Position numbers and translations under genes: made by a program
Shown here: positions 1 through 64,000 of the stretch, in pieces
Layout: each line of letters begins with the position of its first letter
Position numbering within the stretch: the first letter of the stretch is position 1
Notes under the pieces: model-generated
Database searches by the model: none
Told to the model about the DNA's origin: nothing
What the model saw: only the letters and a program-made list of their open reading frames with translations
NCBI GenBank assembly: GCA_007693555.1
Contig: REDJ01000108.1
Coordinates: 1-64,000 of the forward strand
Direction: 5' to 3'
DNA: 64,000 nt
Origin: Bacteroidota bacterium
GTDB taxonomy: Bacteria > Bacteroidota > Bacteroidia > Bacteroidales > UBA7960

Positions 1-2751
1 TATGGAACACTTGTTGGCGTTGAACCCGGAACTGATGTACAATTGGATACCAGTCAGGCAACTGCGTTATTTAATAATAAAAATGTGGGAAATAACAAAA
101 CAGTAACAGTGTCTAACCTTGACCTTACAGGTGATGATGCTGCGATGTACACAATCGGAAGTCAGACCACACAGGCGAATATATCCCCCAGAAATCTGAC
201 CCTTTCAAATTTTGTAGCAAATGATAAGGTTTATGATGGCAACACCATTGTAACCGGTGCCGGATTTGATGATGATCGTATAAACGATGACGTGCTGAGT
301 TTTACCTATAATGTTGCTTTTGAAAATGCTGATGCCGGCATTGACAAACAGGTATTATTTACAAATATAACTATTAGCGGGGGTACGGATCAAAATAATT
401 ATACTCTCGTTTCAACTTCAGGTGTTGCTACTGCCACAATTACCCCAAGACCTCTGGCAATTACTGCCGATAGTAAATCTAAAAAGTTTGGTGAAGATGA
501 TCCGGCATTAACTTACACTTTAACAAGTGGATCTCTCATTGGCAATGATACTTTCAGCGGCGCTCCTGAGAGGGAACCGGGTGAAGATTTGGGTGAATAT
601 GCTATTCTGCAGGGAACACTTACCGCAGGTAGTAATTATGCAATCACTTTTACCCAGGGAGTCTTTACTATTCAACCTGCTGACCTTATTGTTTTCATTG
701 TTCCACAAGCAGCAATTACTGCTGGTGCACAGTGGAGCATTGACGGTGAAACCTGGTATAACAGTGGTACAGCATTGCCATTGGCTCCGGGAGATTACAC
801 TGTACAATTTTCTGAAATTGATGCCAATGCCTGGTACACTCCTGATCCTGTTTCGGTGGAGCATGGTGCACAAACAGAGATTACCGGAACTTATGTAGAA
901 AAGTATTTTCTTACGATGCTTGAACCACAGGGTAATGGCAGTGTTACCCCGGCACCTGGAGTATATGATTACCCTGTAAATCAAGAGGTTAACCTGAGTG
1001 CAACTCCTGATGATGACTGGGTATTTCAACACTGGTTAATCAATGGAAATACAGTGGCCAACAATCCTTACAATATCACAATTACAGAAAATACAGAAGT
1101 TCAGGCTGTTTTTGCCGAAGATATGACAGAATATCTGCTTACCCTCAATACTGAAGGAGAAGGCTCCGTTTTGGTAAATGGTGATACATATACCCAACCC
1201 ATGACATTTGTCAATGGTAGCCAGGTGCTTTTGGAAGCTGTCGCAGAACAAGGCTGGATTTTTACAGGCTGGGAAGGTGACCTTACCGGTTCTGAAAATC
1301 CAACAAGTATAATAATAGATGGTGATAAGAATATTACTGCCACGTTTGAATTTGTAGCATTTGATGTAACATTCAATATTGTTGATGACGAAGGTGACCC
1401 AATAGAAGGTGCCAGTGTTTTGCTGGGTGAAATAATCAATGAACCCGGAGATTATGTATTTGAGGATGTTCCTCCCGGTATTTACAATTACATTGTTTCG
1501 AAAACGGGATATATAACGGTGTCTTCTGAAGTTGAAATTTCTGAAGATACAATAATTGATGTAACACTTGTACCCGGAGTATCTCCGCAATATACGATTA
1601 CATTCCTTATCACCAACGAAGATGGATTTTTGGTGAATGATGCTGTAGTAACTTTTGCAGGAATCACAAATCCTGAAGGAAATTATGTATTCCCGGGTAT
1701 TGAAGCAGGTCTTTACAGTTATTCCGTTGAAAGAGAAGGTTATTATACTGCCACCGGCAACGTAAGTGTAAGTGCCGATATGACTGTTCCCGTTGTGCTT
1801 GAGTTTTCATTCTACCTACTTGAAATTGAACATGAAGGTTTGGGAATTACTGTGCCCGATGTGGGGATTTATGAGGTTGACAAGGATACAATAGTAACTC
1901 TGCAGGCATTTTCAGTAGAAAACTCCTTGTTCAGCAAATGGGTTGTGGATGGTAATGAGTATTTTGATACCCAGATTGAATTCATTATGGATTCTGATAA
2001 GCTGGCAGTGGCTCACTTTGACAGCACGGCTACCTATAAACTTTCAATTGTTGTGGAAGGTGAAGGTACTACTATACCGGCTGAAGGAGATTATTACTAT
2101 GGTTTTGACCAGGTGGTTGAACTGATTGCATTAGATGCTAATGAAAATTATTCTTTCCTGAAATGGGTGGTTGACGGCATAGATTATTTTGAGAATCAAA
2201 TCAATGTGGTGATGAATGATGATATTATTGCTACTGCAATCTTTACCGAGAATACTTTCTACACATTGGATATAGAAATTGAAGGTGAAGGTACAACCGA
2301 TCCCGAACCGGGCGTATATCAATATCTTGAAGGTACAGAGATAGAGCTCTCTGCAATTGCAGATGAAGGTTATGCTTTTGTCAGGTGGGAAATAAACGGT
2401 GAAGAATTCCTGACATCAGTGATATCTGTTCAAATGAATGAAAATAAAAATGCAAAAGCAGTATTTGATATCGAAAGCATTGTTGATGATTCGTTTACCC
2501 GTTTCTACGATGTAATTGTATACCCCGTTCCTTCAGCAGAAACAATTACAATGAGGTTTGAAGGATATTCAGGTAAAGCTTTTGTAGAAATATTCGACCT
2601 TAATGGCCGAATGGTCAGACAGTTGCAGATTCAAAATATTATTCCGGCACACGAAGAAACCATCATGATTTCCGACCTTGAGCCCGGAGTTTATAGCTTA
2701 AAGATTCAATTACAAAATGAAATAATTATAAAAAGGTTTATAGTCAGATAA
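1..2751 (+). CDS. Modular secreted protein with YDG/MBG-like domains, InlB B-repeat-like repeats, carboxypeptidase-regulatory-like modules and a T9SS type A C-terminal sorting domain (5' truncated by window edge)
   Basis: Frame 1 is open from base 1. MBG-like 'PRPLAITADSKSKKFGEDDPALTY'; repeated '..GEG....W.GD....F' units; C-terminal 'VYPVPSAETITMRFEG...GVYSLKIQ..IIIKRFIV'. Confidence 0.85.
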   Translation, partial: YGTLVGVEPGTDVQLDTSQATALFNNKNVGNNKTVTVSNLDLTGDDAAMYTIGSQTTQANISPRNLTLSNFVANDKVYDGNTIVTGAGFDDDRINDDVLSFTYNVAFENADAGIDKQVLFTNITISGGTDQNNYTLVSTSGVATATITPRPLAITADSKSKKFGEDDPALTYTLTSGSLIGNDTFSGAPEREPGEDLGEYAILQGTLTAGSNYAITFTQGVFTIQPADLIVFIVPQAAITAGAQWSIDGETWYNSGTALPLAPGDYTVQFSEIDANAWYTPDPVSVEHGAQTEITGTYVEKYFLTMLEPQGNGSVTPAPGVYDYPVNQEVNLSATPDDDWVFQHWLINGNTVANNPYNITITENTEVQAVFAEDMTEYLLTLNTEGEGSVLVNGDTYTQPMTFVNGSQVLLEAVAEQGWIFTGWEGDLTGSENPTSIIIDGDKNITATFEFVAFDVTFNIVDDEGDPIEGASVLLGEIINEPGDYVFEDVPPGIYNYIVSKTGYITVSSEVEISEDTIIDVTLVPGVSPQYTITFLITNEDGFLVNDAVVTFAGITNPEGNYVFPGIEAGLYSYSVEREGYYTATGNVSVSADMTVPVVLEFSFYLLEIEHEGLGITVPDVGIYEVDKDTIVTLQAFSVENSLFSKWVVDGNEYFDTQIEFIMDSDKLAVAHFDSTATYKLSIVVEGEGTTIPAEGDYYYGFDQVVELIALDANENYSFLKWVVDGIDYFENQINVVMNDDIIATAIFTENTFYTLDIEIEGEGTTDPEPGVYQYLEGTEIELSAIADEGYAFVRWEINGEEFLTSVISVQMNENKNAKAVFDIESIVDDSFTRFYDVIVYPVPSAETITMRFEGYSGKAFVEIFDLNGRMVRQLQIQNIIPAHEETIMISDLEPGVYSLKIQLQNEIIIKRFIVR

Positions 2752-2782
2752 TACCTTTTAAGGTTAAGATTTTAGCAAAAAT

Positions 2783-2822
2783 CTCCGCATGAATTCATTT
2801 GCCATGCGGAGGTTTATTTTTT
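2783..2822 (+). terminator. Hairpin terminator
   Basis: CTCCGCATG (2783-2791) / CATGCGGAG (2803-2811) perfect stem followed by a T-rich tract, just after the stop at 2751. Confidence 0.75.
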
Positions 2823-2880
2823 ACCGTTATTTTTTCATACTTTTGTTTTTTATTATTCTTTCCAAATCAGTTTATCAATA

Positions 2881-5163
2881 ATGCAATTCCATAAAAAATT
2901 TGTTTTAGTTTTTATAGTTTCGTTTTTACTGCTGTTTCCTCATTTTTCATCTTCTCAGAATGCTGATCTGCAATACTTGATTGAAAGAGCCCAGGAAGAT
3001 ATCAAAAGAAAAGGAGATTTTTATGCAGGTATGTATGAAAAAGATATTGCAGATTACCAGAATGAGCTGTTGAGAATCATTTCTGTTGATTATCTGTCCA
3101 ATGATTCTGTTTTCGCATATTGCAATAAGGAAGCTCTGGATTATTTTATTGAGAAGGAAATTCCTTTTAAAATATTGAAGTCACCCGGTGAAGTTGACTT
3201 TGATTTGAATATGAAATCATGGGAAGACTTACTAAGTAAAGATCTTATCGGTAGCTGGGATTTTTATCCAACCTATGAAGCTTATGAAAGCCTGATGCAA
3301 CAGTTTGAGACTGATTTTCCTGAGCTATGCAAAGTTTACAATGTTGTTACCCTACCGAGTAACCGGTCAATTTATTTCGCAAAGATATCAGCCAATGTTC
3401 ATGAAAGGCAGGCTGAACCACGCTTTATGTATACCTCTACCATGCATGGTGATGAAACTACCGGCTTTATTCTTTCTCTGCGTCTGATCCATTATCTTTT
3501 GACTAATTATGGCATTAAGGAAGAAATTACCTGGCTCCTGGATAACATGGAGATTTGGATTTCACCCAATGAAAACCCTGATGGTACCTATACCAACAAT
3601 AACAGTACGGTAAGCGGTGCCACAAGAACAAATGCCAATGGAGTAGATCTGAACCGCAATTACCCAAATCCGGTAAATAATCCCACATCTCCAATACAAC
3701 CCGAAACACAGGCAATGATTAACCTAACGGATACTCTGCATTTTGTGATGTCAGCCAATATGCATGGCGGCATTGAATGTGTTAATTATCCCTGGGACAG
3801 TTGGAAAAGTGATGTGAATATACACGCCGATCATTACTGGTGGCAGTTGGTTTCTCACGAATATGCCGATACAGCCAGATTTTACAGCCCATCAAATTAT
3901 ATGAATCCGTCGGGTCCGTCATTTAATAACGGTGTAACCCATGGCGGCGACTGGTATGTTATATTTGGAAGTCGCCAGGACTATATGAATTATTACACCA
4001 ATCAAAGAGAGCTTACATTGGAGTTATCCAATACAAAAATATTGCCTCCAGCTCAATTGCCTGCACACTGGGAGTACAATTACCGGTCATTTCTCAATTA
4101 TATCCGTCAGGCAACCTATGGATTCAGGGGTATTGTTACAGATATGTATTCAGGCGAACCTCTCGTTGCCAAAATTGAGCTTCTTGACCATGATTACGAT
4201 AATTCTCATGTCTTCTCAGAATTGCCGCATGGTGATTTTTACAGGCCTTTGCTGGCAGGAACCTATACCCTGAAAGTTACTGCGGATGGATATAACCCCT
4301 TGATCCTTGAAGATATTACCATTGAAAACTATCAGACAATAACACTGGATATTCAATTGACCGGAGATAATCCGTTTGCTTCACCCACCAATCTTGTTGC
4401 GCATACCGGCAATAACAGTCAGGTGTATCTTGAATGGGATGCCCCGCAATCGGAAAAATCAGGAGAAAATATTTATGCCAGAGATTACAGCTTCTTTGAA
4501 CCTGACGCTTATTATATTTATCGTAACGGAGAGTTTCTTGATGAAACGGAAGATACCCAATTCTTTGATGTGGATATTCCGTTAGGAACCTGGGAGTATT
4601 ACGTGAAAGCATGGTATGCTGATCCTGAGGGATTATCTCATCCTTCCAATACGGTTTCAGTCACATTTTCTGATTCTGATCTTTTTACTGTTACTTTCCA
4701 GATTACAGATGAAAATGGTCAAATTGTAAGTGATGCTGTTGTTAGCCTGGGTGACCAGGATAATGAACAGGGCGATTATTTTTTTGAGTATTTCGAACCC
4801 GGTGTATATGATTACCTTGTATGGGGTGATCATTATTTGCCGGTTGAGGGCACAATTGAAATTGTTGATGCTGATATTGTTGAAGATGTTGTTCTGTTAC
4901 TTGATGATACTGCAATTGCAGATATATCCCAAAAAGAAAACTTCATCATATTTCCCAATCCCGCTTCAGACAATTTGAATATTGTTTCAGAAGTTTTGAT
5001 GAAACAAATTCTTCTTACCGACATAAAAGGTCGCGTGATAATGAATTATTCAGTTATGCAAAAAGAATTTGAACAGGATATATCCTTCCTTGCACCCGGG
5101 ATTTACATTATAGGAATTTACACCGGACAGGGTGTAAGCTATCAAAAGTTGCAAAAGCAATAG
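2881..5163 (+). CDS. M14 family zinc carboxypeptidase with carboxypeptidase-regulatory-like module and T9SS sorting domain
   Basis: Zn ligands 'MHGDETTGF' and 'SANMHGGIE', catalytic Glu in 'LTLELS'; C-term 'FIIFPNPASDNLNIVSE...GIYIIGIYTGQGVSYQKLQKQ'. Confidence 0.9.
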   Translation: MQFHKKFVLVFIVSFLLLFPHFSSSQNADLQYLIERAQEDIKRKGDFYAGMYEKDIADYQNELLRIISVDYLSNDSVFAYCNKEALDYFIEKEIPFKILKSPGEVDFDLNMKSWEDLLSKDLIGSWDFYPTYEAYESLMQQFETDFPELCKVYNVVTLPSNRSIYFAKISANVHERQAEPRFMYTSTMHGDETTGFILSLRLIHYLLTNYGIKEEITWLLDNMEIWISPNENPDGTYTNNNSTVSGATRTNANGVDLNRNYPNPVNNPTSPIQPETQAMINLTDTLHFVMSANMHGGIECVNYPWDSWKSDVNIHADHYWWQLVSHEYADTARFYSPSNYMNPSGPSFNNGVTHGGDWYVIFGSRQDYMNYYTNQRELTLELSNTKILPPAQLPAHWEYNYRSFLNYIRQATYGFRGIVTDMYSGEPLVAKIELLDHDYDNSHVFSELPHGDFYRPLLAGTYTLKVTADGYNPLILEDITIENYQTITLDIQLTGDNPFASPTNLVAHTGNNSQVYLEWDAPQSEKSGENIYARDYSFFEPDAYYIYRNGEFLDETEDTQFFDVDIPLGTWEYYVKAWYADPEGLSHPSNTVSVTFSDSDLFTVTFQITDENGQIVSDAVVSLGDQDNEQGDYFFEYFEPGVYDYLVWGDHYLPVEGTIEIVDADIVEDVVLLLDDTAIADISQKENFIIFPNPASDNLNIVSEVLMKQILLTDIKGRVIMNYSVMQKEFEQDISFLAPGIYIIGIYTGQGVSYQKLQKQ

Positions 5164-5183
5164 CTTTGATTCTGTTGTCTGGC

Positions 5184-6356
5184 TCAGCGCAGATTTTTGC
5201 TTGCCCTTAATACTGGCTCCCGAACTCTTTTGTAAACTTCTTCTATTTCTCCTGTGCCATCCACATCAATTACCTGGTTATGCTGCCGGTAATATTCAAG
5301 AACGGCGTCACTGTGCAATTCATGCTCTTCTAACCTGGAAACTATGGTAGAAGCGCTGCTGTCGTAAGGCATCATTTTTTCTGTGCGGCTTCTTTCATCC
5401 AATCGTTTCATGAGCTCAATGTAGGTCACATTAAGATTGATTACGCAGTTTATGGCATGTCCTTTTTTCTTGAGTATTCCATCCAGAATATATGCCTGCA
5501 CAAGGGTTCGGGGATAGCCTTTTAAGACATAGCCACGACCGTTTCCACTGGTATCCTGTATTTTTGTCTCTATGAGACGGATAACGATTTCATCGGGTAA
5601 TAGCAATCCCTTTTCCATGTAGGGTTGAATTTGTTTTCCGATGGCTGTTTGCTGCTTTACTTCTTCCTGCAGCAATTCGCGGGTGGCAATCATGGTCAGG
5701 TCAAACTCCTTTGCCAGACGGCTGGCCTGAGTAGTCATACCAGCTCCGGGATAGCCAAACATTACTACATTGATTGAATGCTTTTTTATATCCTCATTGA
5801 TATGTTTTTTTATCCGGGAAAAAATTTCTTCTGAGGTTCCTATAGCATCTACATGGGTTAATAGCCCTGTGTTTTTGTAAAAATCAAGTACAGGTAAAGT
5901 CTTCTGGTGGTATTCTTCCAGCCGTTTTTTTATCACTGTTTCGTTATCATCTTTGCGATCCTGCTCTTTGGCACGCTGAAGCAATCGCTTAACGCATTCT
6001 TCTTCAGGTATATCAAGGATAAAAATACGGGTTAATGTTCGTTGCAGGCGAATGAACAAACCATCGAGAATATATGCCTGCACATAAGTCCGGGGAAAAC
6101 CATCAAAAAGAAATCCATCGCTTCCCTCGTGGTTTCTTATTGCTTTATTGATAAGCTTAACAATAGTTTCATCATCGGCCAGGCCACCGGCTTCAATCTG
6201 ATCTTTCACCTTTTTTCCGATATCTGTGCCTTCGCGGATTTCCTTTCTTAGCAACTCTCCTGTGGAGATATAATTCAGATTATATCTTGACATCAATAAT
6301 TTTGACTGGGTGCCTTTTCCTGCACCTGGAGGACCAAACACAATGATGTTAAGCAT
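5184..6356 (-). CDS. Tandem (double-domain) adenylate kinase
   Basis: Domain 1 'VFGPPGAGKGTQSKLL', 'FDGFPRT', 'RAKEQDRKDD'; domain 2 'VMFGYPGAGMTTQASRL', 'LKGYPRTLVQAYILDG'. Confidence 0.88.
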   Translation of the reverse strand: MLNIIVFGPPGAGKGTQSKLLMSRYNLNYISTGELLRKEIREGTDIGKKVKDQIEAGGLADDETIVKLINKAIRNHEGSDGFLFDGFPRTYVQAYILDGLFIRLQRTLTRIFILDIPEEECVKRLLQRAKEQDRKDDNETVIKKRLEEYHQKTLPVLDFYKNTGLLTHVDAIGTSEEIFSRIKKHINEDIKKHSINVVMFGYPGAGMTTQASRLAKEFDLTMIATRELLQEEVKQQTAIGKQIQPYMEKGLLLPDEIVIRLIETKIQDTSGNGRGYVLKGYPRTLVQAYILDGILKKKGHAINCVINLNVTYIELMKRLDERSRTEKMMPYDSSASTIVSRLEEHELHSDAVLEYYRQHNQVIDVDGTGEIEEVYKRVREPVLRASKNLR

Positions 6357-6442
6357 ACTATACTTTGTTTTTATTTTTGACCCTAATAAACGCGAACCGC
6401 AAAATTAAGCTTAATTGGTAAAATAACCATCGTATAATCCAA

Positions 6443-8503
6443 CTATTTCATAAAGCGAACGGTTTGTGTGAAATCGCTTCCGGTAATATTTAAAAGATAA
6501 ATACCTCTGGTAAGATGTTTTATATTAACCCAAAGTATATTTTCTCCTTTCGTAAGAACCCATTGCTCCCACATGATCTCCTTTCCCGAGAGATCGAAAA
6601 CTCTGAGTTTTGCTGTATTTGGTAAAGAAGAATGAAATCTGACCTGCAGTTCTCCTGAAGGATTAACAAACGCATGCAGATTGTTCTTTTCAGCTTTTGC
6701 AATACTTTCAACAGATGTTTGTGTAAGGCTTTTATGGATCAGCCACGTAAATTTTTCAGGGGTTACAAACTCTACCTTATCGCCAATATCCGGATCAGAT
6801 TTGATCAGATTCATAAGAGTTTCAAGGCGAGGTATGGTAATATCTGCCGGATTGTTGCCACCAATATTTGTTTCGTCCTGCCTGAACCTTTGATATCCCG
6901 CCAGCAGGAAATTAGGTCTGTTTTGGTTAACCAGCTTGCTTGTGATCCTTTGGGCGGCAAGGTTAAGATCTGTAACGTTGGCATAGAATGTTTCATCATT
7001 TACATGATTATACAGCAAGCCTCCAAATTGTGTATATACTCTTTGGGTTTGCAATGCCGGATCAAAAAGGAATGTGAGTTCAGCCCCGGTGGCTTCAGCG
7101 AAACTCCCCAGTTTATGAAAGTCGTAATTGTTGGAAATGACAATACCACGATAAGTGGAAACACCTGCACCGTTGTAATGCTTGTAGGCGTAAACTGATG
7201 GAATATTATATCTGCTGAGAAGTTCAGCGGATTGCTCAATGGCATCGGGCAAAAAACTATCAGGGAACATGTCAGAGTAAGCATATCCCAGCGGGTGGGT
7301 AACGGCTATGAATCCGTCATTTTGGGTTGCCGTGTTGTAATAATATTGTGCCAGAAAGGGAAACCGGTCAAACATGTGGAGGTTAAATCCCCATCCTATG
7401 GGCACATTGCCCCGGGCAGCCGAGTGCCAGGCACCTGCCTGAAATCCTACCACCCAGTTTCCGGCATCACCCTCAGAGCCAATGAACAAAACATAATGCT
7501 TGTTTTCAAGCTCCACATCATCGGAATTTACAGCCGATGGCCGCTGATACTCGTAGTTTTCATCAGCCGGAAAAATGTGATGCCAGGAAAGATTACTGAG
7601 AAGTGTTTCATGGAAACTGCCACCCCAGCCCGAAATCCATTGAACCAGCGGCTCAGGTCGCATCCATCCGTAAACATTGAAAATTTCATCAGGATGTGAT
7701 TCCCTTAAATAGGACATCACTGTTTCAATTTTTTCAGCTTTTTCATCTGATAAAGAGTAAAAGTTCAGTGTTTCGGTTCCTGCAAGATTAAGTTGAAACA
7801 TTCGCTTGCTGGCAGCCCAGTCGGTGATTTCGCGTAAATAGAACTTTCGCGGATTGGTTCTGTCCAGCAGCGTTTCCAGTGCCCAGTTGAGTATTTGAAA
7901 ATATCGCTGCTCCTGGTCAAGATCGGCATTATTCCAGGGATGCAGGGGTGATTCAAGTTTTGCGGATACCTTGATGGGCTCCTTTCCATGGAAATGATCA
8001 GGTACCCATAGGCTGTCAGGGCGGTAAATGACTGTGGTGTTATCAGTGTAGGGCAGAGGTATACAATCAGTTAAGCCTCCCAGCATGGCAGCCACCTCGG
8101 CCTGCCATCTGAAATTTTGCCCGGGAAAATTTCCGTAGGTTAATGTGGGATCATAGGTTATTGCTCCGTTGATATCATTCTCAAAATGATCCAGGAGTTG
8201 CTGAAAATCTGAAATTTCCGTAAAAACTACATTGCCATCCTGCTGATAAATATCACGCCAGCTCTCATCAGTCTGATTGTAGCTCCATGTTTCATAAACA
8301 TTAAGAAGGTAAAGCCTGGGCGCCTCACGGTTTACGATTCCTGCCAAAGTCATGGATGCCAGTTTATGCTCAAGGGGAGCACCTGTGCCGTTGTAAAGGA
8401 CAGCCTGTATGGGTTCTGCCCTGGATATGCCAATTGTTAATAATAACAGTGTTAAAGTTTGTAATAGTCTGCACATACAAATGAATTTTTTACGAAAATA
8501 CAT
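6443..8503 (-). CDS. GxGYxYP-family putative glycoside hydrolase-like secreted protein with T9SS sorting domain
   Basis: Signal peptide, 'LASMTLAGIVNREAPRLYL', 'HPLGYAYSDMFPD', C-term 'AKLRVFDLSGKEIMWEQWVLTKGENILWVNIKHLTRGIYLLNI...TVRFMK'. Confidence 0.6.
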   Translation of the reverse strand: MYFRKKFICMCRLLQTLTLLLLTIGISRAEPIQAVLYNGTGAPLEHKLASMTLAGIVNREAPRLYLLNVYETWSYNQTDESWRDIYQQDGNVVFTEISDFQQLLDHFENDINGAITYDPTLTYGNFPGQNFRWQAEVAAMLGGLTDCIPLPYTDNTTVIYRPDSLWVPDHFHGKEPIKVSAKLESPLHPWNNADLDQEQRYFQILNWALETLLDRTNPRKFYLREITDWAASKRMFQLNLAGTETLNFYSLSDEKAEKIETVMSYLRESHPDEIFNVYGWMRPEPLVQWISGWGGSFHETLLSNLSWHHIFPADENYEYQRPSAVNSDDVELENKHYVLFIGSEGDAGNWVVGFQAGAWHSAARGNVPIGWGFNLHMFDRFPFLAQYYYNTATQNDGFIAVTHPLGYAYSDMFPDSFLPDAIEQSAELLSRYNIPSVYAYKHYNGAGVSTYRGIVISNNYDFHKLGSFAEATGAELTFLFDPALQTQRVYTQFGGLLYNHVNDETFYANVTDLNLAAQRITSKLVNQNRPNFLLAGYQRFRQDETNIGGNNPADITIPRLETLMNLIKSDPDIGDKVEFVTPEKFTWLIHKSLTQTSVESIAKAEKNNLHAFVNPSGELQVRFHSSLPNTAKLRVFDLSGKEIMWEQWVLTKGENILWVNIKHLTRGIYLLNITGSDFTQTVRFMK

Positions 8504-8607
8504 AAATAACAGGGAGTTTTACATCTAATGTAAGTATTTGTAAAAATTGTGTATTTTCGTTTAAACTGTAATTTAATACCAAGAAAAGAAAAATTAAAGT
8601 TTCTGCT

Positions 8608-9207
8608 ATGGAAAAGAAGAAGATTTTTACTGTTCCTAATATGCTGGGCTTTTACAGGATAATGATGTTTCCAATATTACTTGCTTTTGCCTTGACGGAA
8701 AGGGAAACCTTATTCGCAGTCTTTCTGGTTATTAATCTTTTAACTGATGTTGCCGATGGTTATATTGCCCGGAAATTCAATATGGAAACCGAATTTGGTG
8801 CAAAGCTTGATTCTATGGCCGACAATCTTACTTATGTAGCTGCATTTACAGGAATTTATGTGTTTAAACTGGAGGATTTTATGCCTCACATAACCAGTTT
8901 TTTGATTTTTATAGGTTTCCTCATACTTGCCATTACTGTTTCATTGATAAAATTCGGAAGATTCCCCAGTTTACATCTTTACTCATGGAAGATAGGGGGC
9001 TATATTCAGGGCGCTTTTTTTATTCTCCTTTTTACCTATGGTTTTTATACTCCATTCTATTATTTTATGATAGCATGGGGTATAATCTCAGCCATTGAAC
9101 ATATTACTATTCAAATGATTATACCTGAAATGAGGTCTAATGCAAAAGGGCTTTACTGGGTGCTGAAAGACAAAAAAAAAGGTCATCAAAATAGTTTATC
9201 AAAATAA
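8608..9207 (+). CDS. CDP-alcohol phosphatidyltransferase family protein
   Basis: Exact CDP-OH-P signature DxxDGxxAR-x8-GxxxDxxxD: 'DVADGYIARKFNMETEFGAKLDSMAD'. Confidence 0.93.
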   Translation: MEKKKIFTVPNMLGFYRIMMFPILLAFALTERETLFAVFLVINLLTDVADGYIARKFNMETEFGAKLDSMADNLTYVAAFTGIYVFKLEDFMPHITSFLIFIGFLILAITVSLIKFGRFPSLHLYSWKIGGYIQGAFFILLFTYGFYTPFYYFMIAWGIISAIEHITIQMIIPEMRSNAKGLYWVLKDKKKGHQNSLSK

Positions 9208-9249
9208 ATATTTTTACATTTACCTCCGGAAACCGTATAGTATTGGGCT

Positions 9250-10047
9250 ATGGTGTTTCATTCCGTTTTTGAGAATTCTTATCTGTGGCTGCCTTTGGTG
9301 GGGTTTGTCATTGGATTTCTGGGTTCAATAATAGGAGGAGGGGGAGGCTTTTTCTTTTTACCTGTGTTGATCCTGCTATTTCATGTGCCTGCCCAGATTG
9401 CCGTATCAACATCTCTTGCTGCAACACTTCCTGTATGTATAGTCGGGGCCCTGGGCCATTATCGCAATGGTAACATTGATTTAAGAATGGGAGCAGTATT
9501 TGCCATTGCAGGCATACTGGGGGCAATTATCGGAGCCGGCATTACAGGGATGCTTACAACCGGTCAGTTAAAAGTTAGTTTTGGTGTTTATTCTATTCTT
9601 CTGGCAGGCCATATGATGCTCGGTAACAGGAAAAAATCAAAAGCTGAAGCTAATGGCGAAATTTTGCCAGAAAAAACTCCCTTTCAAAAAAGAACCAGGG
9701 GGTCAGTTTACGGATTACTGGCAGGGATAATTACCGGAACTTTTGGTACAAGCGGCACTGCGCCTGTGCTTGCGGGTTTGTTTGCTGTACGCCTGCCCAT
9801 AAAACTAATAGCCGGAACTTCTTTACTCATCGTTTTTGTGAATACTTTTTCAGCCCTGGGGGCGCATTTCATGGTCGGAAAGATTGATCTGACTCTCGTA
9901 TATTTTCTCACTGCCGGTACAATCATTGGTGCTTTTGCAGGGCCCAGACTTATAACCGGAGTAAAAGTTGAACGTTCAGAAAACTCTGTCCGGTTCTGGT
10001 TTGCATTGATTATGATGGCGTTTGGGCTATTGATGATTATTGCTTAA
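9250..10047 (+). CDS. Sulfite exporter TauE/SafE family protein
   Basis: Polytopic membrane protein with 'GFLGSIIGGGGGFFFLPVLILLF' and 'GTSGTAPVLAGLFAVRLPIKLIAGTSLLIVFVN'. Confidence 0.88.
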   Translation: MVFHSVFENSYLWLPLVGFVIGFLGSIIGGGGGFFFLPVLILLFHVPAQIAVSTSLAATLPVCIVGALGHYRNGNIDLRMGAVFAIAGILGAIIGAGITGMLTTGQLKVSFGVYSILLAGHMMLGNRKKSKAEANGEILPEKTPFQKRTRGSVYGLLAGIITGTFGTSGTAPVLAGLFAVRLPIKLIAGTSLLIVFVNTFSALGAHFMVGKIDLTLVYFLTAGTIIGAFAGPRLITGVKVERSENSVRFWFALIMMAFGLLMIIA

Positions 10048-10078
10048 GTAAAGCTAAGTTAATTAAATCAGATTTGAG

Positions 10079-10798
10079 ATGATCTTTACTATTTATATCA
10101 TTATCCTTATATATTTTGCCCTTGGTGCAATTGGTTTCTATTTTATCAATCGCCCCAAGGAAGCGCATGAGGCACGCAAAAATTGGACAAAACTGATCAC
10201 ATATTTCCTCATCATCAATATTGTCTTTTTCAGTATTGTAATAAAACCTGAAGTATTCCGCTATCTCGCACTGCTTATTATTCTTGTCGGATATCTGGAA
10301 GTTTTCAGTGTGTTCAGAAGGTCGGGATACACCAGTATAGTATATTTTGCTTTATCCATTGCTGTTTTCAGTATCTTTTCTTTTGGCTTTCATATTTTCA
10401 GCCTTCTGGAAAAAGAATTGATTTTATTTACCTTTATCATTCTTTCAGTTTTTGACAGTTTCAGCCAGATAACAGGACAGATTTGGGGAAAATCAAGGCT
10501 TTTTCCTTCCATCAGTCCCAACAAAACTATTGAAGGCCTTATCGGTGGTGCATTAATAGCCGGTATCAGCGCATTTCTTGTCAGGGGGCTGTTGTCAACA
10601 GATCCTTTAAAATCAGTATTACTGGTTTTGGGAGTGCTGGTATTTGCTTTTTTGGGTGACATTGGCACTTCTCATTATAAGCGAAAATATAACGTTAAAG
10701 ACTTTAATAACCTTATTCCCGGTCATGGCGGTTTTCTCGACCGTTTTGACAGCCTCATTGCAGGTGGCGCCGGGGTAGCTTTATTAGCAATGATTTGA
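10079..10798 (+). CDS. Phosphatidate cytidylyltransferase (CdsA family)
   Basis: CdsA signature 'SHYKRKYNVKDFNNLIPGHGGFLDRFDSL'; multiple TM helices. Confidence 0.88.
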   Translation: MIFTIYIIILIYFALGAIGFYFINRPKEAHEARKNWTKLITYFLIINIVFFSIVIKPEVFRYLALLIILVGYLEVFSVFRRSGYTSIVYFALSIAVFSIFSFGFHIFSLLEKELILFTFIILSVFDSFSQITGQIWGKSRLFPSISPNKTIEGLIGGALIAGISAFLVRGLLSTDPLKSVLLVLGVLVFAFLGDIGTSHYKRKYNVKDFNNLIPGHGGFLDRFDSLIAGGAGVALLAMI

Positions 10799-10841
10799 TA
10801 ATAATGATTCCTGTGATCAGGGATGCCTGAAAGTTTTTTTT

Positions 10842-11516
10842 ATGATAAATCAAATAGCATTAACATTTATTTTTTTGGTTGCACTTATACTTCTCCTGAT
10901 TTTCACGGAGATGATATATCGCCGCCTGGGAATTAAGGGTGAAATAACACGTAAGTTTGCACACTTTACGGGTACACTATCCACCATAATATTTCCCTAC
11001 ATATTTGAATCTCACTGGTATGTTCTTTTTCTTGCTGTGATATTCTTTCTTATTTTGTATTTCAGCCGCAATGGATTACAGCTAAAATCTATTCATGACA
11101 TCGAGAGGATTTCAATTGGAAGCTATTTATTACCAGTCTCTATTTATCTGACATTTCTCATTGCTTTTCAACTGGGAGAAAATCTGTATTTTATTCTTCC
11201 CATACTCATTCTGGCAATATGTGATCCTGTTGCCGGGATTCTGGGCCTGGAAGTTCATCAATACAATCACAAAATCAGACTTTTCGGTCGGGAATTGAAA
11301 AAAACCTGGTTGGGATCCGGTTCTTTTCTGGTTTCCAGTTTTATGATCAGCATCATTGCTATTTACTTTAATCGCATGGTGCTTGATTTGAAGACATTCT
11401 GGCTGGCTTTGGGTATAGCATTTATAGCAACACTGGCTGAGCTAATCAGCTGGCGGGGTTCGGATAATCTGTTTATTCCGATGAGTGTACTGGTAATGCT
11501 GGTTCTGTTCCTTTAG
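10842..11516 (+). CDS. Diacylglycerol/polyprenol kinase family (SEC59/phytol-kinase-like) membrane protein
   Basis: 'RKFAHFTGTLSTIIFPYIF', 'ICDPVAGILGLEVHQY', 'KKTWLGSGSFLVSSFMISI', 'ATLAELISWRGSDNLFIPM'. Confidence 0.75.
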   Translation: MINQIALTFIFLVALILLLIFTEMIYRRLGIKGEITRKFAHFTGTLSTIIFPYIFESHWYVLFLAVIFFLILYFSRNGLQLKSIHDIERISIGSYLLPVSIYLTFLIAFQLGENLYFILPILILAICDPVAGILGLEVHQYNHKIRLFGRELKKTWLGSGSFLVSSFMISIIAIYFNRMVLDLKTFWLALGIAFIATLAELISWRGSDNLFIPMSVLVMLVLFL

Positions 11517-11541
11517 TAATCTTAAAGGTATTTCAAAACAG

Positions 11542-11575
11542 AAAAAGCCACCCGAATTCCAGGTGGCTTTTTTTT
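11542..11575. terminator. Bidirectional hairpin terminator
   Basis: AAAAAGCCACC-cgaattcca-GGTGGCTTTTTT between the + strand kinase gene and the - strand tRNA. Confidence 0.85.
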
Positions 11576-11577
11576 AG

Positions 11578-11651
11578 TGACTCCGTCAGGATTCAAACCT
11601 GAAACCTTCTGATCCGTAGTCAGATGCTCTATTCAGTTGAGCTACGGAGCC
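11578..11651 (-). tRNA. tRNA-Arg(ACG)
   Basis: Reverse complement GGCTCCGTAGCTCAACTGAATAGAGCATCTGACTACGGATCAGAAGGTTTCAGGTTTGAATCCTGACGGAGTCA folds as a cloverleaf; acceptor GGCTCCG/CGGAGTC, anticodon loop CTACGGA, T-loop GTTTGAATC. CCA not encoded. Confidence 0.95.
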
Positions 11652-11721
11652 GTATTTTGCTTTTGCGGTTGCAAAGATATAGCTTTTTTTATTGCAAACA
11701 AATAGTTTTTGTCTGCAGTTA

Positions 11722-13095
11722 TTAATCCTTCTCTAAATCCAGATTTTCTTTACTGACATGGGAATGCTTCACCACAGCCTTGGCTTTCCATCTTCCGGTT
11801 TTGTAATAAATGAAGGATGCAGCAAACCCAAATGCCCATGCTATGGGAATCCCCCACCAAATACCTGTTTCACCCATTTTTTGAGAAAGGAAATAGGAGA
11901 AGGGTACACGTAAAACCCAGAGAGAAAACAAGGTAATAAACATGGGAATAATTGTATCGCCGGCTCCCCTAAGTGTGCCGTGCATTACAAACATTGCCCC
12001 AAATACAATGTAAAACGAACTTACAATCACAAGGTAATCATAGCCGATGCTTATAACAAGTTCATCATCCGTGAAAAAACCCATTAATGTTTTGCCATAA
12101 ACCCATGCTATCAGTGTTACAAAAAGAGAAAAAGATGAGGTCATCCAGAGGGTTGCTGTAAGGCCTTTTCGCACACGTTCAATTTTATTGGCTCCTATGT
12201 TCTGACCAACAAAAGTTGAGAGTGCCATGCCAAAGTTCATGGCCGGCAGCATGGCAAAGGAATCTATGCGCCATGCAATGGAGTAAGCTGCAATAGTGGG
12301 TGTGCCAAACATGTTAACAATCGCCATCAAGGCCGCCATTCCCAGGGAAACAAAAGTATGCTGAAGCCCTGTAGGGATACCGATCCGCAAACTTTGCCTG
12401 AATACATAGCGATCAAATGCCAGGCCTTTAAAGGAAAATCTGATAAGTGGATGATAACGGTTGAGATAAAGGACCGAGAGCCCGAAAGCTATGGCCTGGG
12501 CCAATACAGTAGCAAATGAAATGCCGGCTATTCCCCACTCAAAAACTGCCACAAACAAGAGGTCAAATCCTATGTTGAGAAATGTAGAAATGATAAGAAA
12601 GTATAGCGGAGTTTTTGAATCGCCCATTCCGCGCAGAACTGCACTGGTACCATTGTATCCCGACATAAAAATGAGGCCGGCAACATATACATTGAAATAA
12701 AGCATTGCTTCTTCAAGCAGCTCCTCCGGAAGGCCAATCAGCCGGAATATTTGCTCACTGAAAACCAGTCCCAGTATCGACAGTACAATGGATGAAATAA
12801 ACAGGAAAATAAAGGCAGTATCAATGGCACGCTTTACCATTTTAAAGTTCTTATTCCCGAAATACTGGCTGATAACCACATTGATACCGGTGGTAATTCC
12901 TATCATCAGGCTTATGAGAACGAAAATTACAGGAAATGATGCACCCGCTGATGCAAGAGCTTCTGTACCCAGATAATGCCCAATAATAAGGGTATCCACA
13001 ATATAATACAACTGCTGGAAAATATTACCAACCAGCATGGGTAGAGCAAAAATAAATATTTGTTTCCCTTCAGGACCCTGGGTTAAGTCACGCAT
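11722..13095 (-). CDS. MATE family efflux transporter
   Basis: 'FALPMLVGNIFQQLYYIVDTLIIGHYLGTEALASAGAS', 'VLRGMGDSKTPLYF', 'AAYSIAWRIDSFAMLPAMNFGMALSTFVGQNIGA'. Confidence 0.95.
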   Translation of the reverse strand: MRDLTQGPEGKQIFIFALPMLVGNIFQQLYYIVDTLIIGHYLGTEALASAGASFPVIFVLISLMIGITTGINVVISQYFGNKNFKMVKRAIDTAFIFLFISSIVLSILGLVFSEQIFRLIGLPEELLEEAMLYFNVYVAGLIFMSGYNGTSAVLRGMGDSKTPLYFLIISTFLNIGFDLLFVAVFEWGIAGISFATVLAQAIAFGLSVLYLNRYHPLIRFSFKGLAFDRYVFRQSLRIGIPTGLQHTFVSLGMAALMAIVNMFGTPTIAAYSIAWRIDSFAMLPAMNFGMALSTFVGQNIGANKIERVRKGLTATLWMTSSFSLFVTLIAWVYGKTLMGFFTDDELVISIGYDYLVIVSSFYIVFGAMFVMHGTLRGAGDTIIPMFITLFSLWVLRVPFSYFLSQKMGETGIWWGIPIAWAFGFAASFIYYKTGRWKAKAVVKHSHVSKENLDLEKD

Positions 13096-13439
13096 GTATT
13101 TTTCAGGATAAGCGTATTAAAAAAATTTTTGCAATGTTACCAATATTTCCTCGTAATTACCTTTTTAACTCAAAAAGTTTAAAGGAAATAATTCATTGAA
13201 TATTAACTCCTGCCGGATGCCATTGTTTATCTGAATTCGTGATATTGCAATAATTTCTTCAAATATGGGTAATATCTTCTCATTCAATAATAATATCTGT
13301 TGTGAAGATGGTATTTTGCAAAACATTTGACGAATATTTTATAAAGGTTTTTTAATTATAACCTCAAAACATATCCCTATCATAGTCTATGCTATTAAAA
13401 TTTGTAAATTTGCCTTTTCAAGCTTAACAGGCCAGACAA

Positions 13440-14372
13440 ATGGATTTAACAATCGTAGTTCCGCTTTATAATGAGGAGGATTCTCTTCCTGAGCTTACAT
13501 CCTGGATATGGAAGGTGGTGAAGGATCGATATGAAAGTGAACTAATCTTTATAGATGACGGAAGCAATGACAACTCATGGGAAGTTATAGAGGAGTTAAA
13601 AAATAAATATCCCTTTGTGAAAGGTGTTAAATTCAGACGCAATTACGGAAAGTCTGCAGCACTCAATGAGGGGTTTGCCCATGCTCGTGGTCGGGTAGTA
13701 ATTACAATGGATGCCGACCTTCAGGATAGTCCTGATGAAATACCCGATTTATATGATATGATTGAAAAAGAGGGGTATGATCTGGTGAGTGGCTGGAAAA
13801 AGAAGCGGCATGATCCCATTTCCAAAACTTTGCCAACAAAGATTTACAACTGGGCCACCCGCGTGGTTACCGGAATCAGACTTCATGACTTTAATTGCGG
13901 TTTGAAAGCATATAAGGGTAGGGTAGTGAAATCTATTGAAGTGTATGGTGAAATGCATCGGTATATACCTGTAATGGCTAAATGGGCTGGTTTTCATAAC
14001 ATTGGTGAAAAGGTTGTTGAGCACAGAAAAAGAAAATACGGCAAAACAAAATTTGGCCTTGAGCGGTTTGTCAATGGTTTCCTGGATTTGATTTCCATTA
14101 CTTTTGTCACCCGTTTTGGTCGTAAACCCATGCACCTTTTTGGATTACTGGGAACCTTGCTGTTTCTGGCGGGTCTCATCATTGCCGTTTATCTTGCTTA
14201 TGCGAAATTCTTCTGGATGGAATACCGAATGACCGAAAGGCCGTTGTTTTATTTTGGCCTTTTGGCTATGATACTTGGAACACAGCTTTTTATGGCAGGT
14301 TTTCTGGGTGAACTTATTACCCGTAATGCCTCCGACCGGAATAAATATTTAATAGAAAAAACCACAGAATAA
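13440..14372 (+). CDS. Glycosyltransferase family 2 with two C-terminal TM helices
   Basis: 'LTIVVPLYNEEDSLPEL', 'DADLQDSPDEIP', C-terminal membrane segments. Confidence 0.92.
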   Translation: MDLTIVVPLYNEEDSLPELTSWIWKVVKDRYESELIFIDDGSNDNSWEVIEELKNKYPFVKGVKFRRNYGKSAALNEGFAHARGRVVITMDADLQDSPDEIPDLYDMIEKEGYDLVSGWKKKRHDPISKTLPTKIYNWATRVVTGIRLHDFNCGLKAYKGRVVKSIEVYGEMHRYIPVMAKWAGFHNIGEKVVEHRKRKYGKTKFGLERFVNGFLDLISITFVTRFGRKPMHLFGLLGTLLFLAGLIIAVYLAYAKFFWMEYRMTERPLFYFGLLAMILGTQLFMAGFLGELITRNASDRNKYLIEKTTE

Positions 14373-14373
14373 A

Positions 14374-15522
14374 TTGGCTAAGATCATCATATTAGGTTCT
14401 GCCTATCCCTTGCGTGCCGGCGGACTTTCCACTTTTAACGAGCGATTGGCAGAAGAGTTCATGGCCCAGGGTCATGAAGTGATTGTTTATACATTTTCAT
14501 TGCAATATCCACGTTTCTTATTTCCGGGTAAAACGCAATATGCCATCAGGCCTGCACCTAAAAATCTCAATATCAAAGTAAAGGTTAACAGTATCAATCC
14601 CATAAACTGGTGGCTCACCGGACGTCAGATTCGACGCGAAAATGCCGATTTGCTCGTCATTCGTTACTGGTTACCCTTTATGGCACCATGCCTGGGTACC
14701 ATCGCAGGTATTGTAAGGAAAAATAAAAAGACAAGGGTAGTTACCATTGCCGATAATATAATTCCCCATGAAAAAAGACCCGGAGACAAGCTACTGACAT
14801 CCTGGTATGTAAAAAAGAGTGATGGCTTCGTAACTCTCAGCAAATCGGTTCTGAAACAACTGGAATATTTTGAGAAAAAAGGAAAACCAAAGATGTACTC
14901 TCCTCATCCGTTGTATGATAATTTTGGAGAAAAAATTTCAAGGGATGAAGCATTGAAAGCATTGAAGCTTTCGCCGGAGTACAGGTATATTTTATTTTTC
15001 GGTTTCATAAGGGATTACAAAGGATTGGATATACTTCTTGAGGCAATGGGCCATTCTTTGTTATCTGATTTACCTGTGAAACTGATTGTTGCCGGAGAAT
15101 TTTATTCCTCCGATCAGCCCTATTACAAAATTTTAAGGGAACAAGGTCTGGGAAATAAAGTGATTCTGCACACACAATTTATACCCAATGACAAGGTGGC
15201 ACAATACTTTTGTGCCAGTGATCTTGTTGTTCAGCCTTATAAAGATGCAAGCCAGAGTGGTGTTACACAGGTTGCATATCACTTTGATATTCCCATGATT
15301 GTTTCCAATGTAGGTGCCCTGCCCGAGATGGTTCCCAATAATGTTGCAGGATTGGTTGTAAAGCCTGAACCTGAGAAGGTTGCACGCGCCATTCATCGGT
15401 TTTTTGATAAGAACATGGCGGAGGAACTCAAAAAAGGAGTACAATCGCAAAAAGACAGATTTTCATGGAGCAGATTAACACAGGCTGTTTTTGATGTTTC
15501 GGGTAATCATGAAAAAAATTAA
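14374..15522 (+). CDS. Glycosyltransferase family 4 (TTG start)
   Basis: 'GSAYPLRAGGLSTFNERLAEEFMAQGHEV', C-terminal 'QSGVTQVAYHFDIPMIVSNVGALPEMV'. Confidence 0.9.
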   Translation: MAKIIILGSAYPLRAGGLSTFNERLAEEFMAQGHEVIVYTFSLQYPRFLFPGKTQYAIRPAPKNLNIKVKVNSINPINWWLTGRQIRRENADLLVIRYWLPFMAPCLGTIAGIVRKNKKTRVVTIADNIIPHEKRPGDKLLTSWYVKKSDGFVTLSKSVLKQLEYFEKKGKPKMYSPHPLYDNFGEKISRDEALKALKLSPEYRYILFFGFIRDYKGLDILLEAMGHSLLSDLPVKLIVAGEFYSSDQPYYKILREQGLGNKVILHTQFIPNDKVAQYFCASDLVVQPYKDASQSGVTQVAYHFDIPMIVSNVGALPEMVPNNVAGLVVKPEPEKVARAIHRFFDKNMAEELKKGVQSQKDRFSWSRLTQAVFDVSGNHEKN

Positions 15523-15548
15523 TCAAAGATTAATCCATTCGGCAAATT

Positions 15549-16112
15549 ATGCCTCTTAAGCCTGATAAAACCTGGAGCTTGTTTCTCGATAGAGACGGCG
15601 TGATAAACAAAAGACCTGAATACGAATGCGTTAAATCAGTTGAAGATTTTCAGTTTATTGATGGTGTTAAGGAAAGCATAGAATGGTTTTCAGGTATATT
15701 CGGAAATATTTTTATTGTTACCAATCAGCAGGGGATCCATAAAAAGTTGATGACCTCAGATGATTTGCAAAAAATACATGACTTCATGTTCTCGGAAATT
15801 AAAAATGCCAATGGAAGGATAGATAAGATTTACTATTGTCCGGCATTACCCGAAGAAAACAGTTTTTACCGCAAACCTATGCCAGGCATGGCCCTCAAAG
15901 CAAAAAAAGAATTTCCAAAAATAAATTTCAGGAAATCCATAATGATTGGAGATACACTAAACGATATGAAGTTTGGTAAAAACCTGAAGATGAAAACAGT
16001 TTATATCAGTGTCAATAAAAAGGAAATATCTGAGAATTATAAGCTGATAGATTATGCATTTCCTGCTTTGATTGATTTTAAAAATTATCTTGCAGATTTT
16101 TATGAATCTTAA
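15549..16112 (+). CDS. HAD-IIIA family hydrolase (histidinol-phosphatase/GmhB-like)
   Basis: 'LFLDRDGVINKRPEYE', 'IVTNQQGI', 'YYCPALPEENSFYRKPMPGMALKAKKEF', 'MIGDTLNDMKFG'. Confidence 0.88.
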   Translation: MPLKPDKTWSLFLDRDGVINKRPEYECVKSVEDFQFIDGVKESIEWFSGIFGNIFIVTNQQGIHKKLMTSDDLQKIHDFMFSEIKNANGRIDKIYYCPALPEENSFYRKPMPGMALKAKKEFPKINFRKSIMIGDTLNDMKFGKNLKMKTVYISVNKKEISENYKLIDYAFPALIDFKNYLADFYES

Positions 16113-16221
16113 GGCCAGGTAAGCATAAGTGGACATTCACTTGGTTATAATTAACAATGGATAGTTAAATTCTGCGTTACAATAAAGTAAAAGTTTTCCT
16201 GAATCCATTTTTAAAACCTGA

Positions 16222-17019
16222 TTGATGAAATTTTTTGCAAAATATTTAATATTATTCTCGCTGTTTGCTGCATTACTGAGCTTTACTACCGGCCATGCCC
16301 AGAATAATCAATACAACAGAAAAGATGCGGCCGGTCTTCGCCAGGGACCCTGGAGAGGTTTTTTTGAAAATGGCAGCCTGCGCTACGAAGGGAATTTTGT
16401 TGACAATAATCCGGTTGGGGTTTTCAGATATTATTATCCGCAGGGGCAGCTTAGGGCCGAACTTGTTCATGAGCCCGGCGAAAAAGAAGTAAAAGCAACC
16501 TATTATCACAGAAACAATGAGATTTTAGGAGAAGGTATATTTGTAAATCAGAAAATGCAGGGTTTATGGCGATTTTATAGTGAATCCGGGATATTACTTA
16601 CAGAACATCAATACCAGGATGGAAAAAACCATGGATTATGGAAAATATTTTATGATGACGGAACTGTTGCTGAACTGCAAACCTGGCATCATGATAATCT
16701 CCATGGTAAATTTGAGAGATATTATAAAGATGGATCAATTTACATAAGGGCCTGGTACAAGGATGATGAGCTAAATGGAGAATATGAAATTTTTTACCCC
16801 GATGGTAGTTTAATGGTTACAGGTCAGTATCTTGAAAATCTGAATGATGGGAAATGGGTGTGGTATAGCCAGGAGGGTGAAACAGAAAAACGAGTGATTT
16901 ATGACAAAGGAGAAGTCATTGAAGAAGAGATTTTTATTGAAAAGGATGATGAGGCCATACCTCTTCGACCAGGCCCTGAAAGGGGTGATGAACCATGGGA
17001 CAGAGCAGGTTTCAGGTAA
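16222..17019 (+). CDS. MORN-repeat/YwqK-like repeat protein
   Basis: Repeated 'G.W..YY.DG....'-type units, e.g. 'DAAGLRQGPWRGFFENGSLRYEGNF', 'NHGLWKIFYDDGTVAELQTWHHDNLHGKFERYYKDGS'; signal peptide. Confidence 0.8.
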   Translation: MMKFFAKYLILFSLFAALLSFTTGHAQNNQYNRKDAAGLRQGPWRGFFENGSLRYEGNFVDNNPVGVFRYYYPQGQLRAELVHEPGEKEVKATYYHRNNEILGEGIFVNQKMQGLWRFYSESGILLTEHQYQDGKNHGLWKIFYDDGTVAELQTWHHDNLHGKFERYYKDGSIYIRAWYKDDELNGEYEIFYPDGSLMVTGQYLENLNDGKWVWYSQEGETEKRVIYDKGEVIEEEIFIEKDDEAIPLRPGPERGDEPWDRAGFR

Positions 17020-17040
17020 TTATATCATATCAATTTTAAC

Positions 17041-17739
17041 ATGAAACTGAAGGATTACTTAATAAAATTCTTTTCTGCAGTTATCTTGGCAGGAATTGCA
17101 GGTCAGATTTTCATTTCGTGCGAATCTTCTGAGGGAGAGCCTGCTGTATTGGGGACAGAGTTCTTTGGACACACATCCGGAAAATGGCTTATCTATGATG
17201 TTGATTCTACGGTATATGATGATTTTTTGGGAGAGGTTTTTCATTACAAATACCAGGTACTTGAAATCAACAGTGAATTTTTTACCGACAGCGAAGGAGA
17301 AGAAAGCATGCGACTGGAAAGATTCTGGCGCATGACAGATGAGGATGAATGGATAGATAAAAATACCTGGAGAGCCAAGATTTCGGGTAGTCGTGCATTC
17401 AGAACAGAAGAAAATATTACATACCTGAAGCTTACCTTTCCTCTAAAACTTAATCAGAAATGGAATGGAAATGCTTTTAATAATAAACCTTCTCAGGAAT
17501 ATGTTGTTTCTCATATTTACGAGCCCTATCATAATGGTTATCTGCAATTTGATTCAACTGTAAGGGTATTGCAAAAAGATTTTGTAACCCTTATAGGTGA
17601 AGAATATCAATATGAAGTATTTGCCTGGCAGGTAGGCATGGTAAAGAAAAAATTTGTAGATTTAAGCAAAGAAGTTGACGGCACCATTATAAGAGGAGTA
17701 GATTATTCATATACACTTATGGATTTTGGATTTGATTGA
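17041..17739 (+). CDS. Hypothetical lipoprotein
   Basis: Lipobox-like 'AGQIFISCESSEGEPA'; no recognised domain. Confidence 0.6.
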   Translation: MKLKDYLIKFFSAVILAGIAGQIFISCESSEGEPAVLGTEFFGHTSGKWLIYDVDSTVYDDFLGEVFHYKYQVLEINSEFFTDSEGEESMRLERFWRMTDEDEWIDKNTWRAKISGSRAFRTEENITYLKLTFPLKLNQKWNGNAFNNKPSQEYVVSHIYEPYHNGYLQFDSTVRVLQKDFVTLIGEEYQYEVFAWQVGMVKKKFVDLSKEVDGTIIRGVDYSYTLMDFGFD

Positions 17740-17815
17740 ATGATAGTTTTTATTTCCGGCAAAATATTATAACTCTGGAGACTAAATTAAAAATGTTTCA
17801 GGAAAATTTTCATTA

Positions 17816-19519
17816 ATGAATATTCGTTTACCCATAATCTTCATATTACTCTTTCTTTCACAGAGCATAAAAGGTTCTGAGCATCTGATGATTTGGGTAA
17901 ACTTTACTGACAAAGACGAATCGCCCTATTCATTATCCCGTCCCCATGAGTTTCTATCGGAGAGAGCACTTGAGCGGCGTTTGAAACAAAGTATTCCGCT
18001 CGATGATTATGACTTACCTGTTTCGCCGACATATTTGCAAACCCTGTCAGATCAAGCTTCTATTGAGGTTTTTTATTCAAGCCGCTGGTTTAATGGTGCA
18101 CTGTTGCGAATTGATGATGAAACCATTCTGGATATCCTACATCAGTATCCCTTTATTTTAAGTTTTGAAAATGTAAAACCTTTACCGGAAGAAAAAACAG
18201 AGGAAAAACTTGAGGAAGTCGGTGGCATGCAGGATTTAATAAATTATGATCACAGTCAAACCGACTTTTTTGAATTTGTTCAGAACTCACTTTTTTATAT
18301 TAATCAAAGTTACCCTGAATACGGAAGTGCGTTTAACCAGGTAAATCTGGTAAACGGACAGGAATTACATAAAAGAGGCTACTGGGGCCATGGAAAAGTA
18401 ATTGCTTTGCTGGATGCAGGCTATACTGCCGTAGATACCCTGGCAGCTTTTAATTACCTCTGGAATCAGAACCGGATTTTAGGATATCGTGATTTTGTTA
18501 ATCCCGTAGGAAATATATTTTCCAGCCATCCGCATGGCACATATGTATTATCAGTTATGGGAGGTTATTTGCCTGGTGATTTTGCAGGTGCGGCATTAGG
18601 CGCATCTTACTGGTTGCTGCGAACTGAAGATGCTTCCTCCGAGTTTCGAATAGAGGAATATAACTGGCTGGTGGGTGCAGAATTCGCTGATAGTGTCGGA
18701 GCAGATATTATCAATTCTTCCCTGGGATATACAACATTTGACAATCCTTTGCAGGACTACACCTATGCTGACCTTGATGGAGAAACAACCATTGTTGCAA
18801 TGGCAGCCAACAAAGCTTTCAGCCGGGGCATTCTTGTTGTTAACAGTGCAGGAAACTACGGTAACAGACCATGGGGTTACATCGGTTCGCCTGCAGATGC
18901 ATTTGGCACACTATCTGTCGGTGGAACCAATAATAAGGGAGAAAGAGTGAATTTCAGTTCATTCGGGCCTAGTTACGATGGTCGGATTAAACCTGATATT
19001 ATGGCCCAGGCACAGGGAGTATCGGTGGCTAATCTTATAGGAACCACGGGTAATGCAAATGGAACATCCTTTTCATCTCCCTTGATTGCTGCAATGTCTG
19101 CATGCCTGTGGCAGAAGTTTCCGGATTTTTCTAATCAACAATTAAGGCAAGCTATTATTCAAAGTTCCGACAGATTTCTATATCCCGATACTCTCTATGG
19201 ATTTGGTATCCCAAATTTCGGACTTGCTGTTGAAATTCTTAAAGGACCCAAGGTTGATCCCCGAATGATAACATTACTTAGCAATCCTCTTACGTATAAT
19301 TCAGCTCTCAGAATTTATGCCAATCATCCTGAGGTTATCAGTATTGACTTTATTAACAGCAGCGGGAATATTATGTGGACAGAACAAAATATTGAAATAT
19401 TTCCAGGTTATAACGAAGTGAGACCTTTTGGCGACATCGAATCGCTCGCCTCAGGTATTTACATCGTAAGAGTCAGATTTAATAATCGTGCAGAACATGT
19501 GAAAGCAATCAAACTTTAG
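17816..19519 (+). CDS. S8 family serine peptidase with T9SS sorting domain
   Basis: Catalytic Asp 'VIALLDAGY', His 'SSHPHGTYVLSVMGG', Ser 'NANGTSFSSPLIAAMSACLW'; C-term 'GIYIVRVRFNNRAEHVKAIKL'. Confidence 0.92.
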   Translation: MNIRLPIIFILLFLSQSIKGSEHLMIWVNFTDKDESPYSLSRPHEFLSERALERRLKQSIPLDDYDLPVSPTYLQTLSDQASIEVFYSSRWFNGALLRIDDETILDILHQYPFILSFENVKPLPEEKTEEKLEEVGGMQDLINYDHSQTDFFEFVQNSLFYINQSYPEYGSAFNQVNLVNGQELHKRGYWGHGKVIALLDAGYTAVDTLAAFNYLWNQNRILGYRDFVNPVGNIFSSHPHGTYVLSVMGGYLPGDFAGAALGASYWLLRTEDASSEFRIEEYNWLVGAEFADSVGADIINSSLGYTTFDNPLQDYTYADLDGETTIVAMAANKAFSRGILVVNSAGNYGNRPWGYIGSPADAFGTLSVGGTNNKGERVNFSSFGPSYDGRIKPDIMAQAQGVSVANLIGTTGNANGTSFSSPLIAAMSACLWQKFPDFSNQQLRQAIIQSSDRFLYPDTLYGFGIPNFGLAVEILKGPKVDPRMITLLSNPLTYNSALRIYANHPEVISIDFINSSGNIMWTEQNIEIFPGYNEVRPFGDIESLASGIYIVRVRFNNRAEHVKAIKL

Positions 19520-19738
19520 ATTGAACTTTCGGCTTTCTTCTTTTTTTTTATTCTCTCATTTTACATTACAAATACCTTGGCTGAGCGGAAATTGCATTTG
19601 CGCTTCCAGCGATATTCCGCGGTTTTGTTATTGAGACGCGCCGAAATGCACTTCTCTACAAGGGGCTACCGTTGAAAATACCGGTTATCTTTTCAATTTT
19701 TCCTATATTTACCCATCAAAAAATACCAAACCAACCCA

Positions 19739-20013
19739 ATGCTCCACTACACCTACACTGCCACCGGCGGGAAGATCAGCCAGCAAGCCGCCTGGTTCCC
19801 CTTCGGCATGGCCATCCCTACCCAGAGTTTTGCCCTACCAAACGAGGATGATACCTATCAAAACCGCTACACATAAAACGGCAAAGAATTCCAGGATGAT
19901 TTTGGGCTGAATTGGGGAGCCTGTCCCGAGCAATGCGGGAATTACGGCGTACGGTTTTACGACCCGCAGATAGCACGGTGGCATAGTGTGGTCCCCTTTG
20001 CGGAGAAGTATTA
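19739..20013 (+). pseudogene. RHS-repeat core remnant
   Basis: Conceptual translation 'LHYTYTATGGKISQQAAWFPFG...' then, after a frame change near 19860, '[18 protein letters not shown]...[16 protein letters not shown]', which is Bacteroidota RHS-core-like. Frameshift plus in-frame TAA at 19873. Confidence 0.85.
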
Positions 20014-20499
20014 AGGAGCATACCAGTTCTTTGGTATTTTTTTATGATCAATATTACTTTATTGTCATGATTAAAGTACTGGAAATGAGAGATAGGTATC
20101 TGTGTATCTAATAATTAGGAAATAAAATATTTCCGAATTTGTTTGTATGAATTGGTTTTTCCTTACCTGTGTATTATAAAAACAGAAATATTAAAATCTC
20201 AGGCAGATATAACCTGGGCTAAATAAAAATTGTTGATGCTGTAATATTTTCTAAGAATATTATATTAAAACAAGATCATTTGCTTACTTATATGATTGAA
20301 ATGGGAGAGAGTAAAAAACAAATATTCTTTTTGAGATAAATAATATTACCCTGCTATTAAATTATCAAGTATTTTTTTTAGGAAATACTGGCATAATGTT
20401 TTGTTTTCAAAAATCTCCAGTTAGGAGAATAAAACTATTATGTATTTACAAATGTAACAATAACCTTATGTTTCGCAAACCAAATTTTATGATAACAGA

Positions 20500-20590
20500 T
20501 GTAAACAACATATAGTTTACAGTTGTGACAACATGTTGGTTATTGACTGTAATACAGAACTAGTTACAAATGTTAAATGTTTATTTGTAA
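20500..20590. promoter_or_regulatory. Cluster of inverted repeats in AT-rich non-coding DNA (candidate operators)
   Basis: TGTAAAC-N8-GTTTACA (20500-20521); CAACATGTTG (20529-20538); TTACAAAT-N11-ATTTGTAA (20564-20590), all perfect dyads. Confidence 0.45.
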
Positions 20591-20854
20591 GAGGTTATGT
20601 TTGTGAATTGTCAAGATTGTGTACGAAATAATTTTTAATCTTAGAGGTTCAGTGTTTTTCAGGTAATATTTAAAATAGTGTGCTCTAAATCAGTTTTATA
20701 TCAGATTTAAATCAATATTTACTTTAGTTATAAATTATAATTAATCTAATTTTGTGAAAAAAATTGTTCATGACGCTATAAATTTATAAATAGCTTTATT
20801 TAAGTATATTATAAATTTTATATAAATATTTAATTGAATAATTATTGTATTTAC

Positions 20855-20934
20855 ATTTGCAAATAACACTAAAATATGTAAATTTACAAATGCATAAAAC
20901 AGTAAACAATCGTTGATTAACTTATGTAAACAAT
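20855..20934. promoter_or_regulatory. Promoter-proximal palindromes and direct repeat upstream of HTH gene
   Basis: ATTTGCAAAT (20855-20864), TGTAAATTTACA (20877-20888), direct repeat GTAAACAAT at 20902-20910 and 20926-20934; start codon at 20943. Confidence 0.5.
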
Positions 20935-20942
20935 AATTTGCA

Positions 20943-21461
20943 ATGGTAAATCGTATAAAGGAGATATTAAAGAAATATGACTTAACGGCATCAAAATTTG
21001 CCGATAGTCTGGAAGTTCCCCGCTCAACTATTTCACATATTTTATCGGAAAGAAATAAACCAAGCCTGGAATTTATACAAAAGGTTTTGGATAAATATCC
21101 TGAAATTGAAGTGAATTGGCTCTTAAAGGGAGAAGGTAATATTTTTGGTAAGGAAAGAGACCTTTTCTCAGATTTTTATGAGAAACCCGATGTACCTCAT
21201 AAATCAACCGAAAAAATAACGAATAACAAAAAAGAATTACCCTTTGAGATAAGCATAGAAAACGATCAGGATGAGAAAGATGTAAAATATGAGAATCCTG
21301 AAGGTGAAAAGCAATCAACATCAGAAGCAGAATACCCATCTGATACTAGAGATAAAACAGAAAAGATAAATAAAGAAACAGGGAAAAATGTTATTAAAAT
21401 TATTTTTCTTTACAATGACTACTCTTTCGAAGAGTTTTTTCCCACCCAAAAAGTAAATTAA
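20943..21461 (+). CDS. Helix-turn-helix (XRE/CI-like) transcriptional regulator
   Basis: 'MVNRIKEILKKYDLTASKFADSLEVPRSTISHILSERNKPSLEFIQKVLDKYPEIEVNWLLKGEG'. Confidence 0.9.
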   Translation: MVNRIKEILKKYDLTASKFADSLEVPRSTISHILSERNKPSLEFIQKVLDKYPEIEVNWLLKGEGNIFGKERDLFSDFYEKPDVPHKSTEKITNNKKELPFEISIENDQDEKDVKYENPEGEKQSTSEAEYPSDTRDKTEKINKETGKNVIKIIFLYNDYSFEEFFPTQKVN

Positions 21462-21479
21462 CCAGAGAGGTTATAAATA

Positions 21480-21905
21480 TTAATAATGAAACCTTTCCAG
21501 TTTGCTGAAAAAGTAATCAGATTCGATAATGGCATTTTCATCTGAATCTGAACCATGTAAACCATTCATAGGCAGACCTGTTCCAAATAATTTTCTCAAA
21601 GTCCCCTCATCAGCAGAACCAGGATCAGTTGAACCCAGTAATTTACGATATTCTTCCACAGCATTGTCTTTTTCCAATATGGCAAGCACGACAGGACCTG
21701 ATGACATATACTCTACCAATTTTTCATAAAAAGCCTTACCATTATGAATTTTATAAAAATCCTGAATTTGTTTCAGACTAAGGTGCATATATTTCAATGC
21801 AATAATTTTAAATCCGGCTTCATGGATTTTTGCAAGTATCGGGCCGGTATAGCCGTTTTTAACTGCACTGGGCTTAATTATTGTAAAGGTTATTTTTCCT
21901 GCCAT
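21480..21905 (-). CDS. ndk: Nucleoside-diphosphate kinase
   Basis: 'TFTIIKPSAVKNGYTGPIL', active-site region 'GLPMNGLHGSDSDENA'. Confidence 0.95.
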   Translation of the reverse strand: MAGKITFTIIKPSAVKNGYTGPILAKIHEAGFKIIALKYMHLSLKQIQDFYKIHNGKAFYEKLVEYMSSGPVVLAILEKDNAVEEYRKLLGSTDPGSADEGTLRKLFGTGLPMNGLHGSDSDENAIIESDYFFSKLERFHY

Positions 21906-22145
21906 AATTAGTAATTTTTATTGTTTTCTTTTTTTGAATTGAGTTTCGATAGTGAAGTACCTGTTTTCTTTAAATTGAAATTTAAATGAGTTAAATATCC
22001 TATAAAAATAATTAATTTGATTGATTTATTATGCCCTGCATGTTTTTTTTTAACTTTGTGATAATATCAAACCTTGATAAACTCAACCCCTGTCTGATTC
22101 AGGATGTTATTAACAAGTGGATTTTGAAATCTAAAAACTGAAAAC

Positions 22146-23186
22146 TTGAATAATCTTCAATCGCTACGAGAGCTCCTGTCGGATAAATCAAAGAAAATTC
22201 TTATCGTAAGCCATGTTAACCCCGATGGGGATGCAATTGGTTCAAGTATAGGCTTATATCATTATTTAAGGAATTCTTCCTTTGAAAATGTCAATGTGAT
22301 TTCACCCAATGCATTTCCCTCTTTCCTGGAGTGGATTCCTGAAAGTGAAACAATAATTATAGCACAGAATAATACGAAGCTTAGCGGAAAAATTATTAAA
22401 GAAGCAGATTTGATATTTTGTCTGGATTTCAATGATATTGCAAGAACCGAGGATATTGCCAGCCGGTTAAAGAAAACCGGTGCACCCAAAATTCTGATTG
22501 ATCATCATCCCGATCCCAGGCCCCACTTTGATTATGTGTATTCTGATGTAGAATCATCTTCTACAGCAGAAATGATTTATGAATTTATTGTTTCACTAGA
22601 AGGAAATAATGCCATAAGCAAAACCATTGCGGAATGTTTGTATGCAGGTATTATTACAGATACCGGTTCCTTGAGCTTTGGTTGTAACAATCCTCGCACA
22701 TATTACATATTGGCGCATCTTATGGAAACTGGAATTGATGGTGAAAAAATTCACAGGTTAATTTATGATACCTATTCGGAAGAACGGATGAGGCTGTTAG
22801 GGCATTGTCTAAGCCAGAGATTAAAAGTACTTCCGCAATATCAAACAGCATTCATTTTTCTGACCTCCCAAGACCTGAAAGAGTTTAATTACAAAGATGG
22901 AGATACCGAAGGTGTGGTAAATTATGGTTTAAGTATCAAGGGAATTTTCCTGGCTGCAATTTTCATTGAAAGAAAAGAAAATATTAAGATCTCTTTTCGC
23001 TCTGAAGGCAATTTGGATGTTAATATTCTTGCCAGGAAATATTTCAATGGTGGAGGCCACAAAAATGCTGCAGGAGGCAATTATAAAGATTCGATGGAGG
23101 GTACAATAAAATATTTTGAGAGCGTTTTAAAAGATGTCAGCAAGGATAATTTCAAAGCCTTACAGGGGCTGGAATATAATTCATAA
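22146..23186 (+). CDS. DHH/DHHA1 family phosphoesterase (NrnA-like oligoribonuclease/pAp phosphatase)
   Basis: 'VSHVNPDGDAIGSSIGLYHYL', 'LIDHHPDPRPHFDYVYSD', C-term 'NGGGHKNAAGG'. Confidence 0.93.
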   Translation: MNNLQSLRELLSDKSKKILIVSHVNPDGDAIGSSIGLYHYLRNSSFENVNVISPNAFPSFLEWIPESETIIIAQNNTKLSGKIIKEADLIFCLDFNDIARTEDIASRLKKTGAPKILIDHHPDPRPHFDYVYSDVESSSTAEMIYEFIVSLEGNNAISKTIAECLYAGIITDTGSLSFGCNNPRTYYILAHLMETGIDGEKIHRLIYDTYSEERMRLLGHCLSQRLKVLPQYQTAFIFLTSQDLKEFNYKDGDTEGVVNYGLSIKGIFLAAIFIERKENIKISFRSEGNLDVNILARKYFNGGGHKNAAGGNYKDSMEGTIKYFESVLKDVSKDNFKALQGLEYNS

Positions 23187-23243
23187 CTTTGCGATGGATT
23201 TTAAAACAGACAAATTTTTCAAAATAAAACAGGTTTTCCGGAA

Positions 23244-23774
23244 ATGAGTTTCAATCGTATTATTATTCTTTTAACAATAATGTTTCTGGTAATTTCATGT
23301 AATACTTCGGGAAAACAAGAAAGACAGACCAGCCGCGAAGAAATGCGTGAATCATTGCTTGGCGCGAATGTTTTACTCATAGATGCTGAAGAACAGGAAA
23401 TTGAGGATTTTGTGGAGCGCCATGGTTGGGACATGAAGTCTACAGGTTCGGGTTTAAGATATATGATTTATGAACACGGAACCGGAGAACCTGCCCAAAA
23501 AGACAGAATTGCCTGGTTAAATTATACAGTAAGCCTGCTTACAGGTGATCTGATTTATTCTTCAGAGGAAGACGGCATCAGGCAGTTTCGTATCGGAAGG
23601 GGTGGGGTAGAAAGTGGGCTGGAGGAAGGTATTTTGTTGCTAAGAGTAGGAGATAAGGCCCGGTTTATAATGCCATCTCACCTCGCACATGGTGTGCCTG
23701 GTGATGGTGCTAAAATCCCCAAAAGAGCTACTATTGTTTATGATATTGAACTAATTGATATAACTTATAATTAA
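23244..23774 (+). CDS. FKBP-type peptidyl-prolyl isomerase lipoprotein (GldI-like)
   Basis: Lipobox 'MFLVISCNTSG'; 'GSGLRYMIYEHGTGEPAQKDRIAWLNYTVSLLTGDLIYSS...GLEEGILLLRVGDKARFIMPSHLAHG'. Confidence 0.88.
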   Translation: MSFNRIIILLTIMFLVISCNTSGKQERQTSREEMRESLLGANVLLIDAEEQEIEDFVERHGWDMKSTGSGLRYMIYEHGTGEPAQKDRIAWLNYTVSLLTGDLIYSSEEDGIRQFRIGRGGVESGLEEGILLLRVGDKARFIMPSHLAHGVPGDGAKIPKRATIVYDIELIDITYN

Positions 23775-23895
23775 TTTAAAATTTCACCAGTAAAAGCAGA
23801 TTTATGAAATACCCATGTATGCACAAACGCACAAACACCAATAAAAATTGGGCATGGGTATTCCATATGACTGCTAAAAAACAAATTATTTACAT

Positions 23896-24771
23896 ATGAA
23901 AAAGTTATTTTATTTAAGCATTCCTTTTATGATCTTCTTGTTCAGTGCCTGCGGATCAAAAGATTTTAAACAAACCGACAGCGGGCTGACATATAAAATT
24001 CATCAGAGTAACAGGGGAGATAAAGCCTTAATAGACAATATTGTTAAAATGGAAGTTGCATATCGTTATCCGGAGGATTCCGTATTTTTTCACACAAAGG
24101 ATATTGGCGAGTTAATGTATATTCCTGTTATTCCCTCAGAATATGCAGGTGATATTTATGAAGGCTTAAGAATGCTGGCCAAAGGTGATAGTGCAACTTT
24201 CAAATTTGATGCGATGAGCTTCTTCATAACTACTGCCAAAACACCAATTCTTGATTTTATAGGACAAGAAGACAGTATTTATGTTGACATAAAGGTTCTG
24301 GATATTTTCACTCAGGAGCAATATAACGAATATGTTAATAAACAGAGAGAGGAAAGAATAAAGGAGCAGGAAATAGCTAAACATCTGGAAGAAGATTTAC
24401 TTCAGGACTATCTGTCAGATAATAATATAACCGTGGAATCCGAAGAGAGCGGATTGATTATTGTTATAGAAGAAGAAGGTACCGGTCCGAAACCACAAAG
24501 TGGTCAGAATGTTACAGTTCATTATACAGGAAAAATTCTTGACGGTACTGTCTTTGATTCTTCAGTTGAAAGAGGCCAGCCTTTTACGTTCCGTCTTGGA
24601 AGAGGACAGGTAATCAGGGGCTGGGATGAAGGTGTATCAAAACTGAATGTGGGTTCCAGGGCTACCCTGATTATCCCTTCTTATCTTGCATACGCTGATC
24701 AACAAAGAGGACCGGTTATTACTCCTTTCTCAACACTGATATTCGAAATTGAAGTGCTTGGAGTAGAATAA
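23896..24771 (+). CDS. FKBP-type peptidyl-prolyl isomerase lipoprotein (degenerate N-domain plus canonical C-domain)
   Basis: 'FLFSACGSK'; C-terminal 'GQNVTVHYTGKILDGTVFDSSVERGQPFTFRLGRGQVIRGWDEGVSKLNVGSRATLIIPSYLAYA'. Confidence 0.92.
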   Translation: MKKLFYLSIPFMIFLFSACGSKDFKQTDSGLTYKIHQSNRGDKALIDNIVKMEVAYRYPEDSVFFHTKDIGELMYIPVIPSEYAGDIYEGLRMLAKGDSATFKFDAMSFFITTAKTPILDFIGQEDSIYVDIKVLDIFTQEQYNEYVNKQREERIKEQEIAKHLEEDLLQDYLSDNNITVESEESGLIIVIEEEGTGPKPQSGQNVTVHYTGKILDGTVFDSSVERGQPFTFRLGRGQVIRGWDEGVSKLNVGSRATLIIPSYLAYADQQRGPVITPFSTLIFEIEVLGVE

Positions 24772-24822
24772 ATTTTAGCACCCTCAAGCCTTTAACAATT
24801 AAACAACCGAAAAAGAAAAGCT

Positions 24823-26001
24823 ATGGTCACTGCAAAACTGAAAAATATAACTTTTAGTATTTTATTTATAGCTCTACTTTCAGCTTGCTCAATACCACAG
24901 CGTATTGCTCAGCCCGTTTATGATAGTCATACTTCAGGAATACAATATCGTGTTACTCAAAAAGGTGATGGGCCATCCCCGCTACTGAACGATTTGGTTT
25001 TTGTTCATTATAAACTTTTACTCGAGGATAGCACAATCGTTGATAATAGCTATGAAAGGGGAGAACCGGTATCATTTAAAATGGGGGCTGGACAGGTTAT
25101 TACTGGTTGGGAAATAGGAATAGGTTTATTGAACGAAGGTGACAGGGCAATAATGATTGTTCCCCCTGATTTGGCTTACGGTGACAGGGCTATGGGAGAT
25201 ATTCCTGCAAATTCCAAATTGATTTTTGAATTGGAAATCGTAAAGATTGAGCCTGCCCCACAGCCTTTTGACATTGCTGATGATGTAAGTTTTACTGAAA
25301 CTACAAGTGGACTCCGATACCTGGTTGTTGAACCGGGTGACGGAATGATGCTTTTACCTGGAATGAGGGTTAGAATTCATTACACCGGTTTCTTTGAAGA
25401 TATGTCAATTTTTGATTCTTCGCTGCAACGTGATGAGCCTATTGATTTTACTTTAGGTAAAGGTATGGTAATAAGAGGATGGGAAGAAGGGATTTCAAAG
25501 TTGAGAGTTGGTGACAAGGCCAGGCTTTGGATACCCTATCAGCTTGCATATGGTGAACAGGGGCGTGGCCCCATACCCCCTGCTTCCAATCTTGTTTTTG
25601 ATGTAGAAGTTATTGACGCAGAGGAAGTAAAACGCCCTCAACCATTTGATATTTCTGGTAAAGAAATTTTTGAAACAGAATCAGGCCTACAGTATATTAT
25701 CGTGAATGAAGGTACCGGAATTTCTCCTGAGGAAGGACAGGTTGTGATAGTGCATTACACCGGGTTTCTTATGAATGGAAATATTTTTGACTCTTCGGTT
25801 GAACGTGGGCAGCCTTTCAGATTTCTGCTGGGTAAAGGACAAGTAATATCGGGTTGGGATGAAGGTGTTGCACTTATGTCAAGAGGTGCAAAATACCGTT
25901 TTATTATTCCACCTGAACTGGCCTACGGTGAGCGTGCTATGGGACCCGTACCGGCCAATGCTACACTTATTTTTGATGTAGAACTTTTAAATTTTGAATA
26001 A
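24823..26001 (+). CDS. Triple-domain FKBP-type peptidyl-prolyl isomerase lipoprotein
   Basis: Three consecutive FKBP units: 'GAGQVITGWEIGIG', 'GKGMVIRGWEEGISKL', 'GKGQVISGWDEGVALM'. Confidence 0.93.
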   Translation: MVTAKLKNITFSILFIALLSACSIPQRIAQPVYDSHTSGIQYRVTQKGDGPSPLLNDLVFVHYKLLLEDSTIVDNSYERGEPVSFKMGAGQVITGWEIGIGLLNEGDRAIMIVPPDLAYGDRAMGDIPANSKLIFELEIVKIEPAPQPFDIADDVSFTETTSGLRYLVVEPGDGMMLLPGMRVRIHYTGFFEDMSIFDSSLQRDEPIDFTLGKGMVIRGWEEGISKLRVGDKARLWIPYQLAYGEQGRGPIPPASNLVFDVEVIDAEEVKRPQPFDISGKEIFETESGLQYIIVNEGTGISPEEGQVVIVHYTGFLMNGNIFDSSVERGQPFRFLLGKGQVISGWDEGVALMSRGAKYRFIIPPELAYGERAMGPVPANATLIFDVELLNFE

Positions 26002-26016
26002 AACAATAAGCTATAT

Positions 26017-26862
26017 ATGACATTTTTACAAATAACCTGGGAGGCAAGCCCTGAGATTTTTTCAATCGGTCCGCTAACTGTAAGATGGTATGGTTTGTTT
26101 TGGGCTCTTTCTTTTTACATTGGATATGAAATTATGCGTTTGATTTTCAAACGTGAAAAAATGGGGCAGAAGGAGCTGGACAGTCTGTTAATTCACATAG
26201 CTATTGGTAGTATTGTGGGTGCCCGTCTGGGGCATTGCTTTTTTTATGATTTTGATTATTATATAGCCAACCCAATTGAGGTTTTATATATATGGCAGGG
26301 AGGCCTTGCCAGCCACGGAGGGGCAATTGGAATAATACTGGCAATGCTTCGTTACTACAGGAAATTTCCTCATATGCGATTTCTCTGGACAACGGATAGA
26401 TTGCTCATAGGAGTTGCGCTTGCAGCTTTCTTTATCAGAATGGGTAACCTTATGAATCATGAAATTTATGGGTACGTCACTGATCATCCCTGGGGTTTTA
26501 AGTTTATAGAAAATGTATCAGCATGGCTCAGAGGAGCCGACCCTGTATTTACTGAACCACGTCATCCTACTGCAATTTACGAAGGTGCAGGTTATCTGTT
26601 CATATTTACAAGTATGCTATGGCTTTACTTCAAAAGGATGCATAAGCTTTATGAGGGATTTCTTTCGGGCTACTTCCTTATTACACTTTTCGTCTGGAGG
26701 TTTGTTGTGGAATATGTAAAAGAAGTTCAATCACCATTTGAAGAAAATCTGTTTATAAATATGGGCCAGATACTAAGTATACCCATGATTTTACTGGGCA
26801 TTGGTGTATTGGTTTATACTTTCAGGACCAAAAAACCTGCAATCAGTATTGACTCCAAATAA
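26017..26862 (+). CDS. lgt: Prolipoprotein diacylglyceryl transferase
   Basis: 'VGARLGHCFFYDFDYY', 'WQGGLASHGGAIGIILAM', 'RMGNLMNHEIYGYVTDHPWGF', 'RHPTAIYEG'. Confidence 0.95.
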   Translation: MTFLQITWEASPEIFSIGPLTVRWYGLFWALSFYIGYEIMRLIFKREKMGQKELDSLLIHIAIGSIVGARLGHCFFYDFDYYIANPIEVLYIWQGGLASHGGAIGIILAMLRYYRKFPHMRFLWTTDRLLIGVALAAFFIRMGNLMNHEIYGYVTDHPWGFKFIENVSAWLRGADPVFTEPRHPTAIYEGAGYLFIFTSMLWLYFKRMHKLYEGFLSGYFLITLFVWRFVVEYVKEVQSPFEENLFINMGQILSIPMILLGIGVLVYTFRTKKPAISIDSK

Positions 26863-26867
26863 GAGAA

Positions 26868-27626
26868 TTATTTATATAAAAGAAATACCGTAGGTTGCTT
26901 ATCAAGATTGGGTAATTGATTTTTCCAGTCAAGAACATTGCGGGTCATAATAATCTCATTATTACAGGTAATATTGCTTGCAATGCAAAGCATTGTATCC
27001 GGTTTACAGGTATTTATTAAATCTTCAATGAGGGCATTGTTTCGGTATGGAGTTTCCATAAAAATCTGTGTTTGTTCCTTTCGATAAATATCTTGTTCAA
27101 TTTCCCTTATTTTTTGTATGCGATGTTTTGTTTCAATGGGAAGATATCCATGAAAGACAAAGTTTTGCCCGTTGAATCCTGAAGCCATCAAAGCCAGTAA
27201 AATTGAACTGGGCCCAACTAACGGTTTAACCCGTATGCCTTTCTCATGAGCATATTTCACTACAACCTGTCCAGGGTCTGCAATACAGGGTACGCCGGCC
27301 TCCGACAATAAACCTATATTTTTACCCATTTCAGCGTTTTTTAAAAACCCAGGAATTTCCTCATCAGGGGTATGTTTATTCAGAATATGAAATGTTATCT
27401 CATCAAAACTTTTATTAAAACCTGCTGTTCTTAAAAATCTGCGCGCGGTTCGCACATTTTCCACAATAAATTCATCAAGCCCTTTAATTTTATCGTAATT
27501 CCCCTTTGGTAAAATATCATTTATATTTTCAGATCCCAGGCCTACAGGAATAAGATAAAGGCTACCACAGGGCTTTTGACTAGAGTTTTTATCACTGTTT
27601 TTGATATTTTGAGAAGAAGTTCGCAT
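26868..27626 (-). CDS. SAM-dependent methyltransferase, RsmI/tetrapyrrole methylase family
   Basis: 'IGLLSEAGVPCIADPGQVVVKYAHEKGIRVKPLVGPSSILLALMASGF', 'METPYRN'. Confidence 0.9.
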   Translation of the reverse strand: MRTSSQNIKNSDKNSSQKPCGSLYLIPVGLGSENINDILPKGNYDKIKGLDEFIVENVRTARRFLRTAGFNKSFDEITFHILNKHTPDEEIPGFLKNAEMGKNIGLLSEAGVPCIADPGQVVVKYAHEKGIRVKPLVGPSSILLALMASGFNGQNFVFHGYLPIETKHRIQKIREIEQDIYRKEQTQIFMETPYRNNALIEDLINTCKPDTMLCIASNITCNNEIIMTRNVLDWKNQLPNLDKQPTVFLLYK

Positions 27627-27662
27627 GGGTATCAGATTTGTTTTCTGATGAGTTAATGAGAA

Positions 27663-28646
27663 TTATTCGATTTCAGCAGATTTCCAGGGAAGATTCTTCA
27701 GGTTTACATTTCCACCTGAGAAAATAACAGCCACATTTTTTGCTGCAAACCTGCCCGGATCTTCCAGGATGGCTGCAAGCGGCACTGCTGCAGAGGGTTC
27801 TATAACAATTTTCATTCTCTCCCAAACCATATACATGGCATGGATTATAGACTCCTCACGTGCTGTTATAATATCTTCTACATAATTCATTATTATGGGA
27901 TATGTTAAACTACCCAGGGAGGTTTTTAAACCGTCTGCAATGGTATCCGGAGCTACTGAAGGTACAAATTTCTTTTGCTGAAATGATTGCCATGCATCAT
28001 TGGCATTAAGTGGTTCGGCACCTATAACTTTTGTATTTTCTGAAAAATATCTTGCAGACAGAAGGGTACCACTAAGCAACCCACCGCCTCCCAATGGCAC
28101 AACTGCATAATCGGGTTTCTGGTCTGTTTGCTGCAGAAACTCATAAAAACAACCTGCCTGTCCTTCCATTATTCGATAATCGTTGTAGGGATGTACAAAG
28201 ATTGCCTGTGTTTGCTTCTGTATAACTTCAAGGGTTTTTTCTCTTGCCTCAAGAGTGGGTTCGCAAAATGTGATAAGCCCTCCGTAAGATTTAACGGCAT
28301 CTACCTTCACCTCCGGAGCATTGCGTGGCATTACAATATGGGCTTTTATATTCCTGATTTTGGCGGCCAGTGATAGCGCTTGTGCATGGTTTCCTGATGA
28401 ATGGGTACATACACCATGGATGGCTTCCTCATTGGCAAGGTGAAGCAATGCACTGTTGGCTCCCCTGAATTTAAAAGAACCTGCTTTTTGAAAGTTTTCG
28501 CATTTAAAAAATAAATTTGCCCCTGAAATCTTATTCAGCGTATCAGAAGTCATAACAGGTGTCTTTTTAACAACATAAGAGAGTTTGCTGCAGGTATCTT
28601 TGATTGCATTACCGTCGGGCAGATTGCTGAATTTCTGGGATTTCAC
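27663..28646 (-). CDS. PLP-dependent threonine/serine dehydratase-like enzyme
   Basis: PLP-lysine motif 'FFKCENFQKAGSFKFRGANSAL', 'HSSGNHAQALSLAAK', 'VPLGGGGLLSGTLLS'. Confidence 0.92.
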   Translation of the reverse strand: MKSQKFSNLPDGNAIKDTCSKLSYVVKKTPVMTSDTLNKISGANLFFKCENFQKAGSFKFRGANSALLHLANEEAIHGVCTHSSGNHAQALSLAAKIRNIKAHIVMPRNAPEVKVDAVKSYGGLITFCEPTLEAREKTLEVIQKQTQAIFVHPYNDYRIMEGQAGCFYEFLQQTDQKPDYAVVPLGGGGLLSGTLLSARYFSENTKVIGAEPLNANDAWQSFQQKKFVPSVAPDTIADGLKTSLGSLTYPIIMNYVEDIITAREESIIHAMYMVWERMKIVIEPSAAVPLAAILEDPGRFAAKNVAVIFSGGNVNLKNLPWKSAEIE

Positions 28647-28660
28647 CGGCCAATAAATTA

Positions 28661-29125
28661 TTATTTATGGTTTGAGATATTTTTGGCAATAACTTCACAG
28701 GCATCGTCAAGTAACTTGAAAACGTGATTAAAACCGTCTTTCCCACCATAATAAGGGTCAGGTACGGATTTATTCTGGCCAGGGTGTGTTGTGTCAAGGA
28801 TCATTTGAAGCTTTTCAAGATCTTTCCCATTGCGCGACAACGCTGCAATATCCGAAAAGTTATAACCGTCCATGGCATATATTTTATCAAACCTGTCAAA
28901 ATCTTCTGCTCTGAATTTTCTGGCTCTCTGGTCAGATATGTCAATCCCGTATCTGGCTGCTATTTCCATGGAACGTGGATCGGGCAATTCACCAACGTGG
29001 TAGGCTGCCGTACCGGCTGAGTCTACTTCAATATCCAGATTGTACTTTTTTGCTTTGGCTTTCATTATACCCTCTGCAAGGGGTGATCTGCAAATATTAC
29101 CAAGGCATACCATAAGTATTTTCAT
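28661..29125 (-). CDS. Low-molecular-weight protein-tyrosine phosphatase
   Basis: 'MVCLGNICRSPLAEGIM' (CX5R) and C-terminal 'VPDPYYGGKDGF'. Confidence 0.95.
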   Translation of the reverse strand: MKILMVCLGNICRSPLAEGIMKAKAKKYNLDIEVDSAGTAAYHVGELPDPRSMEIAARYGIDISDQRARKFRAEDFDRFDKIYAMDGYNFSDIAALSRNGKDLEKLQMILDTTHPGQNKSVPDPYYGGKDGFNHVFKLLDDACEVIAKNISNHK

Positions 29126-29153
29126 TCGAATAAAATGTTTTTAAGTTGTTGAA

Positions 29154-29215
29154 TGAAACCCACATACACCTTATTCATTGTCTTTTGCGGGCGGGTGTTA
29201 CTCATGTGGGTTTCA
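29154..29215. other. 12-bp perfect inverted repeat with 38-nt loop
   Basis: TGAAACCCACAT (29154-29165) and ATGTGGGTTTCA (29204-29215). Confidence 0.7.
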
Positions 29216-29392
29216 TCAGTTTATAATTTGATTAATTTGGTCAGATGGAACCACCAAATTTTTTTTATACGCTGAGTGATAATTAATTTTTGAAATAATC
29301 ATACTCGTACGTCTTTAAAGCTTAATCGTGGAGGTTTCATCTCTATTCAATTCGTTTTTATTACATTGTTTTTCTATACTTTTTTCTTCAAT

Positions 29393-29432
29393 AATAAGAA
29401 AACCCGGAAACATTTAAAATGTTGATCCGGGG
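29393..29432 (-). terminator. Hairpin terminator downstream of dnaA
   Basis: Minus strand CCCCGGATCAACATTTTAAATGTTTCCGGGTTTTCTTATT: CCCGGA/TCCGGG outer stem, AACATTT/AAATGTT inner stem, then a T-rich tail. Confidence 0.75.
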
Positions 29433-29457
29433 TCCTATAGAGAATTGATTAAAAATT

Positions 29458-30903
29458 CTACATTTTTATTTTAATCATATTGTCAAGCTCATCAAAATGC
29501 TTTTTGAAACTGCGATCGGTGTCATAAAGATTTCGAACAGTTTTACACGCATGCAGTACTGTGGCATGGTCCTTTTTACCAAGTTTACTTCCGATGGCTG
29601 CAAGCGAATTTTTGGTATATGCTTTTGAAAAAAACATGGCTAGTTGTCTTGCCTGTACAATTTCTCTTTTTCGGGTATTTGAATTGATTTTTTCAATTGA
29701 TATATCAAAATAATCACCAACAACTTTCTGTATGTATTCAATTGTAATTTCCCTTGGTGTACTTTTTACAAACTTCTGAATTATACTGTTTGCCAGCTCA
29801 AGTGTAATTTCTTTTTTGTTCATGGAAGACTGGGCAAGAATAGAAATCAATGCACCTTCCATTTCACGTATGTTGCTGGTAATGCTGTTTGCAATGAGCT
29901 CAACGACATTTTGTGGCATTTCCACTCCGTCATTATAGATTTTCTTTTTAAGGATAGCAATACGAGTCTCCAGATCAGGTACCTGCAAATCGGCAGACAG
30001 TCCCCATTTAAATCTGGAGAGCAGTCTGGGTTCAATTCCTTTCATTTCAACCGGTGGTTGGTCGGAAGTTATGATAATTTGCTTACCACTTTGATGCAAC
30101 TGGTTAAAAATATGAAAAAACACATCCTGTGTTTTGGGTTTGCCCGCAAGCGCGTGAATATCATCTACAATCAAAACATCTATCATTTGATAAAAATGGA
30201 TGAAATCGTTTTGATTGGAATTTTTAACTGCATCAATAAACTGGTTGGTAAACTGCTCGCAGGAAACGTATAAAACTGTTTTATCAGAAAAATTATTTTT
30301 TACCTCTATACCTATGGCATGCGCCAGATGTGTTTTACCTAAACCACTTGCACTGTAGAGCAATAAAGGATTAAAGGCTGTCTTTCCCGGATTTTTTCCT
30401 ACTGCAAGACCTGCACTTCGGGCCAGCCGGTTACAATCTCCTTGTATAAAATTATCGAAATTATAAGTTTCAATTAACTGGGGGTGAATATTAAGTTTTT
30501 TCAACCCGGGAATTATAAAGGGATTGGGAACGGCTTTACCACTTTCTTTGTTTAAATCTAATGGCATAGTTACCGGTGGGTTTTTCAAAGCTTTCCTGTT
30601 AAGTGTGGGTGCATTAACAGTATAAGGCTTGGTGTGATTATTATGGGTGTTATCCATGATGATACTGTATTCCAGTCTGCCATCACTACCCAATTCTTTT
30701 TTTATAGTTTTTTTGAGGAGCTCAATATAGTGCTCTTCCAGCCACTCATAAAAAAACTGACTTGGCACCTGAATGGTTAAGACATTATTTATTATTTTAA
30801 CAGGTTTAATGGGTGCAAACCATGTATTATAGCTGTTCAGTGTAATATTGTCTTTTATAACACTCAGGCATTTAGACCATACTTCTTCGTGCTTTATCTC
30901 CAT
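29458..30903 (-). CDS. dnaA: Chromosomal replication initiator protein DnaA
   Basis: Walker A 'LYSASGLGKTHLAHAIG', 'VLIVDDIHALAGK', C-terminal 'KKDHATVLHACKTVRNL' DnaA-box recognition signature. Confidence 0.98.
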   Translation of the reverse strand: MEIKHEEVWSKCLSVIKDNITLNSYNTWFAPIKPVKIINNVLTIQVPSQFFYEWLEEHYIELLKKTIKKELGSDGRLEYSIIMDNTHNNHTKPYTVNAPTLNRKALKNPPVTMPLDLNKESGKAVPNPFIIPGLKKLNIHPQLIETYNFDNFIQGDCNRLARSAGLAVGKNPGKTAFNPLLLYSASGLGKTHLAHAIGIEVKNNFSDKTVLYVSCEQFTNQFIDAVKNSNQNDFIHFYQMIDVLIVDDIHALAGKPKTQDVFFHIFNQLHQSGKQIIITSDQPPVEMKGIEPRLLSRFKWGLSADLQVPDLETRIAILKKKIYNDGVEMPQNVVELIANSITSNIREMEGALISILAQSSMNKKEITLELANSIIQKFVKSTPREITIEYIQKVVGDYFDISIEKINSNTRKREIVQARQLAMFFSKAYTKNSLAAIGSKLGKKDHATVLHACKTVRNLYDTDRSFKKHFDELDNMIKIKM

Positions 30904-30950
30904 TTCTTCTAAAATATCTCAGAATTATCAGTGGTTAATAATACAAAATG

Positions 30951-30976
30951 ATTGTATGTAATTGAATTACAACAAT
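30951..30976. promoter_or_regulatory. Extended dyad in the dnaA upstream region
   Basis: ATTGT-a-TGTAATT-G-AATTACA-ACAAT, 48 nt upstream of the dnaA start codon. Confidence 0.5.
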
Positions 30977-31044
30977 TAGGATACCCAGAAAAATCCCCAA
31001 TACTTCTTAACAAAAATTCAAAAAAAAAAGTTAAAAAAAAAATT

Positions 31045-31986
31045 TTATATCTCTTGATTTTTAAAAATTTTTGTTGTATTGAATTCGACAAATTTTTCTG
31101 TCGAATCAGTATTAAAATAAAGATCCATGCGGCCTAATCGCACTCCAGCATAACCTGTTTGCCCGATATAAACATTTTTACCTGCGGAGTTTGTTACCTG
31201 AGCAGGTGGCTCTAGAAGGGTATGCGTGTGTCCTCCTACGATAATATCAGTATAACGGGTTTTTTCAGCAACAATAACATCACTTACTTTTCCAGTTTCA
31301 TACTGATAACCCAGGTGCGACAGGCAAATAATAATCTGGCAGTTATGATCTTCTTTCAGTAACATTTCCATGCGCCTGGCAACTCTTACAGGATCATGGT
31401 AAACTGTATTGCCATAAAGGTTTCTTCCAACTAAGCCTTCCAGTTCAATGCCCAGCCCATAAATGCCAATTTTGAGATTTCCGCGATGAAAGATCCGATA
31501 ATTATCTATCTTTCCATCCAGAATGGTTCGTGAGAAATCATAATTAGAACTGATGAAAGGGAAGCCTGCATGGGGAAGTATATTGGCAAAGCCGTCAAGG
31601 CCATTATCAAATTCATGATTTCCAACAGTTGCAGCATCATATCCCATCATGGTCATCAGTTTCAGTTCAGGCTCTCCACCATACATATTGAAGTATGGAG
31701 TGCCCTGAAAAATATCTCCTGCATCAAGCAGTAATACATGTTCTACCTGATTGCGTATTTGATTTATTAGTGCAGCGCGCCTTGCATAACCGCCCATATT
31801 CGGATAATTGGGGTCATTTGCAGGATAAGGATCAATACGGCTATGTGTGTCATTGGTATGAAGTATGCAAAGACGGGCAACCTCTTCGCTATTGCCAAAT
31901 GCCCAAAATGGAATTCCGCTTGCAAGAGCCAAACTACCCAATAAAGTGGTCCTGGTAAAAGTTCGTCTGTTTGTTTTTAAATCCAT
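31045..31986 (-). CDS. Metallophosphoesterase (5'-nucleotidase catalytic-domain family)
   Basis: 'LCILHTNDTHSRIDPYP', 'LLLDAGDIFQGTPYFN', 'TVGNHEFDNGL', 'ICLSHLG', 'IIVGGHTHTLL'. Confidence 0.93.
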   Translation of the reverse strand: MDLKTNRRTFTRTTLLGSLALASGIPFWAFGNSEEVARLCILHTNDTHSRIDPYPANDPNYPNMGGYARRAALINQIRNQVEHVLLLDAGDIFQGTPYFNMYGGEPELKLMTMMGYDAATVGNHEFDNGLDGFANILPHAGFPFISSNYDFSRTILDGKIDNYRIFHRGNLKIGIYGLGIELEGLVGRNLYGNTVYHDPVRVARRMEMLLKEDHNCQIIICLSHLGYQYETGKVSDVIVAEKTRYTDIIVGGHTHTLLEPPAQVTNSAGKNVYIGQTGYAGVRLGRMDLYFNTDSTEKFVEFNTTKIFKNQEI

Positions 31987-32134
31987 ATAAATTTTACTCC
32001 TTTGTTTTATTAAAGGATTTCTTTTTTACTGAAACAAAACATAATAAATTGTATAAACCTGCCAGAAAATCAAATATGCAGGTTTGTTCCAATAATAAAA
32101 ACATAAAAGCAACAGAAACCAGGTTGCCTTATAG

Positions 32135-32911
32135 TTAATCCAAAACAGTTATCCGGCCATCAAGCTCTGAATTTATCTTTTCACCTTTTGCATGAACTCT
32201 TTGCATGTGCTTTATAATGGCATCTCTGACACGCATTCCAAGAAGCTCATAGTTTATAGGTTGAAGAAAAAAATTCATGGAATCCCCGCCACCTGCCAGA
32301 TAATCAGAAGTGAGGACTTTATATGTTCTGTTTATGTCAAATTCTTTTCCTTGTATAAGTATTTCTAAAGCATGGTTATCCTGAATGGCAAGCTTGATTC
32401 CTGAAACCGGCATTCCCCTGGTGGCATTTGCGAGATAATGAAAAAGCTCCAGGGTTTTTTCTCCGCTCAGGGTAATTACAACCATTTCATTTTCAAAAGG
32501 CAGTAGTTCAAATACCCTTTCATAAGTAATTTCTCCCCTGGGCAGGGGTACTCTTAATCCACCATAGTTTAAAAGGCAAAAATCGATTGGTTTATCATCC
32601 TCAGGTGCATAGAGTTCTTTACCGATTTCAAAAACCAGGTCAGCAACAAAATTGTTAAGCAGACCTTCAGGTGTTCCCCTCTCCATAACTCTTTCGGAAT
32701 AAACCAGTAACCGGTTCATTTCGGCTTCAAGATTTTTGCGGTATTGCTGAATTACTGCTTTCTGATTACTGTCAACCTCAGGTACATTAATGCTATCTAA
32801 TAAAACAACCGTGCCCTCCAATTCAAAATCCTGTTGCATCGGTCCGGAACATGACAGGACTAATAAAATGCAAAAAGATATTACATGACTGACAATTCGC
32901 AGTTTTATCAT
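32135..32911 (-). CDS. 5'-nucleotidase C-terminal domain lipoprotein (start assigned at internal Met giving a lipobox)
   Basis: 'MIKLRIVSHVISFCILLVLSCSG' lipobox; 'NYGGLRVPLPRGEITYERVFELLPFENEMVVITLSGEKTLELF', 'YKVLTSDYLAGGGDSM'. The ORF track extends to 33013. Confidence 0.88.
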   Translation of the reverse strand: MIKLRIVSHVISFCILLVLSCSGPMQQDFELEGTVVLLDSINVPEVDSNQKAVIQQYRKNLEAEMNRLLVYSERVMERGTPEGLLNNFVADLVFEIGKELYAPEDDKPIDFCLLNYGGLRVPLPRGEITYERVFELLPFENEMVVITLSGEKTLELFHYLANATRGMPVSGIKLAIQDNHALEILIQGKEFDINRTYKVLTSDYLAGGGDSMNFFLQPINYELLGMRVRDAIIKHMQRVHAKGEKINSELDGRITVLD

Positions 32912-33145
32912 AGCTTGAGAAATTTGAAAGGCCAACCGCAATGATAATACTAATTGCCATAAAAAACAACTAAAATAAGAATGAGTATGACTATTTAAAA
33001 TTAATATACGCAAGAGGAGTTATTAACAGCTAAGATAAAGTCTATGTGCCTGATAATTATAAGGTTAAATAAAAAGAATGTAAGTTATTAACAATCAGGC
33101 TGTACGGATTAATCATCTGAAGACAGGATACTTAAGACACTTGAA

Positions 33146-33757
33146 TTATGAAGTATATTTATATGTGATCTTAACACCGTAAATGGACTTAAAAATATCA
33201 GAAATATCATCAGCTATTTCTTTTCTAACGGCAAAGCTTAATTTACAACTAAGCCCAAATTCATGGGAAAGCTGTTCCAGGTCATGTTCTTTTAAGATTC
33301 TCATCACATCATTCATCATCGGATATTCGAATTGTAATTCATAAACTTCCCTGATAACTTTCTCAATTATCGTATTATTTTCAATGGCATCCTGTGTTGC
33401 GCCTTTATAAGCATTTATAAGACCTCTTACGCCAAGTTTTACTCCGCCGAAATATCTGATGACAATTATGAGAACATTTGTAATATCGTGAGAAAGTATT
33501 TGCCCGAAAATGGGTTTACCTGCAGAACCCGAGGGTTCTCCGTCATCGTTTTGTCTGAATGCATCACGGTTTGGACCCAGTGCCCATGCATAACAATGAT
33601 GTCGCGCGTCGTGATATTTTCTTTTTAAATCATCAAGATGAACTTTTATTTCTTCTTTGTTTTGAACAGGAAAAGCAAAAGCAATAAACTTGCTTCCTTT
33701 GTCTTTGTAAAGGCCTTGTGATTGATATTTCAGGGTTCGGTATGTGTCGTTAAACAT
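33146..33757 (-). CDS. YigZ/IMPACT family protein
   Basis: 'GSKFIAFAFPV', 'DARHHCYAWALG', 'NDDGEPSGSAGKPIFGQI', 'VIRYFGGVKLGVRGLINAY'. Confidence 0.95.
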   Translation of the reverse strand: MFNDTYRTLKYQSQGLYKDKGSKFIAFAFPVQNKEEIKVHLDDLKRKYHDARHHCYAWALGPNRDAFRQNDDGEPSGSAGKPIFGQILSHDITNVLIIVIRYFGGVKLGVRGLINAYKGATQDAIENNTIIEKVIREVYELQFEYPMMNDVMRILKEHDLEQLSHEFGLSCKLSFAVRKEIADDISDIFKSIYGVKITYKYTS

Positions 33758-33776
33758 GTTTATTCAGATTTATTGT

Positions 33777-34634
33777 TCATGCAAAAGCAATAAACAAAAT
33801 TGTCAGGATTGCCAGCGCTATTCCCAGCCAGTTTTTCCACCATAGTTTTTCTTTGAAAATAATCAAACCTATCAAAGCCCCCATGCTTACAATGCTTACG
33901 TTGAAAATGGGAAAAAATACAGAGCTTTCAAAAACTGATAATCCTCTTAAAAAGAAATAGGTAGAACTGTAATTGAATATTCCCAGTAAAAACCCCGCCA
34001 GAATGCTTTTTATGCTCAATCCCTGACGTGTTTTCTGCATTTTATACAGCATAAAAAACAATCCTATGAAAAGTGAAATCGCGAAAATGGTTCCCAGAAA
34101 GAGAAGGTATTCATCACCCACATAGTATTTCTGTGCATGTTTCATAATGCTGTCATTTGACCCGGTCCCCAAAAACAGGATCAAGGGCAGAAATATATAT
34201 CTTTTGTCCGGTTCAATAGCTCTATCTTTCTTTTTAAAAATCAGGTAAAATGCCGGAAATGCGGTCAATATTCCTGCCGCCTTTAAAAGGTTTATGTAGT
34301 CACCGTAAATCAATATACCGATACTGACCGGAATGATAACTGACATTTTGCTGGCCACCGCTGTTATTGCAACTCCTGCTTTTTGAGCAGATTGTGCAAA
34401 TACGAAAAACACAAGTATAAACAAAAACCCATTGAAGAATGACCACGGAAACCAGGGTTTGAAAGGAATATCCATCAGTGTAAAATCTCCGGAATAGGTA
34501 ATGTAAGAGAGGACTGCTGCTACTAAATAATTGGCTGTTATAGCCTGCAGATTGTCAATTTTCAGAATGCTGTACATTCTAAATGTTACAATAATACAAG
34601 ATGAAAAGAATATAGCCAGCAGCAGAAAATGCAT
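33777..34634 (-). CDS. DMT/EamA-like membrane transporter
   Basis: Multi-TM protein; 'AGVAITAVASKMSVIIPVSIGILIYGD', 'FPIFNVSIVSMGALIGLIIFKEKLWWKNWLGIALA'. Confidence 0.8.
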   Translation of the reverse strand: MHFLLLAIFFSSCIIVTFRMYSILKIDNLQAITANYLVAAVLSYITYSGDFTLMDIPFKPWFPWSFFNGFLFILVFFVFAQSAQKAGVAITAVASKMSVIIPVSIGILIYGDYINLLKAAGILTAFPAFYLIFKKKDRAIEPDKRYIFLPLILFLGTGSNDSIMKHAQKYYVGDEYLLFLGTIFAISLFIGLFFMLYKMQKTRQGLSIKSILAGFLLGIFNYSSTYFFLRGLSVFESSVFFPIFNVSIVSMGALIGLIIFKEKLWWKNWLGIALAILTILFIAFA

Positions 34635-34645
34635 AAGATAATAAG

Positions 34646-35722
34646 TTAGTATGGGTTTTGTGGATTCTTTACCCAGTATAGTATTTCTTTGCCAATAAAT
34701 TCCTGCGTAAACTTTTCAACCGGCAGGGAAGGAGCCCTGAGTCCTTTTACGAAAAACTTGCTGCCCTGAAATATTCTGGCTTCATCCCATAGATTATTTC
34801 TTATAAAAGCCTGCAATAGCTTCTGACCTCCCTCAATGATGACCGATTGAATTCCCCGGTCCTTTAAAACCAGCAAAATATTCTGAAGGAAATTTTTATC
34901 TGTAAAATCTGTTTGTATCCACTCTGTTATACCTTCCTTTTTATTTTTCAGATGATTAAAAACAAGGGTAGGCTGTGTATTATCAAAAAGATTAAGTGAC
35001 ATAGATAATGTAAGGCTCTCATCCAAAACGATACGTGTGGGTTGATTGCCGCTCCAGTCTCTTACATTAAGTCGTGGGTTGTCTTTTAATGCTGTTATTG
35101 TGCCCACCATTATGGCTTGTTCTTCAGTTCGCCATTTATGCACCAGCATGCGAAGCTTTTCAGATGTTATCCAGGTTGGACGGGCAGGTGTTCCGGGCAA
35201 TCTTTCAATGTCTATATAAGCATCTGCTGTTTGTGCCCATTTTAAAATTATGTATGGTCTGTTCTTTTGATGAAAGGTGAAAAATCTTTTATTCAGCGAC
35301 ATGGATTGATTCCGCATGAACCCGACATCTACTTTAATGCCTTCATTACGAAGCTTTGAAATTCCTTTTCCGGCAACTGAATCATAGGGGTCTACACTTG
35401 CAACTATAACATGTGCAATTCTGTGCTTAATTATAATGTCGGTGCAGGGTGGAGTTTTACCGAAATGACAACACGGTTCAAGGTTAACATATAAAGTGGA
35501 CTTGCTCAATAATTCTTTATCTTCAACTGAGTTGATTGCGTTTACTTCTGCATGGGCTTTTCCGTATTCTCTGTGATATCCCTCGCCAATAATTTTGTCT
35601 TTATAAACGATAACACTTCCTACCAATGGATTGGTAGCAACTTTTCCCAGGCCCTCTTTCGCAAGTTCCAGGCAACGGGTCATATAAAGCTGATGTTTTT
35701 CCATTACAAAAAAAGCCTTCAT
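34646..35722 (-). CDS. ribD: Bifunctional riboflavin biosynthesis deaminase/reductase RibD
   Basis: 'HAEVNAINSV', 'LEPCCHFGKTPPCTD', reductase domain 'ILKWAQTADAYI...WITSEKLRMLVHKWRTEEQAIMVGTITALKDNPRLNVR'. Confidence 0.95.
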   Translation of the reverse strand: MKAFFVMEKHQLYMTRCLELAKEGLGKVATNPLVGSVIVYKDKIIGEGYHREYGKAHAEVNAINSVEDKELLSKSTLYVNLEPCCHFGKTPPCTDIIIKHRIAHVIVASVDPYDSVAGKGISKLRNEGIKVDVGFMRNQSMSLNKRFFTFHQKNRPYIILKWAQTADAYIDIERLPGTPARPTWITSEKLRMLVHKWRTEEQAIMVGTITALKDNPRLNVRDWSGNQPTRIVLDESLTLSMSLNLFDNTQPTLVFNHLKNKKEGITEWIQTDFTDKNFLQNILLVLKDRGIQSVIIEGGQKLLQAFIRNNLWDEARIFQGSKFFVKGLRAPSLPVEKFTQEFIGKEILYWVKNPQNPY

Positions 35723-35786
35723 GTTTAATAAAGGCCAAAATTACTATTTTACAGGTAAAAAACAGTTAGCTGAAAGAATTCATACT

Positions 35787-38700
35787 TTATTCACGGCGGG
35801 ATTGAATATCAATGGAATTATTCCGTAAAAAATCTTTCTGAATTTCTCTTAATAAAGCTATTATTTCTCTCGATTCATTATCCAGTTTTTTAATAAGATC
35901 TTCTAATCCCGAAAACTCCTTACCTTCTTTAGCCAGATCCTGGATGTGATTTATCAACTCTGTGAGTTCTTTAAAACCCATATAAGCAAATGATGGCTTG
36001 ATTTTGTGCACCAGTCTGTTAAGATTATCAAAATCTTTATCGTAAAAAGCTTCATTAACCGATATCAAGGTCCGTGGTATTTCTTTTAAAAACCGGCTTA
36101 TCAAAGCCAGGGTACTTTCAAGGTCATCTTCAAAAATACCGGCAAGGGCAAATCTTACTTTTTCCTTCAGGATTTCCTTATCTTTTCGAAGGGGTTTTTC
36201 TTCAGATTTTTCTTCAGTTTCTTTTTTTTCTACAAATTCTTTTTTCTGATTTATCACAGCCTTCATGATCTTTTCAAACATGACCTTTGGTTCGGAAGGC
36301 TTGGTTATAAAGTCATTCATTCCTGCCTGTTTTGCCTTTTCGCGTGTTTCGGCAGTTACATCAGCTGTAAGCGCAATAATTGGAGTATCATGATTGATAA
36401 CTTCTGAATCTTTGTTCCGGATAATTTGGGTGGCTTCAAAACCATCGAGTTCCGGTATATGCAAATCCATCAGGACCAGGTCATAGCTGTTCTTTTTAAG
36501 CTTCTCTATGGCTTTTTTTCCATTTTCAGCAATATCCAGTTTAGCAAACCATTTTTTTAATAGCTGAGACATTACAAACTGATTCATTTTGTCATCTTCA
36601 ACCAACAAAATGTGAATTCCTTTCAGATTGTTGAGTTTTCCGCCGGGTTTATCAAGTTCGGTCAGATAGGGTCTTTGGCTGATTTTGAATGGAATTTCCA
36701 CCCAAAATGTTGATCCCATCCCTTCCATACTCTTTATCCCGATTTTACCATTTAATAGTTCTACCAGTTTTTTGCATATAGACAAGCCTAAGCCTGTACC
36801 ACCAAAAATTGGTGTAGTATCACTGGATGCTTGTGAAAAGCTGTCAAATATACCTGAGAGGCGCTCTTCGGCAATGCCTATACCTGTATCGGAAACCGAG
36901 AATTTGATTTCAGATCGGTCATTTTCTATTTTTAGAACTTTGGCCTCTATATCTATATGTCCATGAGAAGTGAACTTAACAGCATTGCTTAACAGGTTCA
37001 ATAAAATTTGTTTTAACCTTGACGGATCTCCTAATAATACTTTTGGAATATCCTGATCAATTTTGACCTTGATCTCAATATCTTTTTCTCTTGCTTTGAA
37101 TTCAATTGTTTTTGTGGACTCCCTGATGAGGTTGGTTAGATCAAAATCTGTCTCTTCCAGTTGAACTTTTCCTGCCTCAAGTTTGGAAAAATCAAGTACA
37201 TCATTGATCACATCAAGTAAATGGTCACTGGAGTATTTTATGGATTTCAGGTTCTCCATCTGTTGTGGAGAAAGGTTTTCTTCGTCAATCAGCAGGTTAG
37301 TAAGCCCGATAATAGAATTGAGAGGAGTGCGAATTTCGTGACTTACTGTACTCACGAAAAAAGATTTTACCCTGTTGGCCTCTTCTGCAAGCTCTTTGGC
37401 TGTGTGAAGCTCCTGTTCCATCTTTTTTCGTCGGGTGATATCAAAAATTATAAATACCTGTAAGGTCTTTTCCCTGATTTTTATATCGCTTTTATAAACT
37501 TCAACATCTTTTATGCTTCCATCCTGTAATTTATGCTGCAAATAATAAAATGGCCTGTTTTCATGAGAAGCGCTTTCAGTTTCTGTTTCTTTCTGTTCAG
37601 CTGTCCTTGCAGTAATATCGCTAATATTCATGCTGAGCAGAGTTTCTTTATTATAACCGTAATAATTTATTGCAGCGCGGTTTGCATCCTGAATCTTACC
37701 TGACTGTGGATCAACAATAAGCATTACAGCTGAATTTTTGGAGAAAAAGCTTTTATACCTCAACTCACTTTCCCTGAGCCTGGATTCCGTTTCTTTTCTT
37801 TCGGTAATATCAGCATGGGCACCGAGAATTCTTAATGGTTTCCCATTTTTGTCCTTTATTGTTGTAAATGAAGCAGATATCCACTTATATTTATTGTCTT
37901 TACCTTTTATTCGATACTCAGTGCGAAATGAATGGAAGTTTCCATTTTCAAGATTATCCATTATTTTCATAATCTTGGGTTTTTCTTCCTGATGCACAAG
38001 GGACAACCAACTACTCAACTTACTCTCAGGTTCATCTTCTCCAAAACCAAGTATTTCCATCCATTGCAGAGATAAATATAGTTCCTGCTTTGCTATATCA
38101 TAATCTGATATACCGTCATTGGTAGCATTCACAATATTAGAATATCTTTCTTCTGTTTCTATGAGTTGTTTTTCAAAATTCTTCTTTTCGTTGATGTCTA
38201 TTGCTGTTGCAAGAATTGCTGTTTTGCCTTCAAGGTCTAAGCTACGGGTTGAAAAATCAATCCATTTGGTTTTGTTGAATTTGGTAATGATTTCAAACTC
38301 ACCGCGGAAATTATGCCCATCTCTTACCACCATTATCTCATCAGTATTGAGCTTTCTGAGACTTTCCGGATGAAAAATCTCCCAGATTTCCATGCTTAAT
38401 AACTCCTTGCGGGTATAACCGGTAAGTGACTCGAATGCAGAATTTACATAAATGAGCTTATATTCCTGGAAAATCATCAGAGCAGAAGGGGAGGACTCAA
38501 GAATCATTTTAAGCTTTCTCTGACTTCTTTGTGATGATTTACTGGTTCTTAATGATTTTAACCAGAAAAAGTTAATTACGATCAAGCCGGCTATCAGTAA
38601 AGAAATAAAAAAGATGAGGCTTGTGTAATAAAAGGTACTATCCAACATGAAACCAGCAGGTGGAGTTTCAAGCAGTGTGAAAAGATTTACAAATTGTGAG

Positions 38701-38888
38701 CTGGATACAGCAAGTCCGGCAGTAAATGATTCTGATGGAAGGTCAGAAATATACTGGAAATTCTCATGAGTTAAATACACTTTAAAATCCGCAAATCCTT
38801 GCGCTGAGACAGGTTTCGTCAGAAATCCAAAGTGTACAACACAAACAAGAGAAAAGATTGTTATTGAAAATGGCATAAATCTTTTCAC
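35787..38888 (-). CDS. Multi-PAS hybrid sensor histidine kinase with receiver and Hpt-like domains
   Basis: PAS repeats, HisKA 'FFVSTVSHEIRTPLNSIIGL', HATPase 'GGTGLGLSICKKLVE', REC 'ILLVEDDKMNQFV...DLVLMDLHIPELDG', Hpt-like 'NLNRLVHKIKPSFAYMG'. Confidence 0.95.
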   Translation of the reverse strand: MKRFMPFSITIFSLVCVVHFGFLTKPVSAQGFADFKVYLTHENFQYISDLPSESFTAGLAVSSSQFVNLFTLLETPPAGFMLDSTFYYTSLIFFISLLIAGLIVINFFWLKSLRTSKSSQRSQRKLKMILESSPSALMIFQEYKLIYVNSAFESLTGYTRKELLSMEIWEIFHPESLRKLNTDEIMVVRDGHNFRGEFEIITKFNKTKWIDFSTRSLDLEGKTAILATAIDINEKKNFEKQLIETEERYSNIVNATNDGISDYDIAKQELYLSLQWMEILGFGEDEPESKLSSWLSLVHQEEKPKIMKIMDNLENGNFHSFRTEYRIKGKDNKYKWISASFTTIKDKNGKPLRILGAHADITERKETESRLRESELRYKSFFSKNSAVMLIVDPQSGKIQDANRAAINYYGYNKETLLSMNISDITARTAEQKETETESASHENRPFYYLQHKLQDGSIKDVEVYKSDIKIREKTLQVFIIFDITRRKKMEQELHTAKELAEEANRVKSFFVSTVSHEIRTPLNSIIGLTNLLIDEENLSPQQMENLKSIKYSSDHLLDVINDVLDFSKLEAGKVQLEETDFDLTNLIRESTKTIEFKAREKDIEIKVKIDQDIPKVLLGDPSRLKQILLNLLSNAVKFTSHGHIDIEAKVLKIENDRSEIKFSVSDTGIGIAEERLSGIFDSFSQASSDTTPIFGGTGLGLSICKKLVELLNGKIGIKSMEGMGSTFWVEIPFKISQRPYLTELDKPGGKLNNLKGIHILLVEDDKMNQFVMSQLLKKWFAKLDIAENGKKAIEKLKKNSYDLVLMDLHIPELDGFEATQIIRNKDSEVINHDTPIIALTADVTAETREKAKQAGMNDFITKPSEPKVMFEKIMKAVINQKKEFVEKKETEEKSEEKPLRKDKEILKEKVRFALAGIFEDDLESTLALISRFLKEIPRTLISVNEAFYDKDFDNLNRLVHKIKPSFAYMGFKELTELINHIQDLAKEGKEFSGLEDLIKKLDNESREIIALLREIQKDFLRNNSIDIQSRRE

Positions 38889-39049
38889 TAATTACAATTT
38901 AATTCATCCCCCTTTACTAAGCGATAATTCCCGCATGAATAAGGTTTGTTAGTTGTCGGATACATCACAGTTAACCTATGGTGGGAACAAATATAAAAAC
39001 AAAAAAGTGCTTTTCAAAGAAGAATTTGCATTATATGTAGTATTATTTT

Positions 39050-39167
39050 TTGGTTTCACCAAGGTTTTTCTCCTTGATACCTTAGTATCAAACGCCTAGG
39101 TCTGATTTTTGTAAGAGATTCTTTTTTTAACACTTAGTTTATTTGTAACCAGTCTAATTACAAATAA
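39050..39167. promoter_or_regulatory. Cluster of three perfect inverted repeats upstream of the hybrid kinase gene
   Basis: TTGGT-ttc-ACCAA (39050-39062), TTGATAC-ctta-GTATCAA (39074-39091), TTATTTGTAA-N9-TTACAAATAA (39139-39167). Confidence 0.5.
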
Positions 39168-39219
39168 GGTTGTTTTATTTTTGTAATTATGACATCATCA
39201 TAAATGTAAGTACTTTGAC

Positions 39220-40404
39220 CTAAATAAATTCCAGATTGACTTCTTTGAGAAATTTTTCTTCAAGCAGATTTGCTATTTTTTTAGCCACACTGCGTCTGAT
39301 TTCCAGTTCAACAGGTAGATTGGGGTCTTGATGTGCAATGTTAACTGCTGTTCCTATACAGAGAAATATTTCGTCACTTTCAAGCAGCAGCTTAATAATG
39401 TTATCGGCAGGACCTTTCCCAAGCTCAGTTCTTTCGTTGTAATTTTCCAGAATTCCGGAAACTTTACTCAAAGTCAAAATTCCTTCAGTAACCAGTTCAA
39501 TTCCTTGCATATGAGAAATGGGAGGGAGGTCAGGATCATCGAACTCAAGGGTATCCTCTATGGGAATATCAAGTTTTAAAGAAATGATATCGGCAGTGGT
39601 ACCTCCGGCAATTATTTTTTTTCCGTTGAAGTTTTTTACTATTTCTGCCAGGTATTCATCTTTTTGCTTATCAAAGGGAGGACCTGAGCAAAGCAATAAT
39701 TTGCGGGGCTCTCTGAAGTAAACTACCGCAGTGCTTATATCATCCTTTGAGTAGTATTCATCATTTGAGTGAGCCTTGTTTACAATGGCAGATGCCAGTT
39801 TGGTTGCCGAGATCACTTTATTTGCCTTTACCTGGGAAAGAATAAGTTCACGGGTGTTATCCCAGCCAAAGCCCAGAAGATATTTTCCTTTTCCAAGCCC
39901 ACTTTGAGTTACACCATCAGTAAGCAATACTATCCTGTCCTCCTTTTGTGCCTTAAATGTACATGCCTGAATTTCTTTTCCTTTGTTACTGCCGGTTTCA
40001 AGTGTTATTGTGTGCCATTGGGTTTTGAATTCTTCTTCACCACGTAAAACTATGCTTTCAGGATTGTCATAATTGATGATGGTTGTCTGTCCGTTTTCTT
40101 CTATATCAACAATTGTAAAAGTGGCGTAACTTATTTTCCTTTCGCTACACACAGGCAGGGTGTTCATAATTATTTCGGCAATCTTATGTACATCCTTATG
40201 CTCAGCCGTAAAGTTTATGGCCATGGTAGCAGTAAGCGTAGCAAGCAGGTTTGCTTTTACTCCGTGCCCCATACCATCTGATAGTACTACAATTGTGCGG
40301 TTTTCTTCCTTGATTTTTCTGGAAAGAAAAATGTCCCCGCATATTCGCTCACCGGTATGACTTTTTTGTAAAACTCCAACCTCAATGTAAAAGGAATTGT
40401 CCAT
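39220..40404 (-). CDS. SpoIIE/PP2C-type serine/threonine phosphatase
   Basis: 'CGDIFLSRKIKEENRTIVVLSDGMGHGVKANLLATLTATMAINF', 'RIVLLTDGVTQSGLG', 'KDDISTAVVYFR'. Confidence 0.88.
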   Translation of the reverse strand: MDNSFYIEVGVLQKSHTGERICGDIFLSRKIKEENRTIVVLSDGMGHGVKANLLATLTATMAINFTAEHKDVHKIAEIIMNTLPVCSERKISYATFTIVDIEENGQTTIINYDNPESIVLRGEEEFKTQWHTITLETGSNKGKEIQACTFKAQKEDRIVLLTDGVTQSGLGKGKYLLGFGWDNTRELILSQVKANKVISATKLASAIVNKAHSNDEYYSKDDISTAVVYFREPRKLLLCSGPPFDKQKDEYLAEIVKNFNGKKIIAGGTTADIISLKLDIPIEDTLEFDDPDLPPISHMQGIELVTEGILTLSKVSGILENYNERTELGKGPADNIIKLLLESDEIFLCIGTAVNIAHQDPNLPVELEIRRSVAKKIANLLEEKFLKEVNLEFI

Positions 40405-40465
40405 TAAATAGTAAAGTGTGCTTTTTAAGATTATCTGACTTGCAAAATCAAATCCGTAAGTTCCA

Positions 40466-42325
40466 TCAATCTTCAGGTTTTTTTACTTTTTTGTATGTTT
40501 CAATAATAGAATTAAGCATTTTTTCTGTTTTGGAAGCACCTTCTCCCAAGGAGAACGCAATTTTTTGTACCATTTTCAGGTTTTCGTCTATAACCTCAGT
40601 TACCCGGTTTATGATCTCCTCCTGTCTTACCTCTGCAACATACATATCACGAAATACTGCTCCCGCGATTTTGTTCTGCTTCAATGAGAAAACACTGATA
40701 TTGAGCAAACCTTCGTTAAAGTTGACATCCCGGCCCAGTACATTTTCATCTTTTTGCAATACATAATTGAAAAGATTATAAATGTTGTAGGGAAGTAATG
40801 TTTTCAAATCGGCACCAATAAGTCCGGGAATTACATCATTTATAAGTTTTGCATCATCTCCTAATATATTGACAAATGCGTCATTAGATTCTATTACTTT
40901 AAGCTTTTCATCAACTATCACCGCAGCAGAAGGGAGGTTATGTAGCAGTGAGGAAATGGTTTCTGACTGAGTTTTTATCTTTTGGTTTTCCGATTTCAGA
41001 AGTTTTTCATTTTCCTCCAGTTCCTTCTGTTTATTTCTTAGTTTTTCATTATTGGTTTTGAGTGTTTTTATAAAATCCTGCTTGTTTTTCAGGGAATAGG
41101 TAAGGCATGTGTTTGGTAGAGCCAGACCCTGGCCTACAGATATAGCAAATTCCCTGCAATTTCTGAAACCACAGGCATTGCAGGAAGATTTTTCATCCGG
41201 GGATTTACCCACTGATTTGAGAATTTCTTCAATTTTTTCCTCAACAGGGAATTCCAGCCGCTGGTCATCATTTATAAAAGAGCGAGAGAGATCCAGGTCT
41301 TTATACAATTCCATATTCTTTTCCCACTTTTTCTTGTCAAAGTCCTTCAAACGTTTTTTGGCATAATCAATGACAAGAGATTTTCTGAGAAATTTTCTGT
41401 CATCGGGTGTGGTGCCGGGCCCCATTAAGCATCCCTTGTTGTAAAAAAGATTAAAATGCTTTTTAAGAACTTCAGTACCCTGACTGAACTCATCAATGGC
41501 ATCCATAATATTGAACTTGCCATCGGTAGTGAATATGTTGCTGTCAATAAGATTTTCATTTAAACCTGCTGCTGAAATAATTCCTTTGCTATGCGGATAA
41601 AGTGAGCCCAGATAGCCTATGGGTTCATCAAAGTCAGAATACTCAACGGTAGATTCCTTGATATTGGCTTTTTTAAACATTTCACGCAATTCATGGAAAG
41701 TGAGCACAGCATCTACAGCTTTTTCATTCTTATGCCGGTTTGCTTCGTCTTTAGCCGAAACACATGGACCGATGAAAACCACTTTAATATCTTTACCGAA
41801 TTTTTTTCTTACAACCAAAGCAGTTGCTGTCATAGGTGTAACAATCGGGCTAAGATTGTTTATCATTTCGGGGTAGAATTTTTCTACATACGAAACGATA
41901 CTTGGGCAATTGGCAGTTATATAATACTTTCCTTTAAAATTGGAGAATAACTTTTTGTATTCCCTGGCTACCAAATCAACTCCGAATGATACCTCATTAA
42001 CATAGTCAAAACCGAGCTTGCGAATCATTTCCACAAATTTCCTATAATCGCTGATATCGGGAAACTCACCACTGATACTGGGATCAACAATAGCTGCAAC
42101 TTTACTTTTTGATTTCAATAATTCAAAGGTCTGATCCAATGAACTCAGATAGGATACAGCATTTACACCGCATACATTCAAACAACTGCCACAGCCTATA
42201 CATCTGTCATGGTTTATCTCAGGATACTCACTGTTTTTTTGAACCGTAATAGCCCTAACCGGACAAGCTCTGATGCAGGCATGTGAGCTGTTACATTTAT
42301 CAAGATCAATGTGTATTAGTTGCAT
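40466..42325 (-). CDS. HydS-like [FeFe]-hydrogenase-domain protein with ferredoxin, 4Fe-4S and PAS domains
   Basis: Ferredoxin-like 'CNSSHACIRACP...CIGCGSCLNVCG', H-cluster-domain motifs 'TANCPSIVSYVEKFYP', 'IGPCVSAKDE', 'YNKGCLMGPG', 'CNACGFRNCREFA', C-terminal PAS 'LLHNLPSAAVIVDEKLKVIESNDAFVNILG'. Confidence 0.9.
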   Translation of the reverse strand: MQLIHIDLDKCNSSHACIRACPVRAITVQKNSEYPEINHDRCIGCGSCLNVCGVNAVSYLSSLDQTFELLKSKSKVAAIVDPSISGEFPDISDYRKFVEMIRKLGFDYVNEVSFGVDLVAREYKKLFSNFKGKYYITANCPSIVSYVEKFYPEMINNLSPIVTPMTATALVVRKKFGKDIKVVFIGPCVSAKDEANRHKNEKAVDAVLTFHELREMFKKANIKESTVEYSDFDEPIGYLGSLYPHSKGIISAAGLNENLIDSNIFTTDGKFNIMDAIDEFSQGTEVLKKHFNLFYNKGCLMGPGTTPDDRKFLRKSLVIDYAKKRLKDFDKKKWEKNMELYKDLDLSRSFINDDQRLEFPVEEKIEEILKSVGKSPDEKSSCNACGFRNCREFAISVGQGLALPNTCLTYSLKNKQDFIKTLKTNNEKLRNKQKELEENEKLLKSENQKIKTQSETISSLLHNLPSAAVIVDEKLKVIESNDAFVNILGDDAKLINDVIPGLIGADLKTLLPYNIYNLFNYVLQKDENVLGRDVNFNEGLLNISVFSLKQNKIAGAVFRDMYVAEVRQEEIINRVTEVIDENLKMVQKIAFSLGEGASKTEKMLNSIIETYKKVKKPED

Positions 42326-42357
42326 GATAATTTGATTGCTGATTTCACCATGAAGAA

Positions 42358-42627
42358 TTATTTAACATCTTCATTTAAAAGTTTATTGCTGAGAATATCA
42401 ATAAGATTTGTATCCGTAATATGAAATATCTTTTCCTCATCAATTTGCATAACAGGCCCTTTATCGCAATGGCCCATGCAATGAGTACCTTTCAAAATAA
42501 CCTCGTCCTCAAGCTTGTGTTCCTTAAGATAGTCCTGTATTACCTTTACAAGTTTTTTATTACCTCTTGAAAAACAACTGCTTCCCATGCATATTACTAT
42601 GTTTTGGGGTTTTTCTGACATATTCAT
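42358..42627 (-). CDS. Thioredoxin-like [2Fe-2S] ferredoxin domain protein
   Basis: 'VICMGSSCFSRGNKKLVKVIQDYL...LKGTHCMGHCDKGPVMQIDEE' (NuoE-type four-Cys pattern). Confidence 0.9.
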   Translation of the reverse strand: MNMSEKPQNIVICMGSSCFSRGNKKLVKVIQDYLKEHKLEDEVILKGTHCMGHCDKGPVMQIDEEKIFHITDTNLIDILSNKLLNEDVK

Positions 42628-42966
42628 GAAAGGTTAAAGAGTTCCTGGATGAAATATAAAATCAGAAAACAGCAAAATTTACTTTGCTTTCTGAGTCTGC
42701 ATTTTCCAATAAAGTTTTAAAACACAGGAACAAAAATAAAGATTTGTGATGACATATGAGGTTAATTTACTAACATCTTTCATTTGAAATGCTTCTTCAT
42801 ATTTAATCTAAATAACATTAACGGTTTTATGCTGATTTATTGAATGTTAAGTTGTAATGATTCATCAATTTTTATCTATATTTGTGCATAATTCAATGCA
42901 ATAGCAAGAAAGGATTTGTAACAAAGTCACAAATATTTTTTTTATTTACGTGATTTGTTCCTAATA

Positions 42967-42984
42967 TTGTTAAAAAATTAGCAA
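42967..42984. promoter_or_regulatory. Rex-box-like palindrome
   Basis: TTGTTAAAAAATTAGCAA versus the Rex-type consensus TTGTTAANNNNTTAACAA (one mismatch), 8 nt before the ATG at 42993. Confidence 0.5.
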
Positions 42985-42992
42985 CCAAAATC

Positions 42993-43475
42993 ATGGACAG
43001 TAAACTAACTTCCATTTTTGCCCGTTTTCCAAATAAACAAAGAGACGATCTGATACCAATGCTGCACGAAATTCAGGATAAATACGGGTTTCTATCAGAG
43101 GATTTAATAGTTGAAGCGGGTAAGTATCTTAACATCTCTGTCAATAAGATATACGGAGTTGCTACGTTTTACGACAATTTCCGGTTTGGCCCAAGAGGCA
43201 AGTTTCACATCAGGCTATGCCACGGTACAGCTTGTCATGTTGCCGGTTCATCCAATATCTTGTCTGAAATTGAGAAACAACTTAAAATCAGCAACGGTGA
43301 AACAGACAAATACGGGCTCTTCAGCCTTGAGATAGTATCATGCATAGGAGCTTGCGGGCTGGCACCACTGATAGAGATAAATGATGAATACCATGCAAAT
43401 CTAACGTTAGATAGTTTGAAAAACATTTTGAATCATTACAGGGAAAATCATAATACAATCTATGAAGATCAATGA
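42993..43475 (+). CDS. NuoE/HydC-like [2Fe-2S] subunit
   Basis: 'IYGVATFYDNFRFGPRGKFHIRLCHGTACHVAGSSNIL...VSCIGACGLAPLIEIN'. Confidence 0.93.
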   Translation: MDSKLTSIFARFPNKQRDDLIPMLHEIQDKYGFLSEDLIVEAGKYLNISVNKIYGVATFYDNFRFGPRGKFHIRLCHGTACHVAGSSNILSEIEKQLKISNGETDKYGLFSLEIVSCIGACGLAPLIEINDEYHANLTLDSLKNILNHYRENHNTIYEDQ

Positions 43476-45411
43476 TCCCAAATCAGTTAAGGAGTTTCTT
43501 ATTCAGCGGGTTTTATTGAATCCGAAGCGAGATAATGATCCGGATATAGCAAAACACTTATCTTATATCAGCAAGGAACGCTTAATCAAACCTCTTATAT
43601 ACGTGGGCACAACCACCTGTGCCAAAGCTGCCGGTGCTGTGAAAACCTTTGATGCTATTTCTGAATATATTGAAGAGCATCAACTGGATGCTGACCTGGT
43701 TAAAGGCGGGTGTGCGGGTAATTGCAAGGTTGAGCCCCTGGTCGATATTCAAATGCCCGGAAAAGCAAGGATATCTTTTCAAAATGTCACCTACGAAAAG
43801 GTTCCGGTTTTTCTTGATGAAATTCTCAACAACCATGTTCCTGAAGGTTTGGTGCTGGGGCAGTACAGAAATCCTATTTATCAACCCTGGGATGATGTTC
43901 CATACATTGATGAACTTCCGTTTAATAAAGGACAAAAAAAACTTTTGATGTCAAATTGCGGTATAATCAATCCGGTATCTGTATCTGAATATATAGCACG
44001 AGGAGGATACCAGGCATTTGCAGACACCATCACTCATCACACCCCCGCCCGTGTATGTGATATTGTTGAAGAAAGCATGCTTGCCGGTAGGGGTGGAGGA
44101 GCCTACATTGCGGGTAAAAAGTGGAAAATATCTCTTAATGCCGTCAGCGATCAGAAATATTTTATATGCAATGCTGTGGAAAGCGATCCGGGTTCATACA
44201 TGAACAGGGTTATCATGGAAAGTGACCCCCACAGGGTAATAGAATCGTTATTGATAGCATCTTATGCCATCGGAGCTTCCAAAGCTTTTATTTTTACCAG
44301 AAGCGAATTCACCCTTGCCATTGAAAGACTAAACCAGGCTCTAAAAGAGGCAGAAGATTATGGTATAACCGGTCACAATATTTTTGATTCGGGAGTTAAC
44401 ATCCATATCGTTGTGAAAGAAGGGGCGAGGGCTTTTGTGTGTGGAGAAGAAACTGCATTAAATAACAGCATTGAAGGTAAACGTGCCATGCCTGTTTCCA
44501 AGCCTCCTTACCCTGCTATCCGGGGATTGTGGAATAAACCTACAATTATAAATAATCTGGAAACCCTTATCAATGTTCCCTTAATACTCAAAAACGGACC
44601 TGAATGGTTCAAGAGTATTGGCAACGAAAAAAGCAAAGGAACAAAACTGTTTAGTTTAAGCGGAAAAGTAAATAATTATGGTACGATAGAAGTGGAAATG
44701 GGAACAAGCTTCAGAGATATCATTGGAAAAATAGGGGGAGGTGTCAGGGAAGAAAAAGCTTTTAAAGCCATCATATTGGGAATAAACAGCGGAAGCTATA
44801 TTACACCTGAAACATTGGATACAATCGTTGATTTTGAAGCTTTAAAGAATGTAGGCTCGGCATTGGGCTCCGGAGCATGTGTTGTAGTAGATGAAACTTC
44901 CTGCATGCTTGATATTGCCAAATTTTTTACCCGGTTTTTTAAAAATGAAAGTTGTGGAAAGTGCATCCCATGCAGGGAAGGCACAGCACGTATGCTGGAA
45001 ATTGTTGAATCTGCTACCCGTAAACCAGAAAAGGATAATTCTTTTCAAACACTGGAGCGATTTAAAGGAATTATGCAACTTAAGGGTATGGCCGATGTAA
45101 TGAAAGATACCAGTTTATGCTCATTGGGTAAATCTGCACCCAATGCCATATTAAATATGCTGGCAAATTTCAAGACCGAATTTGATACACATGTTTTCGA
45201 ACGTAAATGTCCGGCAAGTGTTTGTCGCGACCTTAAGACCTATACAATAGATGTGGATTTGTGTACAGGATGTACCGCTTGTTATAAAAAATGTCCTGTG
45301 GATGCCATTATCGGTTCTCCTAGACAACCGCATTTTATTGTACAGGATAAATGTATTGCTTGTAATGCATGTTTTGAAGCATGTAAGTTTAACGCCGTTT
45401 TAGTAGAGTAA
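43462..45411 (+). CDS. NuoF/HydB-like flavin/Fe-S subunit (divergent); start overlaps NuoE-like stop by 14 nt
   Basis: 'LAGRGGGAYIAGKKWK', 'CGEETALNNSIEGKRAMPVSKPPYPA', 'ESCGKCIPCREGT', C-terminal 2x[4Fe-4S] 'CTGCTACYKKCP...CIACNACFEACK'. Confidence 0.92.
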   Translation: MKINDPKSVKEFLIQRVLLNPKRDNDPDIAKHLSYISKERLIKPLIYVGTTTCAKAAGAVKTFDAISEYIEEHQLDADLVKGGCAGNCKVEPLVDIQMPGKARISFQNVTYEKVPVFLDEILNNHVPEGLVLGQYRNPIYQPWDDVPYIDELPFNKGQKKLLMSNCGIINPVSVSEYIARGGYQAFADTITHHTPARVCDIVEESMLAGRGGGAYIAGKKWKISLNAVSDQKYFICNAVESDPGSYMNRVIMESDPHRVIESLLIASYAIGASKAFIFTRSEFTLAIERLNQALKEAEDYGITGHNIFDSGVNIHIVVKEGARAFVCGEETALNNSIEGKRAMPVSKPPYPAIRGLWNKPTIINNLETLINVPLILKNGPEWFKSIGNEKSKGTKLFSLSGKVNNYGTIEVEMGTSFRDIIGKIGGGVREEKAFKAIILGINSGSYITPETLDTIVDFEALKNVGSALGSGACVVVDETSCMLDIAKFFTRFFKNESCGKCIPCREGTARMLEIVESATRKPEKDNSFQTLERFKGIMQLKGMADVMKDTSLCSLGKSAPNAILNMLANFKTEFDTHVFERKCPASVCRDLKTYTIDVDLCTGCTACYKKCPVDAIIGSPRQPHFIVQDKCIACNACFEACKFNAVLVE

Positions 45412-45421
45412 TTTTTTTCGT

Positions 45422-47137
45422 ATGAGTTTTATTATTCATGTAAATAACACCCCGATTGAAGCCAAAGAAGGTGAAATCCTTCTGGATGTATTGCGTAGAA
45501 ATGGTATTAAAATACCTACTTTGTGCTATATGCCCGGTTTTACTCCATCAGGAGCCTGCAGATTGTGTGTTGTAGAGATGGAAGGGAAAAGAGACCTCAT
45601 CACATCCTGTTCTTATCCTGCAGAGGAAGACATGGTTATTAAAACCAACTCGCACAGAGTTATGAAGGCAAAAAAGTCGCTTGTTGAAATGTTGCTGAGC
45701 AATCACCCTGACGATTGTCTTTACTGCGAGCGTAATGGAAACTGTGAGCTGCAGTGGCTTGCTGAAGAAATGAATATCAAAGAACGTAAGTATTTCAGCG
45801 AAAAGAAAACCGATAAGCGCGACCACTCAAGTCCCAGTGTTTATCGTGATCCTGCCAAATGCATCCTTTGCAATCGTTGTGTGAGAGTTTGTGAGGAAGT
45901 TCAGCTCGTAACTGCCATTGAGTTTATATCCAGGGGAAATAAAACCACTGTAAATTCTGCCTTTAACAAAGGGTTAAATATTTCCAGTTGCATCAATTGC
46001 GGTCAATGTATCATGGTTTGTCCAACCGGTGCTTTGGTTGATATTTCTCATATTGAAAAGGTTCAGTCAGCACTTACCGGTTCCAAAAAATACCCGGTTG
46101 CACTGGTATCTCCGGCTTTTGTAGCTTCTATTACTGAGCAGTTAAACCTGAAGCCTTCAGATAAACCCGCCGGACTTATCACGGCAGCTCTGCACAAAAT
46201 TGGCTTTAAGAAGGTTTTTGATTTGGGCTTTTCCAGTGATATAAATGTTAAACTGGAGGCAATGCTTTTAAAAGAAAGGGCAGAAAAGAAAATCAAAAAA
46301 CCAGTATTCTCGTCCTGTTGCCCTGCCTGGATAAAATATGCTGAAGAATTTATACCTGAGATGATTTCTGATATTTCTATTGCAAAATCTCCACAACAAA
46401 TACTCGGTCATCTCGTAAAAAACCATAATAATGTTACACCTGATGATCCTGACAGACAGCTCTACACAGTTTCTTTTATGGCATGTGTGGCAAATAAATT
46501 TGAAGCATCACGTGAAGAGAATACACATAAAGGGATTTCAGAAATAGATGCAACACTTACAGTAAGAGAATTTAATAAAATGCTGCGCAGCTTTGGCATC
46601 AATATTTTACGTCTCGCACCTGAAAAATTTGATCTACCTTTCAATTCGGGTTCCAATGCAGGATTAAAAATGTCATACAGCGGAGGTAAAGCTGAAGCTG
46701 TTGCTTTAGAATTGAATAATATTATAAATGACACAAAATCAAATATAAAATTTACGCCTCCCAAAAATCCGGGAAGTAAAAAGGAAGTAAAGGTACAAAT
46801 TGGAAAACAGGAGTTTGGTTTTGCCTGGGTAAGCGGCATTGCTGAAGCCCAGAAATACTTTGATGAACTGAAAGCTGCAAATCGCACTGACATTCATTAT
46901 GTTGAAGTGATGGCCTGTCAGGGAGGCTGTGCGGGTGGAGGAGGTCAACCCATTCATTGGAGCTATGAAAAACCAAGGCAAAGAAAAAAATCTGCCCAGG
47001 ACCTGGAAAAAAATATCAAAATTCACTCTCCATCTCAAAATACTATGATGGAGGAGCATCTGTTAAAGTTTTTTTCATCCGGGGATGATTTGAAAACTTT
47101 GCATACCAGATTTAAAAAGAGAGAGGTATTAAAATAA
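45422..47137 (+). CDS. [FeFe]-hydrogenase HydA-like catalytic subunit (group A multimeric type, divergent)
   Basis: N-terminal [2Fe-2S] 'CYMPGFTPSGACRLCVVEM', His-Cys 'HPDDCLYCERNGNCELQ', 2x[4Fe-4S], H-cluster motifs 'SSCCPAW', 'FMACVANKFE', 'EVMACQGGCAGGGGQP'. Confidence 0.92.
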   Translation: MSFIIHVNNTPIEAKEGEILLDVLRRNGIKIPTLCYMPGFTPSGACRLCVVEMEGKRDLITSCSYPAEEDMVIKTNSHRVMKAKKSLVEMLLSNHPDDCLYCERNGNCELQWLAEEMNIKERKYFSEKKTDKRDHSSPSVYRDPAKCILCNRCVRVCEEVQLVTAIEFISRGNKTTVNSAFNKGLNISSCINCGQCIMVCPTGALVDISHIEKVQSALTGSKKYPVALVSPAFVASITEQLNLKPSDKPAGLITAALHKIGFKKVFDLGFSSDINVKLEAMLLKERAEKKIKKPVFSSCCPAWIKYAEEFIPEMISDISIAKSPQQILGHLVKNHNNVTPDDPDRQLYTVSFMACVANKFEASREENTHKGISEIDATLTVREFNKMLRSFGINILRLAPEKFDLPFNSGSNAGLKMSYSGGKAEAVALELNNIINDTKSNIKFTPPKNPGSKKEVKVQIGKQEFGFAWVSGIAEAQKYFDELKAANRTDIHYVEVMACQGGCAGGGGQPIHWSYEKPRQRKKSAQDLEKNIKIHSPSQNTMMEEHLLKFFSSGDDLKTLHTRFKKREVLK

Positions 47138-47192
47138 AGGGTAAAACCGGTTTGATTATCAGTTAATTTAAAAAATTTAAGCACAGTCATTT

Positions 47193-49229
47193 ATGGACAA
47201 TTCCGGTAAAAACCAGTTTATCTATACAGTGAAAGACCGCTGCAAGGTCTGTTACACTTGTGTAAGGGAATGTCCTGCCAAAGCCATAAAAATCATCAAT
47301 GGCCAGGCCGAGATCATAACAGAGCGCTGTATAGCCTGCGGTAATTGTGTTAAAGTTTGCAGCCGCGACGCGAAAATGTTCTCCTTTTCTATTGACAGGG
47401 TTAAGAAACTCATTAACGGACCCCACAAAGTAGCTGCAATAATTGCACCTAGTTTGGCAGGAGAGTTTATAGATATATCTGATTCTCAAACCCTTGTAGG
47501 GATGATAAAAGCACTGGGCTTTGATTATGTGAATGAAGTGGCTTTTGGTGCCGAACTTGTGGCTGAAGGATATAAAAAACTCCTGAAAAATGACCAGAAG
47601 CGAACATTTATTTCAACAAGTTGTCCTGCTATTGTCAGTTATGTTGAAAAACATCATCCCCAGATTGTAAATTCCCTTGCGCCCCTTGTTTCTCCAATGA
47701 TAGCTACTGCCAGGGTGCTGCATGAAATGCACGGAAAAGATCTGAAAATTGTTTTCATTGGTCCTTGTATTGCCAAAAAAGGGGAAGCCGCACTTGGGCA
47801 GTTTAAGGATTTGGTTCACGAAGTAATATCTTTTATTGAACTGCGTCGTATGTTTGAAGACAAAAAGATAACCCCTGGTAATATTGAACCCGCAGAGTTT
47901 GATCCCCCTATTGCCGGTAAAGGCTCAGTGTTTCCCATAAGTGGAGGAATGCTCCAAACCGTTGACCTGGAGGAAGACTTCCTGAAAGGTGAAATTGTTG
48001 TTGCTGAAGGGCGCCAGGATATTACAGAGGTTCTTAAAGAATTTGAAGAAGGATACCTGGAAGCAAAACTTTTCGACCTGTTATGCTGTAATGGATGTAT
48101 CAACGGACCAGGAATGAGCAACAGACAGCAATTCTTCCTGAAACGAAAGAATATCAGCAATTTTGCCAAAAGACAAACTGATAAAATGGATCAGAAAGAA
48201 TGGCAAAAGAATATAAAGCGATTTTCAGGCATCAAGCTCGAAAGATATTTTATTGCTGATGATCAGCGTTATCCATCAAATTTTAGTGATGAGGAAATCA
48301 AAAAGGTTAAATTAAAACTGGGTATTAAAAGTCAGGACGATGAGCTCAATTGCACTGCCTGTGGTTATGATTCATGTCATGAACATGCAATTGCCATTCT
48401 GAAGGGAATTGCAGAAACAGAAATGTGCCTGCCCTATACCATTGACAAACTGCATGAATATATTAAAGAACTGGATATTTCGAATAATAAACTGGCATCA
48501 ACCCAGGCTGCACTGAAACAATCAGAAAAACTGGCTTCCATGGGGCAGTTGGCTGCAGGTATAGCTCATGAAGTAAACAACCCACTGGGAGTAGTCATTA
48601 TGTATGCGCACCTACTTCTTGATGAGATAGAGCCCGATTCGCCATATTACAAAGATTTAAAACTTATCGTAGATCAGGCTGATAGGTGCAAGAAAATTGT
48701 TGGCGGATTGCTTAACTTTGCAAGAAAAAGCAAAGTAAATATTGCAGAGGTTGGTACCCGGTCTTTGATAAAAAGCAGCCTGAAAGCAGTTGTAATGCCT
48801 GCCAATATCGACCTCAAAATTGAGGTTAATACCGATAAACAAAAAATTGCCTGTGATCATGACCAAATGGTACAGGTATTTTCTAATCTTGCAAAGAATG
48901 CTGTTGATGCCATGTCTGAGGGGGGCGAGCTCATCATTAAGGTTGATGATGATCCGGTAGACCCCGAAGGAGTTATTTTTACAATTAAAGATACAGGTAC
49001 AGGTATTTCTCCTGAAAATATGGATCGTATGTTTGAGCCTTTTTTTACCACCAAAGATGACGGAAAAGGCACAGGACTGGGATTACCCATAATTTATGGT
49101 ATTGTAAAAATGCACAAAGGAAATATAAAGGTAGAATCCAATAACGATCCAAATAAAGGTAAAACCGGAACCAGTTTCTTTGTTTCCCTGCCCGGAAATA
49201 AAGAAAAAGTAAAAGCTATTGAGGATTGA
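47193..49229 (+). CDS. H-cluster-domain (HydS-like) sensor fused to histidine kinase
   Basis: Ferredoxin 'CKVCYTCVRECP...CIACGNCVKVCS', H-domain 'STSCPAIVSYVEKHHP', 'IGPCIAKKGEA', 'CCNGCINGPGM'; 'CTACGYDSCHEHA'; kinase 'MGQLAAGIAHEVNNPLGV', 'FFTTKDDGKGTGLGLPIIYGIV'. Confidence 0.93.
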   Translation: MDNSGKNQFIYTVKDRCKVCYTCVRECPAKAIKIINGQAEIITERCIACGNCVKVCSRDAKMFSFSIDRVKKLINGPHKVAAIIAPSLAGEFIDISDSQTLVGMIKALGFDYVNEVAFGAELVAEGYKKLLKNDQKRTFISTSCPAIVSYVEKHHPQIVNSLAPLVSPMIATARVLHEMHGKDLKIVFIGPCIAKKGEAALGQFKDLVHEVISFIELRRMFEDKKITPGNIEPAEFDPPIAGKGSVFPISGGMLQTVDLEEDFLKGEIVVAEGRQDITEVLKEFEEGYLEAKLFDLLCCNGCINGPGMSNRQQFFLKRKNISNFAKRQTDKMDQKEWQKNIKRFSGIKLERYFIADDQRYPSNFSDEEIKKVKLKLGIKSQDDELNCTACGYDSCHEHAIAILKGIAETEMCLPYTIDKLHEYIKELDISNNKLASTQAALKQSEKLASMGQLAAGIAHEVNNPLGVVIMYAHLLLDEIEPDSPYYKDLKLIVDQADRCKKIVGGLLNFARKSKVNIAEVGTRSLIKSSLKAVVMPANIDLKIEVNTDKQKIACDHDQMVQVFSNLAKNAVDAMSEGGELIIKVDDDPVDPEGVIFTIKDTGTGISPENMDRMFEPFFTTKDDGKGTGLGLPIIYGIVKMHKGNIKVESNNDPNKGKTGTSFFVSLPGNKEKVKAIED

Positions 49230-49245
49230 TTAAAAAGAATTAGCT

Positions 49246-49644
49246 ATGCTGAAAATTGAGAAAAAGAAAATTCTATTGGTAGATGATGACCCCGATTATC
49301 TCCTGCAACTTAACATTGCACTGCAGGATATGGGATTTGAGGTTGTTGCTGCGGATACCCAACAGGAAGCAGAAAATATTATTGAAAAAATCAAACCCGA
49401 TTTAGCCATACTTGATCTGATGATGGAAAATCAGGATACTGGTTTCATCCTGTGTCATAAAATTAAAAATAAATATCCTGATGTACCTATTATCATTGCT
49501 TCGGCTGTAACTGCTGAAACAGGACTGCTGTTTGACGTAGAATCTGAAGAAGATAAAGAATGGATCAAAGCCGATCTGTTTCTTGATAAAGGTATAAGAA
49601 TGGATCAACTGCATAAGGAAATCAATAAATTGCTTAAAATATAG
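49246..49644 (+). CDS. Single-domain response regulator (REC)
   Basis: 'KILLVDDDPDYLLQL', 'PDLAILDLMMENQDTGF', 'DLFLDKGI'. Confidence 0.9.
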   Translation: MLKIEKKKILLVDDDPDYLLQLNIALQDMGFEVVAADTQQEAENIIEKIKPDLAILDLMMENQDTGFILCHKIKNKYPDVPIIIASAVTAETGLLFDVESEEDKEWIKADLFLDKGIRMDQLHKEINKLLKI

Positions 49645-49647
49645 GCA

Positions 49648-50772
49648 ATGGGAAAATTAAACCTGCTGGTAGTTGATGATGAACCCGGTATAAGAAGTGG
49701 AATAAAACGTATCCTGGAAAGTTTCTCCGTTAGCTACCCTTTCATGGATGAAGATTTTGATTTTGAAGTTCTGGAGGCAGAAACCGGGGAAGAAGCCATT
49801 GAGTTGCTTGACAATTACATGTTTGATATTGTACTGCTCGACAATAAGTTACCGGGTATCCAGGGCATAGATGTGCTTGAGTACATTAAAAAACAAGCTA
49901 TTGATGTAATAGTTGTCATGATTACATCCTATGCATCACTTGACCTTGCAGTAAAAGCCACCAAAAGCGGCGCTTACGACTTTGTTCCAAAACCCTTCAC
50001 ACCAAAGGAACTCAGAAGCTGTCTTGAAAATATTGCCAAGCAGCTTTTTTTGAGAAGAATGACGCAAAAGCTGCAGGTTGAGGGAAAACAAATAAGATTT
50101 CAGTTTTTATCTGTATTGTCACATGAATTAAAATCTCCCATCAATGCAATTGAAGGTTATCTGAGGTTGATGGAGGAAAAAAGAAACGGCGACAAGATTG
50201 ATAATTACATGGAAATGATCCAAAGGTCGTTGGCACGAGTACAGGATATGAGGAACCTTATTCTGGATTTATTGGATTTTACCCGAATAGAATCCGGAAA
50301 AAAACAAAGAAATATCAAACCGGTTGACCTATGTGAAGTTGCATCGCAATCCATTGATTTGATGCAGCCCCTGTGTATTCAAAAAGATATTGATATTCAT
50401 TTGAATTGTAATAAAAAAATTTCTTTACAGGCAGATAAACAAGAGCTGGAAATCATCTTCAATAACCTGTTGTCAAATGCTGTAAAATACAATAAACAAA
50501 GTGGAAGAATTGATGTGGGACTTTTTCAGGAAAAGGGAGAAATTAAACTTAGCGTAAGTGATACAGGCATTGGAATGGAAAAGAAAGACTTAGAAAAGCT
50601 TTTTGAAGATTTTGTCAGAATTAAAAGTGAGCAAACAAAACATATAAGTGGTACGGGGTTAGGTTTATCGCTCGTAAAAAAAATAGCAGATTTGTACGAT
50701 GCCAAAATTGAAGTTGAGAGCATACCCGATGAGGGGAGTACTTTTACTATTAGGTTTCCTTTTTCCGAATAG
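49648..50772 (+). CDS. REC-histidine kinase hybrid
   Basis: 'LLVVDDEPGIRSGIKRIL...DIVLLDNKLPGIQGIDV'; HisKA 'FLSVLSHELKSPINAIEGYLRLM'; 'SGTGLGLSLVKKI'. Confidence 0.93.
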   Translation: MGKLNLLVVDDEPGIRSGIKRILESFSVSYPFMDEDFDFEVLEAETGEEAIELLDNYMFDIVLLDNKLPGIQGIDVLEYIKKQAIDVIVVMITSYASLDLAVKATKSGAYDFVPKPFTPKELRSCLENIAKQLFLRRMTQKLQVEGKQIRFQFLSVLSHELKSPINAIEGYLRLMEEKRNGDKIDNYMEMIQRSLARVQDMRNLILDLLDFTRIESGKKQRNIKPVDLCEVASQSIDLMQPLCIQKDIDIHLNCNKKISLQADKQELEIIFNNLLSNAVKYNKQSGRIDVGLFQEKGEIKLSVSDTGIGMEKKDLEKLFEDFVRIKSEQTKHISGTGLGLSLVKKIADLYDAKIEVESIPDEGSTFTIRFPFSE

Positions 50773-50891
50773 ATTAAAGTCATTGAAATATAACATGTTT
50801 GAACACATTATTTAAAAATTTAGTTTAATATTATAAAGCTAATGATTTCTGCTTTTGCGGAAGTAAACAACTTGAAATAAAAAAACTTAAA

Positions 50892-51542
50892 ATGAACCCA
50901 AAAAAAAGCAGGGAGCTACCCGGCAAAACCATTGAGCGCCTGAGCCAGTACAGAAGAATTTTATTTAACAGCATCAATCAGGGTAAAACCAATATATATT
51001 CGCATGAACTTGCGAATATGATGAATCTTACACCTGTGCAGGTAAGACGAGACCTTATGCTTATAGGATACTCAGGAAGCCAGAGCAAAGGATATGTAAT
51101 AAAAGATCTGGTAAATCTTATTGGGAAAATAATTGACAGTGAACAACCGCAGAAGGTTGCAATTGTGGGAATGGGTAATCTTGGCAGAGCCATAACCAGC
51201 TATTTCACCGGGAAAAGAGAGCGACTGAGTATTGTGGCAGCATTTGATAATGATGTTCAGAAAGCAAACCGTATCATTTCGGGTGTACCCTGTCATCATA
51301 TAAATCAAATTGAAGAAATATTGCCTAAAGAAAATATTAAAATAGCCATACTTACTGTTTCTCCCGAAGCAACCTATGATGTTGCAAAAATGCTCATGAA
51401 TGCAGGTATAAAAGGTATTTTAAACTATACTTCAGTGCCTCTTACCGTACCGGAAGGAATATTTCTTGAAGAATACGATATAGTAACTTCGCTTGAAAAG
51501 CTGGCTTTTTTTGTGAAAAATGACACAGAGAATAAAGAATAA
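50892..51542 (+). CDS. rex: Redox-sensing transcriptional repressor Rex
   Basis: 'LPGKTIERLSQYRRIL', 'LTPVQVRRDLMLIGYSGSQSKGYVI', Rossmann 'VAIVGMGNLGRAITSYF', 'GIKGILNYTSVPLTVPEGIFLEEYDIVTSLEKLAFFV'. Confidence 0.95.
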   Translation: MNPKKSRELPGKTIERLSQYRRILFNSINQGKTNIYSHELANMMNLTPVQVRRDLMLIGYSGSQSKGYVIKDLVNLIGKIIDSEQPQKVAIVGMGNLGRAITSYFTGKRERLSIVAAFDNDVQKANRIISGVPCHHINQIEEILPKENIKIAILTVSPEATYDVAKMLMNAGIKGILNYTSVPLTVPEGIFLEEYDIVTSLEKLAFFVKNDTENKE

Positions 51543-51566
51543 AAACAGAATTAAAATTTTTAAAAG

Positions 51567-52487
51567 ATGAAGGTTTTTTGCAGTACCCAGGAAGCAGAAG
51601 AAAAAATTGGTAATACCGTTGTAACGACAGGCTCCTTTGATGGGGTGCATGTGGGTCATAAGGTGATTATTGAAAGATTAAAACAGATTGCCGGGGAAAT
51701 GAATGCTGAGTCAACACTTGTGACCTTTCATCCTCACCCGAGAAAAGTTTTGTATCCTGAGCAAAAGGATCTAAAGCTTATCAATTCACAGGAAGAAAAA
51801 ATAAAACTGCTTTCCAAAACCGGATTGGATAACCTGGTAATACTTCCTTTCTCAAAGGAATTCTCCAAAACCAGTTCGCACGATTTTATTACAAACATTT
51901 TACTTGAACAGTTGCATGCCAAAGTAATCATTGTTGGGCAGAACCATCATTTCGGTCATAACCGGTCGGGCGATTATTCTTATTTATACAAACTGAGCCA
52001 GGAAAAGGGATTTCGGGTTGAAGATATTCCTCTTCAGGATATTGAGAATGAAACGGTAAGCTCAACCAAAATACGTAAAGCGCTGAAAGAAGGTAATATA
52101 ATGAGGGCCAATGCCTACCTTGATCATCAATATATTATCCGGGGAAGGTTTTCTGTTGCTCCGAAACTAAATGGTATCAAAGAGGACAAATATTTCCGGA
52201 TTTCTATAGGCGAAGAAGAGAAACTCATACCACCTCCAGGGGTGTATGCAACAAGCACGGTTTGCAGTGATGAATTTCTGAAATCAATGACTATTATACA
52301 TGAAAATGCTTCAGGACAAACTTTTGTTGATACTACACTTTTGTATGATAATGTATTGCTGGATGGTGTGAGGGTTACGCTCTATTTTTACAAGAAAATC
52401 AAAGGACAGGAAATATTGGATGACGGAAAGCTGATAAGTGAAGAAATTGAGGAAGCAAAAGAAGATGTAGATGAGTTGATTTATTAA
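51567..52487 (+). CDS. RibF-like FAD synthetase family protein with divergent C-terminal domain
   Basis: 'VTTGSFDGVHVGHKVIIERLK', 'HPRKVLYP', 'VGQNHHFGHNRSGD', 'SSTKIRKALKEGNI'; C-terminal domain retains 'PPPGVYA' only. Confidence 0.87.
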   Translation: MKVFCSTQEAEEKIGNTVVTTGSFDGVHVGHKVIIERLKQIAGEMNAESTLVTFHPHPRKVLYPEQKDLKLINSQEEKIKLLSKTGLDNLVILPFSKEFSKTSSHDFITNILLEQLHAKVIIVGQNHHFGHNRSGDYSYLYKLSQEKGFRVEDIPLQDIENETVSSTKIRKALKEGNIMRANAYLDHQYIIRGRFSVAPKLNGIKEDKYFRISIGEEEKLIPPPGVYATSTVCSDEFLKSMTIIHENASGQTFVDTTLLYDNVLLDGVRVTLYFYKKIKGQEILDDGKLISEEIEEAKEDVDELIY

Positions 52488-52503
52488 AAAGGGATTTACA
52501 ATT

Positions 52504-53295
52504 ATGACCGGTAACAATTCCATGAAGGTTATTTTTCTTGGCACTGGCACCTCCACAGGTGTCCCGGTTGTGGCATGTGATTGTGAAGTCTGCAAAAGTT
52601 ACGACAAACGCGATCACAGATTGCGCACTTCGGTCATGGTAAAAATAAATGATCATAATTTTATAATTGACTGCGGCCCCGATTTCCGCTATCAGATGAT
52701 TAGGGAAAAGGTGGAAGATATTTCAGCTATTATTTTTACGCATGGTCATCGTGATCATATTGCAGGCCTCGACGATGTCAGGGCTTTTAATTATGTACTC
52801 AATAAAACTGTTGACGTTTATGCCAGTGAAGATGTTATGAATTCTATCAGAAGAGAATTTCCATATATTTTCACAGAGAAGAGATTCTTTGGTGCACCCC
52901 AGCTTGAATTTCATATCATCGATAATCAAAAATTCAGCATCAATAATATTGAAGTAACTCCAATTGAAGTGCTTCACCATAAACTAAAGGTTTTTGGCTT
53001 CAGAATAGGAGACTTTTCTTATGTAACCGACGCCAGTTTTATTTCGGATGAAGAAAAGCAAAAGCTTAAAAACTCTGATATTCTTGTAATAAATGCTTTA
53101 CGTAAATCAAAACATATTTCTCACTTTTCACTGGATGAAGCAATTGATGTGATTAACGAAGTAAAACCTCGTAAGGCTTATATTACACATTTAAGCCATT
53201 TTATAGGATTACATAAAAAAATTGAGCAAAACCTGCCTGAAAATATTTTTCTCGCATATGACGGTTTAACAGTTGAAATTAATCACAGTATGTAA
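52504..53295 (+). CDS. MBL-fold metallohydrolase (PhnP/RNase Z-like)
   Basis: 'FLGTGTSTGVPVVACDCEVCKSYDKRDHRLRTSVMV', 'FTHGHRDHIAGLDDVRAFN', 'AYITHLSHFIG'. Confidence 0.92.
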   Translation: MTGNNSMKVIFLGTGTSTGVPVVACDCEVCKSYDKRDHRLRTSVMVKINDHNFIIDCGPDFRYQMIREKVEDISAIIFTHGHRDHIAGLDDVRAFNYVLNKTVDVYASEDVMNSIRREFPYIFTEKRFFGAPQLEFHIIDNQKFSINNIEVTPIEVLHHKLKVFGFRIGDFSYVTDASFISDEEKQKLKNSDILVINALRKSKHISHFSLDEAIDVINEVKPRKAYITHLSHFIGLHKKIEQNLPENIFLAYDGLTVEINHSM

Positions 53296-53443
53296 AATTT
53301 CGGTGAAAAGTTATTTTTCATATTTTAATTCACTCAATATTTAGCTGTAAACTTCACAAAACTGTACTATTTAATTCTCAAGCATGCGATAAGTCTTTAA
53401 ATTTCCGTATTTTTGTACTTGAAATACCGAAATATCACAACCC

Positions 53444-54871
53444 ATGATATACCACCCTGAAATATACAGTATTAAGGATCAAAGGATGAAACCATTTATT
53501 GATCCTGACGAGATATGGAACTTGATAAATCACTCAAAAGGCGACAAAAAAAGGGTAAGAGAAATTATTCAGGCTTCATTGGACAAAAAGAGGCTTTCTC
53601 TGGAGGAAACAGCTATACTTATCAATGCAGAAAATCCCGATTTAATTGAGGAAATAAAAGAGGGTGCCAGAACACTCAAGGAAAAAGTGTATGGTGAACG
53701 CATTGTACTTTTTGCCCCTTTGTATGTAGGTGATCTGTGTACCAACAATTGCCAATACTGTGGGTTCAGGTCGGAGAACAAGGAAATGAAGCGTATTACA
53801 CTCAGCAGAGACGAATTGATCACTGAAACCATGGCATTGATAGATCAGGGCCATAAGAGATTAATCCTTGTATACGGTGAGCATCCCAAATATTCTGCTG
53901 AATTTATCGCAGATACTGTAAAGATTGTATACGGAGTAAAACATAATAATGGAGAAATTCGTCGTGTCAATATAAATGCTGCACCTTTTGATATACAGGG
54001 GTTTCGTACAATAAAGGACTCCGGGATCGGTACTTTCCAGATTTTCCAGGAAACTTATCATGAACCCACATATGCCAAAGTACACCTTGGAGGTGTAAAA
54101 AGAAATTACGATTGGCGTTTGACTGCGCTGGATCGCGCACAGGAAGCAGGCATTGATGATGTGGGAATAGGTGCACTTTTCGGATTATACGATTGGCGTT
54201 TTGAAGTTCTGGGACTTGTTCGCCATGTTAACCATTTTGAAGCAGTTTACAAGGTTGGGCCTCACACCATAAGCTTTCCCAGGGTTCAGAATGCATTGAA
54301 ACTAAATATAAGCAAAGATTATTTGGTTAAGGACGATGAGTTTGTCCGTTTGGTTTCAATACTTCGTCTTGCTGTACCCTATACCGGAATGATTTTGACT
54401 GCCCGTGAACCCAGACACATACGCGATCAGGTATTGCGATTCGGAGTATCACAAATTGACGGGGGCACAAACCTTGAGCTTGGTGGCTACTCAAAAGCCA
54501 AAAAAGATACCCAGGATCTTACCATGGAACAGTTTCAGATTAATGACAATCGTTCGCTCAATGAGATAATGGATGAATTAATAAAAACAGGTTATATCCC
54601 TTCATTTTGTACAGCCTGTTACAGGCTTGGAAGAACAGGTGAGCATTTTATGGAATTTTCTGTTCCGGGTTTTATCAAAAGATTTTGTTCACCTAATGCA
54701 TTGCTTACCCTGGCCGAGTACCTTGAAGATTATGCTCCACAGGATACAAAAGAAAAAGGGTATAAGCTTATTGATAAAAAAATATCAGAACTATCTGAAA
54801 ATCAAAATGTTGAAAGACTCAGGGAAAAGGTTAAAATGGTTAAAGACGGCAAACGTGATTTATATTTTTAA
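53444..54871 (+). CDS. hydG: [FeFe]-hydrogenase H-cluster radical SAM maturase HydG
   Basis: Radical SAM CxxxCxxC 'CTNNCQYCG'; C-terminal CX2CX22C 'CTACYRLGRTGEHFMEFSVPGFIKRFC' (counted 22). Confidence 0.96.
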   Translation: MIYHPEIYSIKDQRMKPFIDPDEIWNLINHSKGDKKRVREIIQASLDKKRLSLEETAILINAENPDLIEEIKEGARTLKEKVYGERIVLFAPLYVGDLCTNNCQYCGFRSENKEMKRITLSRDELITETMALIDQGHKRLILVYGEHPKYSAEFIADTVKIVYGVKHNNGEIRRVNINAAPFDIQGFRTIKDSGIGTFQIFQETYHEPTYAKVHLGGVKRNYDWRLTALDRAQEAGIDDVGIGALFGLYDWRFEVLGLVRHVNHFEAVYKVGPHTISFPRVQNALKLNISKDYLVKDDEFVRLVSILRLAVPYTGMILTAREPRHIRDQVLRFGVSQIDGGTNLELGGYSKAKKDTQDLTMEQFQINDNRSLNEIMDELIKTGYIPSFCTACYRLGRTGEHFMEFSVPGFIKRFCSPNALLTLAEYLEDYAPQDTKEKGYKLIDKKISELSENQNVERLREKVKMVKDGKRDLYF

Positions 54872-54904
54872 AGAATTCGGTTATTCATCTTAAAACGAAC
54901 AGAT

Positions 54905-55180
54905 ATGCATCAGTCAAGAATAATGGGAATCATGGTCTACGACCGTATCAAGGAAGCCGGAAAGACCCAGGAGGTGTTATCAAAATATAGCCAGATTATT
55001 CTTACAAGGCTGGGTTTTCATGAATTATCCAGAGATGTTTGCAGCAGAGTAGGAACCATTCTTCTGGTATTGCAGGGCAAACCTGAAGTCTGGGATAAGT
55101 TGCAGGCTGAACTTGAAGAAATAGGCGGTGTTGAGGTTCAGATTATGAAATTCAGAAATCTGGTAGATGCTGCCGGTTAA
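54905..55180 (+). CDS. TM1266-like iron-only hydrogenase system putative regulator
   Basis: Small ACT/ferredoxin-like fold 'RIMGIMVYDRIKEAGKTQEVLSKYSQIILTRLGFHEL...GTILLVLQG', adjacent to hydG. Confidence 0.82.
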   Translation: MHQSRIMGIMVYDRIKEAGKTQEVLSKYSQIILTRLGFHELSRDVCSRVGTILLVLQGKPEVWDKLQAELEEIGGVEVQIMKFRNLVDAAG

Positions 55181-55212
55181 ATTAATCATTCAGAATTAAA
55201 TTTATAGATATC

Positions 55213-55464
55213 ATGGATCAACTTGTCATTTTAGGGTTAATGGTAAAAGAAAAGGAAAAGCATGCTGCACGACTACAGCGGATATTTACCAAATACGGAT
55301 GCAGTATAAAAACCCGGTTGGGTTTAAATGAACTCGATATTCCCGAAGCAGGTGAGGCGGGTTTAATCATCCTTGAATTGATGGGTGATATTGAAGAGTG
55401 CGGCAGACTGGAAAACGAACTGCATTCCATTGATGGTATTACCGTTCGTAAAATGACATTTTGA
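55213..55464 (+). CDS. Second TM1266-like small protein (tandem paralogue)
   Basis: 'LVILGLMVKEKEKHAARLQRIFTKYGCSIKTRLGLNEL...GLIILELMGD', parallel to upstream ORF. Confidence 0.8.
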   Translation: MDQLVILGLMVKEKEKHAARLQRIFTKYGCSIKTRLGLNELDIPEAGEAGLIILELMGDIEECGRLENELHSIDGITVRKMTF

Positions 55465-55526
55465 TTTCAAATCAACAAATATAAAAACCACAAACTACCT
55501 CGATTTTATTCCTCAAAGCAAAAGCA

Positions 55527-55937
55527 ATGGCAAAAATTGTTCATCTTTCCGAAGCCGCATCTCTGGCCATACATGCAATGGTGTTGATAGCAAAATCTGA
55601 TACCCATATTAATGTAAATATTCTTGCACAGGAAATGGGCGCTTCACGTAACCACCTGGCCAAGGTTTTACAACAACTGGTGAAACATAATTTCCTGAAA
55701 TCGGTGCGTGGCCCCAGCGGTGGATTTGTTCTGAACATTGAACCATCTGAAATTACTATTCTTGATATTTATCAGGCCATTGAAGGAAAAATTGAAACTC
55801 CTAACTGTCCGCTTGACAGACAGATTTGTCCTTTTGAAAAATGCCTTATGGGCGGAATGGTAAGCAAAGTTACCAATCAATTTAAGGAGTATTTTGAAGA
55901 GCAAACCCTGGAAAGGTTTATTAAAGAGCCTTATTGA
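55527..55937 (+). CDS. Rrf2 family transcriptional regulator
   Basis: 'AIHAMVLIAKSDTHINVNILAQEMGASRNHLAKVLQQLVKHNFLKSVRGPSGGFVL', Cys cluster 'NCPLDRQICPFEKC'. Confidence 0.94.
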   Translation: MAKIVHLSEAASLAIHAMVLIAKSDTHINVNILAQEMGASRNHLAKVLQQLVKHNFLKSVRGPSGGFVLNIEPSEITILDIYQAIEGKIETPNCPLDRQICPFEKCLMGGMVSKVTNQFKEYFEEQTLERFIKEPY

Positions 55938-56094
55938 ATTTCCTTTATTTTTTTTGATTAATCTTTTCAGGTAAAGTATCGATATCGGATTGATATTACT
56001 TTTTGGAAAAATTTTACCTTCCTTTTTAAACCTTTCATGATAATATTCATCAAAGTAACAAATTCTGAATATTAACTTTAAAATTTTAATGATC

Positions 56095-56583
56095 ATGAAA
56101 GCAAATAATCTTTTAATTGTTACGCTGGTATTATTTTTCGCATTAAATGTGGATGTTTTTGCCCAAAGAGGACAACGCGGTTATCAGGAAAGAGCAGGCG
56201 AATGTTTAAACATTCCTGAACTTAAAGAAGAACAGAAAACAAAAATCCAGGCTATTCGTACACAACGCATTAGTCAAACAACAACACATCGCGCTCAAAT
56301 GGATGAACTTAGAGCAAAGTTAAGAACTTTGAGGCTTGCGGAAAATCCTGATATGACACAAATAGAAAGTGTTATTGATCAAATGGCTTCTCTCAGGGCT
56401 GAACATATGAAAGCCAATACTGCTCACCACCAGCAAATAAGAGAAATTCTGACTCCAGAACAAAGGGTTGTATTTGACAGTCGTACTGCTAATCGCCCAC
56501 GTTTTGAAAACAGAAATATAAGGAGAGGAGATGGTGGCCAGGGTCGCTATCAGGATATGGCACCACGAGGCAGAAGAAGATAA
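56095..56583 (+). CDS. Spy/CpxP-like periplasmic protein (ATG at 56089 or 56095)
   Basis: Signal peptide; 'LNIPELKEEQKTKIQAIRTQRISQTTTHRAQMDELRAKL...IREILTPEQRVVFDS'. Confidence 0.75.
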   Translation: MKANNLLIVTLVLFFALNVDVFAQRGQRGYQERAGECLNIPELKEEQKTKIQAIRTQRISQTTTHRAQMDELRAKLRTLRLAENPDMTQIESVIDQMASLRAEHMKANTAHHQQIREILTPEQRVVFDSRTANRPRFENRNIRRGDGGQGRYQDMAPRGRRR

Positions 56584-56613
56584 AATTAGAATGGCTACTT
56601 AGTCCTTTTTGTG

Positions 56614-56640
56614 AAAAAGCCCGCATTGCCGGGCTTTTTT
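56614..56640 (+). terminator. Hairpin terminator
   Basis: AAAAAGCCCG-cattgc-CGGGCTTTTTT after the stop at 56583. Confidence 0.85.
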
Positions 56641-56786
56641 ATTTACCTCGGTTGCATTGAATTCCATATCTTTGCCGCTGAAAATACAGGCTTGCCTTAA
56701 GCAGCTTTTTTTTTGTAAAAAACAGATAGGAAATATATAGCGTTGGAGATTTCTCTCCGCATGAAAAAAAGAGACCACGTTTTGTT

Positions 56787-58019
56787 ATGATCAAACGAAC
56801 TATTACACTAATTTTCATAGCTTTTTTAATAAAAACCCTTGTATTTGCAGGAGATAATCCAATTCAAATTAAGCCTTACGGATACATAAGCTACGAAATC
56901 ATTTATGATACTTACCGATCTGTCGATACACGCGACGGAGAATTGTATCTCTTTCCCAAAAGACCGGAATTTGATATTCATGGTAATGATATCAACAAAA
57001 GAAGTAAATTCAATATGCTCTCCGTACATTCCCGTGTGGGCATGGATATCAAAGGTCCGGATGCACTGGGAGCAAAAACCTCCGGGAGGATTGAAGCTGA
57101 TTTTTTTGGTACACGGCAGGAATATGTAAGGATGTTAAGAATGCGACAGGCTTTTGTGCGATTGAATTGGCAAACAACTGAACTAATTCTGGGCAATACT
57201 TTTCACCCGTTTTTTGTGCTGGATTGCTTCCCCAACACTATTTCGTTTGCAGCTGCAGTACCTTTTCATCCACTAAACCGGTCTCCCCAGCTTCGTTTAA
57301 CCCAGGATTTCAGTCCCGGTATTTCTGCATCCCTTTCATTTATCGTGCATGGATACCACAATAGTGCCGGCCCCAATGATCAGCAACGTGAATCAGGATT
57401 ACCCGAGTCCGTATTTCAGTTGCGGTTTGGAAACAAATCTGATTTGCTTTTCGGAATGTCAGCAGGGTATAAATTTTTGTCACCCAGAGATATTACAACC
57501 GGAGGAGAGGCAACCGATAAAATAGTTGGGTCCTATCATCTTCAGGCATTTTCCAGATATGACACTGATTTGCTAAGCATTAAACTTGAAGGAATTTATG
57601 GCGAAAACCTGAGCCATTTTGTTATGATTGGCGGGTATGGGGCGAAAGGATCTCCTGATGATTTTGACTGGAGCAGCGATTTCGATTATACCAATCTCAG
57701 AACCTTATCCATCTGGACTGATATAGAATCTCCCGGAAGCCGGTGGCAATGGGGATTGTTTGCAGGATATACGGAAAACTTAGGCGCCGGAGAATTGTAT
57801 ATTCCTATTCCAGGATTGACCAGATATGATGAATTGCATTACCTTTTTCGCATATCACCACGATTGCTGTATCATTCCAATAATCTCAGTTTTGGTGTTG
57901 AGTATTCCTATTACAATGCAGTTTATGCCGAGGAGTATGATGCAAAAGGAAAGCCCTCCGTTTCCATGGACCCGGCAATTAATAATCACATTATACTTAT
58001 GGCAAGATACTCTTTCTGA
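56787..58019 (+). CDS. Outer-membrane beta-barrel/porin-like protein
   Basis: Signal peptide, alternating beta-strand pattern, ends 'IILMARYSF' (terminal Phe typical of OM barrels). Confidence 0.65.
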   Translation: MIKRTITLIFIAFLIKTLVFAGDNPIQIKPYGYISYEIIYDTYRSVDTRDGELYLFPKRPEFDIHGNDINKRSKFNMLSVHSRVGMDIKGPDALGAKTSGRIEADFFGTRQEYVRMLRMRQAFVRLNWQTTELILGNTFHPFFVLDCFPNTISFAAAVPFHPLNRSPQLRLTQDFSPGISASLSFIVHGYHNSAGPNDQQRESGLPESVFQLRFGNKSDLLFGMSAGYKFLSPRDITTGGEATDKIVGSYHLQAFSRYDTDLLSIKLEGIYGENLSHFVMIGGYGAKGSPDDFDWSSDFDYTNLRTLSIWTDIESPGSRWQWGLFAGYTENLGAGELYIPIPGLTRYDELHYLFRISPRLLYHSNNLSFGVEYSYYNAVYAEEYDAKGKPSVSMDPAINNHIILMARYSF

Positions 58020-58029
58020 AATCAGAAAA

Positions 58030-59133
58030 TCAAACAGCTGACAGAAGTCTGGGTATCAATTCTATTAACTCGTTGTATTTCAAATTTTTGGCAACTATAA
58101 TGCCATCGGGGCCAATGAGAACATTCTGAGGAATACTTCGAATTACATATTCACCTGCCGGACCGCTTCTCCAGCCCTGCAGGTCACTTACCTGTGGCCA
58201 TGTGAGTCCGTCTTCCTCAATTCCCCTTACCCAGGCATCATGATTACGGTCAAGAGAAACTCCCAGTATTTCAAAGTTCTCAGATGCCAATTCTTCATAT
58301 GCTTTTACAAGATTGGGATTCTCAACTCTGCAGTAGGGGCACCAGGAGGCCCAGAAACTGATCAGGACATATTTGCCGGTGAAATCTGAAAGAGATATTT
58401 CATTTCCCTGGGGGTCGGGTAAAGTAAAGTCAACCGCCGGTTTACCTATGGCAACTCTTTCCATATCGACAATGCGCTTGCGAAGATCATCATAATATCG
58501 CGAGCCTTCAAGGTCAGCACTAAATAAAGAAACTAACTCATTAAGTTCCTCATGATCCAAACCGTGTGCAAGCTGGCGCATAGCTATAAACACTGCAGCC
58601 GGTTGATCCGGATATTGTTCGATATAGTTTATAATTGCAAGTCTTTTTAGATTTTCAGTTTCGGCTGTCTGTTCCCTGAGCCTGTCAGCAAGCACCTCAT
58701 TTTCTTCCATTATAGCCGTTTGAATTTCCTGTTGTTCAGCTCTAAGTCGTTCATCATAAGATAAAACCACATCATCCAGCCCTGCATAGATATCATGTGA
58801 CCGGGAACCGGAAACAATATATTCTGAAGGATTTTGTGAATCAATATAAACTTCTATATCAGAAGCTTCCAGGAAAATTGCAAGGCGACTCGCTACTCCG
58901 TCGATGTTGAGATAAAACATTTCAGGATGTTCGATTGTACCCGTAAATAAAAATACTCCGTTAACTATTTCAGCAGAATCAACATTTACCATTAACCCGT
59001 CTACTCTGTCTTGAAGAAATACGATTCCTTCATTCAGGCCTTCAACAGTGCCGGTGATAGTAAATGTGCCTCTTGTTGCAGGCTGGCAGGCGAAAATAGC
59101 TGCCGCCATTAATACAATCATTATTTTTTTCAT
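58030..59133 (-). CDS. TlpA-family thiol-disulfide oxidoreductase with N-terminal DUF4369-like domain
   Basis: Lipobox 'AAAIFACQPAT', 'FTITGTVEGLNEGIVFLQDR', thioredoxin motif 'ISFWASWCPYCRVENPNLV'. Confidence 0.9.
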   Translation of the reverse strand: MKKIMIVLMAAAIFACQPATRGTFTITGTVEGLNEGIVFLQDRVDGLMVNVDSAEIVNGVFLFTGTIEHPEMFYLNIDGVASRLAIFLEASDIEVYIDSQNPSEYIVSGSRSHDIYAGLDDVVLSYDERLRAEQQEIQTAIMEENEVLADRLREQTAETENLKRLAIINYIEQYPDQPAAVFIAMRQLAHGLDHEELNELVSLFSADLEGSRYYDDLRKRIVDMERVAIGKPAVDFTLPDPQGNEISLSDFTGKYVLISFWASWCPYCRVENPNLVKAYEELASENFEILGVSLDRNHDAWVRGIEEDGLTWPQVSDLQGWRSGPAGEYVIRSIPQNVLIGPDGIIVAKNLKYNELIELIPRLLSAV

Positions 59134-59138
59134 AGTGC

Positions 59139-60650
59139 TTAAGGTTTATTATCGTGAATAATCTGGTTAAAAATTTCATCATTGTTTTCAGCCTTTTTCG
59201 TATAAAGGCTCACTAACCAGGTTACAATAAGAGCAAAAATAAAGGCAGGTACCAGTTCATACATTTCGTCTTTAAGCCCCTCAACCCTGTTCCAGACAAT
59301 TACAGTAAGTGCACCTGTAATAATACCTGCTATCACACCTGATCGTGTTACATTTTTCCAGTATAAAGCCAGAATGGATGTGGGGCCAAATGCAGCTCCC
59401 AATCCTGCCCATGCAAATAAAACAAGCCAGAATACAAGTTGTTCTGCCACCAAACCAATCAAAAGGGCAGAAAGCACCAAAAGCAAAACAAACCAGCGAC
59501 TTATAAATACAAGCTTTTGCTGGCTTATCTCCTTTTTCTTGTAAATGGTTTTTTCATAAATATCTCTTACCAATGCCGATGCAGCTACCAGCAGCTGTGA
59601 GTCTGCAGTTGACATTATTGCTGCAAAAATAGAGGCTATAACAACACCAAACATAATAGGATGCAGATGCTCGGATGCAAGAGTAGGATAGAGGTTTTCA
59701 GGATCTCCTCCGGGTAGTAAATTTACCTCCGGAAAATAAATCCTTCCAACCATACCGGTAACCAAAGCTCCCAAACCCATAAGAATATTTGCACCGGTGC
59801 CCACCATAGCCGTCATTTTCAAACGTTTTGGATTTTTAATTGACATATACCGGGCTATGATGTGTGGATTACCCACAGAGCCCAGACCAATTCCGAGGAA
59901 ACCCACCAAAGCACCTGCCGACAGGGCAAATGCCCCGGTATAACTACCTGCCTGATTAGGTATCTGGGAAGCAAGTTCATAGAAAGTACCGAATCCTCCC
60001 AGATGCATAATTGCAATTGTGGGTAATACCAAAAGTGCAATGATCATGATAAAACCCTGAACGGTATCAGTAACACTAACAGCAAGGAAACCTCCAACAA
60101 CAGTATAAAACAATACTATAAATGCTGTAAGAAGAATACCCTGCGTTTCACTCATTTGAAAACTTGCACTGAATGTTTTACCACCGGCAACAAATTGCGC
60201 TGAAACATAGGCAAGCATAAAAATGATAATAATGACAGCGACAACGGTTCTGATGGTTCCGGTTTTATCAGCAAACCGTTCTTCAAAAAAATCGGGAATG
60301 GTTATACAATCCCTGTTCTCACTGAATCTCCTGATACGGGGTGCATAGTAAAAGAAAAGAAAAAACTCAGCTATGATATATCCTGCAGCAGCCCACAAAG
60401 CAGATAATCCCATTGTAAATGCCATACCGGTAAAACCAAGCAGAAGCCATGCACTTCTACCGCTTACCACAGCAGACAAAGCAACCACAATCATACTCAT
60501 TTTACGACCCCCGATAAAAAAATTACTGATCCCCTTTGATGAAAACCTGGCTGCAAGAACACCAATCAATACAATGAGAATCAGATATCCTATGAAGGCA
60601 CTTAATGCGTAATTATCAACATGTAAAACAAAGGATTGTATTTCTTCCAT
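59139..60650 (-). CDS. Sodium:solute symporter family (sodium/proline symporter-like)
   Basis: 'FFIGGRKMSMIVVALSAVVSGRSAWLLLGFTGMAFTMGLSALWAAAGY', 'GLGSVGNPHIIARYMSIKN', 'STADSQLLVAASALVRDIYE'. Confidence 0.92.
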   Translation of the reverse strand: MEEIQSFVLHVDNYALSAFIGYLILIVLIGVLAARFSSKGISNFFIGGRKMSMIVVALSAVVSGRSAWLLLGFTGMAFTMGLSALWAAAGYIIAEFFLFFYYAPRIRRFSENRDCITIPDFFEERFADKTGTIRTVVAVIIIIFMLAYVSAQFVAGGKTFSASFQMSETQGILLTAFIVLFYTVVGGFLAVSVTDTVQGFIMIIALLVLPTIAIMHLGGFGTFYELASQIPNQAGSYTGAFALSAGALVGFLGIGLGSVGNPHIIARYMSIKNPKRLKMTAMVGTGANILMGLGALVTGMVGRIYFPEVNLLPGGDPENLYPTLASEHLHPIMFGVVIASIFAAIMSTADSQLLVAASALVRDIYEKTIYKKKEISQQKLVFISRWFVLLLVLSALLIGLVAEQLVFWLVLFAWAGLGAAFGPTSILALYWKNVTRSGVIAGIITGALTVIVWNRVEGLKDEMYELVPAFIFALIVTWLVSLYTKKAENNDEIFNQIIHDNKP

Positions 60651-60711
60651 GCACGTGTGTTTTGGTCAAACAGAAATCTAATGTACATAATATTTTCACA
60701 CTCCTGAAATA

Positions 60712-61464
60712 CTATATCACTTCAAGTGTTTCTTTTTTTATCCACCCAACATTGCCATCCGGCAGTCTGATTTCAACCCATTCACCGAGTGTATTTCGTA
60801 TTTGTACCTTGGTGCCCTCATGCATAAGGAAAAGGTCAGGGCTTTGTACTGTTGGAGAACTTTTTGCAGCAACACGAGGACTTAGAATGATAGCCTGATC
60901 ATCAGCAGTTAATCGATTATATTGCTTTTGGGCAAAAATGAGCGAAAGTGCAGTGAAAATAAGGAACAATAGTGCGGTATAGAAAGATATCTTTTTGATC
61001 CCGCGTGTACGGGAAAACAGGAAAAATGATGTAAGCAACAGGAATAAAGTTAAAAACACGATGCCGGTAATCCCCCAGCCTGTAGCTGATTGCATCATAT
61101 ATGCATTTCTCCACCATTTTTCGTAAAACAACAGGGGTCTTTTTTCTATACGATCAACAATTCTGTTTCTGGCTACATGTAGATTATATTGAATATCTTC
61201 ATCATTAGGACGGAGACGCAAAGCCCTTTCATAATTCAAAATGGCTTTTCCCAGACGGTTAATTTTGAAATAAGCATTTCCAAGATTATAATACAAATCA
61301 GCCGATTCCCAACCTTGTTCTATTACTTGTTGATATAATTCTGCTGCAAAGGAGTATTCGCTGCGGGAGTATGCCTCATTGGCCTGCTCAATCAGTGTGT
61401 GAGGCTGAGTAGTATGAGCATCGAAAAATGCAAATAAAAAAATGAGTAAAATCAGATGCTTCAT
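60712..61464 (-). CDS. BatE-like TPR/SH3 membrane protein
   Basis: TPR 'SADLYYNLGNAYFKINRLGKAILNYERALRLRPNDEDIQYNL', two TM helices, SH3-like C-terminus; ATGA overlap with upstream BatD gene. Confidence 0.85.
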   Translation of the reverse strand: MKHLILLIFLFAFFDAHTTQPHTLIEQANEAYSRSEYSFAAELYQQVIEQGWESADLYYNLGNAYFKINRLGKAILNYERALRLRPNDEDIQYNLHVARNRIVDRIEKRPLLFYEKWWRNAYMMQSATGWGITGIVFLTLFLLLTSFFLFSRTRGIKKISFYTALLFLIFTALSLIFAQKQYNRLTADDQAIILSPRVAAKSSPTVQSPDLFLMHEGTKVQIRNTLGEWVEIRLPDGNVGWIKKETLEVI

Positions 61465-63299
61465 TTCCCGTTCTTTTTACTTCTTAAGTCTTTTTCGATA
61501 GTGATAATTGTTTGTAATGCTTTCTGATAAATCTCTGTCATTTTATCCTCCTTTTCTCCGGGTGCAAAACGTGCAAATTCAGTTTCATTCAATGTATCCA
61601 GAAAACTCTTGGAGAGCTCCTGTGGAACCTTCTGCGATTTAAATGCTCCTGATACCGTATCTTTGTTCAGGATGGAAACAGGTATGCTGAGTTTGTCTGA
61701 AAGATATCCCCACAGTGCTTTAAATATCTCATCATAGAAATCATTCTCAGATTTCTTATCCATGAAAGTTCTGGCTTTTTTCAATCTTTTCCGTGCAATT
61801 TTTTCTGCTCTTTTATTTCTGAGCAATTGCTGGTTGCTTTGAAGTTTGATGTGATTTCTCCAGTATACCAGGAAAAAGGAAAACAACATAAATGGCAGCG
61901 CAGTCAGAATGTAAAACAATCTGCTTCCATAAAAAACAGTTCCTTTTGGAATCAGATTTATGGGATGGGTGCGTATAAACCTGATATCGGTGGTAAGCTG
62001 TCGGATATCTTCTTGTCTGGCAGTTCCAGCAGCTGTGCCCGGTTGAGAAGGATCCCCACTCACCTGTAAAGTAAATTCAGGAGTGTTTCGGGTGATATAT
62101 TGCTGCCGTGAGGGATCGAAATAAACAAACTGGAATGGGGGAATCACAAATTCGCCTCCGGTTCGTGGTATCATAAGATATTCAAAAGTTCTCGAACCAC
62201 TTACTCCAGAAGTAGTATTACGGATGTTATCGGCCACATTGGGGTCAAATACTTCCAGGTTAGCCGGAAAATTAAAATCCGGTTTTTCCAGCATGCGCAT
62301 GTTTCCTTTTCCTGAAATGGTAACCCTCAGATTGGTTGCATCATTAGGATTAAGCTCTTTATTGGTAATGTGTGCAGAAATTTCAAAATCTGTTCCAACC
62401 ATACCGGTGAAAGCAGCCGGCCTGTTTTGAACAGGCAGGGGCTTAACATTCAACCTGAGTGTGTTTGATTTAATTATTTGCCTTACTGACCTTTGATCGA
62501 ACGGCGAACCGCCAAAAAACTCGTCAAAAAGACTTTGTCTCCTTCTCTGACCTGGTAAGTTCACAACTGCTTCCACTTCAAGGGGTTCTATGGTCAATTC
62601 TCCGCTTCGTTGTGGAAAAAGCGCAACCCTTCGGATTTCTGCCACCCGATAGGTTTCTCCGTCAACAACCTGTGTGCGCGTTTGTGGCTGACCCGGTGCG
62701 GTAAGATTTTCAGACCAGAATCCCCTGTAGGATGGTAATTTGTCAACAGAATACTGACTTACACTCACCCGGGTAAAAATTTCATAAGTAACAATTACCT
62801 GTTCTCCCTGGAAAGGGTTGGTGTTACTGGCCGAAGCACGAATAAAGAGGTCTCTTGCCGATGCCTCTGTTTGCAGGGCTTCCTGTTGCCGGTCAGGTGC
62901 AGGGGGAGGAGTTGCAGTGGCTGCTGTTACGGTAATTGTTACGGAATTGGATTGATAGTTTTGGCCATCAATATTAACACGGGCCGGGGGAATGGTAAAT
63001 TGTCCTTCCGCTGTGGCTTCCAGTTCATAGGTATAAGAGAAGGACTCAACACGGGTAGTTTGATTGTTTATAATCTGTACTGATGTGCTCGATGACTGGC
63101 TGGGGCCTGAAAGCGTCCGAAATCCGGCAAATGAAGGAGCAGAAAAATCTGATGGCCTGGAATTTACCTGGTAGGTAATACGAAATCGTTCACCTACCGC
63201 CACACTGGCCGGAGCAGATGCAGTAAATTCAATATCACCGGCATGGGAAAACCCTGCGGTTATGAAAATAAGTATGAATATCCCAAATATTCTCTGCAT
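61461..63299 (-). CDS. batD: BatD (aerotolerance) protein
   Basis: 'VAVGERFRITYQVNSRPSDFSAPSFAGFRTLSGPSQSSSTSVQIINNQTTRVESFSYTYELEATAEGQFTIPPA'. Confidence 0.9.
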   Translation of the reverse strand: MQRIFGIFILIFITAGFSHAGDIEFTASAPASVAVGERFRITYQVNSRPSDFSAPSFAGFRTLSGPSQSSSTSVQIINNQTTRVESFSYTYELEATAEGQFTIPPARVNIDGQNYQSNSVTITVTAATATPPPAPDRQQEALQTEASARDLFIRASASNTNPFQGEQVIVTYEIFTRVSVSQYSVDKLPSYRGFWSENLTAPGQPQTRTQVVDGETYRVAEIRRVALFPQRSGELTIEPLEVEAVVNLPGQRRRQSLFDEFFGGSPFDQRSVRQIIKSNTLRLNVKPLPVQNRPAAFTGMVGTDFEISAHITNKELNPNDATNLRVTISGKGNMRMLEKPDFNFPANLEVFDPNVADNIRNTTSGVSGSRTFEYLMIPRTGGEFVIPPFQFVYFDPSRQQYITRNTPEFTLQVSGDPSQPGTAAGTARQEDIRQLTTDIRFIRTHPINLIPKGTVFYGSRLFYILTALPFMLFSFFLVYWRNHIKLQSNQQLLRNKRAEKIARKRLKKARTFMDKKSENDFYDEIFKALWGYLSDKLSIPVSILNKDTVSGAFKSQKVPQELSKSFLDTLNETEFARFAPGEKEDKMTEIYQKALQTIITIEKDLRSKKNGK

Positions 63300-63313
63300 A
63301 GCATTTTAAAAAA

Positions 63314-63991
63314 TTACCATTCTCTTAAAGGCCTCTGTGGGCGACTTTGTGTGTCTTCTCTGTCAATTTTTTCCTGAATTTCCTGTTCCTGCTGATTCAA
63401 GGCATCCAGTATCCTTTGGGCATCCTCCGGAGAAATCTGGTCTGGTCGTGGCTGAGGCTGTTGTTGCTGTTCATCATCCGGCTGGTCTTGATCATCCTGG
63501 TCAGGTTGTTGCTGTTGATCGTCCTGCTGGTCCTGATTCTGTTCTCCATCCTGATCTTGTTCCTGCTCCTGTAGCAACTGCATGGCCAAGGCAAGATTAT
63601 GACGGGTTTCATTATCCTCAGGGCGAATACGCAACGAATTCTTATAAGCTTCTATGCTTTCTTTGATTTGCTGATTTCCCAATCGTGAATTACCAAGATT
63701 ATGGTAAACATCAGCCCGCCTGTTATCAGGCAATTCAAGTTTTGATATTCCATCTAAAATATTCGCAGCTTCTTCATACCGGTTTTGCTTATATAATGCA
63801 TTTGCCAGATTATATAGCGCTTTGATACTTTGGGGGTTTTGCTCCAGAGCTTGCCGGTAATTAAGCTCAGCATCCCGGAAATTCTCCGATTTGAATTCAC
63901 GGTTACCACGTCTTACTTCAGGATTTACATTTTGACTAAAACCCTGTAAACCTAAAATAATGAGTATGAAAAACAAAGATAATCGTTTCAT
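63314..63991 (-). CDS. TPR protein, BatC-like, with Gln/Asp-rich low-complexity tail
   Basis: 'SIKALYNLANALYKQNRYEEAANIL', 'DVYHNLGNSRLGNQQIKESIEAYKNSLRIRPEDNETRHNL', then poly-Q/D; adjacent to BatD/BatE. Confidence 0.85.
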   Translation of the reverse strand: MKRLSLFFILIILGLQGFSQNVNPEVRRGNREFKSENFRDAELNYRQALEQNPQSIKALYNLANALYKQNRYEEAANILDGISKLELPDNRRADVYHNLGNSRLGNQQIKESIEAYKNSLRIRPEDNETRHNLALAMQLLQEQEQDQDGEQNQDQQDDQQQQPDQDDQDQPDDEQQQQPQPRPDQISPEDAQRILDALNQQEQEIQEKIDREDTQSRPQRPLREW

Positions 63992-64000
63992 ATTTCTTTC

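Follow-up and report, generated by a model that had tools for sequence, protein, structure and literature searches.

Gene organization of the hydrogenase locus

The window, i.e. the whole stretch of 64,000 nucleotides analysed here, derives from an uncultured Bacteroidales-type bacterium. It contains genes for a HydC-, a HydB- and a HydA-like subunit, followed by those for a hydrogenase-like sensor, two receiver proteins, the redox repressor Rex and the maturase HydG, while a module of three genes is transcribed divergently (Table 1). The genome encodes three hydrogenase catalytic subunits, one of which is the product of the HydA-like open reading frame, 571 amino acids long. Clades I and II refer to the phylogeny described below; pocket residues are numbered as in CpI, on which the numbering was checked.

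Table 1. Features of the hydrogenase locus and its surroundings (positions in the window)
Feature	Coordinates	Strand	Evidence and remarks
dnaA	29458-30903	-	about 10 kb from the hydrogenase locus
SpoIIE-type phosphatase	39220-40404	-	PF07228, 1.6e-18; clade II loci
FeHydPAS, degenerate hydrogenase-like protein	40466-42325	-	2x[4Fe-4S], H-domain, CX2CX4CX16C site; clade II loci only
Small thioredoxin-like [2Fe-2S] ferredoxin	42358-42627	-	PF01257; first gene of the divergent module; clade II loci
Divergent promoter region	42628-42992		several imperfect inverted repeats, e.g. arms 42733-42749 / 42927-42943
HydC-like thioredoxin-fold [2Fe-2S] subunit, 160 aa	42993-43475	+	PF01257, 1.2e-47; all four Cys conserved
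HydB-like subunit, 649 aa	43462-45411	+	Pfam Complex1_51K, NADH_4Fe-4S, Fer4
HydA-like subunit, clade II	45422-47137	+	N-terminal Fe-S domains (residues 1-215) intact; H-domain (216-512) altered
HydS/'T'-like sensor	47193-49229	+	2x[4Fe-4S], H-domain, CX2CX4CX16C site, HisKA-HATPase; syntenic in clades I and II
Stand-alone receiver domain (response regulator)	49246-49644	+	domain search; syntenic
Receiver-histidine kinase hybrid	49648-50772	+	domain search; syntenic
Rex redox repressor (NAD+/NADH sensing)	50892-51542	+	NF003995, 208 bits (cut-off 126)
hydG maturase (radical SAM)	53444-54871	+	TIGR03955, 509 bits (cut-off 312)

The HydB-like subunit is composed of an N-terminal [2Fe-2S]-type domain, an FMN/NADH domain, a [4Fe-4S] site and a C-terminal 2x[4Fe-4S] segment. 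Its cluster cysteines and those of HydC are kept as in the relatives, including clade I. The subunits that characterize BfuABC complexes, HydB with FMN and the B clusters and HydC with its cluster cysteines, are accordingly present, bifurcation itself being predicted. Next to HydA lies a group C-type hydrogenase carrying a histidine kinase, the hallmark of BfuABC-T loci; the H-domain of this sensor keeps its own cluster cysteines and the equivalent of K358. All three maturases are encoded in the genome, hydG within the locus and hydE and hydF on another contig; hydG also lies inside many other loci of both clades. The rex gene is located downstream in most clade II loci, but many clade I loci outside Bacteroidota have it upstream. 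A search of the divergent promoter region for Rex boxes gave no site above chance, and the genes identified in the locus include no formate dehydrogenase.

In the pocket of FeHydPAS the equivalents of K358 and C499 are Ala and Asn, respectively. Among its aligned relatives the former lysine is lost in 16 of 16 and the cysteine is replaced by Asn, His or Asp in most, unlike in the kinase-fused sensor relatives, which mostly keep both. FeHydPAS is possibly a sensor that now lacks an H-cluster. Its PAS region is putative, as a Pfam search of the protein returned no PAS match.

Active-site pocket of the HydA-like subunit

According to Pfam the group A architecture is complete, with Fer2_4, NADH-G_4Fe-4S_3, 2x[4Fe-4S] and the H-domain (Fe_hyd_lg_C, 1e-64). 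The accessory motifs for the [2Fe-2S], the His-ligated [4Fe-4S] and the two further [4Fe-4S] clusters are present, and across the aligned family neither their cysteines nor H95 vary. Full-length comparison gives 34-36% identity with the HydA proteins of T. maritima and T. kivui. With TIGR02512 (FeFe_hydrog_A), however, it scores 331.6 and 333.4 bits, below the curated cut-off of 405.95. This cut-off is likewise missed by all clade II-type proteins listed for the family, whereas clade II proteins of other families, clade I proteins and canonical HydA pass it.

The pocket was examined by aligning the protein in MAFFT with CpI and the HydA proteins of T. maritima and T. kivui. The original prediction, made from the sequence alone, had described an H-cluster pocket with all cluster-ligating cysteines of L1, L2 and L3 but with a non-canonical L2, and the alignments agree. 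L1 reads SSCCPAWI, with C299 and C300 kept, and L3 reads EVMACQGGCAGGGGQP, with M497, C499 and C503 kept, so that the cubane and bridging cysteines C300, C355, C499 and C503 are all in place. In L2 the group A motif MPCxxKK is replaced by MACVANK (in full MACVANKFE, codons atg gca tgt gtg gca aat aaa for its first seven residues): M353, C355, K359 and E361 are retained, while P354 is changed to Ala and K358, which we take to be the usual lysine contacting a diiron cyanide ligand, to Asn. L2 is aligned without a gap, hence K358N is not the result of an alignment shift. A frameshift in L2 was equally rejected, since K359 is invariant and the same state is seen in 12 genomes.

The proton path C299-E279-S319-E282 is incomplete: as had also been proposed from a hand alignment, E282 is replaced by Leu while the other three residues persist; R286 is kept, too. 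Further substitutions, not listed in the original prediction, are A230S, S232A, T297S, F417M, A419Y, V423K and M424A, with YSGGKA in place of FGATGGVM. Neither a PAS domain nor a C-terminal CX2CX4CX16C site is present in the protein. K358, P354, E282, F417 and V423 are unchanged in the two canonical paralogues that this genome encodes and in all 50 clade I homologues.

Counts within the genus separate the two L2 substitutions. K358N is common to all 12 genomes examined of the window's genus, and sequencing noise was consequently dismissed as the source of the changes; P354A occurs in only five of these and is not fixed there.

Phylogeny and residue variation in clades I and II

Matches to the protein were found in 45 of 47 genomes of the window's family, four of them, from two genera, being of the canonical clade I type, and in 128 of 393 genomes of an order-level sample. 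Most of the latter carry the same lineage at 38-50% identity, which at this level also occurs in Planctomycetes, Hydrogenedentes, Acidobacteria and others. In a FastTree phylogeny this lineage, with its HydC-HydB-HydA-sensor-kinase organization of the BfuABC-T type, splits into clade I and clade II, with supports of 98 for both Bacteroidota sides. Clade I comprises 50 rows and clade II 59, the latter from Bacteroidota only in this sample; as the rows were collected for their similarity to the window's family, their counts do not represent frequencies in nature.

The two clades differ markedly in their pockets. None of the 50 clade I rows departs from the canonical residue at 230, 279, 282, 286, 299, 319, 353, 354, 358, 417, 423 or 497, and over a tree length of 13.0 there is no change at 17 of 18 positions. 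In clade II the minimum numbers of changes on the tree are 11 at position 279, 21 at 282, 4 at 299, 8 at 353, 6 at 358, 23 at 417 and 11 at 423, compared to none at any of these in clade I; positions 230, 286 and 319 also change repeatedly, A230S being near-universal. In contrast, C300, C355, K359, E361, M497, C499 and C503 show zero changes in all 59 clade II rows. This combination of invariant ligands with a varying second shell and proton path was counted in favor of repurposing.

Which residues are lost depends on the branch. Outside the window's family E279 is missing from 21 of 24 clade II rows. Within the family, E282 is lost in 34 of 35 rows of the clade II type and K423 is found in 35 of 35; position 417 is mostly Met or Leu. 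K358 was lost at least four times within the family, and beyond the window's genus a few members carry Asn or Glu there. As K358N and K358E arise inside the 35 rows that share K423, the acquisition of K423 preceded the loss of K358 on the tree, and the new invariant lysine may, judging from these alignments, partly offset that loss.

Other departures were noted in the sample. A separate clade II branch (loci L102, L106, L110 and L113) combines C299A, K358M, M353T and the loss of E279, a HydS-like pocket within a HydABC complex. Several clade II lineages (L061, L062, L128 and L131) have Asp at the proton-donor cysteine (C299D); an SSDCP version of L1 also occurs in many kinase-fused sensor proteins. 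TSCSPGW, with Ser at the C300 ligand position, is found in canonical HydA, as in A. woodii HydA, namely in locus L001 (1300-3081, minus strand) and in planctomycete clade I loci.

Divergence, selection and genome context

When the window's genome is compared with its congeners, the H-domain of the HydA-like protein is only 59-71% identical. In the same genome pairs its N-domain reaches 80-92%, HydB 80-89%, and the H-domain of canonical HydA 95-99% in the C133 copy and 89-93% in the C141 copy. Pairwise dN/dS of the altered H-domain is about 0.07 versus 0.01-0.03 for the canonical ones, rough values given that dS is near saturation; the H-domain is thus still under purifying selection. Of the columns invariant in clade I, the window's family has lost 32 of 87 in the H-domain but 5 of 54 in the N-domain. 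At the same time it has gained the near-invariant residues S230, S297, K423, A424 and W469, the first four of which adjoin the cluster. Fast divergence under purifying selection together with new near-invariant residues is, as far as these alignments can tell, the pattern of a changed function and not of decay.

Relaxed selection on the way to a pseudogene, or an assembly artefact, would fit the faster evolution of the H-domain and the loss of clade I-invariant columns. However, the reading frame is intact in all relatives examined, the operon is conserved, new invariant residues have appeared and the same changes recur in many independent metagenome-assembled genomes. A pseudogene is ruled out by the intact frames and the dN/dS, and this explanation as a whole is very improbable.

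The genomic surroundings of the two clades differ as well. The other two HydA proteins of the window's genome both have canonical pockets. A further canonical HydA scoring above the cut-off is encoded in 28 of 31 clade II genomes compared to 3 of 17 clade I genomes (p = 7e-7, a value that ignores relatedness); restricted to genomes of other families, the ratio is 10 of 10 to 3 of 13. The divergent SpoIIE/FeHydPAS module accompanies 19 of 19 loci in clade II but 0 of 32 in clade I, counting those in which the contig reaches the upstream DNA.

Predicted structure and state of the H-cluster

The AlphaFold model of the H-domain, based on 73 sequences, has a pLDDT of 92 and superimposes on CpI with a TM score of 0.91; the predicted fold is therefore intact. 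The full-length model (18 sequences) is poor in the Fe-S region, with a pLDDT of 67.

In CpI, V423 lines the central cavity of the diiron site and switches its rotamer when [2Fe] is absent, and F417 touches [2Fe] (PMC5954619). Replacement of both throughout the family by Lys and mostly Met or Leu could mean that the diiron site is unused: K423 together with the smaller residues at 417 would fill the [2Fe] cavity, only the cubane would be built, and the protein, its Fe-S wire and HydBC partners intact, would serve in an NADH:ferredoxin oxidoreductase or as a redox sensor, comparable in function to HylABC except that L1-L3 persist. The repeated loss of K358 is in line with this, although that lysine survives in many members of the family's other genera. 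Moreover, C503, which bridges to [2Fe], M497 and a GGGGQP loop are kept, C299 is maintained family-wide, and HylA, which has no H-cluster, has lost L1-L3 entirely (PMC6085437). A diiron-free enzyme hence appears unlikely. Much the same doubt attaches to a variant in which V423K and the loss of F417 and K358 would have replaced or re-coordinated the diiron site, giving a diiron-free or diiron-modified NADH/ferredoxin sensor that drives the kinase/phosphatase network.

A third, condition-specific HydABC complex that is re-tuned yet metabolically active would instead possess a normal H-cluster, with the second shell altering direction, affinity or tolerance to CO and O2. Retention of all ligands, of M497 and of the bifurcating HydBC core and the presence of hydG within the locus are consistent with it, as are CpI mutants: E282A retains roughly half of the activity (E282Q, by contrast, about 8%) and C299D much of it (PMC6226526), while clade II shows E282 loss, by itself weak evidence for an altered core, and C299D in several lineages. 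CpII, active and biased to H2 uptake, carries A230S and M353T (PMC5506873), likewise seen in clade II. On the other hand, the H-domain evolves much faster in the window's genus than the canonical HydA of the same genomes, and changes at 282, 417, 353 and 358 continue without settling into a new set of residues, the family's K423 and Y419 excepted, which is a poor fit with tight optimization of a fast catalyst. A role of this kind is considered less probable than a regulatory one. The literature searched yielded no report of a K358N mutant and no paper on the cyanide contact of K358.

Comparison with known hydrogenases

The closest counterpart is the group A3 BfuABC with a 'T' histidine-kinase subunit, similar to sub-type V, from Hydrogenedentota (PMC11406978), with the same operon of HydC, HydB, HydA and a group C-type hydrogenase-kinase. 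Its P2 motif is reported as xxMPCxAKK and P1-P3 as generally conserved (PMC11406978). Clade I corresponds to this organization with a canonical pocket; the window's clade II departs from it in P2 and the proton path and adds the divergent phosphatase/hydrogenase-PAS module. With the bifurcating HydABC of T. maritima and T. kivui (7p5h, 8a6t) the window protein shares accessory clusters, partners and full-length homology, but MPCxxKK, E282, F417 and V423 of these enzymes are without exception changed in it.

Sensory HydS of groups C and D (TmHydS, TamHydS) display low activity, a modified proton path and substitutions at 299, 353, 417 and 497 (PMC10055695, PMC8163306, PMC11803613). Clade II shares the disturbance of proton path and second shell, and parts of it have independently arrived at closer parallels (E279 to a hydrophobic residue, C299A, M353T, F417Y). 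Contrary to HydS, where C299 and M497 are not conserved, the window HydA and its family keep both, and the protein keeps M353 and the group A N-terminal domains; HydS has a CX2CX4CX16C site after the H-domain, and in group C a PAS domain as well, and this site is present in the two neighboring H-domain proteins instead. HylABC, linked to formate dehydrogenase, sets a precedent for HydABC complexes that have left H2 chemistry behind. Membership in this group was excluded, since HylA lacks L1-L3 (PMC6085437) and the window protein has all ligand cysteines. CpII of C. pasteurianum has A230S in common with the window protein but differs in architecture, and the part of the report consulted mentions no change of K358 or V423 (PMC5506873). 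A description of clade II was not found in the literature searched, the coverage of which left out most subscription journals.

Proposed role

The initial view, in which the core is altered and does not belong to a standard H2 enzyme, finds good support, and the pattern is much broader than first seen; an inactive, a sensory and a merely re-tuned protein are all candidates. A dead enzyme is not implied, as all cluster-ligating residues are invariant and all three maturases are encoded.

We favor, at a probability of roughly 0.5, a HydABC complex that no longer serves bulk H2 turnover and became a re-tuned, probably slow, regulatory hydrogenase, followed by the re-tuned metabolic enzyme and then the diiron-free redox device. 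The HydA-like protein would be the A subunit of the third complex, of the BfuABC type, in this genome, and the active site of its lineage would have been freed from fast H2 turnover and then re-tuned, probably because two other, canonical HydABC hydrogenases are available. Electrons would still move between NADH/FMN and ferredoxin in HydB/HydC and would reach the buried cluster through the intact Fe-S wire of HydA. The H-domain presumably builds at least the [4Fe-4S] cubane and most likely a full H-cluster, which a second shell of S230, M417, Y419, K423 and N358 and a proton path without E282 would render slow and shifted in potential. Most likely the complex would signal H2 and the NADH/ferredoxin state to its neighbors; candidate recipients are the HydS-like hydrogenase-kinase, the two receiver proteins, FeHydPAS, the SpoIIE phosphatase and Rex.

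The hydrogenase-kinase also neighbors canonical clade I HydA, therefore it is by itself no marker of a sensory HydA. Several features count against a regulatory use: HydB and HydC are complete and retain every cluster cysteine, which points to a functional bifurcating enzyme, M497 is invariant although the sensory groups C and D have lost it, the HydA-like protein is devoid of both PAS domain and C-terminal CX2CX4CX16C site, and the A230S of clade II is shared with the active, though uptake-biased, CpII (PMC5506873).

Second-shell and proton-path residues of [FeFe]-hydrogenases have so far been known mostly from engineered mutants and two sensory enzymes. Clade II constitutes a repeated natural experiment, in which the ligands are fixed and E279, E282, C299, M353, K358, F417 and V423 are varied, and its sister clade I, which shares the operon but has kept the pocket canonical, provides matched natural pairs for the roles of K358, V423 and the proton path. 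A bifurcating hydrogenase complex has here apparently been recruited to another role. In metagenomes, counts of HydA genes should not be equated with H2 capacity.
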